NCBI RefSeq assembly: GCF_014197015.1
Contig: NZ_JACIET010000001.1
Location: 1,798,001 to 1,862,000 of the forward strand
DNA from: Niveibacterium umoris
Lineage (GTDB): Bacteria > Pseudomonadota > Gammaproteobacteria > Burkholderiales > Rhodocyclaceae
DNA length: 64,000 nucleotides
Reading direction: 5' to 3'
The position numbers were made by a program, and so were the translations under genes. This document shows positions 1-64,000 of the stretch, piece after piece (position 1 is the stretch's first letter; each line of letters starts with the position of its first letter). The notes under the pieces are model-generated. The model worked only from the letters and a program-made list of their open reading frames with translations, was not told the origin of the DNA and ran no database searches.

Positions 1-1
1 G

Positions 2-1312
2 AGCGAAGGCACCGAATTCGGGCATTGCGACGATGCCTTCCGGCGCATCGCGCTGGCACGGCCTGAAGTCGCCTTCCAGCTGCAGCACAATGGCCGCATG
101 AGCTTGCGGCTGACGCCAGGCGACATGCGCCGCCGCTGTGGCGACATTCTCGGCGAGGAATTCCTGCAACATGCCCGTGAGATCGACGTGGCGGCCGCCG
201 GGCTTCGAGTGACGGGCTTTGCCGCCTTGCCGGCTTACGCACGCGCCAGCCGTGATGCGCAATACTTCTTCGTCAACGGCCGTTTCGTGCGCGACAAGCT
301 GATCCAGCATGCGCTGCGCGAGGCCTACGCCGACATCCTGCACGGCAGCAAGCATCCGGCTTTCGCGCTGTTCCTCGAACTCGATCCCGCTGGCGTCGAT
401 GTGAACGTGCATCCGGCGAAGACCGAGGTGCGCTTCCGGGAAGCGCGCGCGATCCATCAGTTCGTCTATCACGCGGTAAGTCGCGGCCTCGCGGCAACCA
501 TCAGCGCAGTCGCCAGCGCAAGGCCGGAAACCGCCGATCCCATCGTCACGTATCCCGCCGCACCGGAACAGTATCGCCTTGCCGTCGAAGAGCCGCGCTC
601 AAGCTATCCGTTGCCACAAGGCGAATCGTCACTCACCGCATCGACGAGCGCCATGAGCGCCTTCTTTCGAGCGCCCGAACTCAACATCCCACCCCCGCAA
701 ACACTGCCGCTCGCGGCAGCCGACCGCGACGGTGCGCCGCTCGGCTATGCGCTGGCCCAAGTGCATGGCGTCTATGTGCTGGCGCAGAACAGTACCGGCT
801 TGGTGCTGGTCGATATGCACGCCGCGCATGAGCGCATCCTCTACGAGAAGTTGAAGAACGTGCTTGACGGCGCGCCGAGCACCCAGCGTCTGCTGATTCC
901 GGCCGTCTTTGGTGCCAGCGCGAAAGAAATGGCCTGCGCCGAAGCGCAGCGCGAGACACTCGACCGCATCGGATTCGATATCGCGCCGGCGGGCCCCGCC
1001 GAGCTCGCAGTGCGCAGCGTACCGGCGCTGCTGGCGCGAGCCGACATTGTTGCACTCACCCGAGCCCTGCTCGGCGAGCTGATCGACTTTCCCGCCTCGG
1101 ATGTTGTCGCCACCCGCCGCAACGAGCTGCTGGCTACGCTCGCCTGCCACGGTGCCGTGCGCGCCAATCGCGCGCTGACGCTACCGGAAATGACCGCCCT
1201 GTTGCGCGAAATGGAAGCCACGGAACGCGCCGATCAGTGCAATCACGGGCGTCCGACCTGGGTGCAGCTTTCGATGGCGGAACTTGATCGGCTGTTCCTG
1301 CGCGGTCGCTGA
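2..1312 (+). CDS. mutL: DNA mismatch repair protein MutL (3' part)
   Basis: The reading frame is open from the window edge, so the gene starts upstream and about 436 C-terminal residues are present. They begin in the transducer half of the N-terminal ATPase region: FVNGRFVRDKLIQHAL and DVNVHPAKTEVRF are MutL hallmarks. A low-conservation linker follows, then the dimerisation domain with GVYVLAQN, DMHAAHERILYE, ACHGAVRAN and CNHGRPTWVQL. The pattern DMHA-x2-E-x4-E corresponds to the metal-binding endonuclease motif DQHA-x2-E-x4-E of nicking MutL proteins, with Gln replaced by Met, and CNHGRP corresponds to the CPHGRP motif. This fits a methylation-independent mismatch repair system. MutL couples MutS mismatch recognition to strand incision. 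miaA lies about 1.5 kb downstream; mutL and miaA are frequent neighbours in proteobacteria. Confidence 0.95.
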   Translation, partial: SEGTEFGHCDDAFRRIALARPEVAFQLQHNGRMSLRLTPGDMRRRCGDILGEEFLQHAREIDVAAAGLRVTGFAALPAYARASRDAQYFFVNGRFVRDKLIQHALREAYADILHGSKHPAFALFLELDPAGVDVNVHPAKTEVRFREARAIHQFVYHAVSRGLAATISAVASARPETADPIVTYPAAPEQYRLAVEEPRSSYPLPQGESSLTASTSAMSAFFRAPELNIPPPQTLPLAAADRDGAPLGYALAQVHGVYVLAQNSTGLVLVDMHAAHERILYEKLKNVLDGAPSTQRLLIPAVFGASAKEMACAEAQRETLDRIGFDIAPAGPAELAVRSVPALLARADIVALTRALLGELIDFPASDVVATRRNELLATLACHGAVRANRALTLPEMTALLREMEATERADQCNHGRPTWVQLSMAELDRLFLRGR

Positions 1313-1651
1313 CGGCGGTCATCTGGCACGTAACGACAACACGCTGGTCCGGCACGACAAGACTTGATTTGTCCGCTGGACGGACAATCCCCCTCGCCGT
1401 TGAAAGTGACGGCTGTGCGAACAAGTGGGCGCCACCTGACACCTCGCGCCTGTAGCGGCTCCGTGCACGCCTTGCAGTTTGTGTTCACCCAAACATGATC
1501 GACATCACACATGTCGCGCTAAGGTGTCGCGGCCTCGCACAATGCACTTGGCATAATCTGGTACATGTCATTGGTTTGTCATGCTGGCGATCAAGAATCA
1601 TTCCCTTGGATTACGCAGATCGCTGCTTGCCATGGGAACCGGGGGAGAACT
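1313..1651. other. intergenic region after mutL
   Basis: No convincing gene, RNA or terminator hairpin was recognised here. Several short frames are open on both strands but lack a ribosome-binding site and look like chance. The last 15 bases are purine rich (gggggag) and serve the small gene that follows. Confidence 0.4.
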
Positions 1652-1915
1652 ATGGACGCATTGATTCACGCAATGGCAATCAGCCAGAGCGCTGAAGCCG
1701 CACGCCACGCTGGCATCCGCGTGGAGCCTCATTTCACGAGTCAGGAAGCGCTCAGCATCCATTCCGAACAGGGTGTCATCGAGCTCGCTGGGCCGCGCGC
1801 CGTCGAATTTCTCGAGCGTGCGCGCAAGCTGTGGGGCTTGGCAGGTGTCGTCAGCCTGCACATGGCGATGCTGCATTGCGCGTCCGAAATCCTGGCCAAA
1901 CAGACGGCCGCCTGA
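1652..1915 (+). CDS. small hypothetical protein (87 aa)
   Basis: I do not recognise this family. The ATG at 1652 is preceded by a strong purine-rich ribosome-binding site (gggggag, about 5 bases upstream), which favours it over an in-frame upstream start at 1565 that has none. The product is predicted to be cytoplasmic: no signal peptide or membrane helix is obvious. The middle reads like a short beta strand (GVIELAGPRAVEFLERARKLW) followed by an alpha-helical C-terminus (VSLHMAMLHCASEILAKQ). It stands alone between mutL and the convergent TraB/GumN gene, with 11 bases between the two stop codons. It is probably real because of the ribosome-binding site and codon use, but its function is unknown. 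Confidence 0.55.
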   Translation: MDALIHAMAISQSAEAARHAGIRVEPHFTSQEALSIHSEQGVIELAGPRAVEFLERARKLWGLAGVVSLHMAMLHCASEILAKQTAA

Positions 1916-1926
1916 GGTACTCCGGA

Positions 1927-2859
1927 TCAGTCGCCGGAATTGAGCTGGCGAACCCGGTAGCCGCGGCGCGCAAGCAGGTCTGGAATGGCCGCCTTGCCGG
2001 CCAGGTGACCGCTGCCAATCACCACGAAGACCGATCGACCCTCTCGCGCAAGGCGCACGATGGCATCGCTCATTTCACGGTTGCGTTTGTCGAACAGATC
2101 TTCGAACATCGCGCGGCTCGAAGGGTCTGCGGATTGCGCCTTGCGCAGCGCCTCCGACAAGCCGGCCGCGTCGCCGCGACGCCAGGCACCAACCAGTTCA
2201 TCGAGTGACGCGCGCAGGGTGCCGTCCTCGGCAGCGCGCAGGCTGGCCCGCAGTGAATCCACCTGCTCCCGCTCGGAGCCAGCCGAAAGTGCCTGCATCT
2301 GTCGCTCTACCGTTTCCAGTTCGACCAGTCGCTTGCCCTGACTCTGCGCCAGATTGATGAAGTGCAGATCGGTGCCATGCATGGGCGAGAGCCCCGCACG
2401 TTGCGCAGCAGAAACTGCCACAAAGACATTGGCCATCGCAGGCGAAAGCGCATCGAGCGCCTCCTCCGGCATCCCCATCGTCGAAAGTTGGCGGTTTAGT
2501 CTTCGCCAGTCGCTGCTGCCGAGTTTGTCGTGCAGACTGCCTTCCTCGCCGCCGCCAAGGCCGGCCAGCATGCCAGTCAGATCCGAACGGGTCGGGTCGA
2601 TCTCCACGGCCAGTACGTCGGCACGCCGAAAGCGCGACTCGACTGACGCTGGCAGCGGGAAGCAGTCGGCGCGACAAACATGCACCGATCCGAACAGCCA
2701 CACCGGAGCGCCTGCGCCACTGACTTCCCACAGCAACAGCGGCGCCGCACCTGCGAGCAGCGACACGGCAGACAGACAGAGCGCAACGAACGCGCGCAGC
2801 CACAAGCGCCAGCCACTAGAATTGCGCACCCAGCCTTGTTTTCCTTGCAACGAGTTCAT
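1927..2859 (-). CDS. TraB/GumN family protein, exported
   Basis: A 310-residue protein with an N-terminal signal sequence: a basic start, then a hydrophobic stretch ([18 protein letters not shown]), so it probably acts in the periplasm or envelope. The core matches the TraB/GumN family: [19 protein letters not shown] near residue 42, and near the C-terminus [20 protein letters not shown], giving the two conserved G-x-x-H motifs proposed to bind metal in this family and its Tiki relatives. The molecular function of bacterial members is not established. Its start codon is divergent from miaA, with only two bases between the two start codons, so its promoter must lie inside miaA. Confidence 0.8.
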
Positions 2860-2861
2860 TC

Positions 2862-3821
2862 TTGTCAGCCTCCTCCGCCCGCCCCGATGCTATCGCGCTG
2901 ATCGGCCCGACCGCCAGCGGAAAGACCGCATGCGCGCTTGATCTCGCGCGTCACCTCCCGTGCGAGATCATCAGCGTGGACTCTGCGCTGGTGTTCCGCG
3001 ACATGAATATCGGCACCGCCAAGCCGACGCATGAAGAGCTCGCGTCGTGCCCGCACCACCTGATAGACCTGATCGACCCGACCGACGCGTACTCGGCCGC
3101 GCAGTTCCGCGCCGATGCGATTCGCTTGATCGGCGAAATCCGGGCCCGCGATCGCCTTCCGCTCCTGGTTGGCGGAACGATGCTGTACCTGAAAGCGCTG
3201 CACGACGGCCTTTCCGATCTACCTCAGGCGGATGCGGATCTGCGTCGCGCGATCGACCGTGAAGCAGCGACACGGGGCTGGCCCGCCCTCCATGCCGATC
3301 TTGCGAAGCTCGACCCCGATGCCGCCGCGCAACTCAAGCCGAACGATGCGCAGCGTATCCAGCGTGCGCTCGAGATTGTGCGGCTTACCGGCCGTTCACT
3401 CGCCGAGAATTACGCCCGGCGCGAGGACGACAGCGATACGCCTTCACTGGCCATCATCGCGCTGGAGCCTTCGGACCGCGGCGTCCTGCACGCACGAATC
3501 GCCGCTCGGTTCGGGCAGATGCTCGCGGCGGGACTCGTCGGCGAGGTTGAGGCCTTGAGAGCACGCTACCCGCTTCAATCCGGCATGCCTTCGATGCGCT
3601 GCGTGGGCTACCGCCAAGCTTGGGAACACCTGGATGGCGAATACGGGACCGACGAACTGCGCGATCGCGGCATCTTCGCCACCCGACAGCTTGCCAAGCG
3701 ACAGATCACGTGGCAGCGCAAATTCGCCAGCACTTGGTCAGAACTCCGCGTGATTGATTGCCTTCGCGAAGATCTAACGGATGCCGTGCGTGAAGAGGCA
3801 CTCCGCGCGCTCGCGGGTTGA
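2862..3821 (+). CDS. miaA: tRNA dimethylallyltransferase
   Basis: MiaA transfers a dimethylallyl group from dimethylallyl diphosphate to N6 of adenosine 37 in tRNAs reading UNN codons. The 319-residue length is normal. Visible motifs are the P-loop IGPTASGKT at residues 14-22, the catalytic region [18 protein letters not shown], the [10 protein letters not shown] segment, the [12 protein letters not shown] segment, and the C-terminal [14 protein letters not shown] and [17 protein letters not shown] motifs. The start is a TTG: no in-frame ATG exists before the P-loop, and residues upstream of 2862 would run back through the divergent TraB/GumN start. The Shine-Dalgarno sequence is weak. No hfq follows, unlike in many gammaproteobacteria. 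Confidence 0.95.
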
Positions 3822-4090
3822 ACCCGCCCAACCGCACGACGAATCCCATCGCATGTGCGTTTGAGCATCCAGCAATCAAGACTCGGCGAGCACGCGCAAT
3901 CGACGCTGCAATTCTCGTTCGCGAGACGCCTGAGCGTCGGCCTCTTCCGACAGCGCACGCCAGGTCGCAACACAGAATCCCGTCAGCACAAGCACGCATG
4001 GCAGATCCGGGACGATGGACATTGCAGCCCTTGGAGTGCGCCAGCCTCGAGCCAAACAGCCGCGATAGGCGAATTCAGGGCACCCCAGAA

Positions 4091-4117
4091 CTCAGCCCGA
4101 TTCCCATCCGGGCTGAG
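4091..4117. repeat. perfect inverted repeat (hairpin) upstream of dksA
   Basis: CTCAGCCCG is repeated in inverted orientation as CGGGCTGAG around a 9-base loop. Neither side is followed by a run of T, so it is not a typical intrinsic terminator. It lies about 170 bases before dksA and could be an RNA structure, a protein-binding site, or the remnant end of the miaA transcript. Confidence 0.45.
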
Positions 4118-4224
4118 AACAGAATAGCGAACCACCAGAACACGTCATGCCAGGCCGGAGAACTTCCCCAACGGGACTTTGCTGCAGCTTGCGGCACTGC
4201 CCGGCGCGTGCGTCAGAAGCTTCC

Positions 4225-4253
4225 TTGCGACCCATGGTTGATTCTGCTATTAA
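4225..4253 (+). promoter_or_regulatory. candidate sigma-70 promoter of dksA
   Basis: TTGCGA (4225-4230) and TATTAA (4248-4253) are separated by exactly 17 bases, each matching four of six consensus positions. Transcription would begin near 4260, giving a leader of about 27 bases with the purine-rich ribosome-binding site ggggaag before the dksA start. Confidence 0.35.
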
Positions 4254-4286
4254 CGCAGCTTTCTCACATCGACCGGGGAAGCCATC

Positions 4287-4709
4287 ATGGCTGAGGAGAT
4301 CTACCGCCACTTCAAGCCCTACGAGCCAAAGAAGGGCGAGCAGTACATGAACGAGAAGCAACTGGCTCATTTCCGTTCAATCCTCGAAGCGTGGAAGCTG
4401 GATCTGCAGTCCGACATTGAACGCACGGTCCACACCATGCAGGATGAAGCGACCGCTTTCGCCGACCCCAACGACCGTGCCAGCCAGGAATCGGACATCG
4501 CACTGGAGCTGCGCAACAGGGACCGCGAGCGCAAGCTGGTCAAGAAGATCGACCAGACGCTCGCGCGGATCGACGCCAACGATTATGGCTATTGCGATAG
4601 CTGTGGCGTGGAGATCGGATTGAAGCGTTTGGAGGCGCGCCCCACCGCGACCCAATGCATTGACTGCAAGACACTGGACGAACTGCGGGAACGTCAGGTC
4701 GCGCGTTAA
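4287..4709 (+). CDS. dksA: RNA polymerase-binding transcription factor DksA
   Basis: DksA binds the secondary channel of RNA polymerase and, with ppGpp, adjusts transcription of rRNA and amino-acid genes during the stringent response. The 140-residue protein has the normal two-helix coiled coil (residues about 20-95) with the acidic tip reading DPNDRASQESD, and the C-terminal zinc finger CDSCG...CIDC (C-x2-C-x17-C-x2-C) near residues 110-133. All four zinc ligands are present, so this is a canonical, not cysteine-poor, DksA. The start follows ggggaag. The gene is single, with a bidirectional-looking terminator shared with the convergent porin gene. Confidence 0.95.
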   Translation: MAEEIYRHFKPYEPKKGEQYMNEKQLAHFRSILEAWKLDLQSDIERTVHTMQDEATAFADPNDRASQESDIALELRNRDRERKLVKKIDQTLARIDANDYGYCDSCGVEIGLKRLEARPTATQCIDCKTLDELRERQVAR

Positions 4710-4825
4710 AGGGTGAAGTGGTTTCCGGCAGCGCCCAACGCCAGGCGGGCGCTACCGGGATAGTGGCATCCCCTGACGGGAGCAGCAGCGCTCGCTGTGT
4801 CAGTTTTCAGCAATTAAAGGTCGAC

Positions 4826-4853
4826 AAAAAAGGGCGCCTTACGGCGCCCTTTT
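4826..4853. terminator. bidirectional intrinsic terminator between dksA and porin
   Basis: A GGGCGCC / GGCGCCC stem with a 4-base TTAC loop is flanked by AAAAAA on one side and TTTT on the other, so it can end transcription from dksA on the plus strand and from the porin gene on the minus strand. Confidence 0.85.
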
Positions 4854-4872
4854 CATTGCGTTACGTCCGAGA

Positions 4873-6018
4873 TCAGAACGTGTGGCGCACGCCAAGGTTG
4901 AAACCTGCGCGGTAGCCATTACCCGAGTTGGTCGCATCAGCCACTTCGTAGCCGCTCTTGACCGACGGATCCGTGTTGATCTTCGAATAAACCGAGTAAA
5001 CCGTGGTGCGCTTCGAGAGGCTGTAAAGGCCGCCGAAACCGATCTGCTCAGCTTTTTCCTTCAGGCTGTTGCGATCCTTCGAATAGGAGTACTGGGCCAG
5101 AAGCGACAGGTTGCCCATCGGCACCGTGCCAGCAACGTTCCAGCGATCCCAGCCGCGGGTCGAGCCGTTCACCTTCGCCACCGTTTCATCCTTCACACGG
5201 GCGTATGCGAGCGTTGCCTTGACAACCTTGAAGTCAGCTGCGACGCCGGCATCCACGGAGCCCTTCTTGGTGGTCGCGTTGTGGACGTTCTGCTGAGTGT
5301 AGTCAACAAAGAAGGTGGCCGGGCCGAACTTGAGTTTCGGCTGGATGTCGATCAGGCGCGTATCGCCCGCATTGGCCGCAGCTTCGTCGCCCGATGTCTT
5401 GGTCGAGTACATCGCTTCCACGGCAAAGACGTTGCCGAAGAACGGGGTCGTCACGTAGACGGCGTTGTCCGCACGCGCAACGATGTGGGTGAAGATGTTG
5501 TTGGTTTCTGCAACCGAACCCAGACCGAACGGGTCGATATTGTCGGCGTACATGTTGAACTTCGGGGTGTACATGCGGCCGAGGCGCATTTCCGCGTAAT
5601 CACCCTGCAGGCCAACCCAGCTGGCACGACCCCAGACACGCTGGTTCGTGGTTTGCTCAGTCGTCACCGCATTGGCGGTCGTTGTGCAAGCTGCATTGGT
5701 GCAAACCTTGGTGGTCTTTTGGCCGGTGCTTACCGTGCCCTGGTTGCTACCGCCGATGTCCGCGGCGATGCCAGCCTCAAAACGGAAGTTAGCCTTCAGC
5801 CCCGGCATGATCTCTTCAGAACCGCGAACGCCCAGACGGGAACCGTTCATCTGACCGCTATCCACGCCAGTCCGTGCAGCAGTGGCGTTGTCGTAGTTGT
5901 TACCACGCCACGAAGCGCCCATGTCGATCAGGCCGTAGAGGGTCACGCTGGTGTCAGCAGCAAAGGCCGGAACAGCAGCCAGGCCGGCAATTGCCACGGC
6001 GATCAGTTTCTTTTGCAT
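4873..6018 (-). CDS. Gram-negative general porin
   Basis: A 381-residue outer-membrane trimeric porin of the betaproteobacterial type, allowing passive diffusion of small solutes. It has a signal peptide MQKKLIAVAIAGLAAVPAFA, a mature start ADTSVTLYGLIDMG, alternating beta-strand character throughout, the typical RLGVRGSEE strand, and a terminal Phe (GVRHTF) recognised by the BAM complex. I place the start at 6018 rather than at the in-frame ATG at 6030, because that upstream ATG is part of the ribosome-binding site (atggaga) for the later one. One external loop carries a Cys pair (VCTNAACTT), unusual for this family, which could form a disulfide. It is followed by a strong terminator and has a long AT-rich upstream region, so it is likely a highly expressed single gene. 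Confidence 0.92.
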   Translation of the reverse strand: MQKKLIAVAIAGLAAVPAFAADTSVTLYGLIDMGASWRGNNYDNATAARTGVDSGQMNGSRLGVRGSEEIMPGLKANFRFEAGIAADIGGSNQGTVSTGQKTTKVCTNAACTTTANAVTTEQTTNQRVWGRASWVGLQGDYAEMRLGRMYTPKFNMYADNIDPFGLGSVAETNNIFTHIVARADNAVYVTTPFFGNVFAVEAMYSTKTSGDEAAANAGDTRLIDIQPKLKFGPATFFVDYTQQNVHNATTKKGSVDAGVAADFKVVKATLAYARVKDETVAKVNGSTRGWDRWNVAGTVPMGNLSLLAQYSYSKDRNSLKEKAEQIGFGGLYSLSKRTTVYSVYSKINTDPSVKSGYEVADATNSGNGYRAGFNLGVRHTF

Positions 6019-6343
6019 ACGATTCTCCATTAACTCAAAGTTGCGACGCGGATCTACCTGCTTGCCGCTGTTCGACTTGCACTCTCATTACCTGAGAAAC
6101 AGTCGAAATTGTTTCAGGGCGTCATCTTTGAGGCAACGCCTTGCGGGCAATCAGACCGCGCGATAGGAACTTTTGTTGCCAAACAACAACAGATCCGTTG
6201 CTGTTACACACCATCCGCTCGTCGAAACGTTGTCGCTCGATGGCTAGCAATCCGTCCGACATGATCGTTGCAAGAGGTTACAGATTTCTTGCAGTCATAA
6301 TCGTTTTTGTCATTTTTGCAACATTTACCCTTCGCCACAACAC
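6019..6343. other. upstream region of the porin gene
   Basis: An AT-rich non-coding stretch between the end of tamA and the start of the porin gene, both on the minus strand. It should carry the porin promoter and perhaps the end of the tamA transcript. A short dyad is listed separately. No gene is supported here. Confidence 0.5.
6096..6115. promoter_or_regulatory. short dyad upstream of the porin gene, possible operator
   Basis: GAAACA and TGTTTC face each other across 8 bases, with CCTGA/AGG continuing the symmetry imperfectly outside. It lies about 80-100 bases upstream of the porin start codon. A dimeric regulator could bind it, but it may be chance. Confidence 0.25.
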
Positions 6344-8134
6344 TCAAAAGGCAACCGCTAATGTGAAGTGAAGGCGGAACTTGCGATCTTCATGGCCGTA
6401 ACCAACATCGATGCCAAGCGGCCCTGCCGGACTCTTCCACCTTCCACCAAGCCCGTAACCGAGCTTGAGTCGCATGTCTTTCCAGGTGTCCTTGGCATCT
6501 CCGGTATCGACAAAGGTGGCGACCCCCCAAGGTCCGCTGAGCCAGTAAACGTATTCCGAACTGAGCACCAACAGCGTCCTGCCGCCCACGATGGCATCGC
6601 CCTGCTTCACCCCGAGGCTCTGATAGTCGTATCCCCGCACGGACTGGGAGCCGCCGGTACGAAAGAGAAAATCCTGCGGGATGCCGCTGCTCGATGGCGC
6701 GATCGTGTAGCCGGTTTCGCCACGCACGATCAGCATGCCACTGGCACCGAGCGGCTGGTAATACTGCGCACGCCCGTACAGACGCAGAAAGTTCTGATCA
6801 GAGAGCAGCACGCGGGCCCCGCCACCGATCTGAAACCCCAGGCTGTAGCCATGTTGTGGATCAATGGGATTGTCCACCGTGCGCAGGTCCGCCCCATAGT
6901 TAAGGGTGAGAGCACTGCTGATCTGTTCTTCGGCCCCCTGCGGATGGGTGATCTCGCGCTGGTAGTTGAGGCTTGTACGTACCGTGGTTCGTTGAAGGGT
7001 GCGCATGCGCTGCACACCAATCGAAAATCGGGTTGTTTCCAGGTTCTCGATGTTTTCGGTCAGCATCGTGACGCCCAGCGCATCCCGGAAGCCCGAGGGC
7101 GTTTGCGGAAGGAATACGTCGGCAAACGCCGACTGGCGCTTTTCTTCCAGGCGCACAGAACTGTTGAGTTCCCAGGCCCGCGCAAAGAGGTTTGCGTCGC
7201 GATAGTTGAGTTCGGATCGCGCGCCGGTATTGCTGCTGTAGCCCACGCCCACGCCGAAACGCCGTGGCGTTGCCTCCGTAATCGCAATGCGCACCGGCGA
7301 TGCAGCGGCCATGGCGGGATCACGATCGATTTCCACGATTGCGCCGGAGAAATAGGCGGTCCCCTGCAGCGCGTTCTGCAACGCAACAAGGCGGTCGTAG
7401 TCGTAGGGCTCGCCCTCTTGTAGCGTGTTGTAGCGCTCCAGCAAGGATCGGTCGTACAGCGCGAGACCCTGTACGTCGATTTTCCCCAGCCGGAAAGCCG
7501 GCCCCGAATCGATCACGACGAGGAGACGCGCTGCGCCGCGCTCAGGATCGATATCTACCGCTGAGTGCGCGATGCGTGCCGCGGCATAGTCGCGACTCGA
7601 TACATCCGCAAGCAGCCTGGATTTGGCCGACGACCAGCCGGCCTGGGTAAACGGTGCCGACTCCGGGAGACTCCAGCCCGCAATCAACGCTGCGCGCCGT
7701 TTGCGGCTCACCTCATCATCAAGCGCAATCTCGCCCTCGAATCGGATCGACACCTCTTTGACCAGCGCTCGCCGCCCCACCTCGACGCGGATGGTGGCTA
7801 CCTCTCCGGGCGGCTGTTCGACCTCCAGACGGGGCGAGAAATAGCCTTCCGTCTCGAGCAGTGCGGGGATTTCCTTCCGTGCGCGACGAATACGGGCGAG
7901 CGTGTCGCCCTCGTCTGACACCTGATCGGACTCCGCGTCGCCCGTCTGATCGCGATCGAATGCAGAAACGTGCTTCAGGATCAGGGGACGTACAGATCCA
8001 GGGGCGATCAACTGCAAGGGCGCGGCGCTCAGGCCAACGGCTGCCATGCCGAATGCAATCACCACCGCAAGCCGAGCGTAGCGGTTGATCCGCGTCGAGC
8101 GGACGGAGTTTCGGGCCGGGGTGAGAGCGAGCAC
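6344..8134 (-). CDS. tamA: translocation and assembly module protein TamA (BamA/Omp85 family)
   Basis: A 596-residue outer-membrane protein of the Omp85 superfamily. A signal region (RLAVVIAFGMAAVGLSAAP) is followed by POTRA-like domains; IRVEVGRRALVKEVSIRFEG and FRLGKIDVQGLALYDRSLL are typical POTRA strands. A C-terminal 16-stranded barrel begins near residue 290 (RRFGVGVGYSSNTGARSELNYRDANLF) and includes FRTGGSQSVRGYDYQSLG, which holds the conserved (V/I)RG(F/Y) motif of the L6 loop. It ends in Phe. TamA works with inner-membrane TamB in envelope lipid transport and outer-membrane protein assembly. No tamB adjoins it here: fbp is upstream and the porin gene downstream. Confidence 0.88.
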   Translation of the reverse strand: MLALTPARNSVRSTRINRYARLAVVIAFGMAAVGLSAAPLQLIAPGSVRPLILKHVSAFDRDQTGDAESDQVSDEGDTLARIRRARKEIPALLETEGYFSPRLEVEQPPGEVATIRVEVGRRALVKEVSIRFEGEIALDDEVSRKRRAALIAGWSLPESAPFTQAGWSSAKSRLLADVSSRDYAAARIAHSAVDIDPERGAARLLVVIDSGPAFRLGKIDVQGLALYDRSLLERYNTLQEGEPYDYDRLVALQNALQGTAYFSGAIVEIDRDPAMAAASPVRIAITEATPRRFGVGVGYSSNTGARSELNYRDANLFARAWELNSSVRLEEKRQSAFADVFLPQTPSGFRDALGVTMLTENIENLETTRFSIGVQRMRTLQRTTVRTSLNYQREITHPQGAEEQISSALTLNYGADLRTVDNPIDPQHGYSLGFQIGGGARVLLSDQNFLRLYGRAQYYQPLGASGMLIVRGETGYTIAPSSSGIPQDFLFRTGGSQSVRGYDYQSLGVKQGDAIVGGRTLLVLSSEYVYWLSGPWGVATFVDTGDAKDTWKDMRLKLGYGLGGRWKSPAGPLGIDVGYGHEDRKFRLHFTLAVAF

Positions 8135-8178
8135 GGGCGGATTCTAACCGCGCCACCCGCCACCGCGGCAGGTTCGGC

Positions 8179-9180
8179 TCAGGCTTCCGCGTAGTATTGG
8201 GCGACGCGCTCCACCTCGTTGCGAGACCCAAGCACAACCGGAATACGCTGGTGGAGTTGCTCCGGCTGCACATCAAGAATCCGTTGATAACCGGTAGATG
8301 CTGCCCCGCCCGCCTGCTCCACAATCATCGACATCGGGTTGGCTTCGTACATCAGGCGCAAACGCCCGGGCTTGCTCGGATCGCGCTTGTCGCGCGGATA
8401 CATGAAGATGCCGCCGCGCGTCAGCAGCCGGTGTACGTCAGCCACCATCGACGCCACCCATCGCATGTTGAAGTCCTTGCCGCGCGGCCCCTCTTTCCCC
8501 GCCACCAGTTCGCCGATGTAGCGACGGATTGCGGGGTCCCAGAACCGGGCGTTCGAGGCATTGATTGCGTATTCACGCGTATCTTCGGGAATCCGCATGT
8601 CAGGGTTGGTGAGCACCCAGGTGCCGAATTCGCGATCGAGCGTAAATCCGACCACACCGTCGCCCACGGTGAGCACGAGCAGGGTCTGGGGGCCATACAG
8701 CGCATAGCCGGCGGCCACCTGCTGCGTGCCCGGCTGCAGGAAGGCACGTTCATCCGCTTCGGCGCCTTCGGGGCACCGCAAGACCGAGAATATGGTGCCG
8801 ACCGAGATGTTCACATCGATGTTCGAGGAGCCATCGAGCGGGTCGAACAGCAGCAGGTATTCGCCCTTGGGGTAGCGGTTCGGGATCGCATACGGCAGCG
8901 GCATTTCCTCGGAGGCCATCGCAGCCAGATGCCCGCCCCACTCGTTGGAGAGCAACAGGATCTCGTTGGCGACCACGTCGAGTTGCTTCTGCGCCTCGCC
9001 CTGTACGTTGTCGGTACCCGCCTCGCCCAGCACGCCGGCGATCGCGCCTTTGCCGACGTTGACGCTGATCGCCTTGACGGCGCGCGCCACCACTTCGATC
9101 TGCAGGCGCAGATTCACTGGAATCCGTTGATGCTCGCGCTGCTGCTCGATCAGGTATTGCGTGAGTGTGACACGACGCAT
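8179..9180 (-). CDS. fbp: fructose-1,6-bisphosphatase class I
   Basis: Fbp hydrolyses fructose 1,6-bisphosphate to fructose 6-phosphate in gluconeogenesis, and in the Calvin cycle where that is present. The 333-residue product has the class I metal/substrate motif [14 protein letters not shown] near residue 115 and the C-terminal region [17 protein letters not shown] chose the ATG at 9180 ([14 protein letters not shown]), preceded by gggggaag, over an in-frame ATG 26 codons upstream whose extra residues do not resemble the family. It lies 44 bases upstream of tamA on the same strand and may share a transcript with it. Confidence 0.95.
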
Positions 9181-9430
9181 GGCTTCCCCCGTTTTGGACC
9201 GCGCACGAGACACAGGCACCAAGCAGCGATTCGACCCCCCGATCGAACTGCAGCCCATTCAGAATGCACCCCTGTCACCCGGCACGATTTCGATTGTGCG
9301 GTGCAATTATCCGGCGCGCCCCGGCATCGGAACATTAGAGCGACTACCTATCCGCGCAGGCTGCTCGACCAGCGGCGGGTACAATCGCCTCTCACGGCGG
9401 GACGAAGAAACCCCGCGCAAGAACGGTCAC

Positions 9431-10684
9431 ATGAGAATTGTCATAGTCGGCGCCGGACTCGAAGGCGTAGTCAGCGCGTGGTATCTGGCAAATAACGGCC
9501 ATGAAGTTACTGTCGTGGAGCGCCGCGAGGGGCCAGCCCTGGAGACGAGTTTCGCCAACGGCGGCCAGGTATCGGTGAGCCACCCCGAACCATGGGCCAA
9601 CCCGCGCGCGCCGATGCAGATCCTGCGCTGGCTCGGACGCGAAGATGCGCCTTTGCTGTTCCGCATGCCCGCCGAATGGGCGCGCTGGCGCTGGGGCATG
9701 GCCTTCCTGCGCGAATGCACGCCGGGGCGGACCCGGCGCAACACCGAAGCCATCGCCCATCTGGCGGCATATAGCCTGCAATGCCTGCGAAGCCTTCGGG
9801 CCGAAGCGGGGCTCGAATACCATGCCGAGCGCCGCGGAGTGCTGCATCTTTTCTTTGACCGCGACGAATTCCGACGCGCGCCGCAGCGCGCCATCGAACT
9901 CAAGCGCTGCGGTTTACACGCAGCGGTCGTGACTACCGCCGAGTGCATTGCGCTCGAGCCTGCACTGCAGGCGTGCAAGGACAGGCTTCTTGGCGGCCTG
10001 CATGGCCAGGACGACGAATCCGGCGATGCCCACCTGTTCGCCGAGCGACTCGCCGATCGACTCGCCTCCCGAGGTATTCGCTTCATCTACTCGACGACGG
10101 TAGCGGCGGTCACGCGAGACGGCGACCGCGTCAGTGGCGTTCGCCTCGTCACTGCGGACGGCGAAGACACTGCGCTCAGTTGCGACGCGGTCGTAGTCTG
10201 CGCCGGCCCGTGGAGCGAACAACTCCTCGCCCCCTTCGGGCTGCGCCTTCCGATCTACCCGGTGAAGGGATACTCGGTGACCCTGCCGGTCGTCGATGAG
10301 GCGCGCGCACCGCATGTCAGCCTTACCGACGAGACGCGACGGATCGTCTGCTCGCGATTGGGCGATCGCCTGCGTGTCGCCGGAACAGCCGAGTTGAATG
10401 GCTTCGACACCGCACCGAACCCGGCCCGCACCGCATCACTGCTGCGCTGGGTGGAAACGCACCTGCCGGGCGCGACGGATACGACGGCGGCAGAGGTCTG
10501 GAACGGGTTGCGCCCCGCTACGCCGAACAACCTGCCGCTGATTGGCGCGACCCCACTGAAGGGGCTGTGGCTCAACACCGGACACGGCACTCTGGGCTGG
10601 ACGCTTGCCTGCGGCTCAGGGGCAGCTCTGGCCGACCTGATTGCGGGGCGCAAGCCACAAGTCGCAGGCTTCCCCTTCAGCTAG
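9431..10684 (+). CDS. dadA: D-amino acid dehydrogenase small subunit (FAD-dependent)
   Basis: A 417-residue FAD-dependent oxidoreductase of the DadA type, which oxidatively deaminates D-amino acids such as D-alanine and feeds electrons to the respiratory chain. The N-terminal Rossmann motif is VIVGAGLEGVVSAWYLANNG (residues 3-22), followed by ETSFANGGQVSVSHPEPWANP, typical of DadA. Near the C-terminus, WNGLRPATPNNLPLIG and LNTGHGTLGWTLACGSG are the conserved substrate/FAD region. No signal peptide is present; the enzyme normally sits on the inner face of the cytoplasmic membrane. No alanine racemase (dadX) adjoins it. It converges on ffh with 9 bases between stop codons. Confidence 0.88.
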   Translation: MRIVIVGAGLEGVVSAWYLANNGHEVTVVERREGPALETSFANGGQVSVSHPEPWANPRAPMQILRWLGREDAPLLFRMPAEWARWRWGMAFLRECTPGRTRRNTEAIAHLAAYSLQCLRSLRAEAGLEYHAERRGVLHLFFDRDEFRRAPQRAIELKRCGLHAAVVTTAECIALEPALQACKDRLLGGLHGQDDESGDAHLFAERLADRLASRGIRFIYSTTVAAVTRDGDRVSGVRLVTADGEDTALSCDAVVVCAGPWSEQLLAPFGLRLPIYPVKGYSVTLPVVDEARAPHVSLTDETRRIVCSRLGDRLRVAGTAELNGFDTAPNPARTASLLRWVETHLPGATDTTAAEVWNGLRPATPNNLPLIGATPLKGLWLNTGHGTLGWTLACGSGAALADLIAGRKPQVAGFPFS

Positions 10685-10693
10685 CACGCGGGG

Positions 10694-12052
10694 TTAACGC
10701 ATCATGCCGGGCAGCATGCCCTTCATCGAGCGCATCAGCTTGCCCATGCCGCCCTTGGAAAGCTGCTTCATGACTTTCTGGGTCTGTTCGAACTGGTTCA
10801 GCAGGCGGTTGACTTCCTGCACCTGAACCCCGGCGCCCGCAGCAATGCGACGCTTGCGGCTGGCCTTGATCAGTTCCGGCTTGCCGCGCTCATTCGGCGT
10901 CATCGAATTGATGATGCCTTCGATGCGGCGGATCGCCTTCTCCTCGACACCGCCCTGCAATTGCGAAGCGGCCTGCGCAAACTGAGCGGGCATCTTGTCC
11001 ATCAGCGACGACAAGCCCCCCATCTTGCGCATCTGCGAGATCTGGTTCTTGAAGTCGTTCAGATCGAAGCCCTTGCCGCTCTTGAGCTTCTGCGCAAACG
11101 CTTTGGCCTGCTCCTCATCGACGTTCTGTCGGGCTTCTTCGACCAGCGAAAGAATGTCGCCCATGCCGAGGATGCGGCTGGCCATGCGATCCGGGTGGAA
11201 CTCGTCGAGCCCGGTGAGTTTTTCGCCCACGCCGGTGAACTTGATCGGTTTGCCGGTCACATGGCGCACTGAAAGCGCCGCACCGCCGCGTGCATCGCCA
11301 TCGAGCTTGGTCAGCACAACACCGGTGAGCGGCAACGCCTCGTTGAAGGCGCGCGCAGTATTCACCGCATCTTGCCCAAGCATGGCATCGACCACGAACA
11401 GCGTTTCGATCGGGTTGATCGCGGCGTGCAGCGCCTTGATCTCGGCCATCATGGCTTCGTCGATCGCCAGACGACCTGCGGTGTCGACCAGCAGGATGTC
11501 GAAGTAGTGACGGCGCGCGTAATCGATCGCCGCGTTGGCGATGTCGATCGGCTTCTGTTCAATGTTTGACGGGAAGAACTCGGCGCCCGCCTGCTGCGAA
11601 ACGGCCTGCAGCTGATCGATGGCGGCCGGGCGATAGATGTCGCACGATACCGTCAGAACCTTCTTCTTCTGCTTCTCGCGCAGCATCTTGGCGAGCTTGC
11701 CCACGGTCGTGGTCTTGCCTGCGCCCTGCAAGCCGGCCATCAGAATGATCGCAGGCGGTTGCGTTGCAAGATTTAGCGCCGATTGTGTACCGCCCATCAA
11801 TTCGGCGAGTTCGCGATGCACGACGCCAACCAGCGCCTGGCCCGGTGTCAGCGATCCGATAACGTCCTGGCCAACCGCCTTTTCCTTCACCCGATTGATG
11901 AAGTCCTTCACGACCGGCAAGGCGACGTCGGCTTCGAGCAAGGCAAGCCGCACCTCCCGCATCATTTCGGAGATGTTGTCTTCGGTCAGGCGGGCTTGAC
12001 CGCGCATGGTCTTGACGACCTTGGCAAGCCTTTGAGTCAGGTTATCGAGCAT
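10694..12052 (-). CDS. ffh: signal recognition particle protein Ffh
   Basis: Ffh binds 4.5S RNA and targets nascent membrane proteins to the FtsY receptor. The 452-residue protein has the N domain (to about residue 90), the SRP GTPase domain with GLQGAGKTTTVGKLA, DIYRPAAIDQL, DTAGRLAID, TKLDGDARGGA and GVGEKLTGLDEFHPDRMASRILGMGD, and the methionine-rich M domain (residues about 300-452) ending in GGMGKLMRSMKGMLPGMMR. The gene is divergent from the CcsA/YpjD-type membrane protein gene, a common arrangement in betaproteobacteria. Confidence 0.97.
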   Translation of the reverse strand: MLDNLTQRLAKVVKTMRGQARLTEDNISEMMREVRLALLEADVALPVVKDFINRVKEKAVGQDVIGSLTPGQALVGVVHRELAELMGGTQSALNLATQPPAIILMAGLQGAGKTTTVGKLAKMLREKQKKKVLTVSCDIYRPAAIDQLQAVSQQAGAEFFPSNIEQKPIDIANAAIDYARRHYFDILLVDTAGRLAIDEAMMAEIKALHAAINPIETLFVVDAMLGQDAVNTARAFNEALPLTGVVLTKLDGDARGGAALSVRHVTGKPIKFTGVGEKLTGLDEFHPDRMASRILGMGDILSLVEEARQNVDEEQAKAFAQKLKSGKGFDLNDFKNQISQMRKMGGLSSLMDKMPAQFAQAASQLQGGVEEKAIRRIEGIINSMTPNERGKPELIKASRKRRIAAGAGVQVQEVNRLLNQFEQTQKVMKQLSKGGMGKLMRSMKGMLPGMMR

Positions 12053-12068
12053 GGTCCGGGCGCAATCC

Positions 12069-12091
12069 GCGCCGTGTTGAGCACACGGCGC
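12069..12091. repeat. perfect inverted repeat between divergent ffh and ypjD-like gene
   Basis: GCGCCGTGT and ACACGGCGC flank a 5-base loop in the 57-base divergent intergenic region. With no T tract it is unlikely to be a terminator; it could be a shared operator or a 5' RNA hairpin of either gene. Confidence 0.4.
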
Positions 12092-12109
12092 TTCGGGTAA
12101 ACTGCAGAG

Positions 12110-12919
12110 ATGCCCCCGATTCTACTTCATCTGCCCGCCGCCTCGATTTACGTGGGCTTGGCCCTCGTGTACCGGAAGCTGCAGGGGGAAACCACGCCTT
12201 CCCAGCGACGCTGGGCGAGTATCGCCCTTGCGCTGGCGCTGATCCTGCACGGGGCTGCGCTGGCCGACGACATCATGGACGGCGCCACGCCCCGATTCGG
12301 ATTCTCGGCAGCGCTCTCGATGACACTCTGGCTGGCGTTGCTTTTCTATTGGATCGAGAGCTTCTTTACCCGACTCGAAGGCCTGCAGGCGCTGGCGATG
12401 CCAGTAGCCGCAGCGGCGGCATTGCTGCCCACCGCGTTTCCGAGCGAACACGCGCTTCCGGATACCGGATCGGTCGCGTTTCGCCTGCATTTTGTGGTAG
12501 CGATGCTCGCCTACAGCCTTTTCACTTTGGCAGCGTTGCACGCCTTGTTGATGGCGGCCGCGGAGAAGCAATTGCACAGTGCGCGGATGACCAAGGCGCT
12601 CGCCGCTCTGCCGCCGTTGATGACGCTTGAGAGCCTGCTGTTCAAACTGGTTGGCGCCGGCTTCGTCCTGCTGACACTTACGGTCGGATCGGGCGTGCTG
12701 TTCTCTGAAGCACTGTTCGGCAAGCCAATCTCGTTTTCGCACAAGACAGTCTTTGCCATCGCCGCGTGGCTGCTGTTCGGCATCCTTCTAGCCGGGCGGC
12801 GACTCTGGGGGTGGCGTGGTCGCCGTGCGTTGCGCCTCACGTTGGCAGGTTTCACTTGCCTTTTGCTGGCGTACGTCGGCACCCGATTCGTTCTCGAAGT
12901 CCTGCTCGGTCGCCCTTGA
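12110..12919 (+). CDS. CcsA/YpjD family inner-membrane protein
   Basis: A 269-residue polytopic membrane protein with about eight hydrophobic helices. It belongs to the cytochrome c assembly (CcsA/HemX/YpjD) family. The region FRLHFVVAMLAYSLFTLAALHALLMAAAE, with its conserved His, is characteristic, as is the C-terminal KTVFAIAAWLLFGILLAGRRLWGWRGRRALR. YpjD-type members commonly lie beside ffh and a CorB/CorC transporter, as here, and their role in haem handling or metal tolerance is not settled. It starts 57 bases from the divergent ffh gene and is followed by the CorC-type gene after 71 bases, probably in one operon. Confidence 0.82.
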   Translation: MPPILLHLPAASIYVGLALVYRKLQGETTPSQRRWASIALALALILHGAALADDIMDGATPRFGFSAALSMTLWLALLFYWIESFFTRLEGLQALAMPVAAAAALLPTAFPSEHALPDTGSVAFRLHFVVAMLAYSLFTLAALHALLMAAAEKQLHSARMTKALAALPPLMTLESLLFKLVGAGFVLLTLTVGSGVLFSEALFGKPISFSHKTVFAIAAWLLFGILLAGRRLWGWRGRRALRLTLAGFTCLLLAYVGTRFVLEVLLGRP

Positions 12920-12990
12920 GCCGACGCGCGGATTGACGCCAGCGCACGCGACCGGCACTCTGCGTATCAGTTCAACGCACGCGACTTCAC

Positions 12991-14265
12991 TTGGATTCAA
13001 TACCTTTATCCGGACAGCTCGGCCTTCTGGCCGCCCTGTTGGTCATTTCGGGCTTCTTTTCGCTGTGCGAAACAGCGATGATGGCCACCAATCGCTACCG
13101 TCTTCAGTCATCGGCCGCGGCCGGCCATCGCGGCGCGGCACTGGCGCTCGCGATCCTTGCCCAGACCGATCGTTTTCTCGGGACGGTGCTGCTGTTCAAT
13201 AACCTGGTCAATGCCGCAGCGGCGACGCTTGTCAGCGTCATCACGATTCAACTTTTCGGTGACAACGAATGGGCGCTCGGTCTGGGGACCCTCGGCGTCA
13301 CATTTCTGATTCTGGTTTTCTCAGAAATCACACCAAAGGTCATCGGCGCCAATTACGCCGATCGCCTCGCGCCCAACATCGCGTTTGTGCTGGGCCCGCT
13401 GATGCGGGGCACGCGCTGGCTGGTCGCGAGCCTGAACGTTTTTGTGTCGGCGTTGCTTCGGCTAGCCAGGCTTGAACGTGGTGGCACCGAGGGGCCGCCA
13501 CGGCTATCGATGCAGGAATTGCGCACGCTGGTGCTGGAAGCCGGGCATTTCATCCCGTCCAAACACCGGACGATTCTGCTCAATCTGTTCGAACTCGAAT
13601 CCATCACAATCGAAGACGTGATGACGCCGCGCGGCAAGATCGAGGCGGTTGACCTGAGCCTGCCCTTGGCCGACATCCGGGAACGGCTCGCAACGGCCTA
13701 TCACACGCGGCTGCCGGCCTTCGTTGGCGATCCAAACGACGTTGTGGGAATCCTGCACATCCGCCGCATGCTCAATGCAGTGATGGACGAAAACCTCACG
13801 GTCGCACGTTTGCAGGAATTGTGCTCAAAACCCTATTTCATTCCCGCCAGCACGCCGGTCTATTCGCAGCTGCAGTTCTTTCAGGAGAACCAGCAACGAT
13901 TGGGGGTCGTAGTCGATGAATATGGTGAAGTCCTCGGCTTGGTCACGGTGGAAGACATCATCGAGGAGCTCATCGGCAAATTCACGACCAGCCTTCAGGA
14001 TGAATCGGCGAGTCTGCGGTGGGGCGAAGATGGCACCGTCGTCATTGACGGGGCGCGAACGATCAGGGAACTGAACCGCGCACTGGGCCTCAACTTTCCG
14101 ACGGACGGGCCGAAAACGTTAAACGGACTGCTGCTGGAATATTTGCAGGACATTCCGGAATCCGGCTTGTCGGTAAAGATTTGCGGCACTCCGATCGAGG
14201 TGGTCCAGACGCATGACCGACGTGTTCGGACGGCGCGCCTGTTCCGCACGGCGAACCCGGCGTAG
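12991..14265 (+). CDS. HlyC/CorC (CNNM-type) transporter
   Basis: A 424-residue membrane protein with the DUF21/CNNM transmembrane domain (residues 1-190; FFSLCETAMMATNRYRL is the signature), a tandem CBS domain pair (about 195-335; MTPRGKIEAVDL and VVVDEYGEVLGLVTVEDIIEELIGKF) and a C-terminal CorC/HlyC domain. Such proteins act in magnesium or cobalt homeostasis, probably as efflux transporters. The start is TTG at 12991: it gives the family's usual length and no ATG precedes the signature motif. Only a weak ribosome-binding site is visible, so translation may be modest or coupled. Confidence 0.87.
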   Translation: MDSIPLSGQLGLLAALLVISGFFSLCETAMMATNRYRLQSSAAAGHRGAALALAILAQTDRFLGTVLLFNNLVNAAAATLVSVITIQLFGDNEWALGLGTLGVTFLILVFSEITPKVIGANYADRLAPNIAFVLGPLMRGTRWLVASLNVFVSALLRLARLERGGTEGPPRLSMQELRTLVLEAGHFIPSKHRTILLNLFELESITIEDVMTPRGKIEAVDLSLPLADIRERLATAYHTRLPAFVGDPNDVVGILHIRRMLNAVMDENLTVARLQELCSKPYFIPASTPVYSQLQFFQENQQRLGVVVDEYGEVLGLVTVEDIIEELIGKFTTSLQDESASLRWGEDGTVVIDGARTIRELNRALGLNFPTDGPKTLNGLLLEYLQDIPESGLSVKICGTPIEVVQTHDRRVRTARLFRTANPA

Positions 14266-14351
14266 ACCCGCGCCGGGCGCGGCTTTACAAGGCGTATGAG
14301 CTAGCGCATGATCGCGCACCGGTCGATTTTCCTTGTCGAGACAGCAGTTTC

Positions 14352-16076
14352 ATGGTTGCTAATCCCCAGCAAATTGCATTGAGCGGGCTTGCCCGGGCCT
14401 TGGTGCAAAACGGTCGAATGACCGAAACACAAGCGACCGAGATCGCCGAACACGCACGAACGTCAAAACTGCCTTTTGCGGCCGAACTGGTGCAGCGAGG
14501 CGGAATGAGCGCGCGCGACCTTGCGCGCTTTTGCGCGGAAACCTTCGGCTTTCCGATGCTCGACATCGGCGCATTTGACGAGAACCAGATTCCACGAGAG
14601 GCCATCGACAGAAAACTGATTGGGCAGCATTCGGTGGTCCCGCTTGCGAAACGAAACAACAAGTTGACGGTTGCGATTGCCGACCCGACCAACCTTCGTG
14701 CGCTGGATGAAATCCGTTTTCAGACCGGTCTCGCGGTCGATGCCATCATTGTCGAAGTCGACAAGCTGCTGAAACTGGCCCAGAAGCTCGGCGAAACAAC
14801 CAACGAAGCGCTCTCCAACCTCACCGGCAACATCGATGAGGAACTTGGCGAGATGGCCGATGCCGAAGCAGGCGCCGCCGAGGCCGACACTGCGGGTAGC
14901 GCGGACGTTGATGACGCGCCGGTCGTCAAGTTCATCCAGAAGATCCTCGTCGATGCGATCAATGAAGGCGCATCCGACATCCATTTCGAGCCCTACGAAA
15001 AGTATTACCGCATCCGCTTCCGCACGGACGGCATCCTGCGTGAAGTGTCGCAACCGCCCCTGGCGCTGCGCGAAAAGATCGCCGCACGGATCAAGGTGAT
15101 CTCGCGACTGGATATTTCGGAAAAGCGCATACCGCAAGACGGCCGCATGAAACTCAAGCTTTCTGCGACCAAGGCGATCGACTTCCGGGTGAGCACACTT
15201 CCCTGCCTTCACGGCGAAAAGATCGTGATGCGGATTCTCGATCCAAGCTCCGCAATGCTCGGGGTCGACGCGCTCGGTTACGAGCCAGAGCAACGCAAGG
15301 CGCTTCTCGATGCGGTGGAGCGCCCCTACGGCATGGTTCTGGTCACCGGGCCAACCGGTTCGGGAAAGACCGTTTCCCTGTACACCTGCCTGAACCTGCT
15401 GAACAAACCCGGTGTAAACATCTCGACAGCAGAAGACCCGGCGGAAATCAACCTGCCCGGGATCAATCAGGTCAACGTCAATGACAAGGCCGGACTGACC
15501 TTTTCGGCCGCGCTGAAATCGTTCCTGCGGCAAGATCCGGACGTAATCATGGTCGGCGAAATCCGCGACATCGAGACAGCCGAAATCTCGATCAAAGCGG
15601 CGCAGACCGGCCACCTAGTGCTGTCGACGCTGCACACGAACGATGCGCCGACCACCTTGGAACGGTTGAAGAACATGGGCGTTGCGCCGTTCAACATCGC
15701 GTCGAGCGTCATCATGATCACGGCCCAGCGCCTAGCGAGGCGTCTTTGCTCTTGCAAGCGACCGATCGAAGTGCCGATCGAGGCTTTGCTGCAGGCAGGC
15801 TATACCGACGAGGATCTGGACGGTTCCTTCGAACTCTACGGCCCGGTTGGCTGTGACCGCTGCAAGGGGACAGGGTACAAGGGGCGCGTCGGCATCTATC
15901 AGGTCATGCCAGTCGGCGACGAGATCGCGCATATAATTATGACAAACGGCAACTCGATCGATATCGCTGCGGAGGCCCAACGCCAGGGCATACGTGATTT
16001 GCGCCAATCGGGGCTACTAAAGGCCAAACAAGGGGTGACTTCCCTTGCAGAGGTTCTGGCATCCACCAACGACTGA
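14352..16076 (+). CDS. pilB: type IV pilus assembly ATPase PilB
   Basis: PilB is the cytoplasmic hexameric ATPase that powers pilus extension. The 574-residue protein has an N-terminal MshEN/T2SSE-N domain (residues 1-150), an acidic linker (EELGEMADAEAGAAEADTAG), then the secretion ATPase core with Walker A GPTGSGKTVSLY, the Asp box region PDVIMVGEIRDIETAE, the His box TGHLVLSTLHTNDAPTTLERL, and a zinc-binding four-Cys element (RLCSCKRP...GCDRCKGTGYKGR). It opens the pilB-pilC-pilD cluster, with pilC 15 bases downstream. Confidence 0.96.
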   Translation: MVANPQQIALSGLARALVQNGRMTETQATEIAEHARTSKLPFAAELVQRGGMSARDLARFCAETFGFPMLDIGAFDENQIPREAIDRKLIGQHSVVPLAKRNNKLTVAIADPTNLRALDEIRFQTGLAVDAIIVEVDKLLKLAQKLGETTNEALSNLTGNIDEELGEMADAEAGAAEADTAGSADVDDAPVVKFIQKILVDAINEGASDIHFEPYEKYYRIRFRTDGILREVSQPPLALREKIAARIKVISRLDISEKRIPQDGRMKLKLSATKAIDFRVSTLPCLHGEKIVMRILDPSSAMLGVDALGYEPEQRKALLDAVERPYGMVLVTGPTGSGKTVSLYTCLNLLNKPGVNISTAEDPAEINLPGINQVNVNDKAGLTFSAALKSFLRQDPDVIMVGEIRDIETAEISIKAAQTGHLVLSTLHTNDAPTTLERLKNMGVAPFNIASSVIMITAQRLARRLCSCKRPIEVPIEALLQAGYTDEDLDGSFELYGPVGCDRCKGTGYKGRVGIYQVMPVGDEIAHIIMTNGNSIDIAAEAQRQGIRDLRQSGLLKAKQGVTSLAEVLASTND

Positions 16077-16091
16077 TAACAGGGCAGGCAG

Positions 16092-17324
16092 ATGGCTACA
16101 GCAGCAAGAACAGTCCGCAAGCCAGCAGGCAGTGGAGAAAGCGTCTTCACCTGGGAAGGCAAGGACAAGAACGGCCGTGTCGTGCGTGGTGAAACTCGAG
16201 CGGGCAGCGCCTCGATCGTTCAGGCCAATTTGCGCCGTCAAGGCATCAGCAATGCCAAGGTCAAAAAACGCTCGTTTTCAAAAGGCGGCAAGGTTACCGA
16301 CAAGGACATTGCGCTGTTCACGCGACAGCTCGCAACGATGCTGCGTTCCGGCGTCCCGCTCTTGCAGACCTTCGACATTGCCATCAAAGGCGCTTCAAAT
16401 CCGGCCCTCGCACGGCTTCTGAACGAAATCCGCTCAGACATCGAGAGTGGCGCCGGCCTTGCAAACGCGTTCCGCAAGCACCCGGTGTATTTCGACTCGC
16501 TGTACGCCAACCTGGTGGCGGCCGGCGAGCAATCTGGCGCGCTGGACGCGTTGCTCGACCGCCTCGCGACTTACAAGGAAAAGATCCTTGCAATCAAGAG
16601 CAAGATCAAAGGCGCCCTGTTCTATCCAATTTCGGTCGTTGCTGTCGCATTCGGCGTTGTAGCAGTCATGATGCTGTTCGTGATTCCGCAGTTCAAATCG
16701 GTATTCACGAGCTTTGGCGCGGAATTGCCGGCACCGACGCTCCTCGTCATGTCGATGTCGGACTTCTTCATCGCATACTGGTACCTCGTCTTTGGGGGCA
16801 TATTCGGGGCGATTGCGGGGCTCACGTTTGCCTACAAGCGCTCGCCTCAAATGCAGTTCACCATGGACCGCCTGATCCTGCAGTTTCCCGTGATCGGCGC
16901 CATCATCCGCAAGGCAACCGTTGCGCGCTGGACAAGAACCTTGGCAACAATGTTTGCAGCCGGGGTGCCTCTGGTGGAAGCGCTGGATTCGGTGGGCGGC
17001 GCTGCCGGCAACCGGGTGTATGAACTGGCGACGAAGCAGATTCAGAACGAAGTCAGTACCGGCACCAGCCTCACGATTTCGATGCAGAACTCGAACGTAT
17101 TCCCGACGATGGTGGTTCAGATGGTTTCGATCGGAGAAGAGTCGGGCCAACTGGACTCTATGCTTGGCAAGGTCTCCGACTTTTTCGAACGCGAAGTCGA
17201 TGATGCCGTGGATGCGCTGTCGCAACTGCTTGAACCGCTCATTATTGTTTTCCTCGGCACGGTGGTTGGTGGTTTGGTGGTGGCAATGTATCTGCCAATC
17301 TTCAAGCTCGGCCAGGTTGTGTGA
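16092..17324 (+). CDS. pilC: type IV pilus inner-membrane platform protein PilC
   Basis: PilC is the polytopic platform that couples PilB rotation to pilin insertion. The 410 residues hold two T2SSF domains, one starting at FTRQLATMLRSGVPLLQTFD and a repeat at WTRTLATMFAAGVPLVEALDSVGG, with three transmembrane segments and a conserved C-terminus ending in VAMYLPIFKLGQVV. A ribosome-binding site (agggcag) precedes the ATG. The TGA stop is in the same reading frame as the following pilD, so read-through would fuse the two proteins. Confidence 0.96.
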   Translation: MATAARTVRKPAGSGESVFTWEGKDKNGRVVRGETRAGSASIVQANLRRQGISNAKVKKRSFSKGGKVTDKDIALFTRQLATMLRSGVPLLQTFDIAIKGASNPALARLLNEIRSDIESGAGLANAFRKHPVYFDSLYANLVAAGEQSGALDALLDRLATYKEKILAIKSKIKGALFYPISVVAVAFGVVAVMMLFVIPQFKSVFTSFGAELPAPTLLVMSMSDFFIAYWYLVFGGIFGAIAGLTFAYKRSPQMQFTMDRLILQFPVIGAIIRKATVARWTRTLATMFAAGVPLVEALDSVGGAAGNRVYELATKQIQNEVSTGTSLTISMQNSNVFPTMVVQMVSIGEESGQLDSMLGKVSDFFEREVDDAVDALSQLLEPLIIVFLGTVVGGLVVAMYLPIFKLGQVV

Positions 17325-17333
17325 CGCACAGGC

Positions 17334-17338
17334 AGGAG
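17334..17338 (+). promoter_or_regulatory. ribosome-binding site that fixes the ATT start of pilD
   Basis: AGGAG is followed by 7 bases and then the ATT at 17346. Spacing to the alternative in-frame CTG at 17340 would be one base, too short for initiation, and spacing to the next ATT at 17358 would be 19 bases, too long. Confidence 0.6.
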
Positions 17339-17345
17339 TCTGACG

Positions 17346-18206
17346 ATTCATCCGACTATTCTTCAAGGCTGGACGCCGGACGCTTTCGTCGTCGTTGCAA
17401 GCATTCTGGGACTGTGTGTTGGCAGCTTCCTGAATGTCGTCATTCACCGACTTCCGAAAATGATGGAGCGGGAATGGCATGAGCAAGCGGCTGAACTGCG
17501 GGGGGAGGCGCCGCCCGAAGGAGATCCGATCTCCATTGCACGGCCGCGCTCCCGCTGCCCGCACTGCGGCACCCAGATTGCGAGCTGGCAGAACGTCCCC
17601 CTCCTGAGTTATGCCCTATTGGGCGGCCGCTGCGGACATTGCAAGGCGCCAATCGGGCTGCGATATCCGTTTGTCGAAATTCTCGGGGGACTTGCCGGCG
17701 GATTTGCCGCGTGGCATTTCGGTTTGAGCTGCGCGGCGGCCGGGGCAATGATCTTCAGCTGGGCAATGCTTGCTCTGACCTTCATCGATCTCGATACACA
17801 ACTGCTGCCCGACTCGATCACCCTGCCGCTGCTTTGGATCGGACTGATCCTCAACATACCCGAAACCTTCGTTGCGCTCGAATCGGCGGTTCTCGGTGCA
17901 GTGATCGGCTATCTTGCGCTGTGGTCGGTCTATTGGGCCTTCAAACTCCTGACCGGCAAGGAGGGGATGGGCTTCGGGGACTTCAAGCTGCTTGCCGCCA
18001 TTGGCGCCTTTGTGGGGTGGCAGCAGTTGCCTTTGGTTATTCTGGTTTCTTCCGTGATAGGCGCCGGCGTCGGCATTGCGCTGATCGTATTGGCGAAACA
18101 TGGCCGCAGCACGCCTATCCCGTTCGGCCCTTACCTGGCGGGCGCTGGTCTCGTCGCGCTTTACTGGGGGCCGGCCTTGACACAGCGTTACCTCAGCCAA
18201 GTCTGA
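17346..18206 (+). CDS. pilD: prepilin peptidase/N-methyltransferase PilD, apparent ATT start
   Basis: PilD is the inner-membrane aspartic protease that cleaves type IV prepilin leaders and methylates the new N-terminus. Seen in the sequence: the first helix and family signature LGLCVGSFLNVVIHRLP, the zinc-binding pairs CPHC and CGHC about 25 residues apart, and both catalytic aspartates (FIDLDTQLLPDS and GFGDFKLL), with several membrane helices and a 286-residue length, as expected. The first ATG in frame, 17460, would remove the first helix and signature. Between the pilC stop and that ATG there is no ATG, GTG or TTG in frame. An AGGAG site lies 7 bases before an ATT at 17346, so I infer initiation at ATT. 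A sequencing error is the alternative. coaE, which often follows pilD, is absent. Confidence 0.88.
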   Translation: MHPTILQGWTPDAFVVVASILGLCVGSFLNVVIHRLPKMMEREWHEQAAELRGEAPPEGDPISIARPRSRCPHCGTQIASWQNVPLLSYALLGGRCGHCKAPIGLRYPFVEILGGLAGGFAAWHFGLSCAAAGAMIFSWAMLALTFIDLDTQLLPDSITLPLLWIGLILNIPETFVALESAVLGAVIGYLALWSVYWAFKLLTGKEGMGFGDFKLLAAIGAFVGWQQLPLVILVSSVIGAGVGIALIVLAKHGRSTPIPFGPYLAGAGLVALYWGPALTQRYLSQV

Positions 18207-18372
18207 ACGGTCGCAGTCACGCGTCTTTTCCGCCGCGAATTGGCGCGCGGCGCCGCGCTTGCAATATGCGCGGACGCCCACATATGCCCCAAAGTCCCGT
18301 GCAACACGCCGGCGCGAGCATTCACCGCCCGGTTGCGCTAGAATTTTGGGCTTGATTTTCAGGAGCTTAGCC

Positions 18373-18642
18373 ATGCCGATCTACGAATATCGCTGCGCGG
18401 ATTGCGGGCATCAGAAAGACGTACTCCAGAAAGTGTCGGATGCTCCGCTCTCGACCTGCCCGGCCTGTGGGCACGAATCCTTTGGCAAAGCACTGACGGC
18501 CGCCGGATTCCAGCTCAAGGGATCCGGCTGGTATGCGACCGACTTCAAAGGCGGTAGCACCACCGCCACCGCAAAGACTGAAGCTGCTGCGAGCGAGACC
18601 GCAAAACCGGCTGGCTGCGGCGGCAACTGCGCCTGTCACTGA
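18373..18642 (+). CDS. FmdB family zinc-ribbon protein
   Basis: An 89-residue protein with the FmdB regulatory-type zinc ribbon: MPIYEYRCADCGHQ then CPACGHESF, a pair of C-x2-C motifs that should bind one zinc. Residues 50-80 are low-complexity Ala/Thr/Lys, and the tail is Cys rich (GCGGNCACH). The ATG at 18373 follows aggag by 7 bases and starts at the family's conserved MPIYEY, excluding an upstream in-frame start at 18259. Its function is not established beyond an early proposed regulatory role in formamidase expression. It overlaps the next gene by one base (TGATG), and its position before DUF502 and aspS is conserved in betaproteobacteria. Confidence 0.88.
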   Translation: MPIYEYRCADCGHQKDVLQKVSDAPLSTCPACGHESFGKALTAAGFQLKGSGWYATDFKGGSTTATAKTEAAASETAKPAGCGGNCACH

Positions 18643-19259
18643 TGCCGTTCAAGAAATACCTCATTGCTGGCTTGCTTGTCTGGGTGCCACTGACCATCAC
18701 GGTCTGGGTGCTGCACTTGATTGTCGGTACGCTCGATCAGTCCTTGCTGCTGCTGCCTTCCGAATGGCGCCCAGCGCACCTGATCGGCGTAGATATTCCG
18801 GGCTTCGGAGCAATCCTGACCCTGCTGGTGGTCGTGATGACCGGCGTCGTCGTTGCCAACTACTTCGGGCAACGCGTGATCGGGTTCTGGGAGAGCCTGC
18901 TTGCACGCATCCCGGTCGTGAAGTCGATCTACTCGAGCGTCAAGCAGGTCTCCGACACCTTGTTCGCGCCGAACGGCCAGGCCTTCCGGAAAGCGCTGCT
19001 GGTGCAATACCCGCGCGAAGGCAGCTGGACGGTAGGCTTCTTGACCGGCGCACCGAGTACTGAAGTTGCACGGCATTTGCCCGGTGAACACGTCAGCGTT
19101 TATATCCCGACCACACCGAACCCGACTTCGGGATTCTTCCTGATGATGCACAAGGAGGCCGTGGTCGAACTCGAAATGAGCGTCGACGACGCACTCAAGT
19201 ACATCATTTCGATGGGTGTCGTTGCGCCGGGCGTTACGAACTCAAACTCGAAGCGCTAA
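18642..19259 (+). CDS. DUF502 family membrane protein
   Basis: A 205-residue protein with two N-terminal transmembrane helices (LIAGLLVWVPLTITVWVLHL and GFGAILTLLVVVMTGVVVANYFG) and a soluble domain containing the family motifs LLARIPVVKSIYSSVKQV and GSWTVGFLTGAPS. The family's function is unknown in bacteria; distant plant relatives are COV proteins involved in trafficking. The ATG overlaps the fmdB stop codon, implying translational coupling. aspS follows after 228 bases that contain hairpins. Confidence 0.85.
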   Translation: MPFKKYLIAGLLVWVPLTITVWVLHLIVGTLDQSLLLLPSEWRPAHLIGVDIPGFGAILTLLVVVMTGVVVANYFGQRVIGFWESLLARIPVVKSIYSSVKQVSDTLFAPNGQAFRKALLVQYPREGSWTVGFLTGAPSTEVARHLPGEHVSVYIPTTPNPTSGFFLMMHKEAVVELEMSVDDALKYIISMGVVAPGVTNSNSKR

Positions 19260-19298
19260 CAATGCTTGCTGCTTCCGATTTCCGCACCGGGGCTGCCT

Positions 19299-19397
19299 GT
19301 TTGAATCCCCAAGACGGGATTTCAAACGTGGGCGCAAATACCCCTGGGCCACACGCACGAAATCGGGTGGGCTGAACGTTTGGCACCTGTTCAGCCC
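19299..19397 (+). promoter_or_regulatory. two hairpins in the DUF502-aspS intergenic region
   Basis: Hairpin 1 (19299-19327) pairs GTTTGAATCCC with GGGATTTCAAAC, with one bulged base. Hairpin 2 (19369-19397) pairs GGGCTGAAC with GTTCAGCCC across an 11-base loop. Neither has a downstream T run, and no T-box features were recognised. They could form a 5' leader of aspS or the end of the fmdB-DUF502 transcript. Confidence 0.4.
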
Positions 19398-19487
19398 TGA
19401 GCGTCCCTTCGACGCACGAAGCGCCCCATGACAACCAACACGCCCTGATCCCGGCGTGAAAACGAATCAGAAAGACCGGAGTTCCCG

Positions 19488-21272
19488 ATGCGTACCTGTT
19501 ATAGCGGCCAAGTGAGTGCCGCCCACCTTGACCAGATTGTCACCCTCACCGGCTGGGCCCATCGTCGTCGCGACCACGGCGGCGTGATCTTCATCGACCT
19601 GCGTGACCGCGAAGGCCTCGTGCAGGTCGTCTGCGACCCTGACCGTGCAGACACCTTCAAGATCGCCGAATCCGTGCGCAACGAGTTCTGCCTGAAGGTC
19701 GTCGGCAAGGTCCGTCGCCGACCGGAAGGCACCACCAACGCCAACCTCGTCTCCGGCGAGGTCGAGGTGCTGTGCCATGAGCTGGAAGTGCTCAACCCGT
19801 CGGTCACGCCCCCGTTCCAGTTGGACGACGACAACCTCTCTGAAACCGTGCGTCTGACGCACCGCGTGATGGATCTGCGCCGCCCGTACATGCAGAAGAT
19901 CATGCAACTGCGCTACCGCACTGCACGAGCCTTCCGCCGCTTCCTCGACGATCAGGGCTTCATCGACATCGAAACGCCGATGCTCACCAAGAGCACGCCG
20001 GAAGGCGCACGCGACTACCTGGTGCCGAGCCGTGTCCACGACGGCCAGTTCTTCGCGCTGCCGCAATCGCCCCAGCTCTTCAAACAGATGCTGATGGTCG
20101 CGGGTTTCGACCGTTACTACCAGCTGACCAAGTGCTTCCGCGATGAGGACCTGCGCGCCGACCGCCAGCCGGAATTCACGCAGGTTGATATCGAAACCTC
20201 CTTCCTGACCGAGACCGAGATCACGGCGATCATGGAAGAGATGTTCCGCACCGTGTTCAAGGAAGCGGCCGGCATCGAACTACCGAACCCCTTCCCGCGC
20301 ATCAGCTACGCCGAAGCAATGGCGAAGTACGGCTCCGACAAGCCCGATCTGCGCGTCACGCTGGAACTGGTGGATGTCGCCGACGCGCTGCAGGATGTCG
20401 CATTCAAGGTCTTCGCCCACGCCGCTGCCGACCCCACCTGCCGCGTCACTGCGCTGCGCATCCCCGGCGGCGCGGCACTGTCGCGCGGCGAGATCGATGG
20501 CTACACCGAGTTCGTCAAGATCTACGGCGCCAAGGGCCTTGCCTACATCAAGGTCAACGATGTCACGCAACCGAACGAGACCGGCCTGCAGAGCCCGATC
20601 GTCAAGAACATCCACGAGCAAGCGCTGCGCACGATTCTTGAGCGCACCGGCGCGCAGTCGGGCGACCTGATCTTCTTCGGTGCCGACAAGGCAAAGATCG
20701 TGTCGGACGCTCTGGGTGCGCTGCGCATCAAGATCGGCCACGAGAAGGGCCATGTCGATGGCCGCGCATGGGCCCCTGCGTGGGTCGTTGACTTCCCAAT
20801 GTTCGAGTACGACGAAGACGAGAAGCGCTGGAACGCCTGCCACCACCCCTTCACATCGCCGAAGGACGAGCATGTCGACCTGCTCGCCACCGACCCCGGC
20901 AAGTGCCTCGCCAAGGCCTACGATCTGGCGCTGAACGGCTACGAAGTAGGCGGCGGCTCCGTGCGTATCCACCGTGAAGACGTGCAGTCCAAGGTCTTCT
21001 CGGCGATCGGCCTGACCAAGGAAGAAGCCGAGTTGAAGTTTGGCTTCCTGCTTGACGCGCTGCGCTACGGCGCGCCGCCCCACGGCGGCCTCGCGTTTGG
21101 CCTCGACCGCGTCGTGATGCTGCTCGCGGGCACCGATTCGATCCGCGACGTGATTGCGTTCCCGAAGACCCAGCGCGCGCAATGCCTGCTCACCCAGGCC
21201 CCGAGTCCGGTCGACGAGAAGCAGTTGCGCGAGCTTCATATCCGCCTGCGTAACGTCCAGCCGGCCACCTGA
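19488..21272 (+). CDS. aspS: aspartyl-tRNA synthetase
   Basis: AspS charges tRNA-Asp with aspartate. The 594-residue bacterial-type enzyme has the N-terminal anticodon-binding OB fold ([23 protein letters not shown]), class II motif 2 ([19 protein letters not shown]), the bacterial GAD insertion (residues about 285-410) and motif 3 ([16 protein letters not shown]), ending with [10 protein letters not shown]. Whether it discriminates between tRNA-Asp and tRNA-Asn cannot be decided from the sequence alone, and no gatCAB is present here. A strong terminator follows, which separates aspS from nudB; in many relatives the two lie closer together. Confidence 0.97.
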
Positions 21273-21301
21273 CGGACATTCCGCCGATCGCGCAAGGCCC
21301 C

Positions 21302-21338
21302 AAAACGGCCGCGCCTCCTCCGGGAGCGCGGCCGTTTT
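21302..21338 (+). terminator. intrinsic terminator after aspS
   Basis: ACGGCCGCGC and GCGCGGCCGT form a 10-base-pair stem with AAAA before and TTTT after it; it lies 30 bases past the aspS stop codon. Confidence 0.85.
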
Positions 21339-21450
21339 CATTTGGCTCGCACTCAGGGGACTTCAACCCGAGATGCAAAGAACAGCGCGCCCGCCTCAAG
21401 CTGATTGGGTTCGGTGCCGTTGACCCGTCCACTTGAGCGGGGGATGGAGC

Positions 21451-23076
21451 ATGGCGGGCAAGGTCGAGGATCTCACCGTCCTCGTGGTCGAAAACCAGAG
21501 CAACATGCGCACGCAATTGCGCAACATGCTGGCGATGTGCGGCATCGTCAAGCTGCAGGCTGCGCAGAGCGCGGGCGCCGCGATCCGCAAGCTGCGCGAC
21601 GAGACCTTCGACATCATCCTATGTGAATACCACCTCGGCGAAGGCCAGGACGGCCAGCACTTTCTGGAAGACATCCGCAGTCACCACCTGATTCCGCTGT
21701 CGACACTGTTCATCATGGTCACAGGTGAGCGCAGTTACGAGCGCGTCGTCGGCGCTGCCGAACTGGCGCCGAACGATTACATCCTCAAGCCCTTTGCGCC
21801 GGAGCTGCTACGCACCCGGCTGGAGCGCGCACTGAACAAGCGCGAGGCGTTCATGGCCGCATGGCAGTTGGTCGAGGCCGGCAACGCGGCAGATGCGATC
21901 GCGGCGTGCGAGGAAGGCGAGATCAAGTACCCCGTATACGCCATCGACTTTCTGCGCCTGCGTGCCGAACTGCTCGCCACAACCGGGCGCGCGGAAGAGG
22001 CGCAAGCCGTCTACGAAAAGGTGCTGGAGCGGCGCGCCGTACCCTGGGCGCGCCTGGGACTCGCGAAGGCGTTGTTCATGCGCAAGCGCTTTGAGGATGC
22101 GGAGCAACTGCTTGTCGCGCTGCTTAACGAAAGCGACGAATACCTCGACGCATGGGACTGGCTCGCGAAGACACGAGAAGCGGTCGGCGCCCTGAAGGAA
22201 GCGCGCGAGGCCCTGGAAAAAGCCTCGTCGCTCTCGCCGCACACCTTGCGGCGAATGCGTCACATTGGCGAAGTATCGCTGGAACTCGGCGATCTGGAAT
22301 CTGCCGAGAAGACACTCAACGAGGTCGTCCGACGTGCCAAGTACTCCGATTTCCGCGATCCGGAAGACCACGTGAGGCTGGTCAAGGCTCAACTGGGTGT
22401 CGGCGCTGCGGACCGTGCCAGCGCAACGATCCGCGACCTGGAAAAGTCCATGCAGGGACTGCCGAAAACCGAACTTTGCAAGGCGCTGTCGTCGGCAATG
22501 GTTTTCACTCAGCAGGGCGACAAGTCGCGGGCAACGGAGGCGGCCGAACGCGCCGTATCGCTGCTGGATTCACGCCTTGGGGCGACGACGAATCTGAAGA
22601 AGGATCTCGCGAAAGTCTGCATCGAACACAAACTCGACAGTCAGGCCGCTGACGTGGTCATGGACATCATGCGCCATGCTGCCGACGATGCCGCGGTAGA
22701 CGACATCACCAAGATGCTGGGTGATCTTGGGCGACCAGAGCTTGGGGCTTCGCTGGCGCAGCAGATGAAATCCGAAGTGAAAGACATGATGGGCGAAGGC
22801 GCGCGCATGGCACAGCGTGGCGACTACGAAGGCGCCGTGACCCACATGCTGGAAGCGGTGCGGCGCATGCCAGGCAACACCATGGTGACCTACAACGCCG
22901 CGCTGGCCTTGCTCAAGTACATCGAACACAGCGGTTGGGACGCGCACTATGCGGAGCAGGCGCGTGGCCTGATCGAGCGCATCCAGCGCAGCGATCCGGG
23001 CAACCCGAAGCTCGGCGCCCTGCACCTCTACTTCGACGGCCTTGCCAAGCGATTCGGCGCGCGTGCCGCCAAATAG
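21451..23076 (+). CDS. TPR protein with degenerate response-regulator receiver domain
   Basis: A 541-residue cytoplasmic protein: an N-terminal receiver domain (residues about 8-128) followed by tetratricopeptide-like helical repeats to the end. The receiver fold is clear (LTVLVVENQ, IILCEYHLGEGQDGQHFLEDIR, FIMVTGE, NDYILKPF), and the conserved Thr and Lys are present. However, the phosphoacceptor Asp at the end of strand 3 is Glu, and the acidic pair of strand 1 reads Glu-Asn. It is therefore unlikely to be phosphorylated and may be locked in an active-like state. No DNA-binding domain is present, so it probably works through protein contacts. I prefer the ATG at 21451 behind a ggggg/gatggag site to an upstream TTG. 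No sensor kinase is nearby. Confidence 0.82.
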   Translation: MAGKVEDLTVLVVENQSNMRTQLRNMLAMCGIVKLQAAQSAGAAIRKLRDETFDIILCEYHLGEGQDGQHFLEDIRSHHLIPLSTLFIMVTGERSYERVVGAAELAPNDYILKPFAPELLRTRLERALNKREAFMAAWQLVEAGNAADAIAACEEGEIKYPVYAIDFLRLRAELLATTGRAEEAQAVYEKVLERRAVPWARLGLAKALFMRKRFEDAEQLLVALLNESDEYLDAWDWLAKTREAVGALKEAREALEKASSLSPHTLRRMRHIGEVSLELGDLESAEKTLNEVVRRAKYSDFRDPEDHVRLVKAQLGVGAADRASATIRDLEKSMQGLPKTELCKALSSAMVFTQQGDKSRATEAAERAVSLLDSRLGATTNLKKDLAKVCIEHKLDSQAADVVMDIMRHAADDAAVDDITKMLGDLGRPELGASLAQQMKSEVKDMMGEGARMAQRGDYEGAVTHMLEAVRRMPGNTMVTYNAALALLKYIEHSGWDAHYAEQARGLIERIQRSDPGNPKLGALHLYFDGLAKRFGARAAK

Positions 23077-23153
23077 GCATGCGTTGTAGCGGCGAAAGAA
23101 GCGTCACCTCAGCCTGATACACTCGGAGCGCACATTCCCTGCGAGGTAGGTTG

Positions 23154-23513
23154 ATGGCGCCAGGCTTCTTCAAGGTACTTGTCGTTGCGGCGGCCTTAGC
23201 TGTCGCCGGCGTGGCCAGCGCGCGCACTGCGCCGGCGCTCGGCGACATTCAGCAAGCGGATCTGCCCCCCGAAGCACGCCAGACGCTCAAGCTGATTGAG
23301 CGCGGGGGGCCGTTCCCGTATCGCCGCGACGGAATCGTCTTTCAGAATCGGGAAGGACGCCTGCCGTATCGCGATCGGGGTTGCTACCGCGAATACACCG
23401 TCCCGACACCCGGCGAGCGAGATCGGGGCGCCCGACGCATCATCAGCAGTTGCGATGGTCCGCGCTACTACACCGGCGACCACTACCGCAGTTTTCAGAG
23501 GATTCGACCGTGA
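23154..23513 (+). CDS. secreted barnase-like guanyl-preferring ribonuclease
   Basis: A 119-residue protein with a signal peptide (hydrophobic VLVVAAALAVAGVASA) and a small RNase domain of the N1/T1/barnase type. The order of motifs matches barnase: IVFQNREGRLP, then YREYT holding the catalytic Glu, RRIISS holding the catalytic Arg, and GDHYRSF holding the catalytic His. Two cysteines (CYRE and SSC) may form a disulfide after export. The reaction is RNA cleavage on the 3' side of guanosine through a cyclic phosphate. The ATG at 23154 follows gaggtagg; a TTG just before it is less likely. It overlaps by four bases with the barstar gene, giving a toxin-inhibitor pair. Confidence 0.9.
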   Translation: MAPGFFKVLVVAAALAVAGVASARTAPALGDIQQADLPPEARQTLKLIERGGPFPYRRDGIVFQNREGRLPYRDRGCYREYTVPTPGERDRGARRIISSCDGPRYYTGDHYRSFQRIRP

Positions 23514-23935
23514 GCCCATTTCAGGCCTCTGCCGGACTCAATGGCGTGTTCCGCTGCACCACCGAGCAGGCAACGGCACTCCAGCGCGCCGCCGAACAAC
23601 GGCGCTACATCACCGCCGCCATCGATCTGCCTCGCGACGTCAGCCCACCAACGATTTTCGAGGGATTTGCGTCCGCGATGCGCTTCCCCGAGTGGTTCGG
23701 CAACAACTGGGATGCGTTGGCGGACTGCCTGTCGGATCTGAGCTGGCTCGACGAAGAGGGTTACCTCATCATCCTGCGCGGCTGCGGTCGTGCATTTCCG
23801 AAACACGAAGGCAACTGGGCGATGCTGATGGACATTTTGAAGGAGTCCGCCGCGTTCTGGCAGCGCGAAGGCGTCCCGTTCTGCGTGCTGGTGGACGAAG
23901 GCCCCCAGGACTTGCCGCCGCTTCCGATCACATGA
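23510..23935 (+). CDS. barstar-family ribonuclease inhibitor
   Basis: A 141-residue cytoplasmic protein of the barstar family. The segment WFGNNWDALADCLSDLSWL carries the conserved Asp that plugs the RNase active site in barnase-barstar complexes. Its role is to neutralise the adjacent RNase before export. The start is a GTG at 23510 overlapping the RNase stop codon (GTGA), and no ATG lies near; upstream in-frame residues would read through the RNase gene in another frame. Translational coupling would keep inhibitor and enzyme in proportion. The next gene, nudB, overlaps its stop by four bases (ATGA). Confidence 0.9.
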   Translation: MSPFQASAGLNGVFRCTTEQATALQRAAEQRRYITAAIDLPRDVSPPTIFEGFASAMRFPEWFGNNWDALADCLSDLSWLDEEGYLIILRGCGRAFPKHEGNWAMLMDILKESAAFWQREGVPFCVLVDEGPQDLPPLPIT

Positions 23936-24378
23936 ACTACAAAACGCCTGTCTCGGTCCTCGTCGTCATTCACTCCGCAGCGCTCGAAGTGCTGCTGATC
24001 GAACGCGCCGCGCACCCCGGATACTGGCAGTCGGTGACCGGCAGCCAGGAAGGCGATGAAACGCTGCGCGAGACGGCCGTGCGTGAAGTCGCAGAGGAAA
24101 CCGGCATCGTGGCCGCAGCCGATGCGCTTGTCGATTGGCAACTGAGCCAGCAATACGAGATTTTCCCGCAGTGGCGCCATCGCTATGCCCCTGGCGTCAC
24201 ACACAACACCGAACACGTCTTCAGTTTGTGCGTTGCGCGCGACACGCCGATCGTGCTGGCCCCCGACGAGCACCGTGCGTGGCGCTGGCTCCCCTGGCAG
24301 GAAGCCGCCGAAGCCTGTTTCTCATGGAGCAACCGCGACGCAATCCTCGCCCTGCCGACACGGCTGGCGACGGATTAG
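23932..24378 (+). CDS. nudB: dihydroneopterin triphosphate diphosphatase (Nudix hydrolase)
   Basis: A 148-residue Nudix enzyme. The Nudix box is intact: GSQEGDETLRETAVREVAEETG (G-x5-E-x7-R-E-x2-E-E-x-G). The N-terminus YKTPVSVLVVIH and the region TEHVFSLCVA match NudB, which removes pyrophosphate from dihydroneopterin triphosphate in folate synthesis. nudB near aspS is a common proteobacterial arrangement; here the receiver-TPR gene and the RNase/inhibitor pair lie between them. The start overlaps the barstar stop codon. Confidence 0.88.
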   Translation: MNYKTPVSVLVVIHSAALEVLLIERAAHPGYWQSVTGSQEGDETLRETAVREVAEETGIVAAADALVDWQLSQQYEIFPQWRHRYAPGVTHNTEHVFSLCVARDTPIVLAPDEHRAWRWLPWQEAAEACFSWSNRDAILALPTRLATD

Positions 24379-24458
24379 TCCGTTCGAGGCAGCCGCTCCC
24401 TAGCTTCAGCCTCGCGTCTCGCGCACGGTTGACGGGAAGCAACATCTTCAGAATAAGA

Positions 24459-24487
24459 CTTTGCATTCAATGCCTTACCCCCTAGAT
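24459..24487 (+). promoter_or_regulatory. candidate heat-shock (sigma-32) promoter of hsp20
   Basis: CTTTGCA (24459-24465) resembles the -35 CTTGAAA, and CCCCCTAGAT (24478-24487) resembles the -10 CCCCATNT, with a 12-base spacer. A hairpin CCCCTA/TAGGGG overlaps the -10 region. It lies 58-86 bases before the hsp20 start codon. Confidence 0.4.
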
Positions 24488-24544
24488 TGGAAGTAGGGGC
24501 TGGGCCTTCAACGGCCGTTTCCCCTCAACTCAACGGAGGTAATC

Positions 24545-24958
24545 ATGGCAAATCTGCTCAGGCACGATCCGCTGGACGACCTCTTCCGCGGCTTCTTCGT
24601 ACGCCCGGTTGAGTTCGCCCAAACTCCCGACGCGCCGAGCATCACGCTCGACGTCAAGGAAGGGCCCGAAAGCTTCACGGTCCATGCCGAACTGCCCGGC
24701 ATGAAGAAAGACGACATCCATGTGCATATCGACGGCGCCATTGTCTCGATCAGCGCCGAGCGCAAGGGTGAAAAGGAAATCAAGGATGGCGAAAAGGTGC
24801 TTCGCACCGAACGTTACTTCGGCAAGGTCAGCCGCAGCTTCCAGCTCGGCACCGACATTGACGACGCACGCGCCATGGCGAAGTTCAATGACGGCGTCCT
24901 TGAACTGACCTTGCCCAAGAAGGCCACCACCCAGGCGCGCCGCCTGACGATCAACTGA
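24545..24958 (+). CDS. small heat-shock protein, Hsp20/alpha-crystallin family
   Basis: A 137-residue ATP-independent chaperone that holds unfolding proteins. The alpha-crystallin domain spans about residues 38-130, with ELPGMKKDDIHVHIDGAIVSISAERK and the signature A-x-x-x-n-G-V-L motif FNDGVLELTLPKK near the C-terminus. The N-terminal arm is short (LLRHDPLDDLFRGFF). The C-terminal I/V-x-I/V anchor appears as LTIN rather than IPI. A good ribosome-binding site (ggaggta) precedes the ATG, a heat-shock-like promoter is upstream, and a terminator follows, so it is probably monocistronic. Confidence 0.93.
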   Translation: MANLLRHDPLDDLFRGFFVRPVEFAQTPDAPSITLDVKEGPESFTVHAELPGMKKDDIHVHIDGAIVSISAERKGEKEIKDGEKVLRTERYFGKVSRSFQLGTDIDDARAMAKFNDGVLELTLPKKATTQARRLTIN

Positions 24959-24980
24959 CCTTCATCGCTTGAAACACTCA

Positions 24981-25013
24981 CGGCGAAGGGTCTATGCCTT
25001 TCGCCGTTTTTCT
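24981..25013 (+). terminator. intrinsic terminator after hsp20
   Basis: CGGCGAAGG and CCTTTCGCCG form a GC-rich stem with a 7-8 base loop, followed by TTTTTCTTT. Confidence 0.85.
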
Positions 25014-25022
25014 TTGCGCTAA

Positions 25023-25946
<924 letters not shown>

Positions 25947-26044
25947 CCGCACTGCGCGGCGCCGGCGAGATCATGCTGGACGCCGCCGCGAGTTCCCCTT
26001 TCGCCGTTTCCGCAGCGCCTTAGATCGACCACAGGACGCCCTCC

Positions 26045-26968
26045 ATGCCCCGCGTTTCGATTGTCGTACCGGCCTACAACGCCGGGCCCTTTCTCGAAAA
26101 AACGCTGAAGAGCGTGTTGGCCTCGAGTTACGACGATTACGAAATCGTGGTCGTTGATGACGGGTCGACCGACGACACGGCCGCCATTGCTGCCGCCATG
26201 GGCCCCAAGGTACGCCTGATTCGCCAGGAGAATCAGGGCATGTCGAAGTCTCGAAACAATGCTGTGGCTTCGGGTGACAGCGAGTTCATTGCTTTGCTGG
26301 ACAGTGACGACATCTGGCATCCGGACAAGTTGCGGCTTCAGGTCGCCATGATGGACGAATCACCGGAAGTCGGCCTGAGCTATACCGAGTTCACGGTGTG
26401 GGACGGTGCCGACGCCACCGCAACTTTTGAGCCAACCGTGTCATCGGAGCGCGACACGGCGCTGTCAGGCTGGATCTACCCGAAGATGCTGCTGACGAAC
26501 TTTGTTTTACCCTCGTCCGCTCTTTTTCGGCGAACACTCTGGAATGCATTGGGCCCCTTTGTCTGCGAAGACCACCAGACCGACGACTGGGAGTATTTTG
26601 TTCGCGCCTCCAGACAGTTTCCATTCGCAAAACTCAAATCGCGCTTGGTGCTCTACCGGCAGCACCCCACGTCACTCTCTCGCGCCTTGCCGAAAGTAAA
26701 CAAGACCGAAGCCATGCGTGAACGCCTGATCGCGCGCTTCGGGCTCGAATGCGAAAACGGTGGGCCGGCAGACCTCGCCCAGCTTGCTGCTCGCCGACAG
26801 CGGGGGCGATGCCATTTCGCAGACGCCCATGTTGCAAGGGGTGATCTCGCACTGGGGTTGCGTGAGTTCAGCGCGCTGCTGGCATCCGGGCCGAACCGCC
26901 TCGACTCATTTCTCAGTCTCCTGAAAGCCCTTGCTTCAAGAGTCCGCCGGAAACTTGCACGCGCCTAG
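26045..26968 (+). CDS. glycosyltransferase family 2
   Basis: A 307-residue GT-A enzyme. The N-terminal domain shows VSIVVPAYNAGPFLEKTLKSVLASS, VVVDDGSTDDT, and the metal-binding LLDSDDIWHPDK in place of a plain DxD. No transmembrane helix is apparent, so it is a cytoplasmic transferase using a nucleotide sugar. The C-terminal 80 residues are unlike the core and may bind the acceptor. It stands alone at the edge of the exopolysaccharide island and could contribute to that polymer, although the distance (about 1 kb to the first XrtA gene) leaves this open. Confidence 0.88.
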   Translation: MPRVSIVVPAYNAGPFLEKTLKSVLASSYDDYEIVVVDDGSTDDTAAIAAAMGPKVRLIRQENQGMSKSRNNAVASGDSEFIALLDSDDIWHPDKLRLQVAMMDESPEVGLSYTEFTVWDGADATATFEPTVSSERDTALSGWIYPKMLLTNFVLPSSALFRRTLWNALGPFVCEDHQTDDWEYFVRASRQFPFAKLKSRLVLYRQHPTSLSRALPKVNKTEAMRERLIARFGLECENGGPADLAQLAARRQRGRCHFADAHVARGDLALGLREFSALLASGPNRLDSFLSLLKALASRVRRKLARA

Positions 26969-27271
26969 AACCCTCGCGCCATCCAAGAAGGACAGGCGAT
27001 ATCATCGGACCCATCGCGCTCCTCGGCAATGCAGCTAACGAAATCGTCCCGCAGGCCTACTCTGCCGGCGTAAACATCGCACTTGTCGCAGCATCAGGCA
27101 GAAGTCACGGTTTGCGGCCGGGAATTGTCCAAACTCTCTGCGGCGAAATGGCATCATTGACGCTCAGCCACCCGCTTGCAGGCTAACGGTTCAGCGGCAT
27201 TTCGACGCGCTCCCAGCTTGGAAGCACGCCGCAACGCTGGCGGTGGGGCCGGCGATCACCAGAGGAAGTGC
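26969..27271. other. intergenic region at the left edge of the exopolysaccharide island
   Basis: No gene or clear signal recognised; short frames lack ribosome-binding sites. It ends with agaggaag, the ribosome-binding site of the following TPR gene. Confidence 0.35.
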
Positions 27272-28024
27272 ATGGATACCGTTTGCAATCGGCACCAGAA
27301 ACGCGCCTGCAAAACCCGTACGGCCGCGATACCCATTCTCGCTGGCGCTTCCCTCATTGCCGCGTGCCTCACCTTGCCCGCGCAGGCCGAAGACGTCGAT
27401 CTTGCATGCCCGGTCCTGAGGCATGGATACGGCCCCTACGATTACCGGAAAATCACTGAAGAACAGAAGCACTTGGTCGAAGGCGCCCACTTTTTCCCCG
27501 ACGTAGAAAACCTGAAGCGGGGAGCGATCCACCCCAACCGCGGGTACGTCGTGATCCCCGGCGCAGAAATCGATTACACCTTACGCGCTTTTCCGAACCA
27601 CCCCCGCGCCTTGCTTTCCCTGGCCAGGCTGAGCCAGCGCGACAAGACGCCACACCCTCAAGGGGTTAAGGCCAACGTCGCCTGCTACTTTCAATCCGCG
27701 ATCAATTTTGTTCCCGACGATGGCACCGTCAGAATCATCTATGGGATGCACTTGCTCAGGACCGGCAACCGTGACGAGGCGGTGAAACAACTCGAAAAGG
27801 GGCAGGAACTCAGTGACGAGAGCCCGTCGGGCCACTACAACCTCGGACTTGCCTACTTTGAATTGAAACGCTACGACGATGCCCTCAAGGAGGCGCACAA
27901 AGCGTATGCCTTGGGATTCCCGTTGCCCGGCCTGAAAGAAAAACTCAAACAGGTCAATGCATGGAAGGACCCGGTCAAGGCAGCGGCCCCCTCCGCGCCC
28001 ATTGCCGATCAGTCCGCGCCTTGA
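27272..28024 (+). CDS. exported TPR-repeat protein
   Basis: A 250-residue protein with a long basic N-region and a hydrophobic signal core (AAIPILAGASLIAACLTLPAQA), so it is probably periplasmic. Two to three tetratricopeptide-like repeats lie at residues about 130-230 (YGMHLLRTGNRDEAVKQLEKG, HYNLGLAYFELKRYDDALKEAHKAY). The mature protein has two cysteines (LACPVL and VACYF). I do not recognise a specific family. I chose the ATG at 27272, which follows agaggaag, over an upstream start that would hide the signal sequence. Its 3' end overlaps the convergent hydrolase 1 gene by 16 bases, so the two transcripts are antisense at their ends. Confidence 0.72.
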   Translation: MDTVCNRHQKRACKTRTAAIPILAGASLIAACLTLPAQAEDVDLACPVLRHGYGPYDYRKITEEQKHLVEGAHFFPDVENLKRGAIHPNRGYVVIPGAEIDYTLRAFPNHPRALLSLARLSQRDKTPHPQGVKANVACYFQSAINFVPDDGTVRIIYGMHLLRTGNRDEAVKQLEKGQELSDESPSGHYNLGLAYFELKRYDDALKEAHKAYALGFPLPGLKEKLKQVNAWKDPVKAAAPSAPIADQSAP

Positions 28025-28881
28025 GAGGCAGCCTGTAGTCGCGGGTCAATCCGTTCGGCAATCCAGGCCACGGTAGCCGACTCCACCCAGCGGCGCCAAG
28101 CCAAAGACGAGAAGGTGTGATTGGCGTCCTGAAGGTCCCTACGTGTCACGTCACACTGCTTGATGCCTTCCGCCAGTCGCCCAGAGTGCGCGGCACTGAT
28201 GAACTCCGCGGCGGTCAAATCGTTGCCTGACAAGATCAGCAAAACAGGCCGTCGATAACGCTGCAAACTGGCGCCAAGGCGATCTGGCAGACTCGATTTC
28301 TGGCCTGCAGTGGAATGGCCGCCCCGTGACTTGCGAAGATTGACGATGAACTCCGCGGCGCGTTTGCGGAAATCCAATTTGCCGCTCAAAAACTTGCTCC
28401 AGAAAGCAAGCGAGAAGACCCGCTTGCCGTAATAGCTCGACACCAAGGCAGCGGCCTCGCCAGCCTCGGATCTCACCCACGGATTCAACATGACCAGGCC
28501 CGTTATCTGGTCATTCGCCGCGGCATGGAACGCGGCCGCCGTGGCACCATCACAGAGCCCCCACAGCACGACTTTCTCGATCCCCGGCACGCATGCCTTC
28601 AGGCCAGCCACCGCGACACCAATGTCGTCGTCAACCTGCTCGAAATCGCGTGCAGCCCCACTCGCGTCTCCCATCCCGCGGTAGTCGAAGCGCAAACAGG
28701 CAAGGCCAGCCGCCGCGAGCGCACGGGCCAGCAATACGAATTGTCGGTGCGAGCCGACCCGCGTTTGCGGCCCGCCTACAATAACCAGCACGCCAACCGT
28801 CGCCGTGCCATTGTCCGGCCGGGTCACGATCGCAGGCATTGCGTCGCCCGCACAATCGAGCAGGATTGCATCCTCAATCAT
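28009..28881 (-). CDS. exosortase A system-associated hydrolase 1
   Basis: A 290-residue alpha/beta-hydrolase-fold protein of the type found only with exosortase A loci. Seen: LVIVGGPQTRVGSHRQFVLLARALA, FDYRGMGDASG, and the nucleophile elbow VVLWGLCDGATAA, where the usual Ser of G-x-S-x-G is Cys. The late His region reads DANHTFSS. Family knowledge: it always occurs with a second, distantly related hydrolase, which here precedes it with a 4-base ATGA overlap. The substrate is unknown. Given the neighbouring acyl carrier protein, thioester hydrolysis or transfer is an inference, not shown. Confidence 0.85.
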   Translation of the reverse strand: MIEDAILLDCAGDAMPAIVTRPDNGTATVGVLVIVGGPQTRVGSHRQFVLLARALAAAGLACLRFDYRGMGDASGAARDFEQVDDDIGVAVAGLKACVPGIEKVVLWGLCDGATAAAFHAAANDQITGLVMLNPWVRSEAGEAAALVSSYYGKRVFSLAFWSKFLSGKLDFRKRAAEFIVNLRKSRGGHSTAGQKSSLPDRLGASLQRYRRPVLLILSGNDLTAAEFISAAHSGRLAEGIKQCDVTRRDLQDANHTFSSLAWRRWVESATVAWIAERIDPRLQAASQGAD

Positions 28882-29711
28882 TGAGCGGGCACCCCGGTCA
28901 GTTCTTGCAACATGGCAAGGCAGGTCTGGGCCAGGTCGGGCACCCGCTCGATCTCCTGCGTTTGCCAGAACGCCGGGCCTTTCAGCGTGGCGGTCGCAAC
29001 CTGAGCCCCCCCCGTTTCGTGGATCTTCGCCAGTTGTCGTGCGGCGGCCGGCGAGAGAACCTCAGCGTCCGGTCCGACCTCAATCCAGCCAAGACGTGAA
29101 ACCATCGAATTGGGCGCGAATTCAGCCGACTCCAGTTCGTTTGCAAGGGCCGGCGAAAGCGCGTAGCCCGCAATTTCAACCGACTCGCCAGCGGACAAGC
29201 GCTGACGCAGGAAACGCGTGTCGATCCGTGCCGTCGTGTCTTGGGCAAGTTCAGATGCAGCCCCCAACCGGAGGAATTGGGTCAGTGCCTGCTTTCCGGA
29301 TACGACGGGGTTGATCGCGACCAGAGCCGTCGGCCTCAGCCCTCCCCGAACCGCCTCATCAGCAAGCAAGGCCCCAAGCCGCAAGGCGCAGAGCACCAGG
29401 GGCAAGGACGAAGCACCGGCAAGATTCGCAAACAAGGCAACGTCATCGACCCAGTCGCGCCAAGTCGCGTCGCCGAAATCACCGGCGCTGTCCCCTGTAC
29501 CCAGGTAATCGCCGAGCACAACATTCCACCCCGCTGCAGCCGCCGTGCGCGCAATGTCGGCGAGCTGGCGGCGCGACTTGTTTGCCTCTTCGGCAAATGG
29601 CTGAAGCAGCACGAGCCGCCCCCGCGCCGGAACGCCATGCGGCTCGAACCGCATAAGGAATCGCTGCCCGCCCGGTGCGGGAGCGAATTCCGGCGAACAG
29701 ACAAAAGTCAT
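28878..29711 (-). CDS. exosortase A system-associated hydrolase 2
   Basis: A 277-residue alpha/beta-hydrolase-fold protein paired with hydrolase 1. Seen: RLVLLQPFAEEANKSRRQLADI, VLGDYLGTGDSAGDF and, where the nucleophile elbow should be, LVLCALRLGALLA, in which the nucleophile position is Arg. It may therefore be non-catalytic, or use another residue. The ATG at 29711 shares a base with the ACP stop codon (TGATG), so the ACP, hydrolase 2 and hydrolase 1 form a tightly coupled trio. Confidence 0.85.
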   Translation of the reverse strand: MTFVCSPEFAPAPGGQRFLMRFEPHGVPARGRLVLLQPFAEEANKSRRQLADIARTAAAAGWNVVLGDYLGTGDSAGDFGDATWRDWVDDVALFANLAGASSLPLVLCALRLGALLADEAVRGGLRPTALVAINPVVSGKQALTQFLRLGAASELAQDTTARIDTRFLRQRLSAGESVEIAGYALSPALANELESAEFAPNSMVSRLGWIEVGPDAEVLSPAAARQLAKIHETGGAQVATATLKGPAFWQTQEIERVPDLAQTCLAMLQELTGVPAQ

Positions 29712-29971
29712 CAACCGATTTTGGATTCAATCAGCGAAACGAGCCGCCCAAAACTCGCAAACGCGGCACCGTCGATCTCATCGTCGTCGAACACGATACC
29801 GAACCGCTCCTCGATCGCCCCGATGACCCCCACCACCGCCATCGAATCCAACTCGGGAATAGCTCCAAGGAGTGCGGTCGCATCGTCAAACCCGGCAGCA
29901 CGGCCGCCAAGACTAAGCAGTTCGTCCAAAATGGCGGCCAGTTCAGTGCGCGTATTCAAAACATTCCCCAT
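29711..29971 (-). CDS. acyl carrier protein of the exosortase A locus
   Basis: An 86-residue carrier protein. The phosphopantetheine attachment Ser is in IPELDSMAVVGVIGAIEERFG (near residue 43), matching the D-S-M motif, with the expected helices around it. It is not the housekeeping AcpP, being more divergent and located away from fab genes. It would carry a thioester-bound acyl or aminoacyl group, perhaps loaded by the AMP-forming ligase at 37931-39526. It is the first gene of the leftward ACP-hydrolase 2-hydrolase 1 unit. Confidence 0.87.
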   Translation of the reverse strand: MGNVLNTRTELAAILDELLSLGGRAAGFDDATALLGAIPELDSMAVVGVIGAIEERFGIVFDDDEIDGAAFASFGRLVSLIESKIG

Positions 29972-30086
29972 TCAAAGGTAAACGGACCGACGCCAAGGAC
30001 TTAACGGCAGTCCGGATTGATAGCCTTTTATTATAGGGAAACGGGGGGATGTCCCTCGTGACAAACTTCCAGCACTCTCGGCCACG
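29972..30086. promoter_or_regulatory. divergent promoter region of the exopolysaccharide island
   Basis: This 115-base region separates the leftward ACP operon from the rightward DegT operon and should hold promoters for both. The minus strand contains a perfect TATAAT (plus-strand attata, 30030-30035), but I found no good -35 at 16-18 bases. No sigma-54 type TGGCAC-N5-TTGC element was seen here. Confidence 0.35.
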
Positions 30087-31283
30087 ATGCGCATTCCTGC
30101 CCCTGCCATACCGATTCCCCGGCTACCCGTGCTGTCGTGGCGCTATTTCTTTGATCGACGCGCCTGTCCGCTTCCTGCCGTGACCGATGCGGGCCGGGTG
30201 ATACCAACCACCAGCGGACGCGCAGCAATTGCAATCGCGCTAAAGACGCTCGGATGCGGCTATGGTGACCGCGTGCTGGTGCCCACTTATCACTGCCCGA
30301 CCATGGTGGCCCCCATCGTCGCGCTTGGTGGCGAGCCCGTCTTCTACCCCATCGACGAGAGCGGCAGCCCACAGCTGGAAGTGCTTGAAACTCTGCTGCG
30401 CGCGGGGGCTCGGGCGCTTATCGTGCCGCACTACTTCGGACTTCCGCGGCCGATGCGCGCGGTGCGCACGTTGTGCGACACCTACCACACGGCACTGATC
30501 GAAGACTGCGCCCACGCTTTCTTCGGTCGCGTCGAGGGTCGCGGCATCGGCGGCTGGGGCGATTTCGCGATAGCGAGCCTGACAAAGTTCTTTCCGGTTA
30601 CAGAGGGGGGGTGCCTGATCCAGCGGCAGACCGGGCTGAACACCGCATCGCTCGGGCGGCGCGGACATACGGTGAGTCTCAAGGTGATCGCCGACGCGAT
30701 TGAATTGGGCGTCATGCACCAGCGGCTGGGCGGGCTCAACCAACTGCTCGGCGCAGCCTATCGTGCGAAATATCGCCGCCGGGGAAGTCCGTCCCAAGCG
30801 TATCTGGCGCGCACAGAGTCCCCGACGCTTGAGACTGCGGTCCGAAGAGCCAAGGCCGACTTCGCCGATGAGTCCCTGCCTTTTCGCCGCATTGCAGCAG
30901 CGGCGTGGCATCTGGTCCGCATGGGCGGCGCCGGGCGCATCGTCGCGAAGCGACAAGCCAATTTCAACTGGCTGGCCGCGCGTCTCTCGACCCTCTCTGG
31001 CGCACGCCCGCTGGTCAGGCAAGCCGGCGACGAGTCAGCGCCCTATGTTTTCCCACTTTGGGTCGATGAACCGGAACGGGTGTATCAATCAGTCAGAACC
31101 AGCGGTGTGCCGGTGTTCCGCTGGGACGACCGCTGGCCGGGCACCCCGCGCTGGCCGGGGGACGCCGGTGAAGCATGGTCGCACCATGTGTTCCAGATCG
31201 GTTGCCACCAGGATCTTCGGCCGCAGGACCTCGAGTGGATCGCCGGCACACTGGAACAGATCATCGACGGCCGGCCGGCATGA
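30087..31283 (+). CDS. DegT/DnrJ/EryC1/StrS-type PLP enzyme
   Basis: A 398-residue PLP-dependent sugar aminotransferase-fold protein. Seen: TTSGRAAIAIALKTLG, VLVPTYHCPTM, ALIVPHYFGLPRPM, the PLP-ring Asp in LIEDCAHAFFG, and the Schiff-base Lys in ASLTKFFPVTEGG. Such enzymes aminate nucleotide-linked keto sugars, or dehydrate them if the Lys is lost; here it is present, so amination is likely. The N-terminal 30 residues are proline rich and atypical. No ribosome-binding site is obvious before the ATG at 30087. It heads a coupled rightward operon; the next gene overlaps by four bases. Confidence 0.82.
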   Translation: MRIPAPAIPIPRLPVLSWRYFFDRRACPLPAVTDAGRVIPTTSGRAAIAIALKTLGCGYGDRVLVPTYHCPTMVAPIVALGGEPVFYPIDESGSPQLEVLETLLRAGARALIVPHYFGLPRPMRAVRTLCDTYHTALIEDCAHAFFGRVEGRGIGGWGDFAIASLTKFFPVTEGGCLIQRQTGLNTASLGRRGHTVSLKVIADAIELGVMHQRLGGLNQLLGAAYRAKYRRRGSPSQAYLARTESPTLETAVRRAKADFADESLPFRRIAAAAWHLVRMGGAGRIVAKRQANFNWLAARLSTLSGARPLVRQAGDESAPYVFPLWVDEPERVYQSVRTSGVPVFRWDDRWPGTPRWPGDAGEAWSHHVFQIGCHQDLRPQDLEWIAGTLEQIIDGRPA

Positions 31284-32518
31284 CACGCCGTCGGATCCTG
31301 ATGGTTGCGTACCATTTCCCGCCCCACGCGGGCAGCAGCGGGATACAGCGCACGCTCCGCTTCGCCCGGACCTTGCCTCGCTATGGCTGGGATCCCGTGA
31401 TCCTGAGCGTCGCCCCGTTTGCCTATGAGCAGACGAGCGACGCGCTGCTGGCCGACCTGCCCGCCGACGTACCGATCTACCGCCCCTGGGCGCTGGACGC
31501 CAAACGACATCTATCCTTGTTCGGACGCTATCCGGGCCTGTTCGCCCGGCCCGACCGATGGCGCTCATGGTGGCTCCCCGGTGTAGCGGCAGGCCTTGCC
31601 GCAACCTGGCGTCACCGCCCCGAAGTGATCTGGAGCACCTTCCCGATAGCGACCGCACACCGTATCGGCGCGACGCTGGCCGGGCTCACCGACCTGCCAT
31701 GGGTGGCCGATCTGCGCGACCCGATGGCCCACGATGGCTACCCACAAGACGCGAAACTTTGGACTGCCTATCAAAAGGTCGAACGACGCGTATTTGCGAC
31801 CGCCCGCGCAGTGGTTACCGTAACGCCCGGGTGTGCCGCCTACTACGCCAACCGCTATCCGGATGCGGCGGGGCGAATCCATGTCATCCGCAACGCCCAT
31901 GCGCCAACGGATCCGGGACCGCCCGTCGCACGGACCGACAATGACGGCGGCAGCGACGGCCGCATCACGCTGCTGCATAGCGGCATCGTCTATCCTTGGG
32001 AACGTGATCCGACTGCGTTACTGCAGGCCATCGCCCGCCTCTTGGCGCACGACCCCCGCCTCGATGAACGTCTGCGCGTCATATTCCGGGCCCCGGGTGA
32101 TGAGTCGTGGCTGCGCGCAAAGGTCGCGGCTGCGGGCGTGCAAACCGTCGTCGAGGTTGCACCGCCACTGGCGTATCGGGCGGCCCTTGAGGAAATGCGC
32201 CGCGCCAGCGCGCTGCTGCTGCTGCAGGCCGACAACTGCAACCTCCAGATTCCCGCAAAACTCTATGAATACGCCTACAGCGGCCGTCCGGTGCTGACTT
32301 TGTCGGACCCGGCAGGAGAAACCTGGCGCGAAGCGACGCGTCTCCAACTGGGTCCATGTGCTCGCCTTGACGAGCCGGTCGCGATCGCTGCGCTGATCAA
32401 GGGCGTACTCGACCAAGCCTTGCCAGCCCCACCCGAGGTCAACGGGGAAGACTACGAAAACCGCAGCGCTGCACTGGCAAGCTTGCTCGACCGACTCGCC
32501 GCTCCGTCACGGCAATAG
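31280..32518 (+). CDS. glycosyltransferase, family 4 type
   Basis: A 412-residue GT-B fold protein starting MTRRRILMVAYHFPPHAGSSGIQRTLRF, the typical N-terminus of group 1 transferases, with the donor-side half containing ITLLHSGIVYPWERDP and the YEYAYSGRPVLTL region, where E-x7-E geometry normally sits. The start at 31280 overlaps the stop of the preceding gene (ATGA), which excludes an earlier in-frame start at 31175. It is predicted to be cytosolic or membrane-associated and to add one sugar to the lipid-linked repeat unit; donor and acceptor cannot be told. Confidence 0.82.
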   Translation: MTRRRILMVAYHFPPHAGSSGIQRTLRFARTLPRYGWDPVILSVAPFAYEQTSDALLADLPADVPIYRPWALDAKRHLSLFGRYPGLFARPDRWRSWWLPGVAAGLAATWRHRPEVIWSTFPIATAHRIGATLAGLTDLPWVADLRDPMAHDGYPQDAKLWTAYQKVERRVFATARAVVTVTPGCAAYYANRYPDAAGRIHVIRNAHAPTDPGPPVARTDNDGGSDGRITLLHSGIVYPWERDPTALLQAIARLLAHDPRLDERLRVIFRAPGDESWLRAKVAAAGVQTVVEVAPPLAYRAALEEMRRASALLLLQADNCNLQIPAKLYEYAYSGRPVLTLSDPAGETWREATRLQLGPCARLDEPVAIAALIKGVLDQALPAPPEVNGEDYENRSAALASLLDRLAAPSRQ

Positions 32519-32582
32519 TTCCTGTGCAATACCGGGCCGAGCCCCTAACATGGATCGCCTTATGGGGAAGGCAGACTCACCG

Positions 32583-33638
32583 ATGAGCATAACCTGGGAC
32601 ATCTATCCGGCTTCGGAGCTTGAATCAGCGGCCTCCGAATGGAATGCCCTCTGCACCGCCACCGCTGCGATGCCCTTTCTCGAGACTTTGTATCTTCTCC
32701 CGCTGCTTCACTATTTCGGTGACGGTCGCGAACGCCTGTGCCTCGGACGCCGGGACGGCGAGTTGGTCGCAGGCGCGCTGGTCACACCTGCCGCGCTGGG
32801 TCGATGGCAAACCTTTCAACCGTCGCAGCTACCGCTCGGCGCCTGGATCCAGAAATCTGACGAAATCCTGGAGGAGTTGCTGGCGACGCTCACGCGCCAG
32901 CTGCCGGGATTTGCGATCAGTGTCGGCGCCACTCAAATTGACCCCCGCTTCACCCGCCGCCCGGCCAACGGCCGGCAGCTCGCGTCGATTGACTACATCG
33001 AGACCGCCTGGATCGATGTCGAAGGCAGCTTTGACGACTTTTGGGCCCAACGCGGCAAGAATCTGCGCACCAACGTGCGCAAACAGCGCGCGAAACTCGA
33101 GGACGAGGGGATCCAACTCAGCCTCGACATCCTCACCGACGCCGCATCCGTTGAAGCAGCCGTTCGCGAATTCGGCAGCCTCGAAGCCAGCGGGTGGAAG
33201 GCCGGCGCGGGCACCGCGGTTCAGCTAGGCACCCCGCAGGGCGACTTCTATCGGGACATGCTCACCGCATTTTGTGCGCGCCAACGCGGCGAAATCTGGC
33301 GATACCGCTTCGGCGAATCGGTGGTTGCCATGGATTTTTCCATCCTGTCAGGCGATACGATCGTCGTGCTCAAGACGGCGTTCGATGCAACGCACAAGAC
33401 CGTGTCGCCGGCGACATTGCTGCACCATGACGCATTTCGCGCGCTGTTCGAGCGAGGAACGATCCGCCGAATCGAATTCTATGGCCGCGTGATGGAATGG
33501 CACACTCGCTGGACGACCCAGCAGCGCACGCTGTTTCATACCACTTTCTTCCGTTGGCCCCTGCTGCTTGCACTGCGTGAACGCGTTAACGCGCGGCGGA
33601 CGGACGGTGCGGCCGCGACTGAGCCAACGTCCACATGA
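32583..33638 (+). CDS. GNAT/FemAB-like acyltransferase (CelD type)
   Basis: A 351-residue protein of the BioF2/CelD-like acetyltransferase family (Acetyltransf_6). Seen: FWAQRGKNLRTNVRKQRAKLEDEGI, the characteristic centre of this family, then AVREFGSLEASGWKAGAGTAV and YRFGESVVAMDFSILSGDTIVVLKTAFD. These proteins transfer acyl or aminoacyl groups in polysaccharide or peptidoglycan chemistry. I prefer the ATG at 32583 because the family usually begins close to it; a start at 32550 is possible. It is followed by a four-base overlap into the WaaA-like gene. The locus carries a second FemAB-like gene at 53144-54196. Confidence 0.78.
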   Translation: MSITWDIYPASELESAASEWNALCTATAAMPFLETLYLLPLLHYFGDGRERLCLGRRDGELVAGALVTPAALGRWQTFQPSQLPLGAWIQKSDEILEELLATLTRQLPGFAISVGATQIDPRFTRRPANGRQLASIDYIETAWIDVEGSFDDFWAQRGKNLRTNVRKQRAKLEDEGIQLSLDILTDAASVEAAVREFGSLEASGWKAGAGTAVQLGTPQGDFYRDMLTAFCARQRGEIWRYRFGESVVAMDFSILSGDTIVVLKTAFDATHKTVSPATLLHHDAFRALFERGTIRRIEFYGRVMEWHTRWTTQQRTLFHTTFFRWPLLLALRERVNARRTDGAAATEPTST

Positions 33639-34954
33639 AACCGAGTTTCGGAACTTGGCTGCGCTACCAGACGTTCCGCCTGATCGACCGCGCCGCTCGG
33701 CGGGGTCGATCGCCGCAAACGACGCTTGCGCTCCCTGACACCGCGGTTCGTCGCAGTCTTTGGCTGTTTGTATCGACCATTGGGGAGCTCAATGCCATCG
33801 CCCCCCTGCTTGATGCGCTCGCCCCTCAAACAACGCCACTGCATTGGGTCTTGCTGACCGACCGGCGCATCTATGCCGAAGCTTATCGCGCACGCTACCC
33901 CGACGCGGACATCGTCGAAATTGGCGACCACCCAGCGGAGGCAAGTCGGCTGTCGCGCTTGCGGCCACCGGCACTCGCATTGGTCGCCGAGATCCCGTTG
34001 TTGCCGAGCGACGCACCGTGTCGCCTGCCCTTTGCTTGGCTTTATGAAGCCGCACGGCATGGAGCCCCGGTCGCATCCGTCAATGGGTGGCTCTATGGCT
34101 ATGCAACCTCGTGCCGGATCGACACGATCGAGCGAGGGCTGCTGTTGCGAGACTGGCTGGCGATCCAATCGGTACTCTGCGTGCAATCGGAGGCGGTGCG
34201 AAATAGTCTGCTTGAAGCGGGTGCCCCGCCGGATAAGTTGGTCATTACCGGCAACATCAAATTCGATGCGCTCGACCGTGCAAGCTGGACCCCGGCAGGC
34301 ACACGAAGCCCCACCCTGATCGGCGCCCTGATTGCGACCCATCGCCATGTGGTGGTCGCTGGATGCGTCACCGATGAAGATGAACAGACGCTGGTACTCG
34401 ACGCCTTCGTCAACCTGAAGTCAAAGCGCCCTCACTGCCTGATGGTGCTCGCCCCGCGTCACCCAGAGCAACCCGAAGTCATGGCAAACCTCGCGCGGGC
34501 CCTTGCAGCGCGTGGGCTCCTCGCGGTTCGGCGAAGCGAACATGGAGACCAGCCTGTGCCAGGCACCATCGACGTGCTGACCTTGGACACCATGGGCGAA
34601 CTCAAGGATTTCTATGCCTGTGCGGATGTCGCACACGTCGGGCGCGACCACAACGTGCTCGAACCGCTTGCGTTCGGCACCGCGGTGACGGCGCGTCCAG
34701 GCTGGAACGCCACTTACCCGAGCTACCCCGTGTTTCGCTTGCTCTTCGAGGAGCACGAGCTTTCGGTCAATGAGGACCCCCTTCTGTTGGCTGACAGCTG
34801 GCAGGCTGCACTCGATGTGGCGCACGACAGCGCGGGGCGTGCCGCGCGCATCACGCGACTCGCCGAGCGTTTTGGCGGCGCGACGGCCCGATCCTTGGCG
34901 GCGCTTGCGCCCTTCGTCGCAATCGCGATGGGCGCACGAAAGGATCGCCCTTGA
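33635..34954 (+). CDS. WaaA (Kdo transferase)-like glycosyltransferase
   Basis: A 439-residue GT-B protein clearly related to 3-deoxy-D-manno-octulosonic acid transferase: LWLFVSTIGELNAIAPLLDAL corresponds to the SVGE acceptor-site region, LVAEIPLLPS to the E-x-E region, LVITGNIKFDAL to the V-T-G-N-L-K-F-D motif, and VGRDHNVLEPLAFGTAV to the G-H-N-x-L-E-P motif. It is divergent from housekeeping WaaA and lies inside the exopolysaccharide operon, so a transfer of Kdo or a related ulosonic acid to the polymer is inferred. A hydrophobic N-terminal anchor is not obvious. Start and stop overlap their neighbours (ATGA and TTGA). Confidence 0.78.
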   Translation: MKPSFGTWLRYQTFRLIDRAARRGRSPQTTLALPDTAVRRSLWLFVSTIGELNAIAPLLDALAPQTTPLHWVLLTDRRIYAEAYRARYPDADIVEIGDHPAEASRLSRLRPPALALVAEIPLLPSDAPCRLPFAWLYEAARHGAPVASVNGWLYGYATSCRIDTIERGLLLRDWLAIQSVLCVQSEAVRNSLLEAGAPPDKLVITGNIKFDALDRASWTPAGTRSPTLIGALIATHRHVVVAGCVTDEDEQTLVLDAFVNLKSKRPHCLMVLAPRHPEQPEVMANLARALAARGLLAVRRSEHGDQPVPGTIDVLTLDTMGELKDFYACADVAHVGRDHNVLEPLAFGTAVTARPGWNATYPSYPVFRLLFEEHELSVNEDPLLLADSWQAALDVAHDSAGRAARITRLAERFGGATARSLAALAPFVAIAMGARKDRP

Positions 34955-36393
34955 GTGGAGTGCGAGGCGCCTTCCTGATCGCATTCGCCTCCTCGAACGC
35001 GGTGATGGCCATCAATTTCCTGGGCTCGATGTGGCTGTCGCGGATTCTGACGCCAGCCCAGATTGGCGTTTTTTCGGTGGCATACGTCATCACCGGCCTG
35101 CTCCGCACGCTTCGCGAAATGGGCCTGGGCACCTACATCGTGCAAGAACCCGAGTTGACCGATGCCCGAATGCGCACGGCATTCGGGGTCTCCTTAATCG
35201 TGTCGGCAGCAGGAGGCCTCGTAGTCTTGGCGCTTGCGATTCCGGCAGCGCAGTTCTACCGCGAACCCGGAATTCAAACGGTATTGGTCGTGCTGGGACT
35301 GAACTTCTTCCTTGTACCCTTCGGGGCGACCAGCATGAGTCTGATGCGCAGGAACATGCGCTTCATGGAAATCGGCCTGATTGAAACCGCATCAGCGTTG
35401 ATCAGCACGATCGTAGCTGTGTGGCTCGCCCACTTGGGCCACGGATACATGAGTCTCGCCTGGTCGTCCCTGGTCGGCACTCTGGTCAGCGTGGTGGGCG
35501 TAATCTTCTTTCGTCCAAGCCATGTGCCCTGGAAACCGGCACTCGTGGAGTGGCGCCGAATCCTGAAAGTATGCGGATACCTCTCGGGCTCATCACTGGT
35601 CAATTACATCAGTTACTCAGCCTCGGACCTGATTCTTGGTCGAATGATGACCATGTCTGCGGTGGGTTACTTCAATCGTGCGTTCGGAACGGCAGGGGTC
35701 TTTAGCAGTGTCATTGCCCGAGCAATGCAACAAGTGGGGCTGCCGTTCTTTGCGAAACTGCATCGCGAAAACGAAGATCTCAGGCCCGCCTTCGTTCATG
35801 CCACAACCCTGGTCGGCGGCCTTGCGATACCGTTCTTTGCTGTGCTGATGGTCTCGGCAGGCAATGTCATTCACCTGCTATTCGGCCCGCAATGGGTGCG
35901 CTCGATCCCCCTGCTGCAGATCCTCTGCATTGCGTCGGCCGTCGAAGCGCTGACCTATCTGACCAATCAAATCCTGAGTGCCAAGGGGCAAGTGCAAACC
36001 CAGTGGCGAATCGACGTGCTCGGACTGTTCGTCAAGTTCGGCCTTGTCATTCCAGCCGCGCTTTACAGCCTCGAGACGGTCGCGCTTGCTTTCGTCGCAA
36101 GCAGCGTGATCATGAACTGGGTCAGATTCCTGGCCCTGAGACAATTCATCGGCATCGTGGCGCGGGACTTGGTCACGGTGCTGGCCAAGGCAGCACCAAT
36201 CACCGTCTGCGCGAGCACTGGGCCAGCATTGATCGTCTTCTGGTGGGATTCGCCCCGCTCGGAAGTGATCAATCTGATGTTGATTGCAATGACTGCTGCA
36301 CTCGGCTGGTTTGTCGCGGTTGCTGCCGGTCGCCATCCCATCCGTGCCGAACTCGTCCGCGCATGGGCCAATATTCGCGCCCCGAAGTCCTGA
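34951..36393 (+). CDS. polysaccharide flippase (Wzx/MATE-like)
   Basis: A 480-residue membrane protein with about 12-14 hydrophobic helices, of the polysaccharide biosynthesis/MVF superfamily; AFASSNAVMAINFLGSMWLSRILTPAQIGVFSVAYVI is a typical N-terminus. It should flip the lipid-linked repeat unit across the inner membrane before polymerisation. The start is a TTG overlapping the stop of the WaaA-like gene (TTGA). A GTG three codons later is an alternative. The presence of a flippase with a separate O-antigen-ligase-like protein and a chain-length regulator points to a Wzx/Wzy-type pathway. Confidence 0.87.
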   Translation: MSGVRGAFLIAFASSNAVMAINFLGSMWLSRILTPAQIGVFSVAYVITGLLRTLREMGLGTYIVQEPELTDARMRTAFGVSLIVSAAGGLVVLALAIPAAQFYREPGIQTVLVVLGLNFFLVPFGATSMSLMRRNMRFMEIGLIETASALISTIVAVWLAHLGHGYMSLAWSSLVGTLVSVVGVIFFRPSHVPWKPALVEWRRILKVCGYLSGSSLVNYISYSASDLILGRMMTMSAVGYFNRAFGTAGVFSSVIARAMQQVGLPFFAKLHRENEDLRPAFVHATTLVGGLAIPFFAVLMVSAGNVIHLLFGPQWVRSIPLLQILCIASAVEALTYLTNQILSAKGQVQTQWRIDVLGLFVKFGLVIPAALYSLETVALAFVASSVIMNWVRFLALRQFIGIVARDLVTVLAKAAPITVCASTGPALIVFWWDSPRSEVINLMLIAMTAALGWFVAVAAGRHPIRAELVRAWANIRAPKS

Positions 36394-36493
36394 ACGAGGA
36401 TTGCGGTTCAACGCAGATTCATCCTTAGGCACACAGATGAGGCTCAGAATATGCTAGTTTCATTAATTGCCCCATCTTGAAGCAGACTGCACG

Positions 36494-37777
36494 ATGACGA
36501 AGTTGCTGATCCTCAACACCGGCGTCGGGTCAAACCTCGGCGACCGGGCCATGCTGATCAACGTGGTCCGTGAAATCCGCGCGGCACAACCAAGCTGGCG
36601 GATGATGGTGAGCGCACGCACGCCCCGCTTTGTCCTTGAAGAGTTCGCGCTCGACCCAGTGACATTTCTGTACGACTGTCTGGATCGGGGACATCAGGTG
36701 CAACGCATGCTGCACCTTCCCCGCTTGATCGGTGATCTGATGCAGGGCTGTGCCGATCTCGTATCGACTCTCGCCATCGCAATGGCTCTGCTCGTTTGCA
36801 TCGTATCGGGCAAGCGCCCGAGCGGGCGGTACATGGAGGCGGACTTCGTGCGCAGCCTGCTTGACGCGGACGCGGTGTACTTCGTTGGAGGAGGCTATCT
36901 CACAGACCAAGGGAAGCGGGAGTGCCGCGCCCTGCTCGTGACCGCGCTTTTCGCACGTTGTCTGCGCAAGCCGATCGTGATGAGCGGACAAGGCGTTGGC
37001 CCCTTCCGCTCCTTCCTGTCACGCTGGCTTTTCAAGCGTACCGCCGAATACGCTTCCCTGATCGGGTTGCGTGACGCGGGGCAAGGCATGCGTCTGCTTG
37101 AGTCGCTGAACGTATCCACCGCGCGGGCCGAAACCGTTGCCGATGACGCGCTCACGCTGCCGCCAGCGTACCCTGTCGCCCCAACTCCCCGCGCGCTTGC
37201 CGTGCACTGGCGCGTGTCTCCGCATCAGGCCGAGACGGAACGTGTTCAACCCATTATTGAGGTCTTGCTGGACAGGTTTGCCGAGGAAGGTTGGACCATC
37301 CGCCTGTTTCAGTTCCACGAGCGCCCCCACTACGAGGCCTCGATCTACGCGCGCTGGGCCGCTACACGCGGCTGGCCAAGCGTTGAGATCGTACAGGCAG
37401 CCGATCCGCGGGTGCTGCGGGCTGAAATTGCAAAGTGCAGCGTCGGCGTCGGCGTGGCCTATCATTTTTCTGTCTTCGCCCTCGCTGCCGACCTTCCCGT
37501 CATAGGTTTGTGGCACACCGAGTACTACCGGGAAAAGATCGAAGGCCTGATGACAGCGTTCGGGCACATCGAATGGGCCAAAGACGATCGAAGGATCGAC
37601 GTCGATGCCCTGCGGTCGCAACTGTTGAAGATGGCTGACGCGCCTGCGAACGATGAACACCGCAGCCGCCGCCAACAGCTTGAAGGTCGGCATAACGACT
37701 GGATGTCCCGCATGCTGCGCAAATTGGACAACGAGACCGACGCGCAAACGATCGGTCGTTCCGACACGTTAGTCTGA
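36494..37777 (+). CDS. polysaccharide pyruvyl transferase family protein
   Basis: A 427-residue protein of the PS_pyruv_trans family, related to CsaB and ExoV. Seen: LLILNTGVGSNLGDRAMLINVVREI at the N-terminus, VYFVGGGYLTDQGK, VMSGQGVGPF, LIGLRDAGQGMRLLE, and near the C-terminus VGVGVAYHFSVFALAADLPVIGLWHTEYYREK. It would transfer pyruvate from phosphoenolpyruvate to form a ketal on a sugar, adding negative charge. The start at 36494 is chosen over an upstream TTG. The 100 bases before it lack overlap with the flippase gene, unlike the tight spacing before, so an internal promoter is possible; a TATGCT element is present but its -35 is unclear. Confidence 0.85.
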   Translation: MTKLLILNTGVGSNLGDRAMLINVVREIRAAQPSWRMMVSARTPRFVLEEFALDPVTFLYDCLDRGHQVQRMLHLPRLIGDLMQGCADLVSTLAIAMALLVCIVSGKRPSGRYMEADFVRSLLDADAVYFVGGGYLTDQGKRECRALLVTALFARCLRKPIVMSGQGVGPFRSFLSRWLFKRTAEYASLIGLRDAGQGMRLLESLNVSTARAETVADDALTLPPAYPVAPTPRALAVHWRVSPHQAETERVQPIIEVLLDRFAEEGWTIRLFQFHERPHYEASIYARWAATRGWPSVEIVQAADPRVLRAEIAKCSVGVGVAYHFSVFALAADLPVIGLWHTEYYREKIEGLMTAFGHIEWAKDDRRIDVDALRSQLLKMADAPANDEHRSRRQQLEGRHNDWMSRMLRKLDNETDAQTIGRSDTLV

Positions 37778-37930
37778 GTTGAGATCGAGTATTGAATGGT
37801 CTTTACGCGCCGCCTTGCGTGGCTTTTGACGCCTGCGCCGCGATGCCGCGCCACCAACGTGTCAAGCCGCACAAACGGTATCCAGCGCAAGCCATAGAAT
37901 TGTGGCCCACGCGTGAGTCAAGGCCGGACA

Positions 37931-39526
37931 ATGATGGATCTACTGCACCAACTGCCGCGCATCAGCAGCGAGCGCTCGCCTGACACCCTTGCGCTGAGTG
38001 CCGCTGATCAGACAATCAGCTACGGCACGTTGTCGGAACGCATCGCGGCGTTCAGCAACGGGCTGATGGATCTTGGCCTCTCGCGCGGCGAGCGCGTCGG
38101 CGTATGGCTCGACAAGCGCATCGAAACAGTGGTCGCGAGCTTCGGCACAACCGCTTCGGGTGGTGTATTTGTCCCGATCAATCCTTTGCTCAAACCGGAT
38201 CAGGTCGCCTATATCCTGCGCGACTGCAACGTTCGGGTTTTGGTGACGAGCAGCGAGCGAGCGGCCTTGCTGACCAGCGCTTTGAAAGCGTGTCACGACC
38301 TGCGGCATCTCATTGTCATTGGGCGCCCGCCCAGCGAGGTCAGCTCCTATGCGACCCACGACTGGGAAGCCGTCTGCGCAGCCCCGGCCAAAACGGCCCA
38401 TCGCGTCGTGGACACAGACATGGCCGCAATCCTCTATACCTCTGGCAGCACCGGACGCCCCAAAGGCGTGGTGCTTTCTCACCGGAACATGGTCGCCGGA
38501 GCCAAGAGTGTCGCCAGCTACCTGCAGAACAATTCGGATGACACCCTGCTGGCAGCGCTTCCGTTATCGTTCGATGCCGGTTTCTCGCAGCTGACCACCG
38601 GTTTCTTGTCCGGTGCGCGCGTCGTCCTGCTCAATTACCTGATGCCGCGGGACGTGGTGAAAGCTCTTGAGCGCGAACGGATCACCGGCCTCACCGCGGT
38701 GCCACCGTTGTGGATCCAGCTGACGCAGCTGGAATGGTCGGAATCGATCCGTGAACATCTGCGGTACTTCGCCAACACCGGCGGGCGGATGCCCCTTGAG
38801 ACACTCAAAGCCTTGCGCAACCGGGTGCCGGCGGCAAAGCCGTACCTGATGTATGGTCTGACCGAGGCCTTCCGAGCAACCTACCTTCCCCCGGAAGAAG
38901 TGGATCGGCGCCCGGACTCGATCGGCAAGTCGATCCCAAATTCGGAAGTCATGGTCTTGCGCGAAGACGGTACGCCGTGCGCGCCGAACGAACCGGGCGA
39001 ACTGGTTCAGCGTGGCGCCTTAGTCGCAATGGGCTACTGGAATGACCCGGAGAAGACTGCCGAGCGTTTCAAGCCATTGCCCGTTGGTGTTGGGGGGCGG
39101 GAAGCGGGTCTCGTTCTGCCAGAGATCGCGGTGTTCTCTGGTGACACGGTACGGATGGACGAAGAGGGCTTCCTCTACTTCATCGGCCGCCGCGACGAGA
39201 TGATCAAGACATCCGGGTATCGTGTCAGTCCAACCGAGGTGGAAGAAGCCATCTACGGCACGCAGCTCGTGGGCGAGTGCGCGGCGTTCGGCGTCGAGCA
39301 TCCGACCCTTGGCCAGGCGATCGTCCTGGTGGCGAGCGCTCCGGCAGGTGGTGCGCTGGACCAGACAACACTGCTCGCGGAATGCCGCGCACGTTTGCCA
39401 GCCTGGCAAGTTCCGGCCCACATCGTGGTGCGCGACGGAGCATTGCCACGGAATCCGAATGGCAAGATCGACAGAAAGTCGCTCTCGGGTGAATTCGAGG
39501 GAATCTTTACCGGAGCCCGTTCATGA
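37931..39526 (+). CDS. AMP-forming acyl-CoA/ACP ligase, exosortase A system-associated
   Basis: A 531-residue adenylate-forming enzyme. Core motifs: A3 loop LYTSGSTGRPKGVVLSH (near residue 175), A5-like MYGLTEAFRATYLP, A7/A8 SGDTVRMDEEGFLYFIGRRDEMIKTSGYRVSP, and the catalytic Lys in NGKIDRKSL. Members of this subfamily occur with exosortase A, next to a PLP decarboxylase and an ACP. It activates a carboxylic or amino acid as adenylate and could load the ACP at 29711-29971. I prefer the ATG at 37931 over an upstream GTG at 37913. It overlaps the decarboxylase gene by four bases. Confidence 0.87.
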   Translation: MMDLLHQLPRISSERSPDTLALSAADQTISYGTLSERIAAFSNGLMDLGLSRGERVGVWLDKRIETVVASFGTTASGGVFVPINPLLKPDQVAYILRDCNVRVLVTSSERAALLTSALKACHDLRHLIVIGRPPSEVSSYATHDWEAVCAAPAKTAHRVVDTDMAAILYTSGSTGRPKGVVLSHRNMVAGAKSVASYLQNNSDDTLLAALPLSFDAGFSQLTTGFLSGARVVLLNYLMPRDVVKALERERITGLTAVPPLWIQLTQLEWSESIREHLRYFANTGGRMPLETLKALRNRVPAAKPYLMYGLTEAFRATYLPPEEVDRRPDSIGKSIPNSEVMVLREDGTPCAPNEPGELVQRGALVAMGYWNDPEKTAERFKPLPVGVGGREAGLVLPEIAVFSGDTVRMDEEGFLYFIGRRDEMIKTSGYRVSPTEVEEAIYGTQLVGECAAFGVEHPTLGQAIVLVASAPAGGALDQTTLLAECRARLPAWQVPAHIVVRDGALPRNPNGKIDRKSLSGEFEGIFTGARS

Positions 39527-40764
39527 GCGACGCTCGTGTGCCCCCGCGCCATGCGGCCATGAACCAGTTCCCGGTCGCGGGCGGTGAACTGCAGCTTGGC
39601 GGGGTTCCGCTCTCACGTCTTGCGGCACGCGTCGGACAAACCCCGTTCTATGCCTACGACCGAAACGCCCTAGCCCGACGGGTGGACGAATTGCGAAGCG
39701 CATTGCCGCATGGCGTGCAATTGCATTACGCGATGAAGGCCAACCCGATGCCGGCTCTGGTGGACTTTCTGGCGGTGCGGGTCGATGGCATTGACGTGGC
39801 CTCTGGGCGCGAAATGCGGGTAGCGCTCGACAGCGGAATGAACCCGCAGGAAATCAGTTTCGCCGGCCCCGGCAAGAGCACCGCGGAGTTGGCACAGGCG
39901 GTGGCCGCCGGCGTCTTGCTGAACGTGGAGTCGTCGCGCGAGGTCAGACTGCTGGCAGACATCAGCGCACAAAGTGGATGGCCTGCACGCGTGGCGGTGC
40001 GCGTGAATCCGGATTTCGAGTTGAAGAGTTCGGGCATGAAGATGGGCGGCGGCCCGAAACAGTTCGGCGTCGATGCGGAGTCGGTCCCCGCACTGCTTGC
40101 GGAAATCGGGCGCCTTGGGCTGTACTTTGAGGGCTTTCACCTCTACGCCGGCTCCCAGAATCTGAAACCGGAATCCATCGTCGAGGCGCAGCGTAAGAGC
40201 TTTGACTTGTGTCTGCGGCTTGCGGCCGACGCGCCCGCTCCGGTTCGAACCTTCAATCTGGGGGGTGGATTCGGGATCCCCTACTTCCCCGGCGATGCGC
40301 GGCTCGACCTCGCACCTATCGGCGAAAACCTTGCCGCGCTTCAATCAGAAGCTGCTTCGAAAGCGCCGGGCGCCCAGCTTGTCATCGAATTGGGGCGCTA
40401 CCTGGTGGGCGAGGCTGGGGTCTATGTCTGCCGCGTTATTGACCGCAAGGTCTCGCGTGGCCAAGTGTTTCTCGTCACCGACGGGGGGATGCATCATCAC
40501 CTCGCGGCGTCGGGGAACTTCGGGCAGGTGATCCGCAAGAACTACCCGGTTGCCATCGGCAACCGGATGGACTCAACCGAACTTGAAACCGTCACTGCAG
40601 TGGGGCCACTGTGCACGCCGCTCGACCTGCTCGCTGACCGTATGGAGTTGCCCAAGGCGGATGAGGGCGATCTCGTGGTGATCTTCCAGTCCGGGGCCTA
40701 CGGCCCCACCGCCAGCCCTCAGGAATTCCTGTCTCACCCGCGTACCGTCGAGGTTCTTGTATGA
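39523..40764 (+). CDS. PLP-dependent decarboxylase, exosortase A system-associated
   Basis: A 413-residue fold III enzyme related to diaminopimelate and ornithine decarboxylases. Seen: the PLP Lys in LHYAMKANPMPALVD, DGIDVASGREM, ISFAGPGKS, RVNPDFELKSSGMKMGGGPKQFG, the glycine-rich phosphate-binding FNLGGGFGIPYF, VIELGRYLVGEAG, and at the C-terminus VGPLCTPLDLLAD with SGAYGPTASPQEFLSHP. It is not the housekeeping LysA: its position between the ligase and an AsnB-like gene is specific to exosortase A loci. The substrate is unknown; it may make an amine used to decorate the polymer. Overlaps on both sides indicate tight coupling. Confidence 0.88.
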   Translation: MSDARVPPRHAAMNQFPVAGGELQLGGVPLSRLAARVGQTPFYAYDRNALARRVDELRSALPHGVQLHYAMKANPMPALVDFLAVRVDGIDVASGREMRVALDSGMNPQEISFAGPGKSTAELAQAVAAGVLLNVESSREVRLLADISAQSGWPARVAVRVNPDFELKSSGMKMGGGPKQFGVDAESVPALLAEIGRLGLYFEGFHLYAGSQNLKPESIVEAQRKSFDLCLRLAADAPAPVRTFNLGGGFGIPYFPGDARLDLAPIGENLAALQSEAASKAPGAQLVIELGRYLVGEAGVYVCRVIDRKVSRGQVFLVTDGGMHHHLAASGNFGQVIRKNYPVAIGNRMDSTELETVTAVGPLCTPLDLLADRMELPKADEGDLVVIFQSGAYGPTASPQEFLSHPRTVEVLV

Positions 40765-42581
40765 CCGCCCGCATGAATCGGCTGGTCTGCCGCTTCGACC
40801 CGACCGCGATTGACCCGACACAGGATTTCGCACCTACACCAGGCGGCGATCTCACGATAGACCGCAGGGGGCTTTTCCTCGAAGCAAGCGGCGCCGACAT
40901 CCGTTTCGCGATCTCTGCGCGCCAGTTACTCGTGTTGTTCGGACGCCCCCATGCCCGTGAGTCGGGTCTGGATGCGGCGCTGAAGCGCGAAGGCCCTGGC
41001 GCCTTGCTGGCCGGCATGGGAACGTCCCCGGCAACGCTGGCCAACGCGCTGGGCGGCCGATTCGCCCTGCTCTGGATCGACCTGGACAAATCATGCATCG
41101 CCGGTCTGACCGACCGGTTCGGAACGCATCCAATCTGCTGGTCTCGCGAGGGCGGCGCCTTGCTGCTGGGCTCGCGTGCAGAACTCGTGCCACGCGCCGC
41201 ACGCGAAGTCGATCCGCAGGCGATATTCGATTTCCTGTACTTTCACGTCATCCCAGCGCCGCGCACGATTTTCCGCGGGACGCTTCGGCTTGAGCCCGGC
41301 CACCTGCTGACCGCGGACCGCACAGGACAGCGCGATGTTGCCTGGTGGCAGCCACGTTTCACACAAACGCCGGTAAGCGATCTGCCCGCATTGGAAGCAC
41401 GCTTCCGCGATGGCATTCGAGACGCAGTCGCTCGTGAGGTGGCAGGAGACGCCCGCACAGCAGCCTTCCTCTCGGGCGGTACCGACAGTTCCACCGTCAT
41501 CGGCATGATGAAGGCGGCAAAGGAAGGGGCTCCGCGGGGCTACTCGATCGGTTTCGATGCCGCGGGTTACGACGAAATGGAATACGCGCGCATCGCCGCA
41601 CGTGCCTACGGCGTCGATCACCGTGAGTACTACATCACCGCGCAGGACTTGGTACGCAACATTCCGGCAGTGGCCGCCCATTACGACCAGCCATTCGGCA
41701 ACTCGTCCGCGCTCCCCGCCTTCTGCCTTGCTCGACTGGCAAGGGAAGACGGCTACGACAAGCTGCTTGCCGGCGACGGGGGTGATGAACTCTTTGGCGG
41801 CAACTCGCGTTACGCGAAACAGAAGGTCTTCGAGATCTACCGCGCGATTCCTGGCCTCCTACGCGCAGGACTGCTCGATCCAATTGCCAGAGCAACCTGG
41901 TCACAAGGCGTTCCCGGGCTAGCGAAAGTCAGCAGCTATGTGAAGCAGGCACAGATGTCGCCACTGGCCCGCACCGAGCAATATAACCTTCTGCAACGCC
42001 TTGGACGTGACTCTGTGCTGCATCCTGCCTTCGCCGCGCACACGGACGCAGATGCTCCGCTCAGGTTGCGGCGGATGGTCTGGGATGGCATTGCCGCAGA
42101 TACCGTGCTCGACCGCGAACTTGGTTTCGACTGGCGCTTCACGCTCGCCGACAATGACTTGCCGAAGGTGATCGGCACTACGTCGCTCGCAGGGCTCGAC
42201 GTCGGCTTCCCGCTCCTGAGCGAGGAACTGCTCGATATTTCGCTCGCGCTGCCCGATCACTACAAACTCAAGGGCTTTCAGCTTCGCTGGTTCTTCAAGG
42301 ACGCGCTGCGCGACTTCTTACCCGCGGAAATCCTGAGCAAGAAGAAGCACGGCTTCGGGCTCCCGTTCGGGCATTGGGCGCTGACCGACCCGGCACTGAA
42401 GCGGCTTTCCGAAGAATCGCTCAACGGGCTGGTCGAACGCCGCTTGCTCAACGGACACTTTGTAGGTGACCTGTTCAGCAAGTTACTGCCCGCGCACCCC
42501 GGCTACTACGGGGAGATGGTGTGGATTGGCATGATGCTGGAGCAATGGCTGCGGGCCAACGCACCTCAAACCCGCTTCTGA
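40761..42581 (+). CDS. asparagine-synthase-like protein lacking the glutaminase cysteine
   Basis: A 606-residue protein built like AsnB but starting MTARMNRLVCRFDPT, with no Met-Cys-Gly-Ile N-terminus, so the Ntn glutaminase half cannot release ammonia from glutamine. The synthetase half is intact: PP-loop AAFLSGGTDSSTVIG (near residue 235), LLAGDGGDELFGG, and LSKKKHGFGLPFGHW. It should still adenylate a carboxylate and could join it to an amine directly, as beta-lactam synthetase does. Overlap with the decarboxylase gene (ATGA) suggests that its amine could be the product of that enzyme, which is inference. It is the last gene of the rightward operon and faces the leftward operon with only 4 bases between stop codons. 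Confidence 0.83.
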   Translation: MTARMNRLVCRFDPTAIDPTQDFAPTPGGDLTIDRRGLFLEASGADIRFAISARQLLVLFGRPHARESGLDAALKREGPGALLAGMGTSPATLANALGGRFALLWIDLDKSCIAGLTDRFGTHPICWSREGGALLLGSRAELVPRAAREVDPQAIFDFLYFHVIPAPRTIFRGTLRLEPGHLLTADRTGQRDVAWWQPRFTQTPVSDLPALEARFRDGIRDAVAREVAGDARTAAFLSGGTDSSTVIGMMKAAKEGAPRGYSIGFDAAGYDEMEYARIAARAYGVDHREYYITAQDLVRNIPAVAAHYDQPFGNSSALPAFCLARLAREDGYDKLLAGDGGDELFGGNSRYAKQKVFEIYRAIPGLLRAGLLDPIARATWSQGVPGLAKVSSYVKQAQMSPLARTEQYNLLQRLGRDSVLHPAFAAHTDADAPLRLRRMVWDGIAADTVLDRELGFDWRFTLADNDLPKVIGTTSLAGLDVGFPLLSEELLDISLALPDHYKLKGFQLRWFFKDALRDFLPAEILSKKKHGFGLPFGHWALTDPALKRLSEESLNGLVERRLLNGHFVGDLFSKLLPAHPGYYGEMVWIGMMLEQWLRANAPQTRF

Positions 42582-42585
42582 GCGA

Positions 42586-43545
42586 CTAGACCAGCGGTTC
42601 GCCTTCGGGTCGCAGGAGATTGCGGGCGAGTCGCAGCCCGTAGCGCAAGCGTGTCGTGTCCCACGGCGAGAACCGCCGCAACTGAAAGACATCGGCGCCC
42701 GGACCAGACGCACCCCACGCAGTTGATACGGCAGCGGCAAATCCCTGCTTGCGAACCAGGGCCACGTGTTCGGCCAGATAGTCGCGACCCGGTTTTCCAT
42801 TCGGATACGCAAACAGCGTAACTGGCGCGCCGGTGATCTGCTCCAGTGCCGCGCGTCCGTTCGCAATCTCGTCTGCTGCCGCGGACAAGGAAATGCGTGC
42901 GAGGATCGGGTGGCTTACGGTATGCGCACCGATGGTGAAGCCTTGGCGGTGCAGTTCGGCGACCTGCCGGCTCGTCATCATCAAGTCAGTCGGTAGCGTC
43001 GAACCCGCCGCGCGCGCAACCTCCGCAACCGCAGCCTCACGCGCGGCAGGCTCCAGATACTTGATCTTGTCGATCAATTGCAGGGCAACGCTTCCACGTT
43101 GCGCCGGCCCGTTCAGTTCGAAACGCCCCCACTGCGTCGTGTCGAGCACATCAAGTGGTGACCTTCTCACCGCCTCGATCAGACCGTCATTCCACATCCT
43201 GCCGCCGTCCAGATAGCCGGAGGCAACGAAGAAGGTCGCAGGCAAACCAGCGCTACGCAACAACGGCGCCGCAACAGTCAGATTGTCGGCATAGCCGTCG
43301 TCGAAGGTAATCGCTGCCGCGCGCGCCGGTAGCGTCCCGGCGGCCAGCTGGGCTACCGCTGCTTCCAACGGCAACACATTGAACCAGCGTCGAAGCCACT
43401 TCAGGATCTGCGCGAACATCGCTGCATGCATCTCCCCGGGGATCATCGGATCCGGGTCCTGCAACACCCGGTGCCAGATAAAGATCTGCAAACGAGCATT
43501 CCGCCCGGCGGGGGACAAGAGACTCAGCCCGGCACGCAGCGTCAT
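42586..43545 (-). CDS. polysaccharide deacetylase family protein (NodB type)
   Basis: A 319-residue carbohydrate esterase 4 protein. Seen: IFIWHRVL near the N-terminus, AAITFDDGYADNLTVAAPLL (motif 1, with the catalytic base and metal Asp), LPATFFVASGYLDGG, and GFTIGAHTVSHPILARIS (motif 2, H-x3-H). A late motif FAYPNGKPGRD is also seen. No clear signal peptide is present, so it may act in the cytoplasm or on lipid-linked units. It is the last gene of the leftward operon and overlaps its upstream neighbour by four bases. Confidence 0.85.
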   Translation of the reverse strand: MTLRAGLSLLSPAGRNARLQIFIWHRVLQDPDPMIPGEMHAAMFAQILKWLRRWFNVLPLEAAVAQLAAGTLPARAAAITFDDGYADNLTVAAPLLRSAGLPATFFVASGYLDGGRMWNDGLIEAVRRSPLDVLDTTQWGRFELNGPAQRGSVALQLIDKIKYLEPAAREAAVAEVARAAGSTLPTDLMMTSRQVAELHRQGFTIGAHTVSHPILARISLSAAADEIANGRAALEQITGAPVTLFAYPNGKPGRDYLAEHVALVRKQGFAAAVSTAWGASGPGADVFQLRRFSPWDTTRLRYGLRLARNLLRPEGEPLV

Positions 43546-44846
43546 GAAATCGCCTCAGTGCGACGTTCAGGCGTTGGAATGACGCCAATCGGGCCGGACG
43601 GTTGCCGGGCCCTGCCATGTTCGACCACCCAGCGTCGGGTAACCGCCGTGAGCACCAGCAGGTTGTAAGGCAGATCAAAATACGCAAGACTGAGAAATGC
43701 TCCGCCGACCAGGTATCCGATGAGCGCGACCTGGCACATCGACCCAAGATCCGCAGCCCAAAGCGCTTCCGGCACGGCGGCGGCGTGCTTGCGCAGCCAC
43801 CCGCCGTCCCGCCAGACCAGCGCCCAGATGAGCACGAAAAGGGCAAGCCCGACGAAACCATGCTCCCCGAGAACCTGAAAGTAGATACTGTGCGCGGCAT
43901 GCACGTCGGTCGGGTTCGGTGCGTACTGCTGAAATACCAGCAACGAGTAGATCTGATAGCCACCGCCAAAGAAGCGGTCGCACGCCAGGTGCCACGCCAT
44001 CCACCATGCATTGATCCGTCCAAGCGCGGAAGCGTCTTGCTTGTACTCGCCAATCGTGTTCATGCGGCTCATCCATTCCTCCGGCATGAACAACACCAGC
44101 ACTACCGCAACGGCAGCCATAGCGACGCCACCGGCAACCTTGTTCGGACTGCGGATCCAGAGAAATATGCCCATTGCGGCGATAGCCAGCAACGCACCAC
44201 GCGAATGACTGCCGACTGCCGCCGCCGCAGTAAGGACCATCGCTACGACGAGAATCCTGCGTGCCCATTTCCGATCGGCAGGTAACTGCATCTGGAGATA
44301 GCGCATCAGCGGAATGGTGACGATCAACGCCAAGGCAAGTTCGTTATTGCCCTCGATGAATGACTCAGACGGCCCCCAAACCCTGAAGCTGCCGCCGGTG
44401 GCAACAGTAAACAAGCCCCCTTTGATCCCGAAGAACCCTAGAGACAGAACCAACACCCATACCAACCACTTGATCTGTTCTTTTGAGCTCACAAGCATGA
44501 GAGCCACCAGAATCATGAAGTCGATCTTCATCACTCGGGTGAACATTTCCCAACTGCGATCGGGGTAGATCGAAAACGGGTAAGTGGCACACATCCATAA
44601 CATGAAGAGCAACAGCACTACGGCCGACGGTGCAATGAATGGAAGCCGCTTGTCCCGCGTGAAGGCGAGACCGAGTAAGGTACCCCCGGCCATCAGCGCA
44701 GCAACGGGAACGTCCTCCAGGCGCCAACTGAGACGATGCGGATTCATCAAGGAAATCCACGTCCAGCCCATAATGCCAATCCAGGGGCGACGAATCGCAG
44801 AGAGTGCCAACCCCAGAATCACCAACAAGATCAATGCGTCACGCAT
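43542..44846 (-). CDS. exosortase A-associated O-antigen ligase/polymerase-like protein
   Basis: A 434-residue polytopic membrane protein with about ten to twelve helices, of the O-antigen ligase/Wzy superfamily (subfamily associated with exosortase A). The N-terminus MRDALILLVILGLALSAIRRPWIGIMGWTWISLMNPHRLSW is typical, as are GPSESFIEGNNELALALIVTIPL, SRGALLAIAAMGIFLW and the large periplasmic loop with AAHSIYFQVLGEHGFVGL. The ATG at 44846 is chosen because the first helix starts there; longer in-frame extensions run through the upstream gene. It probably polymerises repeat units or transfers glycan to another acceptor. Confidence 0.87.
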   Translation of the reverse strand: MRDALILLVILGLALSAIRRPWIGIMGWTWISLMNPHRLSWRLEDVPVAALMAGGTLLGLAFTRDKRLPFIAPSAVVLLLFMLWMCATYPFSIYPDRSWEMFTRVMKIDFMILVALMLVSSKEQIKWLVWVLVLSLGFFGIKGGLFTVATGGSFRVWGPSESFIEGNNELALALIVTIPLMRYLQMQLPADRKWARRILVVAMVLTAAAAVGSHSRGALLAIAAMGIFLWIRSPNKVAGGVAMAAVAVVLVLFMPEEWMSRMNTIGEYKQDASALGRINAWWMAWHLACDRFFGGGYQIYSLLVFQQYAPNPTDVHAAHSIYFQVLGEHGFVGLALFVLIWALVWRDGGWLRKHAAAVPEALWAADLGSMCQVALIGYLVGGAFLSLAYFDLPYNLLVLTAVTRRWVVEHGRARQPSGPIGVIPTPERRTEAIS

Positions 44847-46053
44847 GGCTAGCGCCCCCGGGGCCAGAAAATCCAGCCACTCTGGAAAACAGCGACAGTT
44901 GTGCTTGTGAGGTCGGATCCCAGCCGAACCCTTCTGCATATCTTCGGACTGCAGCGCGATCCGGGTAACGCGCAAACAAGCGTGACACGCCAAGCGCGAT
45001 GGAGGCGGCATCGCGCGCCTGCACCAACTCACCCGCCTCGGGCGCAGCAACGACTTCCGGCGTTCCCCATATGTTCGTCGCAACCACGGGTGTGCCACAG
45101 GCCATGCTTTCGAGCAGTACGTTCGCCCAACCTTCCCGACTCGACGCCAGAATCAGCGCGTCGGCCGCGCTGTACCAGTCAGCCAGTTCAGCGTTGGGTC
45201 TGGCCCCGGCAAAGTGCACCCTGCCTGCCCGGCCGGGTTGCGCTGCCAGTTGCTGCAGGCGTGCCCGTTCTTCGCCATCACCGACAATCACAAGATGCAC
45301 ATCAGGCAGCGAATCGAGTGCTTCGATGGCGAGGTGGTGCCCTTTTCGTTCTACCAGATGCCCCACCGAGAGCAGAATCCGACTAGCGACGGGTAGTCCC
45401 AGGCGCGCCCGGCACGTCTCCTGCGATCGCGGTGCAAAACGCACCAGATCCACCCCATTGCGCATGACATGGAGCCTTGCCGGATCGGCCCCGAGATCGC
45501 GCAGGACGTCCATCAAGGCCGCACATACGCCGATCGACCCTGATGCGCGCTGCGCCGTCCAGCGAATCATCCGACGCGGAAGCGCATACGCTGGAATCAA
45601 GTTCAAATCGGTACCGCGCGCCGTGACCACAAAGGGCTTTCTGAACCATTTGGAGAGTAGTGCGGCCGCGACGCCATCGGGGTAATAGTAGTGCGCGTCA
45701 ATCAAATCGAAATCGAAGCCGTCACGAATCAGCTTCGCAACGGTCGACCGCGCACCCAGAGCCAAGGTAAGAGGCGCCACGTTCATGCCAACTTTTGGGG
45801 GAAGCACATACCGCGGATGCAAGACCTCGATCCCGTTGCGCCGCTCGTGCGCAGGCGTGGCGGCGATCCGAGCCCACTCCCCGAAGCGGGCGGCTGTCGA
45901 CGGAAACCAGGGAACCGGCGCCACGACACGCGTTTCGACCGCTCCCGACTTGAGCAACTCGCGCAGCCGCGTTTCGACGAAGATCCCGTGGGTTGGTCGA
46001 ACCTCGCTTGGATACAAGGTCGAGAACAACAGGGTGCGGATCGGACGATTCAC
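44839..46053 (-). CDS. glycosyltransferase family 4
   Basis: A 404-residue GT-B transferase. Seen: TLLFSTLYPSEVRPTHGIFVETRLREL at the N-terminus, DLIDAHYYYPDGVAAALL, VTARGTDLNLIP, VMRNGVDLVRF, ILLSVGHLVERKGHHLAIEAL, and the E-x7-E donor motif in ASSREGWANVLLESMACGTPVVATN. It would use a nucleotide sugar to extend the repeat unit. It lies between the family-specific glycosyltransferase (4-base overlap) and the O-antigen ligase-like gene (8-base overlap). Confidence 0.9.
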   Translation of the reverse strand: MNRPIRTLLFSTLYPSEVRPTHGIFVETRLRELLKSGAVETRVVAPVPWFPSTAARFGEWARIAATPAHERRNGIEVLHPRYVLPPKVGMNVAPLTLALGARSTVAKLIRDGFDFDLIDAHYYYPDGVAAALLSKWFRKPFVVTARGTDLNLIPAYALPRRMIRWTAQRASGSIGVCAALMDVLRDLGADPARLHVMRNGVDLVRFAPRSQETCRARLGLPVASRILLSVGHLVERKGHHLAIEALDSLPDVHLVIVGDGEERARLQQLAAQPGRAGRVHFAGARPNAELADWYSAADALILASSREGWANVLLESMACGTPVVATNIWGTPEVVAAPEAGELVQARDAASIALGVSRLFARYPDRAAVRRYAEGFGWDPTSQAQLSLFSRVAGFSGPGGASHA

Positions 46054-47267
46054 GCGCTGACCGGGCGGGCAGTGAGCCGGCTGTAAATGGATTGATAACG
46101 GCCGACGCTGTTACGCCAGGTGCGCTCACGCTCCACGAATTGGCGCCCCGCCGCTTTCAGCCTGCCCCAGCTATCGGGGGATCCAAGCAGCCGCGCTGCC
46201 GCGTCGGCCAACGCAAAAGCATTGCCTGCGCGAAACAGGATGCCGGTCTCGCCGTCGCGAACCAGTTCCCGATGCCCCCCCACATCCGAGGCCACAAACA
46301 CGCGCTGTTGCGCCATGGCTTCGAGTGGTTTGAGCGGGGTGACCAGTTCGGTCAGCCGCATCGGATGGCGGGGATAAACCAGCACATCGATAAGATCGTA
46401 GTAGCGACCGACTTCCGCATGAGGGACGCGCCCGGTGAAGATCACCTTGTCCGCCAGCCCCATTCTTGACGCCTGCACCTTGAGTTGGGACTCCTGCGGC
46501 CCGCCTCCGACAAGCAATACGCGCGCTGCAGGTCGCTGCTTGAGGATGTCCGGCATCGCATCGAGCAGCAGATCAAGCCCTTCGTAGGCGTAGAACGAGC
46601 CGATGAATCCGAGCACTTCGGCCCCTTCGAGCCCCAGTTTGCGCTTCAATTCGAAGTCCGCAGCACCACCGGCGGTAAATGCTTCGGCGTCGACGGCATT
46701 CGGAATCACGGTCACGCGTTCAGAGGGTATCCCCCGCGCAACGATGTCCGAGCGCAAGCCCTCGCAGATGCAGGTCACATGATCTACGCGCCTAAGGGCC
46801 CAGGTTTCAAGCGCGCGCGTAGCGCGATAACGCAGGCTTCCCTCGTGAGTCGTGCCGTGATCGACCGCGGCGTCTTCCCAGAATGCACGTACTTCATACA
46901 CGACCGGCAAGCCATGCCGGCGGGCCGCCCGGATGCTCGGAATCGCGTTGAGCACCGGCGAATGGGCGTGGAGCACGTCCGGCTTCAACCGTACGATCAG
47001 TTCCTCGATGCGACGTTCCAGTTGTCGCATCAATTCAAGCTCACCCAGCAGAGGTTTGCCCGACCAGACCGCCTTGGGAGGCAAGGTGCGGTGGAATGTC
47101 AGTCCATCGACTTCCTCGACCATCTCGCGGCAACCCCCCTGCTTCGGCGAAGTGAGGTGGTGGGTCTCCCAACCGAGCCGGCGTTGCTCGCGCAATATCG
47201 CCGCCGTACGGAAGGTGTAGCCGCTATGAAGCGGAATCGAGTGGTCAAGAATGTGAAGTATGCGCAT
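46050..47267 (-). CDS. exosortase A-associated glycosyltransferase (Daro_2409 type)
   Basis: A 405-residue GT4 protein whose N-terminus (MRILHILDHSIPLHSGYTFR) and segments GLPVVYEVRAFWEDAAVDHGTT and VTVIPNAVDAEAF match the subfamily found with exosortase A in Dechloromonas and relatives. Donor motif: DVLVYPRHPMRLTELVTPLKPLEAMA. The ATG at 47267 begins exactly at the conserved MRILHILDHS, one base after the stop codon of the amidotransferase gene; an earlier in-frame start would overlap that gene. Confidence 0.88.
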   Translation of the reverse strand: MRILHILDHSIPLHSGYTFRTAAILREQRRLGWETHHLTSPKQGGCREMVEEVDGLTFHRTLPPKAVWSGKPLLGELELMRQLERRIEELIVRLKPDVLHAHSPVLNAIPSIRAARRHGLPVVYEVRAFWEDAAVDHGTTHEGSLRYRATRALETWALRRVDHVTCICEGLRSDIVARGIPSERVTVIPNAVDAEAFTAGGAADFELKRKLGLEGAEVLGFIGSFYAYEGLDLLLDAMPDILKQRPAARVLLVGGGPQESQLKVQASRMGLADKVIFTGRVPHAEVGRYYDLIDVLVYPRHPMRLTELVTPLKPLEAMAQQRVFVASDVGGHRELVRDGETGILFRAGNAFALADAAARLLGSPDSWGRLKAAGRQFVERERTWRNSVGRYQSIYSRLTARPVSA

Positions 47268-47268
47268 G

Positions 47269-49197
47269 TCAGGTCGGCATTCCGAACGCGGCCGGCCGGG
47301 CCGCCTCACCTGCTACGTTACGCAGAAATGCCTCGAACATCAGCAACGCCCAGATCGAAGCGCTGTAGTCCTTCACACCGGATTGATGATCGCTGACCAG
47401 ATGCTTCAGGTAGGCGGCGTTGAACAGCCCCGTGTCGGCCAGGCGCTCGCCAAGCAGCGCATCCTTCACCCGCTCGCGCAAGGGCCCACGGAACCAGCGC
47501 GCCAACGGCACCGCAAACCCCATCTTGGGCCGATACAAAACGTCGTGCGGCAGGTAAGGCTCCATCGCCTTCTTGAAGATGTACTTGCCCTGCACACCGC
47601 GCAGCTTGAGGTCAGACGGCAGCGTGGCCAGCCACTCGACCAGCTTGTGGTCCATCAAAGGCTCGCGAACCTCCAGCGAATGGGCCATCGAGGCACGATC
47701 CACCTTGGTATTGATATCGCCGACCAGGTAAGTCTTCAGATCGAGGTACTGAATCAGTGCCAGGGGGTCGTCCGTTCCGGCATGGCGTGCGTGGCGATGG
47801 AAGACTTCGACCGCGGAATAGCCCCCGAGACGGGCCCGGAAGGCATCGCTGTAAAGCGCCTGGCGCTGGTTGTCGCGCAGTAAGGACATCGTGTGGAAAT
47901 AGGCTTCCACCGAGTTGCGTGCGAGCGCCTCGAAGGTGGTTTTTGCACGGAATACGCGTGGCGCCCAGTCAGCCTTGGGGTAGATCTTGCCAAGCAGGCC
48001 GAACACCGGTTGGCGCACCCCCAGCGGCAAGGCGGCGCGCATCCGCTCTTCCATGACATGCAGACGGTGGCGTCGATATCCACCCAGGCTCTCGTCCCCT
48101 CCATCCCCCGAAAGCGCAACCGTCACCCGCTTGCGTGCCAGCTGGCAGACCCGGTAGGTCGGGATCGCAGAACTGTCGGCATAGGGCTCGTCGTACAGTC
48201 GCGCCAGTTCGTCGATCAGATCGAAGTCGTCGCTGGCGACTGTTTCCACAAAATGATTGGTCGCGTATCGCTTCGCAACCATCGCGGCAAACTCGGACTC
48301 GTTGTACGCCGGGTCATCAAAGCCGATCGAACAGGTATTCACCGGTTCGGGGGAGAGGTGCGCCATGGTGGCAACGACAGCGCTTGAGTCGACGCCGCCC
48401 GACAGGAAAGCGCCAAGCGGCACGTCAGCAATCATCCGCAAGCGGACCGATTCACGCAGGCGCGCGACCAGCTCGTCCGCTGCATCCTTTTCGCTGAGTC
48501 GGTTGTCGCCAGTGAAACGCACGTCCCAATACGGCGCAGGCTGACAACGCTCATCGCCACGCCGTAGCACGAACGATTCACCCGGCGGCAATTTGTAGGC
48601 ACGGCGGAATATGCATCGCGGCTCCGGGACGTAACCGAGCGCAAAATAGTCTTCTACGCACTCCGGTTCGATGTCCCGCGGGAATAGCGGATGTGCCAGA
48701 AGCGCTTTGAGCTCGGACCCGAACAGAAAGGTCCCGTCGTCCAGGATCGCGTAGAAGAGCGGTTTGACGCCAAGCCGATCGCGCGCAACGAACAAGGACT
48801 CGCGCGTGCGATCCCACAGCACGAACGCAAACATCCCCCGGAAACGCGCAACGCAAGCTTCGCCCCAGGCTTCCCAAGCGTGGACAATGACTTCTGTGTC
48901 ACTGTGCGTGCGGAAGACATGACCCAGCGCCTGCAACTCCGGAACAAGCTCCTGGAAGTTGTAGATCTCGCCGTTGAACACGACGATGACCGATCCATCT
49001 TCATTTGCCAGCGGCTGCTGCCCGGATGCAAGGTCGATGATCGAGAGGCGGCGATGGGCAAAGGCCACGCCAGGCTCGAAATGGTAGCCGGCCTCGTCTG
49101 GCCCCCGGTGCTGCTGAACGTCCGCCATGCGGACCAGGATCTCGCCCGATAGGTCCCTGCGGCCCCGCAAGTCGAACATGCCCGCTATTCCGCACAT
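47269..49197 (-). CDS. exosortase A system-associated amidotransferase (AsnB type)
   Basis: A 642-residue asparagine-synthase-family protein with both halves intact. The N-terminal glutaminase has the catalytic Cys directly after Met (MCGIAGMFDL), GPDEAGYHF, SIIDLASGQQPL and FNGEIYNFQEL. The synthetase half has LSGGVDSSAVVATM, VALSGDGGDESLGGYRRH and KMGFAVPLARWF. It would amidate a carboxyl group, perhaps a uronic acid of the polymer, using glutamine. It contrasts with the glutaminase-less paralogue at 40761-42581. Confidence 0.92.
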   Translation of the reverse strand: MCGIAGMFDLRGRRDLSGEILVRMADVQQHRGPDEAGYHFEPGVAFAHRRLSIIDLASGQQPLANEDGSVIVVFNGEIYNFQELVPELQALGHVFRTHSDTEVIVHAWEAWGEACVARFRGMFAFVLWDRTRESLFVARDRLGVKPLFYAILDDGTFLFGSELKALLAHPLFPRDIEPECVEDYFALGYVPEPRCIFRRAYKLPPGESFVLRRGDERCQPAPYWDVRFTGDNRLSEKDAADELVARLRESVRLRMIADVPLGAFLSGGVDSSAVVATMAHLSPEPVNTCSIGFDDPAYNESEFAAMVAKRYATNHFVETVASDDFDLIDELARLYDEPYADSSAIPTYRVCQLARKRVTVALSGDGGDESLGGYRRHRLHVMEERMRAALPLGVRQPVFGLLGKIYPKADWAPRVFRAKTTFEALARNSVEAYFHTMSLLRDNQRQALYSDAFRARLGGYSAVEVFHRHARHAGTDDPLALIQYLDLKTYLVGDINTKVDRASMAHSLEVREPLMDHKLVEWLATLPSDLKLRGVQGKYIFKKAMEPYLPHDVLYRPKMGFAVPLARWFRGPLRERVKDALLGERLADTGLFNAAYLKHLVSDHQSGVKDYSASIWALLMFEAFLRNVAGEAARPAAFGMPT

Positions 49198-49247
49198 GAC
49201 GGCGTCACCTCTTTCGTTCGCACGCCGCAGCGCACATTTTCAAGACC

Positions 49248-50387
49248 TCACACATCAATGCCCACCTTCTGAAGCAATCGCGCATAGATTTCGTCGTATC
49301 GGGCGACCATCGCGTCAAGACTGAAGGCCGCGTCGATGCGCGCCCTCGCCGCACGCCCGAACGCATCACGCCTTGCCGGATCTACCACAAGGGACCATAG
49401 CGCTTGGGCAAGTTCATCGGGAGACAGTGCGGGCACCAGCAGCCCGGTTTCGCCAGGCACCACCAGTTCCGGATTGCCGCCCACCGCCGTTGCAACCACT
49501 GCGCGTCCCGAAGACATCGCTTCGAGCACCGTGTTGGAAATCCCCTCCGCGATCGAGGGCAGCACGAACACATCGAAACTGCGCATCACACCGGGCACAT
49601 CCGCGCGCTCACCGGCGAGCCAGACCCGCGACTCAAGACCCGTTTCACGGACGGCGGCTTCGATTGCGCCGCGCATGCCACCTTCGCCAACGATCACCAG
49701 ACGCAAGCGTGCATCTCTAGGCGCGATCGTCGCGAACGCACGCACCAGCCCCACCTGATCCTTGACTGCCTGCAGGCGCCCAACGGTCCCGATCACCACA
49801 AGCGACGGGTCATTGAAGGGCGAACCATCGAGGGGTTCACGTGCGCTTCGAGCTGGTGCAAAACGATTTGCATCGACTCCGTTGCACACCACGTCGACGC
49901 GGCGCGAATTGATGCCCACCCCGTTCGTCAGATACTTCTCCAGCTCCTGCGACAGCGCAATGTAGTGCGTCACGAAGGGGCTGTAGGCGCGTCGGACCCA
50001 GCGCGGTTTCGCACGAGACCCATCCGGATCGTCGACATCGCGACCGTGTTCGCCATGAATCCTTACTGGAATGCCCGCCGCCCAAGCCGGCGCGGTCATT
50101 TCGAGCGCAGCGAGATTGCGGGTATGAACGATGGACGGTCGCAGCGCCCGCAAGGTCTTGTACATCTGCGGGAAGAGCCTGACGCCTGGCCCCGGCGCCT
50201 TGTGCAACTCCACCACTTCAAGGCCGGGCCGCACGATGCGGGCCACGAAGCTCGGGTCGACGTCCGTCAACGAGACGATCGCGTGGCGAAACCGGTCATG
50301 TGGCAAGTGATTGATGAGATTGACCATCCCATTCTCAAGGCCACCAACCTTGAAACTGAAGACGACATGTGCGATCAGCGGTGCCAT
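49248..50387 (-). CDS. exosortase-associated sugar transferase, family 4 (stp2 type)
   Basis: A 379-residue GT-B protein: IAHVVFSFKVGGLENGMVNLINHLP is the typical opening of the PEP-CTERM-associated transferase 2 subfamily. VDVVCNGVDANRFAP and VFVLPSIAEGISNTVLEAMSSGRAVVATAVGGNPEL provide the donor-side E-x7-E motif. The ATG at 50387 shares one base with the stop codon of the exosortase gene (TGATG), giving tight coupling to the sortase. Confidence 0.9.
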   Translation of the reverse strand: MAPLIAHVVFSFKVGGLENGMVNLINHLPHDRFRHAIVSLTDVDPSFVARIVRPGLEVVELHKAPGPGVRLFPQMYKTLRALRPSIVHTRNLAALEMTAPAWAAGIPVRIHGEHGRDVDDPDGSRAKPRWVRRAYSPFVTHYIALSQELEKYLTNGVGINSRRVDVVCNGVDANRFAPARSAREPLDGSPFNDPSLVVIGTVGRLQAVKDQVGLVRAFATIAPRDARLRLVIVGEGGMRGAIEAAVRETGLESRVWLAGERADVPGVMRSFDVFVLPSIAEGISNTVLEAMSSGRAVVATAVGGNPELVVPGETGLLVPALSPDELAQALWSLVVDPARRDAFGRAARARIDAAFSLDAMVARYDEIYARLLQKVGIDV

Positions 50388-51922
50388 CAATATCTGGGCG
50401 TTGCCCGCAGAACGCGTTCAATTTCGGTCCGGTGTTCACGCACAAATGCGTCGACCAGCGGCTTGGTGCTCGTCGCACTATCGGGCTGTAATGCATAGAC
50501 GAGGACCGCTGCTGAATCGTCTTGGCGGCGAGCAAGGCGATCCTTCATCAGCTCGATCTTCGCCTGCCGTGGATCGGCCGTAATCCGGTCTCCCAACCAC
50601 ATCCATGACCAGATTTCGACCCGATCGGGGGAGCCGAGAACCTGATTGTGGCGAACCGGGATGTCGGCAATTGCCGCAGACTCATCGGCAATCATTCGCC
50701 ATTGTTTGTCCTCGGCGGTGACCAAGCGGTTATCCCATTGCACCAATTCGCGGCCAGATGTCTGTTGTGCGTAATAGGCAATGAATAGCGTGACCGTCTG
50801 ATCGCCCTTGCGATAAGCCTTCACCAGGCGAGAGCGCTCGCCGACAAACGTCGGCGTCCAATGGGTGGGCGCAGCATCAGCCACTGCTTGCCAGCCAGGC
50901 GCGGCCGCCGGCGCATCGATTTGATAGGCCGGCGCGCCGGGGGTCTCTGTCAGCCAGGATTCGAGCGGCCGCCACACGATAGTGCTCGCAAAGACAGCAA
51001 GGCACGCCGCGCCGATACTTGCGGCCGACGCAGCTCGGCTGATCGGCGCCGTGCCGGACAAATCGTTGGATGCATGAGCATCCGGTTCCCGCCACACCGA
51101 CCCGACCCAGAACAGCGCAAGGATCACGACGCCAAAGAAGAGCCATCCGTAAATCAGGTGATCCACACCCGTCGCAATGGTATTGCCCGATAGATGGCCG
51201 AGCATCACGATCATGTAAGCACGCAACCAGTTGGCCACCAGGGGCACCAGGAATGCGGCAATGACAAACAGCAGGCGCCGTCTCGTCGAGCGGTAATTCA
51301 GCCACGCGAACAACACCCCCACCATGACCGATGCGATTAGGTACCGGATGCCACTGCACGCCTCAACGACCGACCAGGATCCGCTTGGAATGATGAAACT
51401 GTTGCCCTCCCGAAACACCGGGATACCGGTGAGCCTGAGCGCGAAGACTGTGAAATCGGCGGTGTGGTTCATCAGATTCGGCACCAGGAATTCGCCGAAT
51501 GGAACACCAAAGACGACAAACGTCAGCGGGAATATCGCGCGCCAGGTCAATGCGTGCCCCCAGACCACCCAGACCGCTGAGAAGAGCATGCCCGCCAGCG
51601 AGAAATGCGAGACGGCCGCGACGCTGGCACTTTCACCGATCAACCATCCGAACCCGGCCATGGCTAGTGGAATCAGCGCCGACCATGCCGGTCGCACAGG
51701 GATCGTGGCCAGATCCCCGCGCATGCCCCAAAGCAACCAGCAAACGATGGGCAGAACGACCAAACCGTGCGCAAAGGTTTGGGAGCGCCACCAGATCGAC
51801 GCGACTTCGCGCGCGGTGGGGAAAAAGACTGCAACGACGATTGCGAAGGCAATCGCACCGCTGACCACGATGCGGCGCCAGTTTGCGCTGCGGGAGTCGC
51901 TGACATCAAAGGCGGCGAACAT
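50387..51922 (-). CDS. xrtA: exosortase A with fused C-terminal EpsI domain
   Basis: A 511-residue inner-membrane protein. The exosortase domain (residues about 15-290, eight or so helices) carries the catalytic triad proposed for exosortases: Cys189 in SVVEACSGIRYL, Arg234 in LVANWLRAYMIV and His255 in GVDHLIYGW. From about residue 310 a soluble EpsI domain follows (WTPTFVGERSRLVKAYRKGDQTVTLFIAYY). XrtA recognises the PEP-CTERM tail, cleaves it, and probably transfers the protein to another molecule. A candidate substrate is encoded at 62365-63108. Confidence 0.94.
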   Translation of the reverse strand: MFAAFDVSDSRSANWRRIVVSGAIAFAIVVAVFFPTAREVASIWWRSQTFAHGLVVLPIVCWLLWGMRGDLATIPVRPAWSALIPLAMAGFGWLIGESASVAAVSHFSLAGMLFSAVWVVWGHALTWRAIFPLTFVVFGVPFGEFLVPNLMNHTADFTVFALRLTGIPVFREGNSFIIPSGSWSVVEACSGIRYLIASVMVGVLFAWLNYRSTRRRLLFVIAAFLVPLVANWLRAYMIVMLGHLSGNTIATGVDHLIYGWLFFGVVILALFWVGSVWREPDAHASNDLSGTAPISRAASAASIGAACLAVFASTIVWRPLESWLTETPGAPAYQIDAPAAAPGWQAVADAAPTHWTPTFVGERSRLVKAYRKGDQTVTLFIAYYAQQTSGRELVQWDNRLVTAEDKQWRMIADESAAIADIPVRHNQVLGSPDRVEIWSWMWLGDRITADPRQAKIELMKDRLARRQDDSAAVLVYALQPDSATSTKPLVDAFVREHRTEIERVLRATPRY

Positions 51923-51925
51923 CGC

Positions 51926-53134
51926 TTAAAGGGCTCCTTCGAATAGCGAATCGAGTTTGACCAGATGGGCTTCCCAGCTGTAGTCCGATACCACGCGAGC
52001 ACGTGCGGCGGCGCCGATGGCGCGAGATCGCGCTTCATTGTCAATCACCGACTGCAAGGTATTGGCGAACTCACTGGCAGCATCCGCAACAAGCAATTCA
52101 GTGCCCAGCGCGGCATCGATTCCAGTTGCTGCGGCAGAGGACGCGATGACAGGCCGCGCCATCGCCATGGCCTCGAGAACCTTGTTCTGTATGCCGCGCG
52201 CAATGCGCAAGGGTGCGACAACCGCTGTCGCATGCTGGAGATACGGTCGCACGTCGGGCACCGACCCAGTTACCCGTATGCCCGCAACATCGGCCAGGGA
52301 CTTGACCTCTGACGCCGGGTTCATGCCCACCACCCAGAAACTCAAATCCGGATTCGCGCGCGAAACAGTCGGCCAGACCTCGCGAGCAAACCACACAACG
52401 GCATCGACGTTCGGCCAGTAATCCATCGCACCGGTGAACACAATGGCCCGCTCGCTTGTGTTGAATGGCGACGGGCGGCCGTTAACCGGCGAGAAATACT
52501 CGGCGTCCACCCCGTTGCTCACCGCGTGAACGTGCTTGCCACACTCTGGCGCGAGTTGCCGGAACAACGCAGCTTCCGCCTCGGAAACAAAGGTTACGCC
52601 ACAGGTCAGCCCCACCGCATGCCGTTCGAATGCCAATAACTTGCCCCCCTCCCGACGGTAAAGCCAGGACAGCGGGCCGCTATGGGTACTTGCGTACTCG
52701 GCCCACTTGGCAGAGTCCACATCGCAATAGTCCGCGAGCGTCCGCAAGCCCGGGTTCGCTTCGATGTACTGCATCATCGACGAACAGAAGACCGCTGCCC
52801 GGCGAATGCCCTGCGTCGCAATCGTGGTGGAGACCCATCGCGCCAACGACCGATTGCGGTAGTACGCGAGGGTCAGGGCTTCACCCGTCACTAGACCACG
52901 CAGGCTCGCAAGGCGAGCAAGGCGCGGCGACAAGCGCTCGCAGTGCACGGCCTCGCACCATTCCAAGAGCGCGTCGGCATGAACCTCATCCGCTTTGTCA
53001 TCGATGAAGGTCGCGAGAAATACCCGGTAATGCCGCGCATAGTGCTTCAGGAGATTGAACGACCTGACCTTGTCGCCCTTGTTGGGCGGATAGGGAATCC
53101 GATGCACCAGGTAAAGCAGCGGCGGCTTCGTCAT
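51926..53134 (-). CDS. exosortase-associated sugar transferase (stp1 type)
   Basis: A 402-residue GT-B transferase of the PEP-CTERM-associated subfamily 1: the N-terminus LLYLVHRIPYPPNKGDKVRSFNLLKHYARHY is diagnostic, with CDVDSAKWAEYAS, VHAVSNGVDAEYFSP, FTGAMDYWPNVDAVVWFAREVWP and the donor-side IARGIQNKVLEAMAMARPVIAS. It ends 3 bases before the exosortase gene on the same strand. Confidence 0.92.
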   Translation of the reverse strand: MTKPPLLYLVHRIPYPPNKGDKVRSFNLLKHYARHYRVFLATFIDDKADEVHADALLEWCEAVHCERLSPRLARLASLRGLVTGEALTLAYYRNRSLARWVSTTIATQGIRRAAVFCSSMMQYIEANPGLRTLADYCDVDSAKWAEYASTHSGPLSWLYRREGGKLLAFERHAVGLTCGVTFVSEAEAALFRQLAPECGKHVHAVSNGVDAEYFSPVNGRPSPFNTSERAIVFTGAMDYWPNVDAVVWFAREVWPTVSRANPDLSFWVVGMNPASEVKSLADVAGIRVTGSVPDVRPYLQHATAVVAPLRIARGIQNKVLEAMAMARPVIASSAAATGIDAALGTELLVADAASEFANTLQSVIDNEARSRAIGAAARARVVSDYSWEAHLVKLDSLFEGAL

Positions 53135-53143
53135 CTGAAACGC

Positions 53144-54196
53144 TCAGCCAAGATTGCGTACGATCATCGGCCCGAGCCGATTGGCGACCGCGAGTGGCAA
53201 GCGCTGCCAGAGGGCGATGAACGCGCGATACTTTGGATTCATCGGGTTGTTCTGCGGTATGTCCTTGCGTTTGTAGAGCCTGTACTCGTACCCCAAGGGT
53301 GCAGGTTCAAAACCCCAGTTCTTCTTGAACGCATAAGGCCCAGTTCCCACTTTGCTGCGGCCGTAGTCGAACACCTTGCAATCCCGTTCGAGCGCGCGCT
53401 GCATCAATGACCAGTACTTGAAATCGTTGGCCGCGAGATCCCGGGCCGCCGGCAAATCCCCGGCGTAGTAAGGCAGGATCTCGTCGCGGAAGTAGAAACT
53501 GATCACGCTCGACAGCGGCGACCCGGCGGCGGTGGTCACGGTGAGCACTTCACAGTCGGTCCCAAACGCGTCCTGCAAACCGGCAAACCAACGCTTTGCT
53601 AGCGCGGGGGTCCCGTGCCGCCGAACATTGTCTGAATACACCGAGAAGAAACGGTCAACGTCGTCATCGCGATGCGCGACGAGTTCATTCTTGATGCCCT
53701 TGCGGACCATTGCGCGCTGTTTGCGCGGAATCGCCGCCATGTTTCCCTCTTCTGTCGCCTCAAGCGTCTTTCGAAAGGTCACATAGAGGTCCTGCCGTGG
53801 CCAGTCCTGATGCCGACCCAACTGATTCCGGTATTCAAGATGCGCCACGCCAAGTCGCTGCGCCAATGCGTCTGCGGCGCTCTCGAGCGCCATCACCGCT
53901 TCAGGATCTTCGCTTGCCACCCCGCCATACACACAGAACGGCAGCGAACAGAGCGAATGGCCAAACAGCCGGCTGCGCACCTCGGCCAAGGGCAGCACAC
54001 CAACCACCTTGTCACCGCGCTCGGCCATTAAGAAGAACGTTTCGTGACGCTGAAACTCTTCAATCAGATCCTGCCAGGCCGACAGGTGAAAGAAACTGGC
54101 GCTGGGGCTTGAGCGCACAAAAGCATCCCAACTGCCGCGAGCAGCACGATCCAGACGTCGCACCTTTACTGGCGACGTTTCGATTTGAATCGTCAT
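53144..54196 (-). CDS. FemAB-related protein, PEP-CTERM system-associated
   Basis: A 350-residue protein with two GNAT-like folds as in FemA/FemB aminoacyl transferases. Seen: SWDAFVRSSPSASFFHLSAWQDLIEE, LPFCVYGGVASEDPEAV, AAIPRKQRAMVRKGIKNE and the C-terminal FDYGRSKVGTGPYAFKKNWGF, which are typical of the exosortase-linked group. It probably transfers an aminoacyl or acyl group to the polysaccharide or a carrier. The ATG at 54196 is favoured, because 18 upstream codons would lie across the preceding gene's stop. Confidence 0.87.
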   Translation of the reverse strand: MTIQIETSPVKVRRLDRAARGSWDAFVRSSPSASFFHLSAWQDLIEEFQRHETFFLMAERGDKVVGVLPLAEVRSRLFGHSLCSLPFCVYGGVASEDPEAVMALESAADALAQRLGVAHLEYRNQLGRHQDWPRQDLYVTFRKTLEATEEGNMAAIPRKQRAMVRKGIKNELVAHRDDDVDRFFSVYSDNVRRHGTPALAKRWFAGLQDAFGTDCEVLTVTTAAGSPLSSVISFYFRDEILPYYAGDLPAARDLAANDFKYWSLMQRALERDCKVFDYGRSKVGTGPYAFKKNWGFEPAPLGYEYRLYKRKDIPQNNPMNPKYRAFIALWQRLPLAVANRLGPMIVRNLG

Positions 54197-54200
54197 TCGA

Positions 54201-55055
54201 TTACGCTTTCGGCAAGAAGACGCGGTCCGCCCTGTCCCACTCGAAATCACCGAGCAGGCGTCGCAGTCGCGACTCCATGTGGTCGAGATTCACGTAGTGG
54301 CGAAAGCGCGTGCGGGCATCGGCGGCCGCGACTTTGGGTTGGGCCGGATCGATTTCCCACGGATGGAAATAGAAGATCGCAGAACGATGGTCGCGCTGAT
54401 TGACTCGCTGAAGCGACCAACGAGAAACGGGATACGGCAACAGCCGGAAGTACCCGCCCCCTGCGGCCGGCCAGTTACGTCCAAGACACCTCACCGTCGT
54501 CACCGGGATTTCAAGGAGCCCATTCGAGAGGTAATACGGAAATCTCGGGGAGTCCGGCATTCCGTAGTGATCATGTGCGATCGGATAGACGCTGGAGCTA
54601 TAGACATGCCCCGTCTCCCGCAACACATCGTGCGCCCAAAGATTCGTCGCGCCGATGGAAAAACTGGGGGCACGGTATCCGCGAATTTCGACGCCGGAAA
54701 TGTCTTCAAGAACCGCCTTGGCAAGCGAAACGTCGGCACGGAAAGCATCCGCTGTCTGGGCGCTCGCACGTTCGTGTCCGTAACCATGACTGGCCAGTTC
54801 ATGCCCTTCCATGATGATCAAACGAACCAACTTCGGATAACGTTCAGCGATCCAGCCCAAGGTGAAGAATGTCGCCTTGGTGCCGTACTCATGCAGCAGG
54901 CCAAGTATTCTGTCGACGTTGGCTTCAACCCTGCACGGTACGTCATCCCACTTGGCACGGGGAAAATGCGGCGCTAGCGCCGAAACCTGGAAGTAGTCTT
55001 CGACGTCGATCGTCAGGGCATTCGTTACCCCAGCACTGACCCGGTTTTCCATCAT
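54201..55055 (-). CDS. XrtA-associated polysaccharide deacetylase with DUF3473
   Basis: A 284-residue carbohydrate esterase 4 protein. Seen: TIDVEDYFQVSALAP (motif 1), TKATFFTLGWIAERYPKLVR, GHELASHGYGHERAS (metal-binding H-x-x-x-H motif 2), RGYRAPSFSIG (motif 3) and a C-terminal DUF3473 region GGGYFRLLPYPVSRWSLQRVN and IFYFHPWEID. It probably removes acetyl groups from amino sugars, fitting the adjacent wecB. The start overlaps the wecB stop codon (ATGA). Confidence 0.92.
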   Translation of the reverse strand: MMENRVSAGVTNALTIDVEDYFQVSALAPHFPRAKWDDVPCRVEANVDRILGLLHEYGTKATFFTLGWIAERYPKLVRLIIMEGHELASHGYGHERASAQTADAFRADVSLAKAVLEDISGVEIRGYRAPSFSIGATNLWAHDVLRETGHVYSSSVYPIAHDHYGMPDSPRFPYYLSNGLLEIPVTTVRCLGRNWPAAGGGYFRLLPYPVSRWSLQRVNQRDHRSAIFYFHPWEIDPAQPKVAAADARTRFRHYVNLDHMESRLRRLLGDFEWDRADRVFLPKA

Positions 55056-56191
55056 GATTGGGCCCGCGCGGTCAACCAGGCGTGCAGATGTGCCGCGATG
55101 CGCTCGGCGGCACGACCGTCCCACAGCGCTGGCGCACGTCCGGACTTGCCTCCATCACGCAGTATCTGATCCACGGTATCGAGTATCAGCTGACGATCAC
55201 GCCCCACGAGGGTATTGGTTCCTTCATCAACCGTAATCGGCCGTTCGGTGTTTTCGCGCAAGGTCAGACAGGGCACACCCAAAGCAGTGGTCTCTTCCTG
55301 AATGCCGCCGGAATCTGTCAACACTACCCGCGCGGCCGACATCAGCCCCAACATCTCAAGATAGCCTTGGGGGGGCAATTGAACGATTCGCGCGTTCGAG
55401 AGCTCACGCAGCAATCCGAATCGCTCAAGATTGGATCGTGTGCGCGGATGAATGGCGAACGCAACGGGAAGCCTCTTGCTAACCTCAATCAGGGTGCCGA
55501 CCAGCGACGTAAACGTGTCGGCGTCGTCGACATTCGAAGGCCGGTGCAGTGTGACCAATGCAAAACCTTCGTCCGAATCCAACGCATCGCGAGCGTGTCC
55601 GCTGGCCGCAAGGGTGCCGGATACGGAAACTGCATTGCCGAGATTGGAGCGCAGGGAATCGATCATTACGTTCCCGACAAAAGCAAAGCGCGTCTCCGGA
55701 ATCCCTTCCCGGAAAAGATTATCGGCGGCGCCAGCCTCGGTGGTGTAAAGGATGTCGGCGATCTGGTCGGTAAGCACTCGATTGATTTCTTCCGGCATCG
55801 CACGATCGAAGCTTCGCAAGCCAGCTTCGACATGCACGACCGGAATTCCTTTCTTGGCAGCCACCAAGGCGCAGGCAATCGTGGAGTTGACGTCACCAAC
55901 AACCAGTACCGCCGACGCTCCGTGCTGGTCGAGCACCGGCTCGAATCGCTTCATGACTTCAGCGGTTTGAACCGCATGCGTGGCGGAACCGACTTCCAAA
56001 TTCACGTCGGGGTCGGGCAAAGCAAGATCGCCAAACAACTTCGCGTTCATTGCGTGATCGTAGTGCTGCCCGGTGTGAACCAGAAGGTAGGGCAGCGGCG
56101 GCTCGTGTGCGGCAAGCGCCTTCACGATCGGAGCCATTTTCATGTAGTTTGGCCTCGCGCCCACCACGCAGACTATCGGTTTCATTTGCAT
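55052..56191 (-). CDS. wecB: UDP-N-acetylglucosamine 2-epimerase, non-hydrolysing
   Basis: A 379-residue enzyme interconverting UDP-GlcNAc and UDP-ManNAc. Seen: VVGARPNYMKMAPIVKAL, VHTGQHYD, VVHVEAGLRSFDRAMPEEINR, LVTLHRPSNVDD and LTDSGGIQEETTALGVPCLTLRENTERP. It supplies an amino sugar for the exopolysaccharide. Two nearby ATG codons (56191, 56185) could start it; the first leaves a 6-base gap after the ATPase gene. No wecC homologue is next to it, so ManNAc itself, rather than ManNAcA, is the likelier product from this locus. Confidence 0.93.
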   Translation of the reverse strand: MQMKPIVCVVGARPNYMKMAPIVKALAAHEPPLPYLLVHTGQHYDHAMNAKLFGDLALPDPDVNLEVGSATHAVQTAEVMKRFEPVLDQHGASAVLVVGDVNSTIACALVAAKKGIPVVHVEAGLRSFDRAMPEEINRVLTDQIADILYTTEAGAADNLFREGIPETRFAFVGNVMIDSLRSNLGNAVSVSGTLAASGHARDALDSDEGFALVTLHRPSNVDDADTFTSLVGTLIEVSKRLPVAFAIHPRTRSNLERFGLLRELSNARIVQLPPQGYLEMLGLMSAARVVLTDSGGIQEETTALGVPCLTLRENTERPITVDEGTNTLVGRDRQLILDTVDQILRDGGKSGRAPALWDGRAAERIAAHLHAWLTARAQS

Positions 56192-56197
56192 CCCGGA

Positions 56198-57262
56198 TCA
56201 GGCGCCCTGGCGCCCTTCAGCTCTTAGGTCATCATTCGGACTGGCACCGCGCTCCTGCGCCATTCCCAGCAGAGCGCCCAGCACGCGTTCAACCTGCTCG
56301 ATACGCACCTCCAAACGCGATGCCTGGTAGCCCGCCCCAATTTCCGCGAAACGCTGCGCCAAAGCCGGATCGCCCAGCAAGCCTGACAAAGCGCCCGCGG
56401 AAGCGAGATTTATCCCGGCGCCACCAGAGCGCGTCGCAACGCTCTCGGAGCCCGACTCGTCACGCATTTCGGTGACGACATCATCGACATCCGTCGCGCT
56501 CACTGCGTGCTTTTCAGCGAGAAATCCCGCAAGCAACACGCGATCACACAGAGTATTGATCCGACGCGGAATACCTCCGGATGCAGCATGAATCACGTCG
56601 AAAGCACTGGGCTCAAATCTGGGGTCGGTTTTCCAGCCCACACACCCAAGCCGGTGCTCGACATATGCCCGTGTTTCAGCCAGATCCAGTGGGCCCAGGT
56701 GGTAGGAGGCGATCACCCGCTGCCGAAGTTGCTGCATATGCTCGCTCTGCATCGTTTGCCTGAACTCAGGTTGTCCGACCAGAAAGCTTTGCAGCAAGGC
56801 ATGATCTTCGAGTTGGAAGTTCGAAAGCATCCGAAGCTCTTCCACCGCTCGCGGCGTCAGATTCTGAGCTTCATCAACAATCAACAGCGCCCTCTTGCCC
56901 CCCGCCGTGAGCTTGACGAGAAACGCCTCGAGCTGAAGCAGCAGATCGGCCTTTTCAACGTTCTTGGCGGGCAGTCCAAATGACGCGGCCACGAGACGCA
57001 GGATGTCATCAGCATCAATTTGGGTGCTAACCAGATGCGCGGCTACAACTTTGGCGGAATCAAGCCGTTGAAGCAGGCTACGGACGAGTGTCGTCTTGCC
57101 TGCGCCAACGTCTCCAGTAATGACAATGAAACCTTCGCTCTGGTGAAGCCCGTACTCAAGATAGGCCATCGCGCGACGATGGCCCCTACTCCCGTAATAG
57201 AAGGTCGGATCGGGATTGAGTTGGAACGGCTTGGACTTGAATCCGTAGAACGACTCGTACAT
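56198..57262 (-). CDS. XrtA-associated AAA ATPase (ExeA-like)
   Basis: A 354-residue protein of the exosortase-associated ATPase family, related to the type II secretion ATPase ExeA/GspA. Seen: MYESFYGFKSKPFQLNPDP, Walker A ITGDVGAGKTTLVR (near residue 50), Walker B RALLIVDEAQNLTPRAVEELRML, and sensor region LVGQPEF. The last 70 residues are Ala/Gly/Glu rich with no known fold. The protein probably assists assembly of the export machinery, but its exact role is unknown. The outer-membrane protein gene lies 6 bases upstream on the same strand. Confidence 0.92.
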   Translation of the reverse strand: MYESFYGFKSKPFQLNPDPTFYYGSRGHRRAMAYLEYGLHQSEGFIVITGDVGAGKTTLVRSLLQRLDSAKVVAAHLVSTQIDADDILRLVAASFGLPAKNVEKADLLLQLEAFLVKLTAGGKRALLIVDEAQNLTPRAVEELRMLSNFQLEDHALLQSFLVGQPEFRQTMQSEHMQQLRQRVIASYHLGPLDLAETRAYVEHRLGCVGWKTDPRFEPSAFDVIHAASGGIPRRINTLCDRVLLAGFLAEKHAVSATDVDDVVTEMRDESGSESVATRSGGAGINLASAGALSGLLGDPALAQRFAEIGAGYQASRLEVRIEQVERVLGALLGMAQERGASPNDDLRAEGRQGA

Positions 57263-57268
57263 AGAACC

Positions 57269-58885
57269 TCAAAAACGAACGCCGAGCGTCGCGGCAATGG
57301 AATTCTCGTCGTACTCGCTTACGCCACTGCTAGCTTGATGGCGATAGGAGAGAGAACCGACCGTGCTAGCACTGAACGAAGTGCTGGCAACCAGCGACGC
57401 GTCCCGCCGACGTGTTGAACTGACGGAACCCGAAAGACCTTGCCCGTTCGATCTTCCCCCACCGAGGGTCGCAGACAAGCTTGAAACGGGCGTCAGCCGG
57501 TGACTGATTACGAGTGTGGCGCCAATGTCCTCGACGTTGTCAAATTGACCCAATTCGTCACCTGGAGCCAGCAAGTTCGGATCGACCAAACGATGGCGCT
57601 TGCTGTAATTCACCGAAAGCCCCGCGCTGTCGCGAACACCGATCAGAGCAAAGCTTGCCTGAGCACGCTTTTCAAGATAGTAGCTCTCGGTTACGTAGGT
57701 CGTACTGGCGCCAATTTCGGCAGGAAGTCCACGCTGAATCCAGACTTCTGCCGCGCGCCGAAGCCGTTCACTCGGATCGGAGATCGTCTTTGAATAGGAG
57801 TCTGCAAACGAAAGCAGCAGCCCAATCAGCTGAGCGCCACCCAAGGTAGAAGACGACGTCGTCACATCCCGCGAAAACGTTACATTTATCGCGCTACGCG
57901 GTCCCCGCCAGCTGGCTTCATAGTTATAGCCAGTGCCGAAGAAACGCTGCTCGGTCATACCGGCAACATGCGTCACGGACGACGGCGTCCAGTCGAACCC
58001 CACACCATAGATATGTTGTTCCTGGGTGTAGGCAGAACCAAAATCGTTACGTTCATAACCCACGTCTGCACGGAGTTTGAACGTGGAATCTATCGCGTAG
58101 ATACCGTAGAGGCGAGCGTTGGACAAGTTCGTATCGTTCGCGCCGCTGTAGTGATTGTGCGCATCAGATCCACTGAGCAACCAACCAAACGGATTGGGCG
58201 CTGCACCATTGCCGACGGAAAACGTTACGTCTTGGCGCAATCCGTTGCTCAAAACGCCGCTCGATGAATCACTCCAGGTTGCTCGGTAGCGCAACTCTCC
58301 AACGACATTATTTCGCCATTGCCATCGGGCATAAGGACTGAGCGAGAGAAGGCGAAGCTCAGTCGTGTTGTTTGGGTCATAGGCGACCCCACTCACCGGC
58401 GCACCGAGAGACGAAAGCCGTTCTTGGCTGACACTTGCACTCGCGTCGATCAAGAGCTTCTTTTCGTAGATATCAAACGTACCGGCGCCCAAGAGATTAA
58501 GGTTAGTCCGGTTTAGGCTGTCCTCTTTTGCGTACGCGTTGGCGCTCACGCTCGCGCGCAGCGACCCATATGTCGCCCCACTGCGCCCGCTCAATGAAAC
58601 GCCGGGCTCAACACGTGCCGACCAGTCGCTGACGCGCAGCCCGTCATTGGTGAGTCGCACATTATCGGACCAGGTGAGCCCTAGTCCTACCGACGGTTCA
58701 AGCCGAAATGGCCCGGACGCCATCGCGTCAGCCAATCCAGCTGAGGGTGCCCCCCCCAACGGGGACGAGGACGCGTAGTCAATAGCGCTGACGCCTGGAG
58801 CCGATCCGAGCGCGACGATGACCAATGCAATGCGCCGCAATCGCGGCACATCCTTATGAAGCCGCCTCGTTCTTGCCGTAGCCAT
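57269..58885 (-). CDS. PEP-CTERM system-associated outer-membrane beta-barrel protein
   Basis: About 538 residues, matching the exosortase-associated family TIGR03016 in context and pattern: after the signal core (ALVIVALGSAPGVSA), the mature part alternates polar and apolar residues as in a large beta barrel (PSVGLGLTWSDNVRLTNDG, RVEPGVSLSGRSG) and ends in Phe (AATLGVRF). It may form the outer-membrane pore for the polymer. The start is uncertain: ATG codons at 58912, 58897 and 58885 are produced by a repeat inside the autokinase gene, while a GTG at 58849 or a TTG at 58840 behind aagga would give a shorter, cleaner signal peptide. I list 58885 provisionally. Confidence 0.85.
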   Translation of the reverse strand: MATARTRRLHKDVPRLRRIALVIVALGSAPGVSAIDYASSSPLGGAPSAGLADAMASGPFRLEPSVGLGLTWSDNVRLTNDGLRVSDWSARVEPGVSLSGRSGATYGSLRASVSANAYAKEDSLNRTNLNLLGAGTFDIYEKKLLIDASASVSQERLSSLGAPVSGVAYDPNNTTELRLLSLSPYARWQWRNNVVGELRYRATWSDSSSGVLSNGLRQDVTFSVGNGAAPNPFGWLLSGSDAHNHYSGANDTNLSNARLYGIYAIDSTFKLRADVGYERNDFGSAYTQEQHIYGVGFDWTPSSVTHVAGMTEQRFFGTGYNYEASWRGPRSAINVTFSRDVTTSSSTLGGAQLIGLLLSFADSYSKTISDPSERLRRAAEVWIQRGLPAEIGASTTYVTESYYLEKRAQASFALIGVRDSAGLSVNYSKRHRLVDPNLLAPGDELGQFDNVEDIGATLVISHRLTPVSSLSATLGGGRSNGQGLSGSVSSTRRRDASLVASTSFSASTVGSLSYRHQASSGVSEYDENSIAATLGVRF

Positions 58886-59804
58886 ATCCGTAGCCATATC
58901 CGTAGACGCCATAGTGGCCAGCAGAAGACTGTTGACGCACCTTGTTCAACAGCATCAGCTTGACGGGACAAGACTCCAGGGTCACCAGAGACTGCTTGAC
59001 CATTGCGTGAGTTGTGCGCTCGGACTCAACCACAATCACGATTTGCCCCATGTGTGCGGCAAGCGCTCGAGCCTCGGTGGTCACCAGCAATGGCGGGGAA
59101 TCAAAAATCACGATTCGATCCGCGTATCGCGTGCCCAACTCATCCAACAGAACATTCATTGCATCACTCGCGAGCATTTCAGTTGCGCGCGGCTGGGGCC
59201 GCCCCGCCGGCAAGATGCTCAACTTGGCGATGTTCGTATGTAGCATCACGTCGCCAATAGATGCTTCATGCCCTTGCAGGACATCCATCATCCCTGTGGC
59301 CGGCGGCAAACCCAAAGCGTTGAGAACGGATGGTTTCGAGACATCCGCATCGACCAACAACACCGTGTGATCCAGTTCCATCGCGATCGAGATCGCCAGA
59401 TTTATCGCGGAAAAGCTCTTGCCTTCCCCCGGAACCGAGCTCGTAACCATGATCAAGTTGCCGTTCTCAACCGGCGTGGCTCCGCGTCCTTGTGCATTCC
59501 GCAGAATCGGGCGCTTGATGATTCGGTATTGCTCAGCAATCGGGCTGTTCGGTGTCGCAGGAGACACGAAACCAAGCGCGCTCAAGCGCTCAAGGTCGAT
59601 AGTGACCTCCCTGCGCCCATGGTTCGACGTGGCTGCCGGCGCCACCGTAGCGGCGCCATGGTCCAGCGATTTCGAGTGGGCCGCCTTCGCAGCGCTCTCA
59701 GGCTTCGCCTCCGCATCTTCCGGTTTCGCCTCAAATTCGGCGCCTTCCACTCCTGCTCGCTTGAGTTGATCAAGTCGTTCGACCGCCTTTTCGATGATGC
59801 TCAT
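58854..59804 (-). CDS. XrtA-associated tyrosine autokinase (BY-kinase)
   Basis: A 316-residue cytoplasmic bacterial tyrosine kinase of the Wzc/CapB type. Seen: an N-terminal helix MSIIEKAVERLDQLKR, the Ala/Glu/Pro-rich linker, PIAEQYRIIKRPI, Walker A SSVPGEGKSFSAINLA, Walker A' VLLVDADVSKPSV, Walker B IVIFDSPPLL, and a C-terminal tail with five Tyr-Gly pairs (YGYGYGYGYG), the expected autophosphorylation cluster. The start at 59804 follows aaggag by 6 bases. The kinase and chain-length protein genes are 10 bases apart and would form a Wzc-like complex in two parts. Confidence 0.93.
   Translation of the reverse strand: MSIIEKAVERLDQLKRAGVEGAEFEAKPEDAEAKPESAAKAAHSKSLDHGAATVAPAATSNHGRREVTIDLERLSALGFVSPATPNSPIAEQYRIIKRPILRNAQGRGATPVENGNLIMVTSSVPGEGKSFSAINLAISIAMELDHTVLLVDADVSKPSVLNALGLPPATGMMDVLQGHEASIGDVMLHTNIAKLSILPAGRPQPRATEMLASDAMNVLLDELGTRYADRIVIFDSPPLLVTTEARALAAHMGQIVIVVESERTTHAMVKQSLVTLESCPVKLMLLNKVRQQSSAGHYGVYGYGYGYGYGKNEAAS
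58876..58905 (-). repeat. 12-base tandem repeat encoding the Tyr-Gly tail of the autokinase
   Basis: Two and a half copies of TACGGATATGGC (read on the minus strand) lie in tandem. Each full copy encodes Tyr-Gly-Tyr-Gly. Because the unit is a multiple of three, gain or loss of a copy would change the number of tail tyrosines without a frameshift. Confidence 0.75.
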
Positions 59805-59814
59805 CTCGGTCTCC

Positions 59815-61365
59815 TTAAGTCCCAAACGCTCTGAGAACCAAGATTGCAGTCATCAGCGTGAACACGCCGACCAACCCCAGCAATCCGCCCGCGAAGTAGA
59901 TTGAACGAACACGCTCGCGCCTGGAGCGCACCGGATCCTCAATCAAGGTAACCACACCCAGCACCGGAAGCCCGCTGAGCTCACGCAAGCCTCTTCCATC
60001 AAAGAACGTGGGCCGCACCTGAAAGACGAGGAAAGAGACCAGCATCCCGATGAGCAGAGAAACAACACCGGAGACTGGCATCAGCAGAGCACGGTTGGGC
60101 GCGGCCGGCTTGCTCGGCACCGAGGGCGGATCAATCAGTCTGAATTCAGCGACGCCCGAAGATGCGTCCATTTCCACCGACATGTTGGCCGCTTCCCGAC
60201 GCGAAACCAGGCTCTCGTAGTTCTTCTTGTTGATCTCGTAGTCACGATTAAGCTGTGCAAATTCCGCCTCCACCTCCGGCAGCATTCGCTGTGACCCGCG
60301 CATTGCATTCAGTCGCGACTCGTATTCCGCCACCCGCGTCTTGAGTGACGCCACATTGGCCTCTGATTCGCTCAGCGACAACTTCAGTTGTTGATACACC
60401 GGGTTCGCGCCAAGCGAGCCAGACATACCACCGCTCTTGCGACGCGACTCGACTTCCTGCTTCTTCTGCGCCTCCAGTTGCTCAATGACCCGGCGAGTTC
60501 CGACCACATCAGGATGCTGGTCGGTGTAGCGCTGCAGCAGCGCATCGAGCTGTTTCTTCATGGCATCAATGCGCCCGTCGATGTCCGGAATTGATACCCC
60601 TGAAGGAGCCTGGCCGGAGTCGGGCAAAAAGACTGGGTCTTCGCCAGCCAACTGTCTGCGGACAGCGTCGCGAGAGTTCTCGACCTCGCGAAGCTCAAGG
60701 CGTGCCTGATTCAGCTTCGAGTTAAGCTCTCCGATTTGAGTGACCGCATCCTTGCCAGAATCACCGAAGAGGGCAAGATTCTTTAGCTTGAATTCCTTCA
60801 AGCGATTTTCGGCATCAGCGAGTTTTGTCTCGTAGCTCTTGATCTGCTCTTCAATGAACCGACGCGCCTCGTCAGAGTCCTTCCGCTTATCGCCCAGACC
60901 GGATTCGACAAAGATGGACACCAAGGCTTGAACGACTCGCTTGGCGCGCTCCGGATTCGTATCCTTGAAAGTGAGTACGAACAGATCGTCCCGCCCAGCG
61001 CCAACAATCTGCAGCCGCCCAATCAGATCGTCGATGAGGATCTCGCGCTTCTCTCTTGTCTTGACGTCTAGATCCAGATCGGCCATCCGGATCAGCTTTT
61101 CGACGTTCGGCCGGCTGATCAACGTGCGGCTCAGGATCGTCACCTGCTGCTCGACATTCGTCGGGACAGCAAGGCCCTGCATGAGCGGCTTCAGAACCGA
61201 CTGTGTATCGACAAAGACGCGCGCCCTGGCCTCGTACTTGTCCGGGATCATCATCACGACGACCGCCAGAATCACCCCGCCAATCCAGGCGGCGAGCAAT
61301 CCCCACCAACGATAGCGCCACATGCCCCGAGCCTGGGCTATCGCGCTCGCAAGAAATTCTTCCAA
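59815..61365 (-). CDS. XrtA system polysaccharide chain-length determinant (Wzz-like)
   Basis: A 516-residue inner-membrane protein with a transmembrane helix near residues 20-40 (WGLLAAWIGGVILAVVVMM), the Wzz domain (PDKYEARARVFVDTQSVLKPLMQGLAV), a long periplasmic coiled coil (residues about 150-390), a proline-rich segment (PPSVPSKPAAPNRALL) and a second helix near 435. A short hydrophobic tail closes it (FAGGLLGLVGVFTLMTAILVLRAF). It should set polymer length and partner the autokinase encoded downstream. Confidence 0.93.
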   Translation of the reverse strand: MEEFLASAIAQARGMWRYRWWGLLAAWIGGVILAVVVMMIPDKYEARARVFVDTQSVLKPLMQGLAVPTNVEQQVTILSRTLISRPNVEKLIRMADLDLDVKTREKREILIDDLIGRLQIVGAGRDDLFVLTFKDTNPERAKRVVQALVSIFVESGLGDKRKDSDEARRFIEEQIKSYETKLADAENRLKEFKLKNLALFGDSGKDAVTQIGELNSKLNQARLELREVENSRDAVRRQLAGEDPVFLPDSGQAPSGVSIPDIDGRIDAMKKQLDALLQRYTDQHPDVVGTRRVIEQLEAQKKQEVESRRKSGGMSGSLGANPVYQQLKLSLSESEANVASLKTRVAEYESRLNAMRGSQRMLPEVEAEFAQLNRDYEINKKNYESLVSRREAANMSVEMDASSGVAEFRLIDPPSVPSKPAAPNRALLMPVSGVVSLLIGMLVSFLVFQVRPTFFDGRGLRELSGLPVLGVVTLIEDPVRSRRERVRSIYFAGGLLGLVGVFTLMTAILVLRAFGT

Positions 61366-61409
61366 TTTTGGTGCCCTGACGTCGTGAAATCGTTATTTAT
61401 GGGAGCAGG

Positions 61410-62027
61410 TCAGAACCAACCCTGAGGGATGATCAGGACGTCACCCGGGCGCATATCCACATTTGCTGATACGTCACCGCGCTTGAGCAGATCTTTCAGG
61501 CGAACGCTGTACTGCTTGCCGCCTTCAGCCGTCCTGAGAATGCTGGCCTTGTTGCCATCGGCGAAATCGGTAATGCCCCCGACAGCGATCATCACGTCAA
61601 GCAGACTCATCTTCTGCTTGTACGGAAGAATCTGCGGCTTGGCGGCTTCGCCAACAACACGGATCTGCTCGCTGTAAGGCCCCACAAATCCGGTCACGAC
61701 CACGGTGACAATGGGATCCCGAATGTATTTGGCAAGCGCCTTCTCGATGTCCCGCGCAAGCGTTGATGCATCCTTGCCCATCGCAGGCAGATCCTCAACG
61801 AGCGGCGTCGTGATCTTGCCGTCAGGGCGAACCGGCACCGTCATCGATAGTTCGGGGTTGCGCCAGACCACTATATTCAAGGCATCGCCAGCGCCGATGA
61901 TGTAGTTGTAGTCAGTTGACGCCGCACCGGAAGGCGCTGGCGGATACTGGGTCGCACACGCCCCGAGAAGTAAACTCAGCGCCGTGGCGAACAACATCGC
62001 ACCAAGGCTAGACATATTGCGAGTCAT
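61410..62027 (-). CDS. XrtA-associated polysaccharide export lipoprotein (Wza-like)
   Basis: A 205-residue outer-membrane export protein. The signal is lipoprotein type, with the lipobox LLLGAC and the acceptor Cys near residue 23. A polysaccharide-export domain follows (DYNYIIGAGDALNIVVWRNPELSMTVPVRPDGKITTPLVED) and an SLBB domain (VVGEAAKPQILPYKQKMSLLDVMIAVGGITDFADGNKASI), ending in RPGDVLIIPQGWF. The ATG at 62027 follows aaagggg; earlier in-frame starts would displace the signal. It is the first gene of the leftward operon and divergent from the PEP-CTERM gene. Confidence 0.94.
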   Translation of the reverse strand: MTRNMSSLGAMLFATALSLLLGACATQYPPAPSGAASTDYNYIIGAGDALNIVVWRNPELSMTVPVRPDGKITTPLVEDLPAMGKDASTLARDIEKALAKYIRDPIVTVVVTGFVGPYSEQIRVVGEAAKPQILPYKQKMSLLDVMIAVGGITDFADGNKASILRTAEGGKQYSVRLKDLLKRGDVSANVDMRPGDVLIIPQGWF

Positions 62028-62364
62028 TGCAGGCCCCTTTTTTGATATGTCCGACAAACGGTATGCGCCGCATGTTACGCCATGGGCTTCGCGGACTGCG
62101 CCAAAAATGGCACAGAACATGCGCTGTACGGCGCGCTGCATTGTCGAAAGGTCTGCGCCTCCTAAGAAGCCACTGAGTCGACCCTGCCCGCTGTCTGAAT
62201 TTCTTACACCACCAATCCGTAACGCGAAATCGAAACGCACAAGACACGATTAACTCTTTTTTTTTCAACAACTTAAGAACTTTCACCCATCCTGGCACGC
62301 TGTCTGCTTTATGGGCTGTGAGCGGCAAGCGGGCCGCAGTTAGTGAATCGCTAGGAGATCAAAA
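62028..62364. promoter_or_regulatory. divergent control region of export operon and PEP-CTERM gene
   Basis: This 337-base region drives the leftward export operon and the rightward PEP-CTERM gene. It holds an AT-rich core (62250-62285), the near-consensus sigma-54 element at 62293-62307, and a weaker one at 62108-62122 with the same orientation. I did not find a clear sigma-54 element pointing towards the export operon. Confidence 0.6.
62293..62307 (+). promoter_or_regulatory. sigma-54 promoter of the PEP-CTERM gene
   Basis: TGGCACGCTGTCTGC fits TGGCACR-N4-TTGC in all but two positions: C instead of T at position 12, and the base after TGGCAC is G as expected. GG and GC lie exactly 12 bases apart as required for the -24/-12 elements. 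Transcription would start near 62319, giving a leader of about 46 bases before the ATG with ribosome-binding site aggaga. Confidence 0.75.
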
Positions 62365-63108
62365 ATGAAATCGTTCAAGATGGGGGTGCTCGGTGCTTGC
62401 GTAGCCCTCGCCTTCAGCGGCGCTGCCTCCGCCTCGCTGATCAATGTCGGCGGAGTGATCTGGGATCCGGACGCTGCGACCGACTATTCAAGCCAGTCGC
62501 TCAACATGCGCCAGTTCATCAACACGTCGACTGGCGAACTCTCCGGCTTTGGCATTATCCAGGCTTGGAACGGCACTGGGCCTTCGTCTTTCTGCCCGGG
62601 ATGCGAAGTGACCTTCCAATTCGGCGGCTACACTCCGGTTGGTGGCGTTATTCTTCCGGCAGTTGGCCAAACAGTCTTTTACAAGAGCGGCTGGACGAAG
62701 TTCTATGTCGGCAGTGGTACCGATAAGGATGTAGCGAATCCGTTCGACTACAACGCTCTGACGTGGGCTAACACTGGGAATGGCACGCTGTTCCTGGATC
62801 TGCTCGCACATACCGATAGCACGTCTGGCTTCACGCTGACGGGCACGAACGTCGGCGGTATTTTGCTGAGCGGCTTGGGTACCTTTGATGTCATCGGTGG
62901 GCTGGCTGCAAGCAACTTCAACACCAATACGCAAGCTGACGGCGCTGACCTGGGCTTCACCACTTCTCTCTCGTTCAAGCGTGGAAGTGTGGCCGACGTT
63001 TCCGGCACTGGCAATCTGGTCGGGGATTCAATCCCCGAACCGGGCACGCTCACACTGTTGGGTGCAGCGCTTCTGGGTGCTGGTCTGGCACGCCGCAAGG
63101 TACGCTGA
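62365..63108 (+). CDS. PEP-CTERM sorting domain protein
   Basis: A 247-residue exported protein with a signal peptide (GVLGACVALAFSGAASA), a Gly/Thr/Asn-rich beta-strand mature part of no known catalytic family, and the tripartite sorting tail: SIPEPGTLTLLG with the Pro-Glu-Pro motif, a hydrophobic helix (LTLLGAALLGAGLA), and a basic end (RRKVR). Exosortase A should recognise this tail, cleave near the Pro-Glu-Pro and release or attach the protein. The mature part has a single Cys pair in FCPGCEVTF. A sigma-54 element lies upstream and a terminator downstream, so it is a single-gene unit. Confidence 0.94.
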   Translation: MKSFKMGVLGACVALAFSGAASASLINVGGVIWDPDAATDYSSQSLNMRQFINTSTGELSGFGIIQAWNGTGPSSFCPGCEVTFQFGGYTPVGGVILPAVGQTVFYKSGWTKFYVGSGTDKDVANPFDYNALTWANTGNGTLFLDLLAHTDSTSGFTLTGTNVGGILLSGLGTFDVIGGLAASNFNTNTQADGADLGFTTSLSFKRGSVADVSGTGNLVGDSIPEPGTLTLLGAALLGAGLARRKVR

Positions 63109-63134
63109 TAGCCACGAGATAATCGCTATAACGC

Positions 63135-63163
63135 AAAACGGCCTCAAAAGAGGCCGTTTTTTT
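63135..63163 (+). terminator. intrinsic terminator after the PEP-CTERM gene
   Basis: CGGCCTC and GAGGCCG form a stem around AAAA, followed by TTTTTTT and preceded by AAAA. Confidence 0.9.
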
Positions 63164-63501
63164 GTGTCTGCAGCCTTCACGCAGAAGTATCCGACCCTTG
63201 CGAGTTCGTATCAGCCGCGCTTTGCACGCCGCATCTACCCTGCCCGTGATGATCACAACTTGCTGATCGAGCTAGCAAACAGCGACTGTGAGCGGCTGCT
63301 AGACTCACGCGCCGTTGGGGATGATTCTAGGCGCCCCGCATCGAAGCACACGCGCTTGGCGCGAATTCACAGCTCAGAGCGCGGATTGTGCTGCTTTCTT
63401 TGAACTCCCAACTGAATCTCGCCGCTCGCGTCGCGCATCGTTTCAGGGCACTCCATTGACGCCCTATCGGCGGCCCACATGCCGACGCAGTCCGAGTTTC
63501 G
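63164..63501. other. intergenic region at the right end of the exopolysaccharide island
   Basis: No gene, RNA or repeat was recognised. It is bordered by the terminator of the PEP-CTERM gene and the stop codon of a leftward flavoprotein gene. Confidence 0.4.
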
Positions 63502-64000
63502 CTACGACGGTTGTGGCGTAAGCTCTGGATTCAGGCAGTAGCGACTAGGCGCCAAGATGTTCTCCGGATCGAGGTGTCTCTTCAAATCCGAGACGAATTG
63601 AAGCGACGAGCCGCCGTGACCCAACAACCATGGCAAAGCATCGATTCCCAGACGATAGGGCGTGTAGCCACGTTGGCGACCTTCTTCCATCAAGGCCTGC
63701 AAGCAGTTACCGGCATTGCGCGCGGCCGCTTCGTTTGCGCGGTCGAACAGGATCGGCACCGTGCTGTCGAAGATGCTGCTTGAAATCGTGGTAAGTGTTA
63801 TCAGCGGCTCGATTCCGAACGCTTTCATGCGCCCAGTGACCCACAGGGTGTAGTCATTCACTAGTTCGGGGTTCATTGCGACCAGCGGCGCGTACCAAAG
63901 CAGGCCGCATCCGTCCCTGGATGGATGCAGTTGCGTTCCGGGCGGAGGGCGTCGCCCGCTCAACCAGTAAGCAAGCGGAAGGGCCGTCTCATTCGGAATC
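63502..64000 (-). CDS. 4-cresol dehydrogenase/vanillyl-alcohol oxidase-type flavoprotein (C-terminal part)
   Basis: The frame is open to the window edge, so the N-terminal FAD-binding half lies outside. About 165 C-terminal residues are visible: ETALPLAYWLSGRR, GLLWYAPLVAMNPELVNDY, ISSSIFDSTVPILFDR and RQRGYTPYRLGIDALPWLLG, which match the C-terminal domain of para-cresol methylhydroxylase and vanillyl-alcohol oxidase flavoproteins, and DPENILAPSRYCL, the usual family ending. It would oxidise a para-substituted phenol. The exact substrate cannot be told. It reads toward, but is separate from, the exopolysaccharide island. Confidence 0.85.
   Translation of the reverse strand, partial: IPNETALPLAYWLSGRRPPPGTQLHPSRDGCGLLWYAPLVAMNPELVNDYTLWVTGRMKAFGIEPLITLTTISSSIFDSTVPILFDRANEAAARNAGNCLQALMEEGRQRGYTPYRLGIDALPWLLGHGGSSLQFVSDLKRHLDPENILAPSRYCLNPELTPQPS

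Follow-up and report, generated by a model that had tools for sequence, protein, structure and literature searches.

A predicted PrsR/sigma-54 promoter of the PEP-CTERM regulon in Niveibacterium umoris and the spacing of its elements among relatives

The question raised by this locus is how the PEP-CTERM surface protein gene near the end of the analysed stretch of N. umoris DNA (64,000 nt, hereafter the window) is switched on. The initial annotation proposed that a near-consensus sigma-54 promoter drives it, and linked its expression to RpoN and the PrsK/PrsR two-component system. Haft et al. 2006 (PMC1569441) describe a module of this kind before proteobacterial PEP-CTERM genes and link it to PrsK and PrsR: a 17-nt motif with TTTACA at its end (motif 1) is followed by a spacer (mean 62.8, SD 10.6, range 32–92 nt) and a sigma-54 motif (motif 2). 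Judging from sequence comparison, the elements at 62293–62307 and 62192–62208 very probably form a PrsR/sigma-54 promoter of the PEP-CTERM regulon. The features of the locus are as follows.

62192..62208, + strand: putative PrsR (activator) site, Haft motif 1, TGTCTGAATTTCTTACA, a TGT-N11-ACA 17-mer (matrix scan, conservation)
62209..62292, + strand: 84-nt spacer, on the approximately 11-bp ladder 52/63/74/84/96 of relatives (spacing comparison)
62257..62265, + strand: T9 run on the IHF-like site's A/T-tract side (sequence)
62263..62275, + strand: IHF-like candidate site TTTCAACAACTTA, one mismatch from WATCAANNNNTTR, its end 17 nt upstream of TGGC (consensus scan)
62293..62307, + strand: sigma-54 -24/-12 element TGGCACGCTGTCTGC, Haft motif 2 (sequence, weight matrix, conservation)
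62319, + strand: predicted transcription start (from spacing, the C of GC taken as -12)
62353..62357, + strand: Shine-Dalgarno sequence AGGAG (sequence)
62365..63108, + strand: PEP-CTERM surface protein gene, 247 aa, ATG at 62365 (ORF and Pfam profile)
63135..63160, + strand: intrinsic-terminator-like hairpin (terminator scan)

The sigma-54 element stands as annotated. It differs from TGGCACGN4TTGC by one mismatch, its GG and GC are ten bases apart, and it is flanked by C on the 5' side and TT on the 3' side; the GG-N10-GC frame with TGGCAC- and TTGC-like boxes before a gene is the pattern of a -24/-12 promoter. Its orientation and distance also proved right, since it lies on the plus strand 57 nt from the ATG (23–221 nt between motif 2 and the start in the Haft module). 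The product of the gene, which looks monocistronic, scores 25.4 bits against the PEP-CTERM profile PF07589 (cut-off 20.7). On the other side of the intergenic region, an XrtA/PEP-CTERM exopolysaccharide export operon (TIGR03027, TIGR03007, TIGR03018) is transcribed away, and its divergent export gene has no sigma-54 site of its own on the minus strand (best 3.6 bits). By a sigma-54 weight matrix, TGGCACGCTGTCTGC ranks second of 127,968 window positions. The top match, at 41178–41192 (minus strand), lies within a 606-aa coding ORF, presumably an asparagine-synthase-like sequence, and is taken as chance. The intergenic region of TGGCACGCTGTCTGC contains another match, TGGCACAGAACATGC at 62108–62122; this too is ascribed to chance because it is not kept in a related genome (G002), where the alignment reads TGACACGG...

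The activator motif TGTCTGAATTTCTTACA upstream of TGGCACGCTGTCTGC was absent from the initial annotation. Its last six bases, CTTACA, are one off TTTACA; its distance of 84 nt from motif 2 is within the published range, and its position 5 is T, versus G in 90% of the training set. A protein search found matches to the window's PEP-CTERM protein in four of 61 related genomes, the own genome included; a search of named genomes returned no relative. In G002, the locus is syntenic (78% in the alignment of the neighbouring operon), and both elements are kept within mostly diverged intergenic DNA as TGTCYGAWTTYYTTACACCA and CTGGCAC-N5-CTGCTT, the counterpart of motif 1 being TGTCCGATTTCTTTACA. A 50%-identical homologue is located at another place in G003; TGTCGGCGGACTTTACG and CTGGCACCCGCCATGCTTAGT precede it, separated by a 63-nt spacer.

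To see how far the module extends within N. umoris, we followed the genome scan of PEP-CTERM genes suggested by the initial annotation. The PF07589 search put 21 places over the cut-off and one under it; the 20 upstream regions analysed belong to 19 genes above the cut-off and to L042 below it, L031 and L033 being left out with unclear start codons. Using matrices derived from 59 modules of other genera, with spacing unscored, the full module was detected in eight of these regions (scores 24–40) and was absent from the other 12, where the best score was 13.7; the maximum in 400 shuffles was 14.5. The window's module is the highest of all (39.7). The eight spacers (84, 74, 63, 72, 42, 62, 64 and 61 nt) are on the ladder described below or at most 2 nt off it, even with spacing left out of the score.

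The regulators were expected outside the window, and both are encoded on contig 4 of the same genome, where prsK (C4:113789-115795) and prsR (C4:115858-117186) are adjacent and exceed their curated cut-offs. PrsR combines a receiver with a GAFTGA-containing sigma-54 AAA+ domain and a Fis-type helix-turn-helix, and the genome has one rpoN. The proposed link to RpoN and PrsK/PrsR is thereby supported: the annotated element matches motif 2 of the published module and is accompanied by motif 1. Of the 61 related genomes, 21 contain the strict module (63 places, versus 2 for the reversed control) and 23 contain PrsK, with at most the best 15 candidates per genome scored; both occur together in 19 (Fisher p 5e-10). 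Within the same best 15 candidates, G027 and G041 have the module with PrsK absent at E 1e-80, and four of the 23 PrsK genomes (G003, G005, G006 and G018) lack the strict pattern, G003 having a relaxed form.

Looping between DNA-bound proteins on one face of the helix, with whole-turn spacing, is established for NtrC-type activators. A scan of 399 genomes of the order for the strict pattern, allowing gaps of 26–56, 57–87 or 88–118 nt, gave matches in 54, 104 and 48 genomes, respectively (reversed controls gave 7, 9 and 12 matches). The spacing set consists of the 293 matches listed (69, 150 and 74 by gap class, the 150 of the 57–87 class being a count among the matches listed), some of which, notably those with spacers of 27–44 nt, are chance matches in coding DNA. 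Among these 293 places, the spacers cluster at 52, 63, 74, 84 and 94–98 nt, with few or none at 45–48, 56–59, 67–72, 79–80 and 89–92; the best period is about 11.0 bp (R 0.61), and a jitter null never exceeded 0.17. With one place per genus (62 genera), the mean R is 0.53 (Rayleigh z 17.8), and after removal of the 60–66 peak it is still 0.46 (55 genera). Of 119 loci, 62 have a PEP-CTERM gene by a strict rule at most 320 nt downstream, and R is 0.74 for these versus 0.42 for the other 57; among 100 further loci, 72 have such a gene. The commonest spacer is 63 nt, the window's being 84. Whole-turn spacing of activator site and promoter would be required by looping between proteins bound to one face of the DNA.

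We then considered what lies within the gap. Of the spacers of 62 PEP-CTERM modules, 39 contain a match to the IHF consensus with no more than one mismatch (8.8 in shuffles) and nine a perfect match (0.6 in shuffles), the shuffle tests here and below ignoring relatedness among modules. These sites have two orientations and occupy a few places before TGGC, those of the same orientation being about one turn apart. The places were fixed for testing as the forward form ending 5–8 or 16–19 nt before TGGC and the reverse form at 18–20 or 29–31 nt. The test set of 100 further modules, hand-picked from places not fetched before with several per genome, is a fair test of the place rule only, since the first 80 letters had been visible when the IHF idea arose: 56 of its 72 sites were in the predicted places versus 2.5 in shuffles (maximum 7 in 400). 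In the same set, 62 modules have an IHF-like site (shuffles 16.3, maximum 28), and 17 have a perfect one (shuffles 1.1, maximum 6).

The places differ between spacing classes. With spacers of 60–66 nt, the forward place 5–8 or the reverse 18–20 is used in 52 of the 61 modules with a site (both sets together), and with spacers of 81–88 nt, the forward place 16–19 is used in 11 of 16; therefore, for the forward form, both arms appear one turn longer at 84 than at 63 nt. TTTCAACAACTTA sits where the 84-nt class predicts, and perfect sites of that class occur in two relatives (L061 and L098). Within the own genome, a site with at most one mismatch is found in two of eight modules, those of the window and L027; since L027 alone shares it with the window, IHF help would not be general there. 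We consider it probable that the PrsR regulon obeys a strict geometric grammar of whole-turn gaps (about 42, 52, 63, 74, 84 and 96 nt), with an IHF bend in one of a few fixed, phase-matched places that moves one turn upstream from 63 to 84 nt as both arms gain one turn.

For the window's promoter, one can suggest that RNA polymerase with RpoN waits at 62293–62307, that a signal through PrsK leads phosphorylated PrsR to bind the 17-mer at 62192–62208, and that the bound PrsR contacts the polymerase via a DNA loop so that the promoter opens at about 62319. The geometry of such a loop would place the activator site a whole number of helical turns from the promoter, here 84 nt, two turns over 63. 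IHF would bend the gap DNA in many members and probably also here, at 62263–62275. Binding by PrsR, RpoN and IHF, the looping and the start site are all what we infer from DNA sequence; for the action of IHF at the window's own promoter, our opinion leans only slightly in favour.

Other explanations should be weighed against this PrsR/sigma-54 promoter. The sigma-54 string could be a chance match, the gene being served by an ordinary sigma-70 promoter. Indeed, a sigma-54-like string by itself proves nothing: window matches with at most two mismatches to the consensus are at the chance level (38 seen, 34.8 expected), and TGGCACN6TGC is not enriched genome-wide (77 occurrences versus 105 for the reversed control). 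The element rises above chance through its position, partner motif and conservation, the paired motifs far exceeding the shuffle maximum, while a scan of 62000–63300 gave no sigma-70-like site, and the best in a separate scan was 7/12; a chance origin is hardly credible. It is also very unlikely that the promoter is a sigma-54 one governed by another of the several NtrC-family activators in the genome. The PrsR model has 48 matches there, nine of them with at least 283 bits, and three loci (L023, L029 and L042) have sigma-54 sites with no motif 1, which speaks for such control; only one match is over the cut-off, however, the window does have motif 1 within the allowed range of distances, and the pair of motif 1 and promoter tracks PrsK across the 61 genomes.

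An alternative that accepts the promoter as described assigns the gap element to intrinsic A/T-rich curvature or to HU instead of an IHF site. This is a tentative possibility, to which we give rather less credence than to IHF: the spacers are A/T-rich (mean 0.64), the window candidate has one mismatch, and in six of the eight own modules every candidate has more than one mismatch. Against it, the 13-mer in relatives is enriched over dinucleotide shuffles and sits at fixed places, perfect sites numbering 17 of 100 in the test set versus 1.1 expected. An activating role for IHF is itself opposed by Geobacter sulfurreducens, from a distant group, in which a PEP-motif gene is up, not down, in ihf mutants.

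The promoter proposed for the window is already known in kind from published work. The locus resembles the PEP-CTERM module (PrsK/PrsR/PrsT) of Haft et al. 2006 in having motif 1, a spacer, motif 2 and a PEP-CTERM gene, with PrsK and PrsR in the genome. For pepA of Aquincola tertiaricarbonis, Xia et al. 2023 (PMC9850573) report a mapped start, TGGCAC and CTGCTT boxes and RpoN1 dependence, so that both genes have a TGGCAC...CTGCTT-type promoter; the window protein is not PepA by the model test, since it scores 22.2 bits against NF033554 (cut-off 80). PMC9012009 reports floc loss in prsK and prsR mutants of Zoogloea resiniphila and the dependence of a PEP-CTERM gene on RpoN and PrsK-PrsR. IHF between an activator and a sigma-54 promoter is a classic general arrangement (PMC7057263), and IHF-assisted NtrC/NifA-type promoters (nifH, Pu) share the order proposed here: activator upstream, IHF bend, -24/-12 promoter. 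They differ in activator and target genes, while the PEP-CTERM layout forms a ladder over many genera.

What the comparison with relatives suggests beyond print is the whole-turn spacing and the IHF-like gap site. A term search of Haft et al. 2006 gave neither spacing quantisation nor IHF, and "helical" in one reference title only; in the literature covered by our search, with most subscription papers outside it, neither the ladder nor an IHF site at PEP-CTERM promoters was found. PEP-CTERM proteins hold flocs and biofilms together, including those of activated sludge, and their expression determines whether the exopolysaccharide remains attached. With the window, the PEP-CTERM regulon gains a well-supported member; the ladder and bend site offer a simple picture of how PrsR may reach the polymerase, with IHF a likely third player, and would sharpen genome searches for the PrsR regulon. 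If true, the geometric grammar would rank among the clearest natural records of face-of-the-helix enhancer looping, across tens of genera.

Several additional observations concern the regulon's borders. L023, L029 and L042 have strong sigma-54 sites before PEP-CTERM or PEP-like genes, that of L029 (G000:C1, site 851 of the reverse-complemented locus), TTGGCACGTGGATTGCA, being the full consensus; perhaps another activator drives these genes. G041 has three strict modules (L079 and two more places) and no PrsK at E 1e-80 among the best 15 of 70 candidates; PrsK may have been missed or replaced there. In-phase modules precede non-PEP-CTERM genes in L062, L126, L176, L177 and other loci, and a gene for a 72-aa protein in both G050 and G307; these are possibly further members of the PrsR regulon. 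By eye, some modules with spacers of 94–98 nt repeat a TTTACA-like sequence about 22 nt further downstream, which would fit two copies of motif 1 spaced by two turns.
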